DNA of 27,903 nucleotides from a virus. This document shows, one piece after another, positions 1-27,903 of the stretch. The stretch spans positions 1 through 27,903 of the IMG/VR virus record IMGVR_UViG_3300045107_000692. One strand, 5' to 3'. A model generated the notes under the pieces. That model ran no database searches, was not told where the DNA came from, and saw only the letters and a program-made list of their open reading frames with translations. The position numbers and the translations under genes are program-made. Positions within the stretch are counted from its first letter, which is position 1, and each line of letters starts with the position of its first letter.

Positions 1-2949
1 CTGGACGCCCTCGGGGACGCCACGCTTCGCCGGCTCACCTGGGAAGGACTCGTCGGTGAGCGTGCTGGTGTCAAAGGCCGTCTGCCCGCGGGGGAGCACC
101 CGGCGCGCATCACCTTTCGGAAGCGCGCGGCGTTCCGTCGTGCCGCTCTTCTCGTTCTTGTAGGCGTCCTCGACGCTCGAGCCCACGAAGCCGAGCGCCT
201 GGGTGCCCTTCGGCATGATGGCCTGCAGCTGGGCGATCATCGCCTCCAACTCCGGCAGGCCCTGCGTCTCGACCAAGAAGTCAGTGCCGGAGCGCGCCAC
301 CATGCGCCCGGGCGCGAGCTCGCTCAGCTTCGCGCCGACCAGCCGAAGAAGGCGGTTGGTGACCTCGTGCCCGCCCTTCGGTGCGTCGTTGATGCCCTTC
401 ACGTCGGGCACCGTCACGAGGCCGACCTGCGTGCCAGGCGTGCGCGTCGTCTCGTCCCAGGCGCGACGGGTGTTGAGTCCGGTCACGTCGTCGACGAAGA
501 GCATCTCCGCGCGCTTCTCGGGCGTGAGCCCGCGCGCGAAGTCCTCCACCGTCGGCTCGTCGCCGAGCTCGGCCGCCACTTCCGCGTCGCTCGGCTCGTC
601 AACCGCGGCCGCCGGCACTTCGGCACGTCGCGTGCCTTCCTGGTCGCCGCTGTGGAAGAGCAACGGAGCGGTCGGGAACAACTCGCGCACGCTGACGCCT
701 TCGTCGTCGATGGCGGTCTCGATGAACGTGCGCATCAGCGCGCCTGACTTCAACGCCTCCGCCCGCGGTCGGCCCGCCTCGACGAGCGACTGCACGTGCT
801 CGTCGACCAGCCGGTCCAGGTGCGCCGCGTCGTCGAGCTTCGCCGACTGCTCATCGACGAGCGCCTGAGTCCGCGCGTCGAGTTCCGCCTTCTGCGCTTC
901 ACGCTGGCGCGGCGTGAGCGCGTGGGGCTCGGTGGTGGTGTCCTCGACGAGCGCCTGGCCGACCTCGGAGTTCCCCCACGTGGAGAGCACCTTCTCCATC
1001 GGCACTTCGACCTTGCCGCCGGTGGCGGCCGCGTCGAGCAGCTTCGCCGGCGCGTCGTCGCCGAGCAGCTTCGTCACTTCGGCGTTGGTCTCGTCTCCGT
1101 TCTTCCCCTCGTTCTGGAAGTACGTGATGAGCTGGTGCGCGTCGACGTAGAGCGACTTCACCGGCGCTCCGCCGTTCTCGACCGAAGCGTCCTCCACCAT
1201 CTTCGCGAAAGCGCCGGGCGCGGCCTGCACCGCGGGCAACTTCGCCATCTCGAGGAGCGGCCCCACCTGGCGCTGCTCCGCCTGGGACTTTGAGTCGGAC
1301 GTCTGCGTGAGCCCGAGCGTCAGGCCGGACTGCACTGCTCCGAAGAGGCCCGCGCCGAGCGCGCCGGCCTCCGCGTCCGCGAGCACCTGCTGCATCTCGA
1401 CCGGCGCGCGCTTCTGGAGCTTGTCGTCCTTCGCCGATGCGGCGATGTAGGCGCCGAGCTGGTCGACGGCATTCTGAGCACCCTCGGTGAGCCCTTCGGT
1501 GCCCGTCGATTCGAACCACTCGCGGGCGAGGTTGCCCACGAGACGCCGGAACGTCGGGTCGTGCGCGAGCATGTCCTTCACCCGACCCGGCAGGAGCCCC
1601 TGGAGTCCCTTCGTCTGCTTGTTGAAGGACACGAGCTCGAGGCCGGTCTTCAGAAGGCCCATCACGACGGCGCCGCCGGCCGCCTCGCCAGGGCTGAGAC
1701 GCTGGTGACCGTCCGTCTCGAGTTCGCGCAGCTCCTTGTAGCTGCTGCCGGCTTCGAGGTTGAACGTGCCCCACGCCGCGCCGACGCGCGCGCCGGTCGG
1801 GGCGAACGTCTTCGCGCCCAGCATCGCGCCCTCGACCGCGCCGGCGGGGGTCTTGGTGGCCACCGCTCCTGCAGCAGCTCCAGCTACGGCACCAACGCCA
1901 CCCGCCACGCCGGCGCCCTCGACGGCCTGCTTCGCGACCTGGACGGTGGAAACGCCGCCCTGAATGCCGACCGAGAGGTCGCGCATGATGCCGGAGTCGT
2001 CGCCGTACGCGCGCGGCGTGGCCTCGAGCTCAGCGTCGGCGATTTCTTTCCGGAGGTCGGCGACGTCGCCCGGGCCGCCGTTCTCCGCAACCATCAGCTG
2101 GAAGTGCTTCCTGGAGAGGTCGAGTTGCGCAGCTGACTCCATGCCGCGCACGAGCAGGGTCACTCCGCGGGCCGCCAGCGAGTCGTCGTTCTTCAGCAGC
2201 GTGCTCTTCGCGTCCTGGCGCTCGACCGTGGCCTTCGGCGTGTCGCGTGCCACGCGCTCCTTCTCGACCGCTGCGCGCTGCTCCGGGGTCATCGGCTGGA
2301 ACGCGTCGTTCGCCTCTTGCTTGGCCTTCTCGTCGCCAACCACGAGCGAGTTCCAGAATGCAGCCGCGTTCTGCAGCAGCTGACGGTCTGCTTCGCGAGC
2401 GGTGCCCTTCTCCTCTTCGACCTGCCGGCGCAGCATCTCGTCGTGCTTGTCGCGGAGCCAGTCGGTCGCGCGGTTGAAGTTGCGAACGATGGGGCCGATT
2501 TCCTTCGACGACATCACGAGTTCGCCGAGGTCGGGGTTCTCGAGCAGCACCTTCGCCAGCTGGGGGTTGTCGCGCTCCCAGGCGTCGGCATCGAAGGCGG
2601 CCGCCTCTGCCGTCTTCTTGAACGCCGGGAGGTTCGCTCTCACCGTGTCGAACGGGATGGCGAGCGAGCGGGAGATGGCGGCCGTGCGCGCCGCGTCGTC
2701 CTCGTTCGTCAGCTGCGACGCCTTGAATGCGGCGCGGAGGCGGTCTTGCCGGAGCCGGCGCGTCTGATCGGCCGCCTCCTTCGACACGTCGGCCGTGGTG
2801 AAGCCGATGACGGACGGCGCGAAGTCGGAGGTGGGGTCGGTGCGGCCGCGGCGGTCGAGCGCGTCGAGCTCGCCCATCTCGTCGTCGGAGAGTTCCTTCT
2901 TCCCCGAGAGCTCTTCGAGCCGGGACATCTCTTCGTCGGAGAGGCTCAC
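1..2949 (-). CDS. Large internal virion/ejection protein with GGDEF-like domain (partial, C-terminus off window)
   Basis: 983 codons are visible and the frame is open through the left edge, so the C-terminus is missing. The GTG start at 2949 sits in a GTGA overlap with the stop of the upstream gene. The position, last in the tail/internal-protein series, matches T7 gp16-type ejection proteins, which enter the host envelope with the DNA. Residues about 328-395 are very Gly/Ala rich, as is common in such proteins. No transglycosylase is evident in the visible part. Residues about 820-905 resemble a GGDEF domain: DDVTGLNTRRAW at 820, GIND ending at 855 followed by GGH, and ARSGTDF with SGTDF at 887-891. 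The metal-binding Asp before GIND is replaced (VTVPDVK) and the signature is SGTDF, so diguanylate cyclase activity is unlikely. The gene could instead be called a phage polyvalent protein. Confidence 0.8.
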   Translation of the reverse strand, partial: MSLSDEEMSRLEELSGKKELSDDEMGELDALDRRGRTDPTSDFAPSVIGFTTADVSKEAADQTRRLRQDRLRAAFKASQLTNEDDAARTAAISRSLAIPFDTVRANLPAFKKTAEAAAFDADAWERDNPQLAKVLLENPDLGELVMSSKEIGPIVRNFNRATDWLRDKHDEMLRRQVEEEKGTAREADRQLLQNAAAFWNSLVVGDEKAKQEANDAFQPMTPEQRAAVEKERVARDTPKATVERQDAKSTLLKNDDSLAARGVTLLVRGMESAAQLDLSRKHFQLMVAENGGPGDVADLRKEIADAELEATPRAYGDDSGIMRDLSVGIQGGVSTVQVAKQAVEGAGVAGGVGAVAGAAAGAVATKTPAGAVEGAMLGAKTFAPTGARVGAAWGTFNLEAGSSYKELRELETDGHQRLSPGEAAGGAVVMGLLKTGLELVSFNKQTKGLQGLLPGRVKDMLAHDPTFRRLVGNLAREWFESTGTEGLTEGAQNAVDQLGAYIAASAKDDKLQKRAPVEMQQVLADAEAGALGAGLFGAVQSGLTLGLTQTSDSKSQAEQRQVGPLLEMAKLPAVQAAPGAFAKMVEDASVENGGAPVKSLYVDAHQLITYFQNEGKNGDETNAEVTKLLGDDAPAKLLDAAATGGKVEVPMEKVLSTWGNSEVGQALVEDTTTEPHALTPRQREAQKAELDARTQALVDEQSAKLDDAAHLDRLVDEHVQSLVEAGRPRAEALKSGALMRTFIETAIDDEGVSVRELFPTAPLLFHSGDQEGTRRAEVPAAAVDEPSDAEVAAELGDEPTVEDFARGLTPEKRAEMLFVDDVTGLNTRRAWDETTRTPGTQVGLVTVPDVKGINDAPKGGHEVTNRLLRLVGAKLSELAPGRMVARSGTDFLVETQGLPELEAMIAQLQAIMPKGTQALGFVGSSVEDAYKNEKSGTTERRALPKGDARRVLPRGQTAFDTSTLTDESFPGEPAKRGVPEGVQ

Positions 2950-4715
2950 TTCGCGACCCACTTTCCGTTTCGACGCACCCACTCCACGCCGTTGATGGTC
3001 TTCGTCTCACCGTCGGCCGGCCCCTTCGCTTCCTTGGGTGGCTCGCTCGGGAGGTCGATGGTCGGCACCTGCACGGTGCTGTTGAAGAAGAAGCCCTCTT
3101 CCTCTTTCGCCGTCATCGAGGTCATGCGCGCCTCGAGGCCGGCCAGCGCTTCCTCGTCCAGCGGCTTCCCGCCGTTCTTCTGGAGCTCCTGCCGGTACCA
3201 GTCGAGAGCACGGCCGACGCGCTCGTTGAGCACCGACTCGTTCACCTTCTGGCCCTTCTTCAGCTTCCCGCCCATGAAGCGGCGGAGCGTCGACTCGAAG
3301 CGGCGCGCGATGGTGGCGTCGCTCTTTGCGTCCTTCGCGTCGGCGCGCTGCGTGAGCTCGACCGCGCGCGTGCGTGCCCGTTCCACCTGGTCTTTCGAGA
3401 CCGAGACATCGGTGCCGCTCTCGTCGCCGACGAGGTTGGTGAAGTCGGTGAGAATCTCGTCGACGTCGCGCGAGGGGTCGAGCAGCAGCTGACGCTCGGC
3501 GTACCAGCGCCAGCGCTGATCGAGGTCGTCCTGTGCGGCCTTCGCAGCTCGCCGCTGCTCACCCGTGCCGCGCCGGGCGATCATCCACGCGCGCGCGTCG
3601 GCCGCCTGGCGACGCTTCCGGGCGAGCAAATAGCCGGGGTCGTACTTCTCGAGGAACGCCAGCGTTGCGCCCGGAATGGGCTGGTTGTGCAGGTCGGCGA
3701 GGTCGACGGCCTTCCGCTGCTCCCTGATGCGGTCCTGCTTGATGCCGTCCTCGGTGCGGATGCGAAGCTCGAGCTGGCGCTGGGCGTCGTCGCGAGCGTC
3801 GCCGAGGTCAGAGAGGTCGAGCCCGTCACGAAGCGCGCGCTCGTCGACGAAGCCGTCTTCGTTGCGCGACTTCTCGACCATCGCGTCCACCAGCTCCAGA
3901 CCATCGGCGACTCGACGGTCGCGATCGCGCCCTCGCCGCGCACGCTCCACCATGGTCTTCGCCTCGTCGAAGCGGGTGCCGAGCGTCTCCTGGTTGGTGC
4001 GACGCGCCGCGCCGTTGACCGCCTCCTCGCGATTGAGGAAGGCCTCGGCACCGTCGATATCGCCACGCGCCAGGAGCCCCTTGAGCCGAGCGAAGGCCGC
4101 GCGGCTCTGGAAGTCGGCGACGGCCTGCGTGCCCTGCTCCTCGCTCAGCTGGTTGTCGCGGATGTCGCGAACGACGTCGGACTCGAGGTGGTTGAACTCG
4201 TCGGTCCCCTCGCCGCTCTCGAAGAAGGCCAGCGCGTGGTCCTGCCGCGCGCGCAGCGTGGCGCCGCGAGCGGCCTCGAATTCGTTGCTCACGTGCGACT
4301 CGATGGCCTGCGAGCCGGACACGACGGGCGCAACGGAGCGCTCGAGGAAGTCCGCGCGCGCCTGTGGGTCCGAGATGCTGTCTGCGATTTCCTTCCGCTT
4401 GTCCTGCAGCGCCTTCAGCCGGTCGGCGCGCTGCTCGCTCGCGTTCAACCCCTTCGTCTTCTTCGCCTCCGCGACCTGCTCCTGCACGGCCAGCTGCAGG
4501 TTGAGGTTGGCGTCGGCGAGCACCAGCGCGTTGGCCTCCTTCTTCGCCTTCGCGTCGACGTCTTGCTGCTGGGCGATGAGCTTCTCGCCGGCGCCGAAGA
4601 CGGCACCGAGGCCCTTCGCCACCTCTCCGGCGATGCGTGAACCCGAGTTGTCGGGCTCCGTCAGGAGCGGGCGGGTGTCGCCATAGGGCGACTCGATGGG
4701 AACTCGAGGAGCCAT
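2946..4715 (-). CDS. Internal virion protein, T7 gp15-like position
   Basis: 589 aa. ATG at 4715 lies one base after the upstream stop, behind a GGGAGGG ribosome-binding sequence that overlaps the previous gene. The protein is highly charged and rich in Glu, Arg, Ala and Gln, with long predicted helical or coiled-coil stretches and no signal peptide. The N-terminus contains a Gly/Ala segment (about residues 28-45). It lies between a small gp14-like protein and the giant ejection protein, the order found for the three internal core proteins of T7-like podoviruses. I assign it by size, composition and order; no diagnostic motif was recognised. Its stop overlaps the GTG of the next gene by four bases, suggesting translational coupling and fixed stoichiometry. 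Confidence 0.7.
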   Translation of the reverse strand: MAPRVPIESPYGDTRPLLTEPDNSGSRIAGEVAKGLGAVFGAGEKLIAQQQDVDAKAKKEANALVLADANLNLQLAVQEQVAEAKKTKGLNASEQRADRLKALQDKRKEIADSISDPQARADFLERSVAPVVSGSQAIESHVSNEFEAARGATLRARQDHALAFFESGEGTDEFNHLESDVVRDIRDNQLSEEQGTQAVADFQSRAAFARLKGLLARGDIDGAEAFLNREEAVNGAARRTNQETLGTRFDEAKTMVERARRGRDRDRRVADGLELVDAMVEKSRNEDGFVDERALRDGLDLSDLGDARDDAQRQLELRIRTEDGIKQDRIREQRKAVDLADLHNQPIPGATLAFLEKYDPGYLLARKRRQAADARAWMIARRGTGEQRRAAKAAQDDLDQRWRWYAERQLLLDPSRDVDEILTDFTNLVGDESGTDVSVSKDQVERARTRAVELTQRADAKDAKSDATIARRFESTLRRFMGGKLKKGQKVNESVLNERVGRALDWYRQELQKNGGKPLDEEALAGLEARMTSMTAKEEEGFFFNSTVQVPTIDLPSEPPKEAKGPADGETKTINGVEWVRRNGKWVAK

Positions 4716-4716
4716 C

Positions 4717-5202
4717 TCACCCTCCCGTTCCCATCTTCAGCGCGGCCGCGACGCCGTTGCTGACGAGCCCGGTGAAGAGCTCGTCGTCGGCCGTGCCGCC
4801 CGTCACGCCGCCGTCCTGGTACTTGCGGCGCAGCTTGTCGCGCTCGCGCGTGTACGCCTGGGCGGAACGCCGGTGACCCAGCGCATCGGCGCGCGCGTTG
4901 TTGACGGCCTGAGCCGCGTCGAGACTTGAGAGGGAGGTGTCGAGCAAGTCGGAGGCCGTGCCCGTCGAGGTGTCGACGCCGCTCGCGGCCAACGCGGCAC
5001 GCGTCGCCTCGGCGCTGGCCGTGCCCCGCTGCTTCAGCTCGCCGGCAGCACGCGAGCCGCGATTCAGCGCGGCGACCGCGTTGGCGTTCTCCGCGTCGCG
5101 CGACTGCTGGAACGCGGCCATGTTCTGGGCGGCCGCCTCTCGGTTCTCGAGGTGCTGCTGCACCTTCGCGAACGACTCCGGAATGACGGACAGAGCACCC
5201 AT
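4717..5202 (-). CDS. Internal virion protein, T7 gp14-like
   Basis: 161 aa. ATG at 5202 directly abuts the upstream TGA. The sequence is Ala-rich and helical, with many Gln, Asn and Arg residues and a short Gly/Ala C-terminus (ending GTGG). Size, composition and place between a gp13-like protein and a gp15-like protein match the smallest of the three ejected core proteins of T7-type phages, which forms an outer-membrane channel early in infection. That function is from family knowledge; no catalytic motif is visible and none is expected. The close spacing on both sides shows it is translated within the tail/internal-protein operon. Confidence 0.6.
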   Translation of the reverse strand: MGALSVIPESFAKVQQHLENREAAAQNMAAFQQSRDAENANAVAALNRGSRAAGELKQRGTASAEATRAALAASGVDTSTGTASDLLDTSLSSLDAAQAVNNARADALGHRRSAQAYTRERDKLRRKYQDGGVTGGTADDELFTGLVSNGVAAALKMGTGG

Positions 5203-5670
5203 TCACAGCTCCTTCGTGACGAGGTGGAAAGGTACCAACGAGGTCGGACGAGGAAGAGGCGCGTGGATGACGAAGCCGAGCGCGCGCAGCCACGTGAGGG
5301 CCTTGGTGTAGCGCGCATCGACGCGATTCCACGCCACCGTGACGTAGGTGCGCAGCTCGAGCAGCAGCTGCTTCATGGCGCGGTGGAAGGCCATCGGGTG
5401 CTGCTCGACGAGCGTCGACGTCAGCAGCCACACCTGGGCCGGCGCGCGGTACGGGAAGTGACGCACGCCATCGCGCTCGACCGCGGCGCCGGCGATGGCC
5501 ACCACCTCGCCTTCGTGCACCAGCGCACGGCAGATGGTGCTCGACTTCCACGAGAGGAAGCACGCGTCGAGTCGCCCGAAGCCGAGCGCGCGCACCTCCG
5601 CCACGTCGGCCTCGCGAAGCGTGAGGGCGAGCTGAATCGTGTGCAGCTTGGTGGCGGGGAGGATGATCAC
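5203..5670 (-). CDS. T7 gp13/DUF2833-like GNAT-fold virion-associated protein
   Basis: 155 aa from GTG 5670, which overlaps the tail-tube gene stop as GTGA. It begins with a beta-strand (IILPATKLHT) and has a central segment reading HEGEVVAIAG, then WLLTSTLVEQHPMAF, and the C-terminal pattern WNRVDARYTKALTWLRALGF. The last stretch is the typical N-x-v-D-x-x-N-x-x-x-i-x-W-L-x-x-x-G-F of phage GNAT-like proteins (DUF2833, T7 gp13 family), with the usual Asn after VDAR replaced by Tyr. These proteins are required for virion assembly in T7; whether they acetylate anything is unknown. A longer reading starting at 5763 is unlikely because it would lie inside the previous gene. Confidence 0.75.
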   Translation of the reverse strand: MIILPATKLHTIQLALTLREADVAEVRALGFGRLDACFLSWKSSTICRALVHEGEVVAIAGAAVERDGVRHFPYRAPAQVWLLTSTLVEQHPMAFHRAMKQLLLELRTYVTVAWNRVDARYTKALTWLRALGFVIHAPLPRPTSLVPFHLVTKEL

Positions 5671-7934
5671 GAGCCACCGACTTCGAGCTCGCGCTCGAGG
5701 CCGAGCACGATGGTGGGCAGCGGCCGCTCCTGGCGAACGAAGGCCCGGCCGGTGCGCGCCCACTTGCCTTTCACCGTCATCACCAGCTGGGTGGTGGTCG
5801 GCGTCTCCGTCCCGAAGCCATCGCTCGCGTTCCGCACGCGCGTGGGCAGCAGGTGCGCGTCGTCTTCACCGACGAGCATTCCGGTCGAGCGGTCGACGTC
5901 GATGCCCACCTTCACCACCGTCTTCGTGTTGAGCCGGGCAGTCGGCGAGTCGAGTGAGCCGAGGTCGCAGACGTAGGGCAGCCCCACGACACCCGACACG
6001 GTGGCGCCGTCGTTGGCGACGTCGAAGGGAGCGAGCTGGATTTCGCCGCCGAGCACGCGCAGCGGCCCCTGTGGTGGATTCCCGGGCGCAACCACCCACA
6101 CGTCGCGCCCTTCGAAGCGACCGAGGCCAGAGAGCACGTTGTCGGCTGCTGGGGCGAGGCTGTCGAAGAATTCCACCGAGTCGAGCGCGAAGGCGTCGTC
6201 GCCCATGTCGTCGGTGACGGTGGCGGGCGTCACGCGGTTGCGGTTGAACATCCGCTCGATGAGCGTCAGCCCTCCGCGGCGGACCGCCATCACCACCACG
6301 TCGACCTTCCCGACGCGAACGCTGCACACCGAGAGCACCGTGTCGGTAACTTCTGCGCCGCCGAGAGTGCGCGCGCCGGTCTCGTGTCGCGCCCAGCCCC
6401 AGAGGCCATCACCGCCGGGCGTGAGGGTGAGAAGCGTGCCGTCCGAGCGCACCGCCCACACCACGCGCCAGGGCACGCGCTGGAAGCACCAGCTGACAAT
6501 CTGCGCCTCCTCGAAGAGGTGGGCGGCGTGCCACGAGATGTCCTTGCTGACGTACTCCTGCCCGTTCTTCACGAGCGCGCGCACGCCGCTCCCCATGCTG
6601 CTCACGTAGAGGACGGGCCCGCCTGGAATGACGAGCGGCTTGAGCTGCGACGCGCCTTCACCGTCCTCGAGGTGCGGCACCGTCGACGTCGGCGTCACAG
6701 CACCACCGAGGTCGTCCGCGCCGCGAACGCTCCAGACCGACGTGTCCGTGAAGATGAGCAGCGACTTGTGCGTGACGAGGGAGGCGGCCGCCTCCAACTT
6801 GTCGGCCACCAGCGCGAGCTCGATGGGGGAGGTGGCGACCGCGAAGGGCGCCACCGGCCTGTCGTGGTTGGCCCATTCATCGGTGGCGGAGAACGCGACC
6901 CGCTGATCGAGCGCGAACACGCGGCGCTGCTGGAAGAACGTGACGGCGACCGGCCGCGCATCGTACGCAGCGCCGCCCGTCTGGAAGGGCGCCTCACCGC
7001 GCAGCGGCTGGCGCGCGTAGTCGGGCTCCTCGCCGAAGTCGATGAAGTCCTGCGCGTAGCGCGTGGTGCCGATGAAGCCGTAGAGCTTCCCGCGCCCGCG
7101 GTAGTACACGACGCCCGCGGGCTCCCAGTTCGAGTACCCGCTGAGCGAGCCGACGAGCGGCCCGAAGTTCGGGTGCCGGAGCGTGATGGGCGCGTCGTCG
7201 AAGAGCACCACGAGGCCGTCCGCCGGCAGCGGTTGCACGCTGGCGCGCGTGGTGCCGTCGAAGTACTCGGCGACCTGCACGGGCATCGACTCGACTTCTT
7301 CGCCGGTCTGGTTGTGCCGGAAGATGACGGACACGAGGTACCGCCACTCGCGCGGCGGGTGCTGCGCGTCGAGCGTGAAGAGCGTCACGCCGCCCACCAG
7401 CATCGGCCCGAGCACGAGGTTGTTGGCGGCCGTCTTGAAGACGGGCACGAGGGATTGCGCGTCGGTGGGCGCGTTGCCCGGAGGGGTGAAGCGCGCGGGC
7501 GTCAGCAACCACGTCGCCGAGAGGCCAGGCTGCGGCGCGCGCAACTCCATCGGCACCGCGCTCGGGTGCGTCAGCGTCATCACGAAGCCGGTCTGCGCCC
7601 ACTGCACGGTAGCGAGAGCGTCGGCCGCCCATGGGGTGATGAGCTCGATGCCGAGGTAGCCGTTGTCCGGGTCGTGCACGCGGAGGTAATTCGCGCCGAG
7701 CTCGAGCACGTAGGCCGTCGTCTGGCTGACGGCGAAGGGGATGAGCACCACCGAGTCGTTGCGCGCTTGCGCGATGAGCCGCGTACCCGGGCGGCTCACC
7801 GGCTTGCCCTGCTGGTTGATGAACCAGTTCAGGACGGTGCGCGCGCCGCGGCGGTAGAGCTCCGAGTCGGTGGCCCCGTAGAGGTGGCGATGCAACTCGC
7901 CGGCGCTCCATGACGTCTGTCGCTCAGCGGACAC
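5667..7934 (-). CDS. Tail tubular protein B-like (tail hub/nozzle)
   Basis: 755 aa from GTG 7934, overlapping the adaptor gene stop by 11 bases. The N-terminus carries the hallmark of podoviral gp12-like tail proteins: a SWSAGELHRHLYG motif, then a YRRGARTVLNWFINQQGKP stretch and SRPGTRL, equivalent to the usual 'G-x-S-x-x-l-x-G-R-x-D...Y...l-x-N-f...G...R-x-G-T'. The remainder is beta-rich with many Trp and Gly residues, consistent with the propeller-like body of tail nozzles. The length matches the family's usual 700-800 aa. Upstream adaptor and downstream gp13-like genes agree with this place in the tail module. Confidence 0.85.
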   Translation of the reverse strand: MSAERQTSWSAGELHRHLYGATDSELYRRGARTVLNWFINQQGKPVSRPGTRLIAQARNDSVVLIPFAVSQTTAYVLELGANYLRVHDPDNGYLGIELITPWAADALATVQWAQTGFVMTLTHPSAVPMELRAPQPGLSATWLLTPARFTPPGNAPTDAQSLVPVFKTAANNLVLGPMLVGGVTLFTLDAQHPPREWRYLVSVIFRHNQTGEEVESMPVQVAEYFDGTTRASVQPLPADGLVVLFDDAPITLRHPNFGPLVGSLSGYSNWEPAGVVYYRGRGKLYGFIGTTRYAQDFIDFGEEPDYARQPLRGEAPFQTGGAAYDARPVAVTFFQQRRVFALDQRVAFSATDEWANHDRPVAPFAVATSPIELALVADKLEAAASLVTHKSLLIFTDTSVWSVRGADDLGGAVTPTSTVPHLEDGEGASQLKPLVIPGGPVLYVSSMGSGVRALVKNGQEYVSKDISWHAAHLFEEAQIVSWCFQRVPWRVVWAVRSDGTLLTLTPGGDGLWGWARHETGARTLGGAEVTDTVLSVCSVRVGKVDVVVMAVRRGGLTLIERMFNRNRVTPATVTDDMGDDAFALDSVEFFDSLAPAADNVLSGLGRFEGRDVWVVAPGNPPQGPLRVLGGEIQLAPFDVANDGATVSGVVGLPYVCDLGSLDSPTARLNTKTVVKVGIDVDRSTGMLVGEDDAHLLPTRVRNASDGFGTETPTTTQLVMTVKGKWARTGRAFVRQERPLPTIVLGLERELEVGGS

Positions 7935-8529
7935 GAATCCACTCCGCGTCAGGCTCCTCGTCGCGCTGGCCGGAGTTCTCGTCGGCAGCTGCGGCCTCGA
8001 GGTACGCCTTTTCGGCCGCAACCTGCGCCGCCGGCATGAGGGTGCGCTTCACCGGCAGTGCGCCGATGAGGCGCATCGCCAGCTCGGTCGCCACCGCCTT
8101 CACGAAGTGCGGCGGCCACAGCGCCACCGTGGTGAGACGCGCGGTGTAGCGGAGCACCGCCTCTTCGACGTCGGTGCAGATGAGCCACCCGGAGCGAGCG
8201 TCGTTCAGCTGCTTCGCGAAGGGCGGCGGCTCGCCGCGCGCCGGGTTCCGGTTCTCGAGGTCGACTTCGCGCGGCTCAAGGCAGTCGGCCGGCTGGACGT
8301 AGCAGACGCCCCACCCGCGACGCGTCTCGGTCGAGAGCGCCAGCTGAGCGGTGACGCTGGCGAAGTGCCAGTCACGCTTCGCCAGGAGCTCGTCGCGCAC
8401 CGAGGCGAAGAAGACGCTGCAGGCTTCAGCCTCGGCAGACTGCTCCCCGAGGTCATCGATGTACTGGCGGTGACCGATGAGGCCGAGCGCGAGGTTGCAG
8501 ACCTCGGCTTCTGTGGTCACCGCCGGCAT
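7924..8529 (-). CDS. Tail tubular protein A-like adaptor (T7 gp11-like)
   Basis: 201 aa from ATG 8529. The N-terminus reads EVCNLALGLIGHRQYI, then a patch of acidic residues, an A-x-x-C-x-x-F helix (residues about 33-41) and RDELLAKRDWHFA. This series (N-L-A-L..l-G...A..c...y...R-D-x-L-L...W-x-F-A) is typical of podoviral head-tail adaptors that bind the portal and start the tail tube. The C-terminal half contains a helical pair ending in an acidic tail. Its stop overlaps the GTG of the tail-tube-B-like gene. Confidence is high for the family; it was not checked by search. Confidence 0.85.
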   Translation of the reverse strand: MPAVTTEAEVCNLALGLIGHRQYIDDLGEQSAEAEACSVFFASVRDELLAKRDWHFASVTAQLALSTETRRGWGVCYVQPADCLEPREVDLENRNPARGEPPPFAKQLNDARSGWLICTDVEEAVLRYTARLTTVALWPPHFVKAVATELAMRLIGALPVKRTLMPAAQVAAEKAYLEAAAADENSGQRDEEPDAEWIRVR

Positions 8530-8545
8530 TCATCGCCCTTCCGGC

Positions 8546-9118
8546 TCAGACCGCCTGATCAGCGGCGCGGGTGCGCGGAGCGACCGGGGTCGCCAGCGCC
8601 TTCGACTTCTCGCTCTCGACGATGCGCTCGAGCGCGCGGGACGGCCGCTCGTCGATGAGGGTGATCTCCTCGCCGGGCGCGTACACCCTGTCCTTCGCGC
8701 GGGGGTACGGCAGACGCACGAGGTAGCGAATCGCACCCTTGAACTTCGCGGGGATGCGGATGCCCTTCGGGCCGGTCGACTCGGGGCCGGTGACGAAGGT
8801 CTCCTCGACGGCCTTGTCGAGCACCTTGCGCAGCTCTTCACCGCGCGCACGCAGGCTGTTCAGCTTCGCGCGGCGCTCGAGGCGCTCGACCTCGACCTCG
8901 AGCATGGCGAGCTCTTCCGCCTCGGTGCGCGTCGCCATGTTCTTCGGGTCGGCGAAGAAGGCCTGCATCACCTCGTAGGGCTCCTGCACGAGGGTCTCGC
9001 GCATCTCCGGGTCCGCGTACGTCTTGCGGATTTCGGCGATGTCCTTCTCGCTCAGGCGCACGCGCTTCTGCGCACGCTCGTCGGTCTGCTTCTCGTTCTG
9101 CTTCGTCGGCTCAGCCAT
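8546..9118 (-). CDS. Hypothetical coiled-coil protein of the head module
   Basis: 190 aa. ATG 9118 is preceded by GAGG with a six-base spacer. The first 30 residues are Lys/Glu/Gln-rich. Residues about 60-110 form a charged heptad-like helix (EEL, MLEVEVERLERRA and so on). A small folded segment follows, with IRIPAKFKGAIRYLVRLPY and YAPGEEITL, that looks like a beta-rich domain. It lies between the cement protein and the gp11-like adaptor, where phages often encode a head-completion or fibre-like accessory. I do not recognise the family and assign no function. Confidence 0.7.
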   Translation of the reverse strand: MAEPTKQNEKQTDERAQKRVRLSEKDIAEIRKTYADPEMRETLVQEPYEVMQAFFADPKNMATRTEAEELAMLEVEVERLERRAKLNSLRARGEELRKVLDKAVEETFVTGPESTGPKGIRIPAKFKGAIRYLVRLPYPRAKDRVYAPGEEITLIDERPSRALERIVESEKSKALATPVAPRTRAADQAV

Positions 9119-9212
9119 CGGGGACCTCGGTGATCAATGGGACTGCGGTGCTTCGGAATTCTTCGGGAGAACTCCCGCTCCCCACGATGGAGAGCGGGTG
9201 CTGGACGCGCAT
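9111..9212 (-). CDS. Possible 33-aa leader peptide upstream of the coiled-coil gene
   Basis: A short reading frame starts at ATG 9212 behind GGTGTGGG and ends with TGA at 9111-9113, overlapping the start of the next gene by eight bases. Codons keep G or C in most third positions, and the frame fills the largest gap (9119-9244) in the late operon. It also covers two alternative hairpins. It may be a coupling leader, a real small protein or chance; there is no homology evidence. Confidence 0.2.
   Translation of the reverse strand: MRVQHPLSIVGSGSSPEEFRSTAVPLITEVPDG
9166..9198 (-). repeat. Two overlapping, mutually exclusive inverted repeats between head genes
   Basis: On the plus strand CCCGCTC (9174-9180) pairs with GAGCGGG (9192-9198) across 11 bases. 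The nearby palindromic stretch CGGGAG/CTCCCG just before it uses some of the same bases. No T-run follows on the minus strand, so a classical terminator is not supported; an mRNA structure affecting expression of the following gene is possible. Confidence 0.3.
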
Positions 9213-9244
9213 CAGGCCCACACCGTCGCGCGCCAGCACGTCGG

Positions 9245-9712
9245 TTACGAGCTGGAGCCGGGCGCGGTCTGCACGCCGGACTCGGTGACGACGCCCGCGG
9301 TGATCTTCCCGGCCGTCATCGGGCCGGTCGCCACGGTGTAGTTGGCGCCGATGTAGCGATCGGCGTCGAGCGCGTGCTGGGGCACGTTCAGGAAGAACTT
9401 CTTCCCCGGAACGAGGAGCGCCTTGCCGATGGGGCCGGTGGAGCCCAGCACGGTCGGAGAACCGAGAGCCGGGTCATCGTCGGCCACGAGGTCGATCTGC
9501 AACGTCGCGGCGCCGGCGGCGGTGAACTGCTCCGTCACGGTGAACATGAACATGAGCTCGGGCGAGCGGCTCGGGTCGTCCTTCGGCGTGTTGCCGAGGT
9601 TGTCGAGCGTGAAGCCCGGCGTGCCGCCCTTGCGGTCGATCTTGTCCGTGCTGACGGCCGTGACCGTGATGGCCTGCTTGTCCGAAATGAGGTTCTGGCG
9701 ATCGAAACGCAT
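9245..9712 (-). CDS. Bbp16-like capsid cement/decoration protein
   Basis: 155 aa from ATG 9712. The N-terminus MRFDRQNLISDKQAITVTAVSTDKI follows the family pattern '..d.q.lfSdaQait.ta.St..iDlg' of the Bordetella phage BPP-1 Bbp16 cement proteins. A mid-protein 'TVTEQFTAAGAATLQIDLVAD' region and a late 'LLVPGKKFFLNVPQ...DRYIGANYTV' region match the two beta-sheets of these jelly-roll-like proteins. Cement proteins trimerise on the capsid outside and stabilise the mature head. The position directly downstream of the major capsid gene supports this. The start lacks a strong ribosome-binding sequence; a hairpin lies just upstream. Confidence 0.85.
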   Translation of the reverse strand: MRFDRQNLISDKQAITVTAVSTDKIDRKGGTPGFTLDNLGNTPKDDPSRSPELMFMFTVTEQFTAAGAATLQIDLVADDDPALGSPTVLGSTGPIGKALLVPGKKFFLNVPQHALDADRYIGANYTVATGPMTAGKITAGVVTESGVQTAPGSSS

Positions 9713-9744
9713 TGGAGTCTTTCGTGGTGCGACGAGGTGAAGGC

Positions 9745-9768
9745 GCGCCCGCCGAGCTGCGCGGGCGC
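9745..9768 (-). repeat. GC-rich inverted repeat between major capsid and cement genes
   Basis: GCGCCCGC (9745-9752) and GCGGGCGC (9761-9768) are perfect 8-base arms with an 8-base loop in the 63-base gap after the capsid stop. No U-rich tail follows in the transcribed direction. It could attenuate transcription partially or protect the capsid mRNA 3' side. This is inference. Confidence 0.45.
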
Positions 9769-9775
9769 AGCCGAA

Positions 9776-10774
9776 TCAGGTGACCGGGCTCTCGGTGTTG
9801 AGGATGGCGTCCGAGCGGTGGATGGGGACGCCCGAGAACATGAGCACCGGCTTGCCGCCGACGTTCTCGTAGGTGAGCGTGCTGTTCTTCGTCGAGTCGA
9901 TGCACTGACGGCGCAGGAACGAGCGCACGCGGCGGCTCATGTAGAAGACCGGCTTGCAGCCCTCGAGCGAGTTGATCTGCTCGAGCATCTCGGCCAGCTT
10001 GAAGATGAGCGCGTTGCCCGTGTCGACGAGCACGTCGTCGTCGATGTTGCAGAGGCGCACGACGTAGCGCGCGTCCTCGACGCACAGACCGCACTTCCAC
10101 TGGAAGTGAGTGCGGTACGCGCGGAACTTCTTGTTGTTCGAGTCCGCCTCGTACTCGATGCCCATGTCTTCCTGCGACAGGCCGGCGGTGCCCTCTTCCC
10201 CCTTCGGGTACAGGCCGTACACCTTGCGGTCACCGTGACCGATGAGCCACACGGACGAGTTGTCGGCGCCGGCGGCCGCGCCGAATGAGATGACCTGCGA
10301 CTGGTACGTCAGGCCCGAGAGCGCATCGAAGCGCGGCGCGAGGCCGTGAATCTGCTCGGGGTCGGTCTTGGTCGACGCGTAGAAGAACGCGGTCTCCAGG
10401 GTCCGGTAGAACGACTGAACGAAGGCCTTGTCCTCGCTCTGGCGGTACGCGTCGGAGTTGCCGTTGCGCTTCGCGAGATCGACGTCGACGACGGAGCGGC
10501 CTTCCAGCATGCCGAGCGTCTCGGTGTACTGGCCGGTGTTCGACTTCGCGGCGTCGATGCCTTCGTTGTACCGGCGCCACGTGAGGGCCGGCAGCGTGGT
10601 GCGCGTCGTGACGAGGTGACCGTCCACGCCGTTCGCTTCCTTCCACTGCAAGTCCTGCAGCAGCGGCGACTCGATGGTCAGCGTCTCGGCGATTTCAGCG
10701 ATGGACCCGTCGGGGTCCATGCGCTTCGCGAGGTCAAAGAGCGTCGGGAGCCCGTTCTGGTTGATGGTTGCCAC
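9776..10774 (-). CDS. Major capsid protein, GP7/BPP-1-like
   Basis: 332 aa from GTG 10774, which follows AAGGGA at a seven-base distance. It begins MATINQNGLPTLFDLAKRMD and continues with an N-terminal helical arm (EIAETLTIESPLLQDLQW), then LPALTWRRYNEG, typical of podoviral shell proteins of the 'GP7' type used by BPP-1-like phages. The middle DMGIEYEAD and the beta-strand HFQWKCGLCVEDARYVVRL are also usual. The C-terminal GGKPVLMFSGVPIHRSDAIL is the recurring 'y.g.Pi...DaI' end of HK97-fold capsids of this group. It lies between scaffold and cement genes, as expected. It is the main structural protein of the head. Confidence 0.9.
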   Translation of the reverse strand: MATINQNGLPTLFDLAKRMDPDGSIAEIAETLTIESPLLQDLQWKEANGVDGHLVTTRTTLPALTWRRYNEGIDAAKSNTGQYTETLGMLEGRSVVDVDLAKRNGNSDAYRQSEDKAFVQSFYRTLETAFFYASTKTDPEQIHGLAPRFDALSGLTYQSQVISFGAAAGADNSSVWLIGHGDRKVYGLYPKGEEGTAGLSQEDMGIEYEADSNNKKFRAYRTHFQWKCGLCVEDARYVVRLCNIDDDVLVDTGNALIFKLAEMLEQINSLEGCKPVFYMSRRVRSFLRRQCIDSTKNSTLTYENVGGKPVLMFSGVPIHRSDAILNTESPVT

Positions 10775-10833
10775 GTTTCAGTTCCCTTCGAAGTGGCGGC
10801 CCTCTTCGCCGCCGGTGGTGGTGGGCGAAGTCG

Positions 10834-11538
10834 TCAGGCGGATTTCCCGCCGCGCTGGGCGAGGGTCCGCGCGTACCAGCGCTCGGCGATGCTCTTGGGC
10901 GGCGGCTTCTTGCCGTCGCTCCGCTCGTCGCCGTCCTTCTGCTTGTCCTCGGCGAGCGCGCGACCCGAGCTCACGAACATGCGAACGATGTCCGGGTTCG
11001 AATCGAGGCCCGCGGCCGCGAGCACCTCGACGGCCTTCTCGAGCTTGAAGTGCTTGATGGCGCGGCCCATCTCGCTGAGCGACTGCTTCCACTTCGCTCC
11101 GCCGATGTCGGGGTCCGCCTGGTTGGCCGCGTCCCACTTCGAAATCTGGTCCGCGATGGCCTTGTCGCCGGCCTTCGAGCGCGCCGTCTCGATGGTGGCG
11201 TGCAGGTCGAAGAGCTTCTGCGCGGTCGCGCTGTCGAGCTTCGCTTCCGTCGCCAGCGCCTTGAAGGCGGTGACGTGCGCGTCGTCGACCTTGAAGCCGT
11301 CGGGGAGCTTCAGCTCGAGCGGCTTGGCGTCGCCGCCCTTGCCGTCGTTCTTGCTGTCACCCTTCCCGTCACCCGTCTCGTCGCCACCTTCACCAGCGGC
11401 CTGCGAGAGCGCGCCCTTCGCGGGAGGCGTGGTCACCTTCGAGTCGGCACCGGCCGCGCCCGCGCCGCTCTTGCCGTCTCCGCCCTCGGTGCCGCTGCCG
11501 CCGCTCTTGTCGCTCGCGTTGCCGCTCGGTGTGGTCAT
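10834..11538 (-). CDS. Capsid scaffolding protein
   Basis: 234 aa from ATG 11538. The first 70 residues are low-complexity Gly/Ser/Asp/Lys (acidic and flexible). A conserved block with LPDGFKVDDAHVTAFKALA and LDSATAQKLFDL (residues about 78-110) follows, then a helical section (residues about 110-200) and a basic C-terminus ending RWYARTLAQRGGKSA. This layout (disordered N-terminus, 'lpdgf..d...l..fk..a.e..l....aq.l.' block, basic C-terminus) is usual for podoviral scaffolds, which bind capsid subunits through the C-terminus and leave the head before DNA packaging. The start has no clear ribosome-binding site. The gene is the first leftward gene after the inverted gene at 11605. Confidence 0.75.
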   Translation of the reverse strand: MTTPSGNASDKSGGSGTEGGDGKSGAGAAGADSKVTTPPAKGALSQAAGEGGDETGDGKGDSKNDGKGGDAKPLELKLPDGFKVDDAHVTAFKALATEAKLDSATAQKLFDLHATIETARSKAGDKAIADQISKWDAANQADPDIGGAKWKQSLSEMGRAIKHFKLEKAVEVLAAAGLDSNPDIVRMFVSSGRALAEDKQKDGDERSDGKKPPPKSIAERWYARTLAQRGGKSA

Positions 11539-11604
11539 GAGCGCAAGGCTGTGGCCGTGCTGGCACGCCTCCCGTTTGCGCGGTGCCGCTGCTACGACTC
11601 ACGC
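11539..11604. promoter_or_regulatory. Short divergent gap inside the late operon
   Basis: 66 bases separate the leftward scaffold start from the rightward Bbp19-like start. If the rightward gene is expressed on its own, its promoter and perhaps a second leftward late promoter must lie here or in neighbouring coding DNA. I see no convincing -35/-10 pair for either direction. Confidence 0.35.
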
Positions 11605-11892
11605 ATGGCGAACGAGACGAAGAACGAAGCGCAGCAGCGCGCCGACGCGGACCTCGCCGCCGTCATGGGCACCGTCCAGGGCCGCGCCTTCGTTCGGCGC
11701 ATCATCGACGCGTGCTTCCTGCACGGCGTGAACACCGAGCTCACCGAGCGCGAGCTGCTCATCCGCGAGGGACGCCGTGACGTCGCTGCGAAGCTGGTGC
11801 TCGAGGCGCAGCGCGTGTGCCCAACGCTGTGGGTGCTCTCGCAGAGGGAAGAGCTCGACCACGCGCAGAAGCTGGCCGGCGTCGAAGAGTGA
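11605..11892 (+). CDS. Bbp19-like phage protein, inverted relative to its operon
   Basis: 95 aa from ATG 11605. The sequence has GRAFVRRIIDACFLHG, then TERELLIREGRRDVAAKLV and CPTLWVLSQREE. This is the pattern 'GR.flrrll...g.....f....t....EG.R.va..l......p.l...m..e' of the Bbp19 family found next to portal and scaffold genes in BPP-1-like phages. Third codon positions are strongly G/C in this frame and not in the minus frames, so the gene really is on the plus strand. Every other gene from the left edge to 24400 is on the minus strand. The stop abuts the portal stop with no spare bases (TGA at 11890-11892, then TTA at 11893-11895). No ribosome-binding site is obvious. Function is unknown. Confidence 0.85.
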   Translation: MANETKNEAQQRADADLAAVMGTVQGRAFVRRIIDACFLHGVNTELTERELLIREGRRDVAAKLVLEAQRVCPTLWVLSQREELDHAQKLAGVEE

Positions 11893-13626
11893 TTAGAGGC
11901 TGACGCCCAGCCCCTTCGCGATGCGGCTGAGCGCGGTGTCGCTCGTCGCGTCGATGCTCCCCAAGTCCTTCGCCGCCTTCGCGCCCACGGCCGCCTGCTC
12001 GACGGCCTGCTGCTGCTGCGCCTGCTTCGCCCGCGCCTGACGGAGACCGGCCACGGCCTCGTCGCTGCGGATGATGGACGGAGGCACGCCCAGCGCGTCG
12101 GCGAGCTCGTCAATCACCTGGTCGACGTCGAGCTTGTCCAACACGCCCGGCTCGACCGCGGCGAGGTTGGCGGCGAACGTGGCGATGCGCTCGATGCCCG
12201 TGGTGGCGAGCAGCTTCTGCGCGGCCGCCATGATGCTGATGTACTCCACCTTGAGCGGTCGACCCTGGAGCGGCTCCGGCGCGGGCGGGATGCGGCCCTG
12301 GCGCAGCGCGATGGCGAAGATGCGGTCGATGAGCGGGTCGAGCAGCTCGTCCTGCAGCGACTCGAGCACGGTGCCAAGCTGCAACAGCTTCTCCTCGCGG
12401 CGCTCCTGCACCTCGCGCGCAGTCATCTCGCGCTCGGAGTTCTGCAACATCAGCCACAGGTCTGCGTAGAAGGCCTGGTCGATGCGCTCCTGGTGGATGA
12501 GGATTTCCGCCGACACCGCCGGCAGCGCCTGGTGGTTGACCTCGAAGGCGGGGCGCAGCGTCTGGTTGGCACCGAGCGCGTCCACGAAGTCCGTCTGGCC
12601 GGGCAGCAGCTTGAGCCGCGACGTCGCAGCTGCCGACGGCGCCACCATCGGCGGCGAGATGATGCGCTCGGCCGCCTGCCCCTTCCGCTTCTCGAGCGTC
12701 TGCAACGCGCGCGCGTCACCGAGCGCGAGGTCCCCCGGCTGGCCGTGGCCGTACACGTCGTCCCCGACGGTGCCCCAGCGCGGCGTCATGAAGGGCTTCT
12801 CGTGGTAGCCGGCGCGGCGCAGGAAACCCGCGTTCGCCGGCAGCGCCGCCTCCCACCACACGCTGAGCCACGGCTTGCCCTCGGCGCCGTACGCGCCGGG
12901 GATGTGCTTGTCGTTCGGGAAGATGGCGTGCTTCAGCTCCACCGTCTCGTCGACGCGGCCGGCCGTCGCTGCGTTGCGGATGGCCTCGCTGCACCGCTCG
13001 AGGCCGAACTTCTTGATGCACTGGGCGACGGTGCGCGTGGTGCGCCGGAAGAGCGTGTCGATGTCGCCGCGCGCGGAGGCCGCGAGGCAGTAGGTGCCGA
13101 GCGTGAAGTGGTACGCGCGCGCGCCGTCTTCCTCGTCCTCGTCGACGAGCATCGCCGACACGCCGAACGGGCCGATGTCCTCGTAGAGCGAGGGCAGCAC
13201 CTTGTAGATGTTGGTCTGCGCGATGAGCTCACGCAGCACGCCCTCGACGTCGGCGAGCCACGCCTTCACGTCGCCGTCTTCCTTCAGCTCGTCGTCACCG
13301 TTGACGGTGAGGCGGAACCACGGGCGCGAGGGGCTGGTGATGCCGGCCATCATCCCGCCGGCCAGCGTGCGCGCCGCCATGATGGGCCGCCCGTTGATGA
13401 TGTCGATGAAGTCCTTGCGGCTCGCCTTGTTGGTGTCGGTCTGCGTGCGACGGAAGCCGCGCGGACGGAAGTAGTGCGCCAGCTGCTCCCAGTCCTTGAG
13501 CCACGTCGAGCGGATGGTCTCCAGCGCAGCGAAGCGCCGGTCGAGCGCCTTGACGGCCTCGTGCTCCTCGCTCGAGCCGCGCTTCGCCTTCTTCCGCGTC
13601 TCCGCTTCCTCGGCCGTGTCGAGCAT
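11893..13626 (-). CDS. Portal (head-to-tail connector) protein, T7-like
   Basis: 577 aa from ATG 13626, one base after the stop of the upstream small gene (TGAGATG). Early residues contain LETIRSTWLKDWEQLAHYFRPR, a usual opening of the T7-type connector family (Head-tail_con). GGMMAGITSPSRPWFRL (about residues 89-105) and DIGPFGVSAMLVDED (about 149-163) are equally characteristic. A later acidic/Gln-rich helical tail with RQARAKQAQQQQAVEQ is present. Connectors form the dodecameric portal for DNA packaging and tail attachment. Length (500-600 aa) agrees. A start 10 codons earlier is possible but would overlap the preceding gene. Confidence 0.93.
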   Translation of the reverse strand: MLDTAEEAETRKKAKRGSSEEHEAVKALDRRFAALETIRSTWLKDWEQLAHYFRPRGFRRTQTDTNKASRKDFIDIINGRPIMAARTLAGGMMAGITSPSRPWFRLTVNGDDELKEDGDVKAWLADVEGVLRELIAQTNIYKVLPSLYEDIGPFGVSAMLVDEDEEDGARAYHFTLGTYCLAASARGDIDTLFRRTTRTVAQCIKKFGLERCSEAIRNAATAGRVDETVELKHAIFPNDKHIPGAYGAEGKPWLSVWWEAALPANAGFLRRAGYHEKPFMTPRWGTVGDDVYGHGQPGDLALGDARALQTLEKRKGQAAERIISPPMVAPSAAATSRLKLLPGQTDFVDALGANQTLRPAFEVNHQALPAVSAEILIHQERIDQAFYADLWLMLQNSEREMTAREVQERREEKLLQLGTVLESLQDELLDPLIDRIFAIALRQGRIPPAPEPLQGRPLKVEYISIMAAAQKLLATTGIERIATFAANLAAVEPGVLDKLDVDQVIDELADALGVPPSIIRSDEAVAGLRQARAKQAQQQQAVEQAAVGAKAAKDLGSIDATSDTALSRIAKGLGVSL

Positions 13627-13627
13627 C

Positions 13628-13969
13628 TCAGTACTCCCCGAGCAGCGACTGGCCACCGAGCGCCGTGGTGAGCGCCCCGGCCGTGCTGCCCTTCCGCGCG
13701 TTGCGCACGCGCCCGTTGGTGTCGCGCATCACGAAGTCGGCGATGTCGGGCGGGAGGTCTTCGAAGCCGGCCTTCCCGTCGCCTCGCTTCCCGAGCGCGT
13801 CACCGCCGAGCCCCGAGCGAATGAGGCCGCGACGGCGCAGCGCTTCGAGGTACGTGGTGTCGCTCGAGCGGAACGCCTGTGGACGCGCCTTGTGCGTGTC
13901 TTCGAACTGGGCGCGCTCCTCGTCCGACATGTTGATGCGCGCGGTGGTGCCTTCCTGTCCCATGCCCAT
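13628..13969 (-). CDS. Small hypothetical protein between terminase and portal
   Basis: 113 aa. ATG 13969 lies two bases after the terminase stop, with GGAGG at the right distance inside the terminase end; a second ATG two codons later (13963) is also possible. The sequence is polar and mostly helical (DEERAQFEDTHKARPQAF, YLEALRRRGLIRSG) and ends LGGQSLLGEY. No recognised motif. The place between terminase and portal, with tight coupling to both, argues for a role in packaging or head assembly, but this is inference from position only. Confidence 0.7.
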   Translation of the reverse strand: MGMGQEGTTARINMSDEERAQFEDTHKARPQAFRSSDTTYLEALRRRGLIRSGLGGDALGKRGDGKAGFEDLPPDIADFVMRDTNGRVRNARKGSTAGALTTALGGQSLLGEY

Positions 13970-13971
13970 GT

Positions 13972-15426
13972 TCAGCCTCCGTAGGGGTCGCGATCGAGCG
14001 GGTTGTCGATGTCGCCGTCGCGGATGGCGCCGAGCTCTTCCTGCACCTCACGCGAGGCGACGGGCTGGGCGAACGTGAAGCCGATGGCGTCGGCGATGTC
14101 GGGCGACGTGCCGGTGCGCTTCTTGATGTCGGCCTTCTTCTCGAGCGCCAGCTTGTCGTGCGCGTCGAAGTGGTAGGTGGGCACCGTCAGCTCGGCGACG
14201 AGCTCGGGGATGTTGGGCAGCACGCCGCCCTCTCCGTTGGTGAGCCACTCGGACATGCGGAACCACATCTCCGCGCGGCGGTTGGCGTACTTCGTGTCCG
14301 TGACGGGCTTCTCCGCTGCGAAGACGCCGATGACGGGAAAGTGCAGCTGCCGGAGCCGGTCGACGACGCCCGCGCCGAACGTGGCCATGTCGATGAAGCA
14401 CGCGGCCGGCTTGTGCTCGTTGATGGCGCGCGCCACCTCGGCAGCGATGCGCATCGTGTCCGCGATGCGGAGGATGCGCGGCATGAAGACGAGGCGACCC
14501 TGGCGCAGCGCGATGACGGTGCGGTCGTCGCCGTGGCGTGCGACGTCGACGCCCATGATTTTCACTTCGTCGCGGTAGAGCGCCGGCTCGATGTCGCGCT
14601 TCATCGCCTCGCGCACCGTGTCGGGGCCGAACAGCGTGTTGGCCGACTGCGGAGGGAACTTGCCGAAGACGTTGACGAGGACGAAGGGGTGCTCTCGCCC
14701 GTACTTCTGAATCTGCTCTCGCGCCCATTCGATGGACACGCGCGGTGCGCGCTCGGGGTCGTCCGGGTCACCGCTGATTTCGATGACGTCCCACAGCCCC
14801 GACTCGACCGTCGAAGCGCGGAAGAGCGGGCCTTCGGTGTGCGTCGGGTTGCCGGCCAGCACCAGCTTCGCGATGCGGCCCTCCGACTTGTCGGCGTTCG
14901 CGAGGCCACCTTCGGCCGCCGCAACCACCGCGTCGGGCACGCCACCCGCCTCGTCGACGATGAACATCACCGCGTCGGCGTGGAGGCCGGCGAGGGTGTT
15001 GGCCTGCTGGTCTGCCGACGCGCCCTTCGCCCACGTGCGCGCCGACATCCACCACGTCTGCTTCGCGTCGTTGCACCAGATGCGCTCCGCGGACCACGTG
15101 AAGTGCGCCTTCAGAAACTCGCTCTTCTGCTGCCACTTCGACATCTCGGCCCACAGGCCGTCTCGCAGGTTGTCCTCGGTGATGCTGGTGCACACCACCT
15201 TCGGGTGCGCGAAGCACACGAGGAACCACCACGCGGCCCACGCCAGCACCGTCGACTTGCCCGGGCCCTTCGAGGCCTTCATGCACACGCGCTTGTTCCG
15301 CTGGATGCTGCGCAGCGCGCGCACCTGCCACTTGTCGGGCACGGCGCGCAGCTGCTCCTTCACGAAGGAGATGATGTCGCTGCGCCAGCGCTTGATGTGC
15401 TGGACCGCTGAGCCGATGGCCGACAT
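13972..15426 (-). CDS. terL: Terminase large subunit
   Basis: 484 aa. The ATG at 15426 shares one base with the small-subunit stop (TGATG). The ATPase half shows a Walker A-like KASKGPGKST (residues 50-59), and Walker B with catalytic acid in MFIVDEA (154-160). The nuclease half begins with GVDVARHGDD (292-301) and contains FIDMATFGAG (345-352) and SPDIADAIGF (441-450), which supply the usual three acidic residues. The protein packages phage DNA into the prohead through the portal and cuts concatemers. Length is normal for the family. No intein or break is visible. Confidence 0.95.
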   Translation of the reverse strand: MSAIGSAVQHIKRWRSDIISFVKEQLRAVPDKWQVRALRSIQRNKRVCMKASKGPGKSTVLAWAAWWFLVCFAHPKVVCTSITEDNLRDGLWAEMSKWQQKSEFLKAHFTWSAERIWCNDAKQTWWMSARTWAKGASADQQANTLAGLHADAVMFIVDEAGGVPDAVVAAAEGGLANADKSEGRIAKLVLAGNPTHTEGPLFRASTVESGLWDVIEISGDPDDPERAPRVSIEWAREQIQKYGREHPFVLVNVFGKFPPQSANTLFGPDTVREAMKRDIEPALYRDEVKIMGVDVARHGDDRTVIALRQGRLVFMPRILRIADTMRIAAEVARAINEHKPAACFIDMATFGAGVVDRLRQLHFPVIGVFAAEKPVTDTKYANRRAEMWFRMSEWLTNGEGGVLPNIPELVAELTVPTYHFDAHDKLALEKKADIKKRTGTSPDIADAIGFTFAQPVASREVQEELGAIRDGDIDNPLDRDPYGG

Positions 15427-15992
15427 CAGTGCCGCGCCTCAGCCGACTCGCCCTCCGCCTTCTCTTCCGCGGCGGCCTGCGTGATGAGCTGCTCGAGCGT
15501 CACCTTCACTTCGACTTCCTTGTGCTCCCCGAAGAGCTTGAGGTGGCGCCCCAGCAGCTCGAGCGTCTTCACCTTGTCCCAGAGCTTCAACTCGAGGACG
15601 GGCCCGTCTTCCTCCGTGATGCGCACCTTCACGCTCGACAGCGCGCGGCGCACCTCGGGCGACATCTTCTTCAGCGGGAGGAGCTGCCCGTTGTCGTCGA
15701 ACGCGTCGCCGATGTCGACGAAGGCGAGCCGCATCGTCTCGCGCAGCACGTCGTCACTCTTCACCTGGACCCGATCGGCCCTGGCGTCCATGCGCTTCTG
15801 AATCTCGGCCGCAACCTTGCGGTCTTTCAGCATCCGGCTCGCGCAGCTGTACGCGCTCCGCTCGCTGTAGCCGGCGGCGATGGCAGCGGCGGCCTGGTTG
15901 GTCGGGTCCTTGAGGTAGGCCTCGACGAACAGCACCTGTTTCGGGGTGAGGGTGGGCTTCGACACGCACTCAGCGTGCGCGTCTGCTGGCAC
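15426..15992 (-). CDS. terS: Terminase small subunit (Terminase_2 type)
   Basis: 188 aa from GTG 15992. The opening LTPKQVLFVEAYLKDPTNQAAA-type segment, AAIAAGYSERSAY and ASRMLKDRKVAAEIQKRM are the standard DNA-binding N-terminal domain of Terminase_2 small subunits. The C-terminal part (LGRHLKLFGEH, KVTLEQLITQAA) forms the oligomerisation region. It recognises phage DNA and hands it to the large subunit. The start is uncertain. GTG 15965 gives a more typical N-terminus (MSKPTLTPKQ) but has no clear ribosome-binding site. GTG 15992 has AAGG immediately next to it, which is too close to be ideal. Confidence 0.9.
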   Translation of the reverse strand: MPADAHAECVSKPTLTPKQVLFVEAYLKDPTNQAAAAIAAGYSERSAYSCASRMLKDRKVAAEIQKRMDARADRVQVKSDDVLRETMRLAFVDIGDAFDDNGQLLPLKKMSPEVRRALSSVKVRITEEDGPVLELKLWDKVKTLELLGRHLKLFGEHKEVEVKVTLEQLITQAAAEEKAEGESAEARH

Positions 15993-16009
15993 CCTTCACG
16001 AAGCGGGGC

Positions 16010-16468
16010 TCACCATCGACGCAGCGCCTGTCCACACTGCGTGCAGCGCAGCCACACGCCGTCCCCCATGAACTCACGCACGCGATCACGATGAGCACAC
16101 GGTGCGTTCGGCACGGCGCCTTCGTCGACTACCTGCACCCCGCCGGGCATGCCCCTCACCCCGGCCACGCGGGCCTCGTTTGCCGCTTCCGCAGCGGCCT
16201 TCCGCAATTCCGCGTCACCACGCACGGTCCACGGATTCACGTGCAGCACGTAATTGAAGCGAACCTTCGGTGCGCTGCCACGCGCGACGGGCACGAACAC
16301 GCGCATGGAGTACTGGCCGTTCTCTTCTCGCGACTCCACCACGCGACACACGAGGGCATCGGGGCGCGCGGCGTCGAGCATCTTCTCCACGACTTCGCGC
16401 GGGATTTCGAACTCGCCAGTCAGCCGGTCAACGAGGGCGACGCGCTGCTCTTCCGTCAGTGGCTTCAC
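16010..16468 (-). CDS. Hypothetical protein with C-terminal zinc-ribbon-like end
   Basis: 152 aa from GTG 16468, preceded by GAGG four to five bases away. The N-terminal 40 residues are helical (TEEQRVALVDRLTGEFEIP). The centre is a small beta-rich domain (DALVCRVVESRE, YSMRVFVPV, VRFNYVLHVNPW). The C-terminus has C-A-H, then RCTQCG about 20 residues later, which could bind zinc as a treble-clef or ribbon. Family not recognised. It is the last gene before terminase, so a role in late gene control or DNA handling is conceivable, but there is no direct evidence. Confidence 0.7.
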   Translation of the reverse strand: MKPLTEEQRVALVDRLTGEFEIPREVVEKMLDAARPDALVCRVVESREENGQYSMRVFVPVARGSAPKVRFNYVLHVNPWTVRGDAELRKAAAEAANEARVAGVRGMPGGVQVVDEGAVPNAPCAHRDRVREFMGDGVWLRCTQCGQALRRW

Positions 16469-16694
16469 GATGCCTCACAAGGATTCGCGGACACAGAAAG
16501 CGTGCCCATGCGCGCCGGAAGACTTCAAGCGCTCTCGCTTCTTCGACATCTTCGTCGAACTCGTGGACGACGCGCGGGCAGACGCGCTCGAGCATCGGCA
16601 TGTCGGGGTCGCCTTCTCGCACCAGCACCGCGACGCCGACACCCTGGCGAATCAACCAGCGGCGCGGGCCGAGCAACTCGGCGAGCTCACCCAC
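16428..16694 (-). CDS. Small hypothetical protein (88 aa)
   Basis: 88 aa from GTG 16694, overlapping the upstream stop by eight bases and the following gene by 41 bases, longer than other overlaps in this operon. Codon third positions are G/C rich in the first two-thirds and weaker toward the end. The protein is short and charged (LERVCPRVVHEFDEDVEEA); the last 15 residues are basic. Without recognised motif or family, it may be a real small gene or one whose C-terminal part has been changed by a frameshift. Confidence 0.5.
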   Translation of the reverse strand: MGELAELLGPRRWLIRQGVGVAVLVREGDPDMPMLERVCPRVVHEFDEDVEEARALEVFRRAWARFLCPRILVRHREATDGRAARRPR

Positions 16695-17070
16695 GCCGGC
16701 GCATCACCTTCGGCGGGGTGGGCGCGTGCGTCACCCGCTGGGCGCGCCGCGCGCGCTTCGCCTGCAGCTGCTCGACGTACTGCTGCGCGGCGTAGCCGAG
16801 GTTCCAGTCGGCGCGCTGGAAGGCCTTCAAGTCGAGCGCGTCGACGTCGGCGAACGCGAGCGCCTTCTCACGCAACAGCGCCCGGGCGCTCCGCATCGTG
16901 CGCGGGCGAAAGCGCTCCTGGATGGGAGCCTCGAAGGCCACGGTCGAGCTCTTCCGCTGCTTCCGCCGGCGGTGCGCCTGACACAGCCCGCCAGCGGCGC
17001 GCCCGTTGACGAGCTCCTCGAGCTCGGGGCAGCCGTCGACGATGCACTTCTGGCGGGGCAGCGCGCTCAC
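16687..17070 (-). CDS. Small zinc-binding-like protein
   Basis: 127 aa from GTG 17070; an in-frame longer reading exists, but its extra part lies inside the upstream gene. Residues about 8-35 read CIVDGC, then LCQAHRRRKQRK, a C-x4-C...C-x2-H arrangement followed by a basic stretch, as in the short zinc fingers attached to phage DNA-binding and HNH proteins. No HNH or other catalytic motif follows. The middle is basic (RFRPRTMRSARALLREKALAF). DNA binding is a reasonable inference, not shown. Confidence 0.6.
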   Translation of the reverse strand: MSALPRQKCIVDGCPELEELVNGRAAGGLCQAHRRRKQRKSSTVAFEAPIQERFRPRTMRSARALLREKALAFADVDALDLKAFQRADWNLGYAAQQYVEQLQAKRARRAQRVTHAPTPPKVMRRRG

Positions 17071-17072
17071 GC

Positions 17073-17531
17073 TCAGCTCGTGATGATGCGCGGAGCGTCG
17101 TCGCCGACCGGCGTGGACGGCGCGGCCGGCGCGTTCGGGTTGTCGAAGATCGTGACGCCCGCCTTCGCGGCCGCCCACACGAGGTGGTCGGGGAGGTCGC
17201 GCACCTTCAGCTCGGCCACCAACTCCTTCAGTGCCACGTGCCGTTCCGCGTTGTGGCGGCGCGCGAGCACCTTCGCGAGCACCTCGATGCGGTCGCAGAA
17301 CTGCTCCGCCTCGGCCGCGGTGGCGGGGAGCACCGACATGCCGCCGTGCTGGACGATGGCGGCGAGCAGCGTGTTGCGCGTCGACACGGCCGCCGACTGC
17401 TCGGTCTGCAACGCCTGGAAGTGCTCGCCGAGGCGCTCGAGCTCTTCGCGCTTCATGCGCTCGAGGGCCTTGCCGACCACCTCAATCTGCTTTTCGGTCG
17501 GGTGTTTGGGGTCGCGGTGCTTGCTGCTCAT
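17073..17531 (-). CDS. Hypothetical helical protein
   Basis: 152 aa from ATG 17531 in an ATGA overlap with the preceding stop. The first half is heptad-like and charged (PTEKQIEVVGKALERMKREELERLGEHF). The middle has DRIEVLAKVLARRHNAERH and the tail is Pro/Ala-rich and probably disordered (NAPAAPSTPVGDDAP). No motif or family recognised. It is tied by overlap to the short gene upstream. Confidence 0.65.
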   Translation of the reverse strand: MSSKHRDPKHPTEKQIEVVGKALERMKREELERLGEHFQALQTEQSAAVSTRNTLLAAIVQHGGMSVLPATAAEAEQFCDRIEVLAKVLARRHNAERHVALKELVAELKVRDLPDHLVWAAAKAGVTIFDNPNAPAAPSTPVGDDAPRIITS

Positions 17532-17731
17532 GTGGGCGTTCCTTCGGTGGTGGTGGGTGCGACGTACAGCGGGGTGAACGAGAGCATGATGAGCGCCTCG
17601 ATGATGTCCGCGTACCGCGCGCAGTCGGCCGGCTCGTGCTGCACGACCGAGCTGCGTGCGGCGATGCGGAGATCAGCGAGCGCCGCGTTGGCATCGACGC
17701 GAAGGGATTCGGTGTCGGGCCACGTCTTCAT
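17528..17731 (-). CDS. Small hypothetical protein (67 aa)
   Basis: 67 aa from ATG 17731, with GAGGTG four bases upstream of the start. The start follows a 47-base gap after the MT-A70 gene, one of the few gaps in this operon, and could therefore be a new translation unit. The sequence is helical with hydrophobic positions (ANAALADLRIAARS, ADIIEALIMLSF). No recognised family. A reading frame that continues upstream in the same phase belongs to a shadow of the methyltransferase gene. Confidence 0.6.
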   Translation of the reverse strand: MKTWPDTESLRVDANAALADLRIAARSSVVQHEPADCARYADIIEALIMLSFTPLYVAPTTTEGTPT

Positions 17732-17778
17732 GAAGCACCTCGATACTGCGAAGAGTTTTCCGGCGCGAACCGGGGACT

Positions 17779-18390
17779 TCACGTTGGTGACGCGATGTGC
17801 ACCGTGCTCTCGACCTCGTTGCCCCACCGCTCCCAGCCTGGCCGCTCGATGCGAGCGAAGCCTTCGAGGTACGGCCCGTGCGAGACGCGGCGGGCAGCGT
17901 CGTAGAACTCCTGCGGCTTCACGGAGTGCTCGGTGCGCGGCGCGAGAATGAGGCTTGGGGTCTGCGCTCGAACGCCGCCGGCGTCGACTCGGTACGGTGG
18001 CTGACCGCGCCGGCCGAAGAGACAGAGCTCGTGGGCGCCGCGGATGTACTGGCCGAGCCCCTGCTGAATGCGCCCGTTCTCGTCGACCTTCCCCCACGCG
18101 ACGTTCGAGATGTACTGGAAGCCCCACGCGCGCATCACCTCGAGCCCGTCCTCGAGGAAGTTGTTCGTCACCCACAGCCACATGTGCGAGTCGGGCAGGA
18201 AGAGGTCGCGAACGGGCAGCTTCGCGATGTCCTTCGTAGCCATCAGCGGGTAGTGCCGGTCCGCGCCGCGCTTCACCTTCCCGCCGCCCTGCTCTTTCCA
18301 GGGTGGATCGAACATGCCGCACCCGAAGCGCTTGGGCGGCGCGATGTTCGCGAAGGCCTGCTCGGTCTGAAAGTCGAACAGGTCGTTCAT
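17779..18390 (-). CDS. MT-A70-family adenine-N6 methyltransferase
   Basis: 203 aa from ATG 18390, overlapping the RusA stop as ATGA. It has the catalytic DPPW motif in GCGMFDPPWKEQ (residues 28-31). The family's other signatures follow: HMWLWVTNNFLEDGLEVMRAWGF-like text ('h.flWvtn.~l..al.vi.aWGF') and the region about EHSVKPQEFYDAARR ('hS.KP...y..ie'). MT-A70-like phage enzymes methylate adenine N6 in DNA, here probably protecting the phage genome or altering host regulation. Target sequence unknown. The length is typical of the small phage members. Confidence 0.92.
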   Translation of the reverse strand: MNDLFDFQTEQAFANIAPPKRFGCGMFDPPWKEQGGGKVKRGADRHYPLMATKDIAKLPVRDLFLPDSHMWLWVTNNFLEDGLEVMRAWGFQYISNVAWGKVDENGRIQQGLGQYIRGAHELCLFGRRGQPPYRVDAGGVRAQTPSLILAPRTEHSVKPQEFYDAARRVSHGPYLEGFARIERPGWERWGNEVESTVHIASPT

Positions 18391-18902
18391 CGCGGCTTCA
18401 CCACGTTCGGTTTGGCGGCGTAGGCGAAGCCGTTCTCGAGGGTGGGCGCCGGCATCGGCGTGTGAAAGCCCTTCGACGCGCGCGCACGCTTCTGCTCGGC
18501 GATGAAGGCGGCCGGCCACTTCCATCCCGGCGGGTCCGGCTTGAAGTCGGGGTCGTCCTCCATCGACCGCACCGGGACGTGCGGCTCGATGCGCACCACC
18601 ACGCGATCCGTCTTCGAGCTCGACTCGTAGCCGTGCACCTCGAACGAGCGCACTTGCTTGTCGTCGACGAAGGCCAGGCCCTTCAGCGCGTCGAGCGTCA
18701 CCTTCACGCGGTTGTCGACGTCGCCGCGGCACAGGTGCACGTCGATGCGCACAGAGACGCGCTCGGTGAGCGGCCGCGGCGCGTAGAGCCGGCGCACCTT
18801 CGCGATGTATGCCTTCGCTTTCTTCGAGCGGTGAACGCCGCGCCGCTTCGACCAGCGCCAGTAGACGTTCGCGGACGGTGGCATCGGGAGCTCAAGAATC
18901 AC
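18387..18902 (-). CDS. rusA: RusA-like Holliday-junction resolvase
   Basis: 171 aa from ATG 18902. N-terminal LELPMPPSANVYWRW (residues 3-17) corresponds to the 'l.lP.pPs.N..wr' opening of RusA proteins. The core GDVDNRVKVTLDALKG (60-75), followed by FVDDKQV (78-84), contains acidic residues D61, D63 and D80/D81 that match the metal-binding Asp residues of RusA. These enzymes cut branched DNA made during phage replication and recombination before packaging. The C-terminus (about 120-171) is basic and Pro-rich, longer than the minimal fold. It lies next to the replication genes, as usual. Confidence 0.92.
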   Translation of the reverse strand: MILELPMPPSANVYWRWSKRRGVHRSKKAKAYIAKVRRLYAPRPLTERVSVRIDVHLCRGDVDNRVKVTLDALKGLAFVDDKQVRSFEVHGYESSSKTDRVVVRIEPHVPVRSMEDDPDFKPDPPGWKWPAAFIAEQKRARASKGFHTPMPAPTLENGFAYAAKPNVVKPR

Positions 18903-19167
18903 GAGTCACCTCGTCTCCGCCGATCTCGATCACCAGCCGACGCCGCGGAAGAATCGGCGTCACGTCGACGTGCGCCGGCAGCGCAGCGACCAGCCCCGGT
19001 TCGTTCTGAACGCGAACGACCATCACGACGCTGCACCGCCCGCGAAACAGCAAGCGCAGGCGATCGAGCCAGTCGAACGTGATGTCACAGCCGACGGTGA
19101 CGCGACCCTTCGGCTCGCCCATCTTCACCGCTCGCGCTTGGTCCTGCGCAGAGATCGAGCCGTTCAC
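18892..19167 (-). CDS. Small hypothetical protein (91 aa)
   Basis: 91 aa from GTG 19167 in a GTGA overlap with the preceding stop. The sequence is mixed helical and beta: GCDITFDWLDRLRLLF, then a strand-like VVMVVRVQNEPGLVAAL and RRRLVIEIGG. This looks like a small compact fold. No family recognised. It overlaps the RusA start by 11 bases and is part of the replication/recombination group. Confidence 0.55.
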   Translation of the reverse strand: MNGSISAQDQARAVKMGEPKGRVTVGCDITFDWLDRLRLLFRGRCSVVMVVRVQNEPGLVAALPAHVDVTPILPRRRLVIEIGGDEVTRDS

Positions 19168-19523
19168 GGGAGCACCCCGGCCCAGCGGCGAATCTGCTCG
19201 CGCTCGCACTCGACGATGACGCGGGCGACTTCGATCGCCCCGTAGGCTTCAGGACTGAAGACGTGGCCCTCGCCATACGAACCGCACGAGACGCTCCAGC
19301 CCTCGCTCAAATCGCCGCCGTTCTCGTCCTTCCAGAAGCCGTATTCGATGCGCTCGTCCCAGACGTCGGCGGGGCGCAGCGGCTTGTCGCTCGCGGCGCA
19401 GAACGCGTCGCGCACGTCTTCGATCGCAAGATCGCCGGTGACATCGGGACCACAGCCCATGAAGCGAATTACGAAAGCAACTCGCTCGATCAACTCGTTC
19501 TCTCGCTTCAACTGACGCCTCAT
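19164..19523 (-). CDS. Hypothetical protein (119 aa)
   Basis: 119 aa from ATG 19523 in an ATGA overlap with the preceding gene. It opens with MRRQLKRENELIERV, then FVIRFMGCGPDVTG. The central acidic Gly-rich text (DENGGDLSEGWSVSCGSYGEGHVF) and a C-terminal helix (YGAIEVARVIVECEREQI) follow. No motif that I can name. Three Cys residues are scattered and do not form a clear zinc site. Confidence 0.6.
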   Translation of the reverse strand: MRRQLKRENELIERVAFVIRFMGCGPDVTGDLAIEDVRDAFCAASDKPLRPADVWDERIEYGFWKDENGGDLSEGWSVSCGSYGEGHVFSPEAYGAIEVARVIVECEREQIRRWAGVLP

Positions 19524-19795
19524 GCTGCCTTGCCTTTCTGCGCCCACTCGACGGTCCTCCGTCGAGCCTCGGACGCGTACAACGTGAAGTTCGCTGCGAC
19601 GTAGAGCTCGGGCGCGTTCGGCAACCCGAGCGCGGCGTTGATGGCGGCCGTGCCCATCGACTTGTCGGCGCACCAGTCGGACCAGCAGCTAGAGCAGAGC
19701 CGCACGCCCCACGCGAGGCCGATGCACCACGCGTCACCGCAGCGCTCGCACCTGTTCTGCTTCGGCCACGCGAAGACAGTGAAGGCGTCGCTCAT
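19520..19795 (-). CDS. Small zinc-ribbon-like protein
   Basis: 91 aa from ATG 19795, overlapping the replication gene stop as ATGA. It has two Cys pairs, CERCGDAWC and LCSSCWSDWC (residues about 13-40), that could form a zinc ribbon. The C-terminal part is helical (ELYVAANFTLYASEARRRTVEW). The family is not known to me. The operon position suggests an accessory factor for replication or transcription, but this is inferred from context. Confidence 0.65.
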   Translation of the reverse strand: MSDAFTVFAWPKQNRCERCGDAWCIGLAWGVRLCSSCWSDWCADKSMGTAAINAALGLPNAPELYVAANFTLYASEARRRTVEWAQKGKAA

Positions 19796-20880
19796 GACGC
19801 GCGCCTCAACTCGACCATCGGAGGCAGCGCCTGGTCGTGCCACCACGTCACCGCCCAGTCGTCTGTGCTCTCGCCGAGAAGCCTGTCGCCTTCGACGGTC
19901 CACCTGACGCGCTCGACCGCGCTCACGTCGTCGACGTGCCCCTCGAGCCGCTTCAGCGCAGTGAGGAACGCCTCGACGTCAGGGCGCAGGACGGAGGCCT
20001 CCGCGGGCGTGTACTTGTGCCACTCCGTCATGAAGGCGCCGAAGGGGGCCTTGGGGTCGGCCTTCTGCCAGTGCGGCGTGCGCGCGAAGGCGACCCACGT
20101 GAGCAGCAGGTCACCGACCATCCGGCCGCCGCTGCGCGCCAGCGACCACCAGCTCTTGAGCTTGTTCGCGTTCGGCCAGCGCTCAGCCGGCCAGCGGAAC
20201 GAGCGCCTGACGCACTCGACGTGCTTCCAGAAGTCTTGGTGCGTCCAGCTCTCCGCGACCAGCAGCTGCTGCTGGGGGTGCATCGCGGCGAAGTCGGACA
20301 GCGGGACGGGGGGCGAGAGGTCGAACTGGAGCTCGCCGCGCTTTTCTTCTTCTGAAGAAGAAGGATCTCTACCCTCTACCCTCTTACCTCTCTCCTCTCC
20401 GGGGTGTGACACGGGCACGATCGGGGTGTCGTCCTGCATGTCACTGGGGTCTGACCCCGGTGACACCGGGGTGTCACCCCGCTCCGGTTCGGGGTTCGAC
20501 CCCTGTCTCTTCCCGCCCTTCTTCGAGAGGCGGCCGGCCTCCATGTTGAGGTAGCGGGACATGCCGCGCACCCGGAAGAGGCCATCGCTGCGCCGGTCGA
20601 TGATGCCGACCACCACGGCGAGGTCGAGGTCGACGGGAACGCCGAAGGCGAGCAACAGCCGCGTCTCCAACTCCTTCGCCGGCAGCGCGATTTCCGCCTT
20701 CACGCCGCCGGCGCCGTCGCTCAGGAGTCGCCGGTCGGCGAGGTTCTCCCAGAAGACATCCAGGCCGCCGCGCGCGTGCTGGTACGTCACCTTGAGCACC
20801 GGCGCGAGCTTCGCGGCCAGCGGTGCGACCGAGCGGTCGACCTGAATGAATGGAATGTGTGGGTCAATCTCTCCGCGCAT
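19792..20880 (-). CDS. Phage replication initiator-like protein with ori in its linker
   Basis: 362 aa from ATG 20880, with GAGGGG four bases upstream. The N-terminal about 120 residues look like a helical, winged-helix-type replisome-organiser domain (VFWENLADRRLL, VVVGIIDRRSDGLFRVRG, SRYLNMEAGRL). Residues about 125-180 are a low-complexity Pro/Asp/Ser/Glu linker. The C-terminal about 160 residues are Trp-rich and helical (HQDFWKHVECVRRSFRW, WWSLARSGGRMVGD). An initiator with its origin iterons inside the linker is the lambda O arrangement. There is no polymerase or helicase in the window, so it would recruit host machinery. Function is inferred from layout and from the repeats; no signature residue was recognised. 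Confidence 0.6.
   Translation of the reverse strand: MRGEIDPHIPFIQVDRSVAPLAAKLAPVLKVTYQHARGGLDVFWENLADRRLLSDGAGGVKAEIALPAKELETRLLLAFGVPVDLDLAVVVGIIDRRSDGLFRVRGMSRYLNMEAGRLSKKGGKRQGSNPEPERGDTPVSPGSDPSDMQDDTPIVPVSHPGEERGKRVEGRDPSSSEEEKRGELQFDLSPPVPLSDFAAMHPQQQLLVAESWTHQDFWKHVECVRRSFRWPAERWPNANKLKSWWSLARSGGRMVGDLLLTWVAFARTPHWQKADPKAPFGAFMTEWHKYTPAEASVLRPDVEAFLTALKRLEGHVDDVSAVERVRWTVEGDRLLGESTDDWAVTWWHDQALPPMVELRRAS
20342..20400. other. Purine/pyrimidine-asymmetric tract beside the iterons, candidate unwinding region
   Basis: This 59-base stretch directly flanks the iterons and is nearly all pyrimidine after 20366 on the plus strand. It includes CTCTACC and similar tandem units (20368-20381). 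A palindrome is formed by TTCTTCTTC (20344-20352), one T, and GAAGAAGAA (20354-20362). It is clearly poorer in G+C than its surroundings. In lambda-type origins an AT-richer element next to the iterons melts first; this piece could serve that role. Confidence 0.45.
20401..20499 (+). repeat. Five iterons, candidate phage origin of replication
   Basis: The motif GGGGT followed by [G/C/T]T[G/C][A/G] starts at 20401, 20423, 20446, 20468 and 20491. The steps are 22, 23, 22 and 23 bases. The steps are not multiples of three, so a repeated peptide cannot explain them. Between 20459 and 20478, the arms GGTGACACC and GGTGTCACC add a perfect inverted repeat around the fourth copy. Equal spacing of about two helical turns inside an initiator gene is the usual form of a replication origin. 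Confidence 0.65.
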
Positions 20881-21097
20881 CGGTCCCCTCGTTGAAGCGG
20901 CTCGACAGCTTGCGGCGCAGGGCCTTCAGCTGAGCGTCGAGCGCGTTGATGATTCCGCGCTGCTGCTGGCGGAGTTCCTCGTTGCCGTTGCCGTTGCCGA
21001 GGTACGAGAGCGACGTGAGCGCACGCTTCGCGGCGGCGCGGGCCTTCCGCACCTCACGCGCCATCGTGGCAAGCACGTCGACCTCGCCCGGCTTCAC
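20864..21097 (-). CDS. Small basic hypothetical protein
   Basis: 77 aa from GTG 21097 (GTGA overlap) or 78 aa from the directly preceding GTG at 21100. It is a helical, Arg/Lys-rich protein (AREVRKARAAAKRALTSL, NALDAQLKALRRKLSSR) with a GNGNGN turn produced by a small trinucleotide-pair repeat. It overlaps the replication gene start by 17 bases. Possibly DNA binding by charge, without family evidence. Confidence 0.6.
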   Translation of the reverse strand: MKPGEVDVLATMAREVRKARAAAKRALTSLSYLGNGNGNEELRQQQRGIINALDAQLKALRRKLSSRFNEGTDARRD

Positions 21098-21879
21098 CAC
21101 GTGCCTCGCGCCTTGATGCGTTCCTCGACGGCCGAGACCAGCGAGTGCGTGAAGCGCCGCACCTCGCCATCAGAGTCGATCACCGTGTCGGCGAAGTCGG
21201 CGAGGTCGAGCGTCGCGGCGAGCAACCAGTCACGTTCGATCACCACGTCGTGCGCGACGTCGACGAGGTCGTGCGTGCTCCACGAGCAACCCTCGGGAGG
21301 TGCGCCGCGAAGCAGGTTGATCAACGTGCCGGCCTGCCCACCACGGCGAATGACCGAATCTTCGAGGTGCGAGACTTCCGCCTCCGCCTCGAGCGCACGC
21401 GTGCGCCACTCGTCGAGCGTCTTGTCGGCGCGAGCGGCGTCGAGCTGCGTCCAGACCTCTGCGAGACCGCGCTTCACCTCGTCGGCGCTGGCGGTGTTCG
21501 GGTCGAAGCCCCACCGCACGAGGCCGAAGACCACCAGCTGAATCTCGGCGAGCTCGCGCTGGTGCTGCGTCTTTGCCGCCGCGAGGTCGCCCTTGAGTGA
21601 GTTGCGCTCGGTGAGGAACGCGACCGCGTCCGCCTTGAACTTGTCGAGTTCGCCGAACGTGGCGCCGCTCTCTCGCGCGCACCGGTCCAACTCCTCGCGG
21701 TGACGCTTCGCGAGGCCGCGCGTGTTCTCTTCCAACTCACGAACGCGCGCGCGGAGCTGCTGCACCTCGATTTCAATCTCAGAGAGGCCTTGATCACCGC
21801 CGGCCTTCTCGAGCACCTGGTTCCTGCAGCGCTCGCAACTCCAGCCCTCGCAGTGCACGCACAACGTCTTCGTCGTCAT
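21094..21879 (-). CDS. Coiled-coil protein with N-terminal Cys pairs
   Basis: 261 aa from ATG 21879, behind AAGGAAG. Residues about 7-17 contain CVHCEGWSCERC, two Cys pairs suited to zinc binding. A long charged coiled coil follows, from about residue 30 to 105 (EIEVQQLRARVRELEENTRGL, LAAAKTQHQRELAEI), and again from 140 to 180. The C-terminal part is acidic and helical. It resembles structural or accessory proteins of phage early regions but no named family is recognised. It is in an ATGA overlap with the D12 methyltransferase stop. Confidence 0.65.
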   Translation of the reverse strand: MTTKTLCVHCEGWSCERCRNQVLEKAGGDQGLSEIEIEVQQLRARVRELEENTRGLAKRHREELDRCARESGATFGELDKFKADAVAFLTERNSLKGDLAAAKTQHQRELAEIQLVVFGLVRWGFDPNTASADEVKRGLAEVWTQLDAARADKTLDEWRTRALEAEAEVSHLEDSVIRRGGQAGTLINLLRGAPPEGCSWSTHDLVDVAHDVVIERDWLLAATLDLADFADTVIDSDGEVRRFTHSLVSAVEERIKARGTW

Positions 21880-23039
21880 GACGCTTCCTTTCGGTTGAAG
21901 AGATCGCCCTGCGCGACGGCGGCGGCGCACGCGGGGGAGAACCAGATGCGCTCATTGCTGCCGGCGTCAGCGTTGCCGGCAGCTGCGGAGTAGCCACCCG
22001 ACGCTTTCCACTCGTGCTTCCACCAACCGTGTTTCTCGAGGGCGTTGTGCTCGCCTTCGAGGCCGCACAGAGCGATGCGCAGCTTCGGGTTGGCGCCGTT
22101 CTCCTCGCACCACACGCGCACGTCGTCGGAGATGGTGTTGCTGTCGACGCCGTAGAGTCCTTCGGTGCGCAGCTCGCCGAGGTACGGCGGGTCGATGAAG
22201 ACGCCGGTGACGCCGACCTGCTCGAGCGCGGAAGGCGTCATCACGCGCGTCCAGTCGCCACAGCAAACGCGCACGCGGCGGAGGCGGTCGCAGAGGCGGC
22301 GCATCCAGTCGAGCACGGGCGCCTGCGAGTGCACCCCCGTGCCACTTCCGCTTCCGTTGCCGAGGCCCGGCTTCTTACGCGTGAGACCGGAACTGTGAAT
22401 GCCCTGCCCGGCCGCACCGCGCGAGCCGCGGAGCAGCGGCGTCGTCTCCCACTCGGAAGAGACGCTCTGCGCGTGGATGCCACGCTGGCGACCGTTGACC
22501 TGGAACCTCTGCCAGTTCACCGAGTTCGCGTGCGAGTGCACGCCACGGCCGCCGCGCTGGAGCTGAATGCGCCGGCGCTGCTCGTGCGGCACTTCACCGC
22601 GCGGCCTCGCTTCGGGGTTCCAGTTCCCTTCGCTGCACCAGCCCGAGCCGATCCACGCGCACAAGCCCCACACCCACCAGCCGGCGATGAGCGGGTCGAA
22701 GTAGAGCGCGTCCGTCTTCATGCGCTCGCGGAAGTCGCCCTGCCAAACGAGGTAGCGGTGCCGAGCGTGCAGGTCGGCTTCGTTCACCGGCCAGTCGGCG
22801 TGGTGCGCGACGGCCTCGGGGTCGAACTTCACCGCCCGCCAGAAGTTCGCGAGGTAGCAGTCCGCATCGTTGACGGTCTCGATGAGCGGCTCGCCTTCGC
22901 GCGCGAGCATCACCGCCAAGCTGCCGGCGAACGGCTCGACGTAGTTGGGCACGTCGTGACCGAACGCGCGCCACACGTCGGCCGCGACGCGACGCTTTCC
23001 ACCGAACCACGGGAACGGAGCTCGAAGCGTCTCGGTCAC
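21876..23039 (-). CDS. D12-class DNA adenine-N6 methyltransferase
   Basis: 387 aa from GTG 23039 (GTGA overlap). It has the SAM-binding motif PFPWFGGKRR (residues 8-16), the motif YVEPFAGSLAVML (33-45), VNDAD (56-60) and catalytic DPPY (283-286). These identify the Dam-like D12 group, which transfers a methyl to adenine N6. Residues 150-250, in the usual target-recognition region, contain four imperfect repeats G[VI]H[SA] at 166, 187, 213 and 235, joined by Gly/Arg-rich linkers. The protein is longer than Dam (about 280 aa) because of that insert. Likely role: protection from host restriction. Confidence 0.92.
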   Translation of the reverse strand: MTETLRAPFPWFGGKRRVAADVWRAFGHDVPNYVEPFAGSLAVMLAREGEPLIETVNDADCYLANFWRAVKFDPEAVAHHADWPVNEADLHARHRYLVWQGDFRERMKTDALYFDPLIAGWWVWGLCAWIGSGWCSEGNWNPEARPRGEVPHEQRRRIQLQRGGRGVHSHANSVNWQRFQVNGRQRGIHAQSVSSEWETTPLLRGSRGAAGQGIHSSGLTRKKPGLGNGSGSGTGVHSQAPVLDWMRRLCDRLRRVRVCCGDWTRVMTPSALEQVGVTGVFIDPPYLGELRTEGLYGVDSNTISDDVRVWCEENGANPKLRIALCGLEGEHNALEKHGWWKHEWKASGGYSAAAGNADAGSNERIWFSPACAAAVAQGDLFNRKEAS

Positions 23040-24400
23040 GCTGCACCTCCGAAGAGAATCGAGTCGACGAGGCCGATGCGCCGGCCGATCCACCGCATCA
23101 CGCAAACGGCCATCGAATTTCCGAGCGCGGCGTAGCGCGTCGAGTCGCTCGCCCCGGGCACGAGCGTCCAATCGTCGGGGAAGTCCTGCAGCCGCTCGCA
23201 CTCACGCGGCGTCAGTCGACGCACCTTCCAGCCGAGCTCGGCCTGCGCGTTCAGCAGCTCGACCGACTTGTCGACCCACTGATTGCTTCCCCACTTCTCG
23301 CCGTCGGTCGCCTCGAGTGTTGGCGCAACAATGGGCGTGCCGCGTCCGCTTCCGTCTTCCGAAGCGTCGGCGCCCTCGGAGAGCAGCGCGTGCGTGACGT
23401 CGCCGGTGATGCACGAGTACGCGATGTGCGGCGGACGAGCCGACTTCGCGAGGGCGGCCGAGTCACCAGCGCAGCTCGAGCGATTCTCCGGATGCGTCAC
23501 CTGCGTCGGGTCGAACGCGAGCAGCGGAGTCTGGTTGTTCACCGTCTTCCCGAGGTTGGAAGAGGTGAGGGTGAAGCCCTCACCGCCTTCGGCGCTCGTT
23601 CCGATGATCAAGCCCAGCGCGTTGTCGACGTCGACGCGTCGCTGCTGCGTCTGCAACGTAGGCGCGACTTCCGCCACGAACGCGCGGCCGTTGGAAGGCA
23701 AGTCGCTCTGCTGCTGGTTGCCGCGCAGCGTGCCCGCCACCTCGGGCACGAAGGTCATTCGGTCGGTGTCGCTGTTCCAGCCACGGCGCGAAGTGCCGCT
23801 TCCAACGGTGCCGGCAACGTCTTCCCGCGTTTTGCTGCGCGGCGAAGGATTCCTGCGCAGGCCCGTGCGCTCAAAAAGTACCGCTCCGGCAGCGGGCCCA
23901 CCTCCAAGACATCCGACAAGGAAGACTCGACGGCGGCGCTGGGGAACTCCGAAGAATCGAGCGTCCAGCACTCGCCACGCACAGTCATACCCGAGGTCGA
24001 CCAGCCCCCCGACGATGGCTCCAAAGTCCCGTCCGCGTTCGGACGACAAGACTCCAGGGACGTTTTCCCAACAGAGCCAGCGGGGCCGAAGCGCCTGAGC
24101 CAGTCGAGCAAATTCAAGCGCGAGGTTGCCGCGCTCGTCAGCAAGTCCAGCTCGGAGTCCTGCGACGGAGAAGGACTGGCAGGGCGTTCCTCCGACGAGG
24201 AGGTCGATGGAGCGATCAGCTCCAGAAAGTCTGTCTGCGAGGCCAAGCATGCTCCCGTGGTTGGTGATGGACGGGAAGCGATGAGCGAGGACGAGCGAGG
24301 GGAACGTGGCGATCTCGGAGAACCACGCGGCCTTCCAGCCGAGCGGCTCCCACGCGACCGAGGCGGCTTCGATGCCTGAGCACACGCTCCCGAAGCGCAT
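23036..24400 (-). CDS. DNA cytosine-C5 methyltransferase
   Basis: 454 aa from ATG 24400. All main motifs are present: I at MRFGSVCSGIEAAS, IV TPCQSF with the catalytic Cys at 74, VI ENVPG (112-116), VIII RRRRVFLVG (155-163), and X YAALGNSMAV (423-432). Residues about 180-380 form a long variable part in which the phrases VAGTL, VAPTL and VAPTLEAT recur, and contains DASEDGSGRGTPIV, a stretch typical of phage-type C5 enzymes. It is the first gene of the long leftward operon, so it is made early, consistent with methylation of phage DNA against restriction. A 5-base-arm hairpin (24410-24422) lies next to the weak ribosome-binding site. Confidence 0.95.
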   Translation of the reverse strand: MRFGSVCSGIEAASVAWEPLGWKAAWFSEIATFPSLVLAHRFPSITNHGSMLGLADRLSGADRSIDLLVGGTPCQSFSVAGLRAGLADERGNLALEFARLAQALRPRWLCWENVPGVLSSERGRDFGAIVGGLVDLGYDCAWRVLDARFFGVPQRRRRVFLVGCLGGGPAAGAVLFERTGLRRNPSPRSKTREDVAGTVGSGTSRRGWNSDTDRMTFVPEVAGTLRGNQQQSDLPSNGRAFVAEVAPTLQTQQRRVDVDNALGLIIGTSAEGGEGFTLTSSNLGKTVNNQTPLLAFDPTQVTHPENRSSCAGDSAALAKSARPPHIAYSCITGDVTHALLSEGADASEDGSGRGTPIVAPTLEATDGEKWGSNQWVDKSVELLNAQAELGWKVRRLTPRECERLQDFPDDWTLVPGASDSTRYAALGNSMAVCVMRWIGRRIGLVDSILFGGAA

Positions 24401-24436
24401 CGCTCAGCCCCTCGCTTCGAGGTTGAGCGACGCGGC

Positions 24437-24455
24437 GAACGGAGCACGTCCGTTC
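24437..24455. repeat. Inverted repeat, operator candidate for the leftward operon
   Basis: GAACGGA (24437-24443) and TCCGTTC (24449-24455) are perfect 7-base arms around five bases, 36 to 55 bases upstream of the methyltransferase start. Size and location suit a dimeric repressor site. No terminator-type T-run follows. Confidence 0.4.
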
Positions 24456-24490
24456 AGTTTCGCGTGCGAGTTTTTGGGGACACAGTGGGG

Positions 24491-24530
24491 ACCAGATGCG
24501 ACCTGAAGCGACCTGGTTCGACCGGCGTTT
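24491..24530 (+). repeat. Four 10-bp-phased ACC repeats beside attP, candidate Int/Xis arm sites
   Basis: ACC begins exactly at 24491, 24501, 24511 and 24521. The decamers ACCAGATGCG, ACCTGAAGCG and ACCTGGTTCG agree at seven or more places pairwise, and the fourth (ACCGGCGTTT) is weaker. A 10-base step places each copy on the same face of the helix. Such arrays next to the core commonly bind integrase arms, excisionase or bending proteins. Confidence 0.45.
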
Positions 24531-24551
24531 CCCTCGGAGACAGAGGGAAAC
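24527..24551. repeat. Perfect 9-base inverted repeat flanking the attP core
   Basis: GTTTCCCTC (24527-24535) and GAGGGAAAC (24543-24551) are perfectly complementary around seven bases. The repeat begins four bases beyond the 3' end of the tRNA segment. Without a T-run it is not a standard terminator, but it could serve as an RNA end for the restored tRNA gene, or as a protein site. Confidence 0.5.
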
Positions 24552-24555
24552 TGAG

Positions 24556-24607
24556 CGCGCCCGGCGGGAATCGAACCCACGACCCCCGGCTTAGAAGGCC
24601 GGATACT
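24556..24607 (-). other. attP core: 3' part of a tRNA-Arg(UCU) gene
   Basis: Read on the minus strand, this holds anticodon stem CCGGC/GCCGG around loop CTTCTAA (anticodon TCT), a five-base variable loop, T-stem GTGGG/CCCGC with loop TTCGATT, and acceptor 3' strand CGGGCGC plus discriminator G. The 5' half of a tRNA (acceptor 5' strand GCGCCCG and D-arm) is absent from the upstream side, which is instead occupied by the integrase gene. A tRNA 3' segment next to a tyrosine integrase is the standard phage attachment core. Confidence 0.85.
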
Positions 24608-24620
24608 GTCAACGCAAACC

Positions 24621-25760
24621 ATGAAACCTCCAAGCGAAAAATCCAGCGAGAACACCGGTCGGGACGCCGCGGGGACCGCTCAGCGCGTGCGCTGGCCCGG
24701 CGGCTACGTGCGCAACGGCACGTTCATCATCGAGAGGAAGATCGGCGGCCGGAAGTTCCACGTCTCCACGCACACCACGACGCTGCGCGGAGCGATGAAG
24801 CAGCTCGAGCGCTTTGAGGAAGACCCCTCTGCGTACGACCCCCGTGGAAGCTCCGGCGGCGACGCCCTGGTGCTCGACCTGCAGCTGATCGACGAGTTCA
24901 CCGCGTGGCATCGGAAGAGCGTCAGCCACGAATGGAGCCTCGACGTTCGCCGCCTGCTCATCGACTGGGCGAACCACCTTCGAGGCGCCGACCTTCGAAC
25001 CCTCTCGCTGAGCCAGCACCTGAAGTCCCACCTTCATCCGAAACCGCCGGCCGAGCCGCCGGCTCAACAGCACCATCGGGTGAAGGCGATTCGGAAGTTG
25101 TTCGGCTGGCTCCGCGAAGAGCGCGAGCTCATCACTCGAGCGCAGGACATCACGCTCGACCTCCCCGTGCCCGTCATCAAGCCCCGTCAGCGAACCGGCG
25201 AGTCGAAGGCGGTTGAGGAAGAGCGCGTCTTGAAGGTGCTCCCCCTTCTCGCTGAGCACGTTCGCGACGTGCTCGAGTTCCTGGCGATCACCGGCTGGCA
25301 CATCTCCGAGGTGCGCCGCTTCGCCATGACCGGCACGGTGCGCGGTCGCGACGCGGCCGACAAACCCGAAGTGCTGGCCACGGTCGGCACCATTCACAAA
25401 GACGGAGGGAAGCCGCACTTCACTGCGCTGCTCTTCGAGCCGCACGTCGAGCTCGCAAAACGAATCCGCGCACGCGGGCACGTCATCACCAAAGGCCGGC
25501 TGCGGAAGCACCTGCTCCGCGCGTGCAAGCAGGTCGAGGCGAAGATGCGCGAGACCGACCCGTCCGCGAAGTTCAAACCCTTCAACATGGGAGACATGCG
25601 CGCGAGCGTGCTCACGTGGCTGCGCATCGCCGGCGTCCCGCCCGAGCTGGCCATGGCGTACGTCGGCCACACCAGCATCGAGACGCAGAACCGTTTCTAC
25701 GTGAACCAGCAGATGACGAAGGCGGTGCTCCCTCGCACCGCTCTTCGTCTCGTCCGCTAG
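24621..25760 (+). CDS. int: Tyrosine-type site-specific integrase with unusual catalytic set
   Basis: 379 aa from ATG 24621, 13 bases after the att core; there is no usual start codon further upstream in frame. A GTG at 24687 is the alternative. The N-terminal arm/core-binding part (about 1-190) is followed by the catalytic domain (about 200-370). Visible: TGWHISEVRRF (224-234), K in IHKDGGKPHF (K260/K264), MGDMRAS (R327), VGHTS (H350) and RFYV (Y360, nucleophile). The usual Arg in TGxRxxE is His227, and the usual HxxR is GxxR (G324). It probably inserts the phage into a host tRNA-Arg gene, but the missing residues make activity worth testing. Its stop shares a CTAG with the opposing gene. 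Confidence 0.85.
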   Translation: MKPPSEKSSENTGRDAAGTAQRVRWPGGYVRNGTFIIERKIGGRKFHVSTHTTTLRGAMKQLERFEEDPSAYDPRGSSGGDALVLDLQLIDEFTAWHRKSVSHEWSLDVRRLLIDWANHLRGADLRTLSLSQHLKSHLHPKPPAEPPAQQHHRVKAIRKLFGWLREERELITRAQDITLDLPVPVIKPRQRTGESKAVEEERVLKVLPLLAEHVRDVLEFLAITGWHISEVRRFAMTGTVRGRDAADKPEVLATVGTIHKDGGKPHFTALLFEPHVELAKRIRARGHVITKGRLRKHLLRACKQVEAKMRETDPSAKFKPFNMGDMRASVLTWLRIAGVPPELAMAYVGHTSIETQNRFYVNQQMTKAVLPRTALRLVR

Positions 25761-26080
25761 CGACGGGACTTCTTCTTCGGAATCGGCTGCCACGCCTTCG
25801 CGCGAGCAGCTGCTTCTACGCGCGGGCGTTCCTGCGTCGGAGTCGTCACACGCTCGATCTCCGCCAGCGAAATCATCGGCACCCTGCCGACCTTCGTCGT
25901 GCGTATTTCGCGGCGGCGCACCATCGCCTTCAGCGCGGTCAGACCGATTCCGATTTCCTTCGCAGCCGCCGCGTACCGCATTGCCGTCGGCTTGGGAGCG
26001 AGGAGCGCTTCGAGTCGCGCAACCTTCCCTCTCATCTCCAGCAACAACACCTCGATCCGCTCGAGCTTCTCCTCCACCAT
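25757..26080 (-). CDS. Excisionase-like helix-turn-helix protein
   Basis: 107 aa from ATG 26080, behind GAGG at about six to eight bases; ATG 26092 is an alternative. The first 30 residues form a heptad coiled coil (LERIEVLLLEMRGKVARLEALL). Residues about 34-78 match the MerR/Xis-type winged helix: RYAAAAKEIGIGLTALKAMV, RRREIRTTKVG, then PMISLAEIERV ('...AA..lgi....lk..v..g.i...kvg...~isl.ei.r'). A basic tail follows (ending IPKKKSRR). Convergent to the integrase and ending in the same CTAG, it is a good candidate for the directionality factor. A plain transcription regulator is the other option. Confidence 0.6.
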   Translation of the reverse strand: MVEEKLERIEVLLLEMRGKVARLEALLAPKPTAMRYAAAAKEIGIGLTALKAMVRRREIRTTKVGRVPMISLAEIERVTTPTQERPRVEAAARAKAWQPIPKKKSRR

Positions 26081-26232
26081 TTTCCGCCTCATGAGTATTA
26101 CCGAAGCACACCGCTCCGGTACCGACGGCGCTTTGGGCACCGTGCGGCGATGGATAACAGACGCGTCCGACAAGAACGCATGCGGAGGCCGCAAATCGGG
26201 CCTTTGCGCTGCTGGTCACGGGTTGGACTCGG
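26081..26232. promoter_or_regulatory. Spacer between two leftward control genes
   Basis: 152 bases without a convincing gene. It contains a palindrome CGGTACCG near 26117-26125 and, on the minus strand, TAATAC just upstream of the excisionase-like start that could be a -10 element, but no matching -35. No T-rich terminator after the upstream gene is evident. Confidence 0.3.
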
Positions 26233-26547
26233 TTACTTCTTGGAAGCGACCGACTCGCGCAGCGCCTTGAGCTGAGCCTTCTTCTGCTCGTCCGTCCCGG
26301 CGAAGCCGCCCCACTGAGCGAGCTCTTCGTCGAGCTTCGCAGCGATGAGCACGTTGTGGACGTGACTTACGGTGATGGCGTCCACCTGCGCCTTCGACTT
26401 CCCGGTCTGACGAGCCATCTCACGCCACAGCTCGGCGACCTGCTCGAGCTTCGCGTGCGACGAGAGGCGCAACCGGGTGCTGAACGGCCTCGTCACGTCG
26501 GGGACGTCGTAGTCGCTGGGCATGCGGATGGCCTCGGCACTCTTCAT
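26233..26547 (-). CDS. Hypothetical protein, possible regulator (104 aa)
   Basis: 104 aa from ATG 26547, preceded by a strong AGGAGGA at the ideal distance, the best ribosome-binding site of the window, so efficient translation is likely. The sequence is polar and helical: TRPFSTRLRLSSHAKLEQV, WREMARQTGKSKAQVDAITV, and a Lys/Glu-rich C-terminus. The start region (strand plus two helices) could be ribbon-helix-helix-like, but the match is loose. Placement opposite the rightward early operon, across a shared promoter region, is that of a phage repressor or antirepressor; function is otherwise unknown. Confidence 0.6.
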   Translation of the reverse strand: MKSAEAIRMPSDYDVPDVTRPFSTRLRLSSHAKLEQVAELWREMARQTGKSKAQVDAITVSHVHNVLIAAKLDEELAQWGGFAGTDEQKKAQLKALRESVASKK

Positions 26548-26809
26548 TGCATTCCTCCTAGTCCGACGAAAGCCGAACCTCTGTTCAGCGTTTTTCAGTT
26601 GTCTCACAATCTACTTACCGTTTCAAGCTCGCCGGTATTTCACCCCTCTTGATTTGTGAATTCGTTTCGTATTACACATTGCGCCTCGGTTGACGAAACC
26701 GAGACGACGGGCGGGCAGACATGGCGGGACGGAGCGTCGCGGAGTTCGGAGGAGCAGCACCTCGCGAGCCGAGCGGTGAGTCGGAAACACGCAGTGCACA
26801 GGGGTGGGA
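26548..26809. promoter_or_regulatory. Divergent control region (immunity/early switch candidate)
   Basis: 262 bases between a leftward and a rightward gene, with 26580-26690 clearly richer in A+T than its surroundings. A possible rightward promoter is TTGATT (about 26649-26654) and TATTAC (about 26670-26675), with a short 15-base spacer. A perfect inverted repeat CTCGGTT/AACCGAG (26685-26703, five-base centre) follows. A purine-rich GGAGGAG occurs at about 26749-26755 without a convincing gene behind it. Confidence 0.45.
26685..26703. repeat. Inverted repeat, operator candidate
   Basis: CTCGGTT (26685-26691) and AACCGAG (26697-26703) are perfect 7-base arms around GACGA, downstream of the possible rightward promoter. 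Its 19-base, 7-5-7 size equals that of the repeat at 24437-24455, though the arms are only partly alike. Confidence 0.4.
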
Positions 26810-27187
26810 ATGAATCTCGAGATCCGCAGTCTCAAGGTGATTGAAGAGATGAGCGAAGAGACGGTCGCCTTCACCGGCGAGCTCTTCGTCGATGGCGTCT
26901 TCGCCGCGCGCCTTCGCAACGATGGCCACGGCGGCGCGACGTCCAGCTACTTCAACTCGCGCGCGACGGAAGAGGCGGTCTACGCCTTCTGCAAGTCGCT
27001 GCCGGCGTTGCGCGACACCATCGACGAACAGACCATCGACTTGCCGATGGACTTCGACTTCTGGTGCGCGTGCGAGGTCGACCGCCTCGAAGAAGAGCGC
27101 ATCGCCAACGCGGAAGCCGCGCGCCGTCGCACCCTCAAGAGCAGCGGCGGCAGGGCACTCCGCAACGCGCGGGCGGGTGGACGGTGA
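26810..27187 (+). CDS. Hypothetical early phage protein (125 aa)
   Basis: 125 aa from ATG 26810, preceded by GGGGTGGG; an in-frame GTG two codons earlier is less likely. It starts with beta-like segments (MNLEIRSLKVIEE, VAFTGELFVDGVFAARLRNDGHGG), then SYFNSRATEEAVYAFC and a helical acidic part (FWCACEVDRLEEERIANAEAARRR), with a basic tail. No recognised family. It is the first gene of the rightward operon, linked to the next by a GTGA overlap. Confidence 0.65.
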   Translation: MNLEIRSLKVIEEMSEETVAFTGELFVDGVFAARLRNDGHGGATSSYFNSRATEEAVYAFCKSLPALRDTIDEQTIDLPMDFDFWCACEVDRLEEERIANAEAARRRTLKSSGGRALRNARAGGR

Positions 27188-27615
27188 AGGCCTCCGAGCG
27201 CATCGCTGCCATCGCGAAGTCGATCGACGGCACCAGCACCGAGCAGCAGTTGCTCGACGTTCTCCGCGTCGTGCAGGCCCACGAGATCGTCGCCAACGTC
27301 GTCATCGCGAAGTCGGTGATGGTGGACGGGAAGTTCTTCTTCGGTGGCATCCTCGACCGCGACCTCGACGCGGCGATGCACGCGCTCATCACCGCCGAGG
27401 AAGGCGTCGTGGTGATGGCTGACGCCCCGGCGTGTCGCGCGCTGAACGCGGACGTCGCGGCCGCCCAGCGCGCCGTGATGAACCACGACCTGCTGCGCCG
27501 GCACGTCATCGACACCGTTGCCGAGTTGCGCGGCCTGACCATCGAAGGCGACGTCGGTCGCCGGGTCGATCAGCTGCTCTCGAAGCTGCTCACTCCCCCG
27601 AGGTTCTCGAAATGA
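27184..27615 (+). CDS. Hypothetical early phage protein (143 aa)
   Basis: 143 aa from GTG 27184, overlapping the previous stop (GTGA). It is mostly helical and hydrophobic (QQLLDVLRVVQAHEIVANVV) with a central 'VMVDGKFFFGGILDRDLDAAM' strand pair and a C-terminal helix set. No known motif. Its stop overlaps the next start (ATGA), so the three rightward genes are co-translated. Confidence 0.6.
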   Translation: MKASERIAAIAKSIDGTSTEQQLLDVLRVVQAHEIVANVVIAKSVMVDGKFFFGGILDRDLDAAMHALITAEEGVVVMADAPACRALNADVAAAQRAVMNHDLLRRHVIDTVAELRGLTIEGDVGRRVDQLLSKLLTPPRFSK

Positions 27616-27903
27616 CGGCCGCCGCAGAGTTGCAGCGCGAGTTCTGCATGAAGAAGTCGCGCGCGTTCAAGAACGGCGTGTGCGTGCTCGAGGCGCTGCA
27701 CGAACCGCCCTGCGAGACCCTGAGCGGGCAGAAGTTCAACTTCCACATCACCGAGCACCCCCTGGTTCGGTTGAAGCGCCTCGGCCGCGACGTCAACGAG
27801 TCGCAGCTCAAGGTGCTCACGGGCCTCGCCGAGGGACTGAAGCGCGACGACATCGCGCGACTCCTCGGCTGCACGCTGCGCATGGTCCACTTCCACACCA
27901 ACG
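27612..27903 (+). CDS. LuxR/GerE-type helix-turn-helix protein (partial, C-terminus off window)
   Basis: The 97 visible residues from ATG 27612 (ATGA overlap) run off the right edge. The part from about residue 69, ESQLKVLTGLAEGLKRDDIA followed by RLLGCTLRMVHFHTN, matches the GerE/LuxR DNA-binding pattern ('e.qvL..la.G....eIA..Lg.s..tV..H'). The preceding 65 residues have four Cys residues (C12, C24, C34 and the C in LLGC) but no clear ligand-binding domain. Likely a transcription regulator of phage early genes or lysogeny; no repressor family (Cro/CI-like) can be claimed. Confidence 0.65.
   Translation, partial: MTAAAELQREFCMKKSRAFKNGVCVLEALHEPPCETLSGQKFNFHITEHPLVRLKRLGRDVNESQLKVLTGLAEGLKRDDIARLLGCTLRMVHFHTN

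Follow-up and report, generated by a model that had tools for sequence, protein, structure and literature searches.

Degenerate GGDEF-fold cargo in a giant polyvalent protein from a short-tailed phage

The giant polyvalent protein encoded at the edge of IMG/VR record IMGVR_UViG_3300045107_000692 carries a degenerate domain with a predicted GGDEF fold (positions 106–555, minus strand) at a site that holds exchangeable cargo in its relatives. The window analyzed here is the whole record, a linear fragment of 27,903 bases. Taken together, the data are probably best explained by a GGDEF-fold cargo, most likely non-catalytic and perhaps kept for nucleotide binding, in a giant protein that is very probably ejected. 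The earlier note on this DNA knew of no well-described case of this kind. GGDEF domains of polyvalent proteins were already reported in 2017 (PMC5512222), so the case is not unprecedented, and in no fewer than six independent virus contigs the same gene encodes an intact GGDEF domain. What is new here is the degenerate copy, its exchangeable slot in the Carin1 gp32-like family and the frequency of GGDEF domains there. In the limited library of literature that was searched, we found no earlier description of the slot or of the GGDEF clade and no papers on Carin1 or on GGDEF domains in internal virion proteins.

The virion genes of the window lie on the minus strand and include those for the terminase, the portal or head-tail connecting protein (positions 11893–13656; PF12236, E = 3.9e-151), a major capsid protein of the GP7 (epsilon15) type (9776–10774; PF20911, E = 1.3e-102), a tail protein (phrog_394) and the tail nozzle protein (5667–8021; phrog_376, E = 1.2e-90). 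Judged from this gene set, the virus is an epsilon15/Carin1-like short-tailed phage (podovirus). The giant-protein gene (1–2982, minus strand) starts with a GTG at position 2982 and its frame is open to base 1, giving the first 994 or more residues; the 3′ part falls past the contig end, and the record carries no further sequence. A plus-strand open frame at 203–868 was rejected as a gene, as it is a high-GC shadow of the giant gene. The neighboring gene (2946–4715, minus strand) is weakly endolysin/transglycosylase-like (phrog_1044, E = 2e-4).

Residues 64–849 of the giant protein match phrog_9880 (E = 4.5e-23), and the named homologue is gp32 of Cobetia phage Carin1 (PQ119497), a protein of 2,854 residues whose gene adjoins a lysozyme gene, with the nozzle gene close by. 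The two proteins share the N-terminal part, LPD22, a similar gene order (nozzle, lysozyme gene) and the same slot, but the slot of Carin1 gp32 holds a PBECR5 nuclease instead of a GGDEF domain. In the window, LPD22 (large polyvalent protein associated domain 22; 2527–2733, minus strand) is matched weakly (PF18834, E = 4.1e-4, 21 bits against a cut-off of 28.6), whereas in the homologues it scores above the cut-off. The N-terminal region in common with zincin-bearing relatives extends to about residue 783 (634–1908, minus strand); in BLASTP it matched L188 (E = 7e-23) and about 40 others, all matches stopping just before the GGDEF segment, and its hydropathy profile contains three glycine-rich hydrophobic stretches. 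The nozzle gene is likewise upstream in the GGDEF-bearing relatives L161, L169, L235 and L240. Close relatives of the window gene were not found by tblastn in phage records and IMG/VR scans, either with the whole protein or with the segment. On sequence grounds, the window protein is a member of the phrog_9880/Carin1 gp32-like family of giant polyvalent proteins, whose genes lie close to that of the tail nozzle. This agrees with its placement in the earlier note as a large podovirus protein of internal or ejection type; from synteny and family we infer that it is very probably a virion component that leaves the particle together with the DNA.

Homology and predicted fold place the window segment firmly in the GGDEF (diguanylate cyclase) fold superfamily, and the GGDEF fold is established as far as prediction allows. 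The earlier note had proposed this fold from the order of the motifs, with profile comparison and structure prediction as checks, and both bore it out. PF00990 was the top Pfam match of the C-terminal 200 residues, but it was weak (E = 0.044, 14 bits against a cut-off of 23.8). A profile of six phage GGDEF domains, from which the window was left out, gave a significant 29.1 bits on the segment (the best of 20,000 shuffles reached 15.4), and hhalign gave P = 1.1e-6 over 141 columns. When the segment was compared by BLASTP with 138 homologous giant proteins, only GGDEF-bearing ones matched (E = 5e-9), L161 and L233 among them, and tblastn returned L161 and L233 at E = 5e-11 within its candidate set. 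The AlphaFold2 model from the single sequence was modest (pLDDT 59, pTM 0.56), and each of the 12 PDB matches that it gave at E ≤ 0.001 was a GGDEF structure, with diguanylate cyclases first. With 39 relatives aligned (40 sequences), the model reached a pLDDT of 87.8 and a pTM of 0.79, diguanylate cyclases again matched first, and all 47 Foldseek PDB matches at E ≤ 0.001 were GGDEF entries; its superposition on 3mtk with VIA-align had a Z score of 14.7 and an rmsd of 2.1 Å over 129 residues. Both models thus contain a GGDEF palm and not an unrelated fold. In the BFVD library of viral structures, the best match was the GGDEF protein of Bordetella phage CN1. A chance resemblance of motifs without the GGDEF fold would fit the Pfam score under the curated cut-off, but the shuffles, hhalign, BLASTP and the two AlphaFold2 models, one of which was built without any relative, all oppose it; we regard it as refuted by the shuffle control and the two structure predictions, and as having next to no chance of being correct.

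A scan with three of the phage GGDEF domains detected 39 virus contigs, in which the domain is nearly always located within ORFs of ∼1,500 to 5,700 residues. The members of this clade have in common the motifs SIDxDSLKWxND and YHISGDEF and the C-terminal tail ADxxLxxxKxxRExxGxRAxRGxxP. The giant ORFs of L232–L268 represent this compact, phage-specific type, and most of them have no recognized ADLSTFLHE zincin; L247 and L253 are near tail-fiber-like genes. Yuavirus and Vojvodinavirus encode standalone GGDEF proteins (CN1, CN2, YuA gp44 and MP1412) in which the clade motifs are present in part. These proteins resemble the window domain in the compact type and the C-terminal KxxRExxGxRAxRG tail, but they are products of separate small genes of temperate long-tailed phages and their active-site residues are intact; a link to biofilm in lysogens has been proposed for them (PMC8471281). 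The tail and the BLASTP matches to L161 and L233 indicate that the window copy belongs to the phage clade. It is found on a very long branch (7.7 changes per column against a median of 0.64), so its exact place in the clade is unsure.

The motifs of the window copy were compared with those of 41 phage relatives, and the residue roles given here (metal and guanine contacts) are those of PleD-type diguanylate cyclases. The element DDVTGLNTRRAW (457–492, minus strand) is the conserved equivalent of DxLTGLxNRRAF. In VTVPDVKGIND (385–417, minus strand), the equivalent of SIDxDSLKWxND, the first metal-binding Asp (D in 41/41 relatives) is replaced by T and the second Asp of the DxD (D in 38/41) by P, with the Lys, Asn and Asp of the motif retained; a GGH motif is located immediately downstream. 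The hairpin motif (S/G)GDEF has become SGTDF (277–291, minus strand), in which the D and E, each present in 41 of the 41 relatives, are T and D. At the base-contacting Gly-Asp (G in 41/41, D in 38/41) the window has T-N, and a Lys column that is complete in the relatives (41/41) has T. The guanine-contacting Asn, also found in 41/41, is retained, and the guanine-contacting Asp is lost (N). Other retained features are an LTG-like turn, the RR, the K of the SLK motif and the G and F of GGDEF. The C-terminal tail of the clade (ADxxLxxxKxxRExxGxRAxRGxxPxG; 85–165, minus strand) is partly retained, with an Arg and a Pro in place and the invariant Lys lost. In total, the window matches 14 of 26 highly conserved positions, and every other row of the alignment matches at least 17. 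The loci of the 39-contig scan were located by patterns built on intact motifs, which biases the counts of 41/41 towards intact copies; six GGDEF copies that were reached through the C-terminal part of the giant protein (L064, L067, L070, L109, L161 and L169), and are free of this bias, are also intact. The earlier note had placed the motifs correctly on the minus strand, in a domain that proved slightly larger (about 106–555 in place of 240–495), and had recognized the loss of the first metal Asp and the change of GGDEF to SGTDF, both of which are upheld by the column counts; the losses of the second Asp (P), the base-contacting GD (TN) and the invariant Lys (T) were found in addition.

Neither GG(D/E)EF nor a tolerated variant of it is present in the window domain (SGTDF), and the strand-1 metal Asp is T. 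The domain is, in all likelihood, unable to make c-di-GMP, and catalysis is unlikely because the metal site retains no more than one carboxylate. Altered chemistry with another nucleotide or another use of metal, as in mCpol/OptS, was considered, since the hairpin still has an acidic residue, the Asp of SGTDF, the mCpol of OptS is active though it nearly lacks the GGDEF motif (PMC12657218), and the same protein is among the Foldseek matches of the single-sequence model (rank 17). However, Asp6 is still present in the putative active site of OptS mCpol (PMC12657218) and by our reading is the strand-1 Asp, whereas in the window both strand-1 positions are replaced (T and P), only the hairpin Asp is retained and the Lys that is invariant in the relatives is lost. 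Continued catalysis of this altered type is therefore highly improbable.

The surroundings of the domain were analyzed with a search profile made from the conserved C-terminal part of the family, which begins with an HExxH zincin (ADLSTFLHE). In IMG/VR it identified 527 relatives, against 550 for a second query, and bacterial genomes yielded a further 36. A GGDEF domain lies between the N-terminal part and the zincin in 7 of 138 distinct zincin-bearing proteins, or in 6 of 137 once the protein found through GGDEF itself is left out (∼4%); the window protein, with its zincin region past the contig end, is counted separately. PF00990 searches of genomes fail to pick up the window copy itself, so their negatives are not proof of absence, and our own profiles were used instead. 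With Pfam, 72 pre-zincin segments were found to contain ART-PolyVal (24), PBECR5 (11), MuF_C (6), GNAT (6), LPD3 (5), PBECR3 (4) and GGDEF (4), with other domains, including JAB, found in 1–2 segments each. The slot of some family members holds unrelated domains or nothing recognizable. In relatives with a complete N-terminus, the GGDEF domain is located at residues 688–940, ahead of the HExxH zincin, at a distance of some 30 to 1,100 residues from it; in the window, the N-terminal homology stops at about residue 783 and the GGDEF domain begins at about residue 810. The varied pre-zincin domains, the end of the N-terminal homology just before the GGDEF domain and the shared nozzle neighbor indicate that the window domain occupies a position at which this kind of polyvalent protein exchanges its cargo. 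A purely structural role, in which the domain was recruited for assembly of the internal core or of an ejection channel without nucleotide chemistry, would fit a large carrier protein of internal type with glycine-rich hydrophobic stretches, whose gene has that of the tail nozzle nearby in both the window and its relatives. The unrelated or unrecognizable content of the slot elsewhere, however, means that no particular fold is needed for assembly, and we consider this role unlikely.

Intact GGDEF domains occur in the same slot of the ejection-type protein in the giant ORFs of L161, L169, L233, L109, L064, L067 and L070. These are likely phage-carried active diguanylate cyclases and would be functionally more interesting than the window copy. 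Among the 36 bacterial-genome loci of the family, none has a GGDEF domain in the giant ORF. The GGDEF matches of L122 and L141 were rejected as cargo, as they are in separate genes.

Of the roles considered for the window domain, nucleotide binding without catalysis, once the protein has been delivered, is the likeliest, and we put it forward tentatively. The giant protein would be packed in the virion and then ejected into the host with the phage DNA, and the domain, kept as a non-catalytic module, would bind GTP, c-di-GMP or a related cyclic nucleotide once inside the host, much as degenerate GGDEF domains in receptors or regulators may do. The GGDEF domain of LapD is degenerate, and LapD is located in the membrane and senses c-di-GMP through its EAL domain. 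The window domain is similar in having the fold without catalytic residues; LapD is among the PDB matches of both models and was the sole NCBIfam match of the segment (E = 0.04). It differs from LapD in that no EAL domain was seen with Pfam in the visible 994 residues.

A somewhat less probable alternative is an inert relic: an intact GGDEF cargo would have been inherited, its benefit lost, and the domain would be decaying or drifting as a mere spacer to the next domain. The loss of the catalytic set in the window copy only, with the set intact in 41/41 relatives, the very long branch and the frequent exchange of cargo in the slot are in line with this alternative. Against it, the frame is still open with normal codon usage, the single sequence still suffices for prediction of the fold, and several structural residues and the Asn are retained. 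GC at the three codon positions of the domain (0.69/0.48/0.92) equals that of the remaining gene, so the domain still looks like translated sequence, but this measure cannot separate a binding role from a relic, and the long branch is equally expected under a relic. An IMG/VR scan with the window copy and two relatives returned only three already-known contigs and no second degenerate copy; with one sequence in the degenerate state, selection on the domain cannot be measured. The injected dead diguanylate cyclase domain could be a preloaded sponge or decoy for cyclic nucleotides, which would block nucleotide-signaled host defense or c-di-GMP signaling in the first minutes of infection, but we regard this as quite a speculative and unlikely possibility.

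In the survey of Iyer et al. (PMC5512222), GGDEF is listed among the rare domains of phage polyvalent proteins, for example in an Acetonema longum prophage protein. Polyvalent proteins are believed to target host systems at entry, and their GGDEF domains were described as c-di-GMP-generating and proposed to make nucleotide signals (PMC5512222). That proposal stands for the relatives with intact sites. The window protein resembles these proteins in being a giant, multi-module protein that includes a GGDEF domain and would enter the host at invasion, but its active site is lost and its carrier belongs to the Carin1 gp32-like zincin family of short-tailed phages. GGDEF is thus a recurrent cargo of one protein family, beside ADP-ribosyltransferases, nucleases and acetyltransferases, with mostly intact active sites, and a second-messenger enzyme fold is tied to proteins of short-tailed phages that probably reach the host ahead of all phage gene expression. 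This raises the testable question of whether some phages raise or mop up host cyclic dinucleotides at entry.

Other members of the family differ in slot content and gene structure. The phage of L033 (G003) is fairly close to the window phage, with 44% identity in the portal. The slot of its giant ORF (1317–9287) has an ART domain (weak PF18760) and, by eye, a RadC/JAB-like stretch, without GGDEF; its content differs from that of the window, and therefore the cargo varies even among near relatives. In L035 (G012), a GNAT acetyltransferase occupies the slot of the giant ORF (1225–8457), together with a phosphoribosyltransferase match that is weak and does not reach the Pfam cut-off. In L036 (G013; 34–6576), the family protein is apparently split into two adjacent ORFs of 1,334 and 844 residues, the first of which carries ddrB-ParB and GNAT domains. 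Elsewhere in the window, two overlapping DNA methyltransferase genes, one of the D12-type N6-adenine class (PF02086) and one of the C5-cytosine class (PF00145), occupy positions 21876–24400 on the minus strand.
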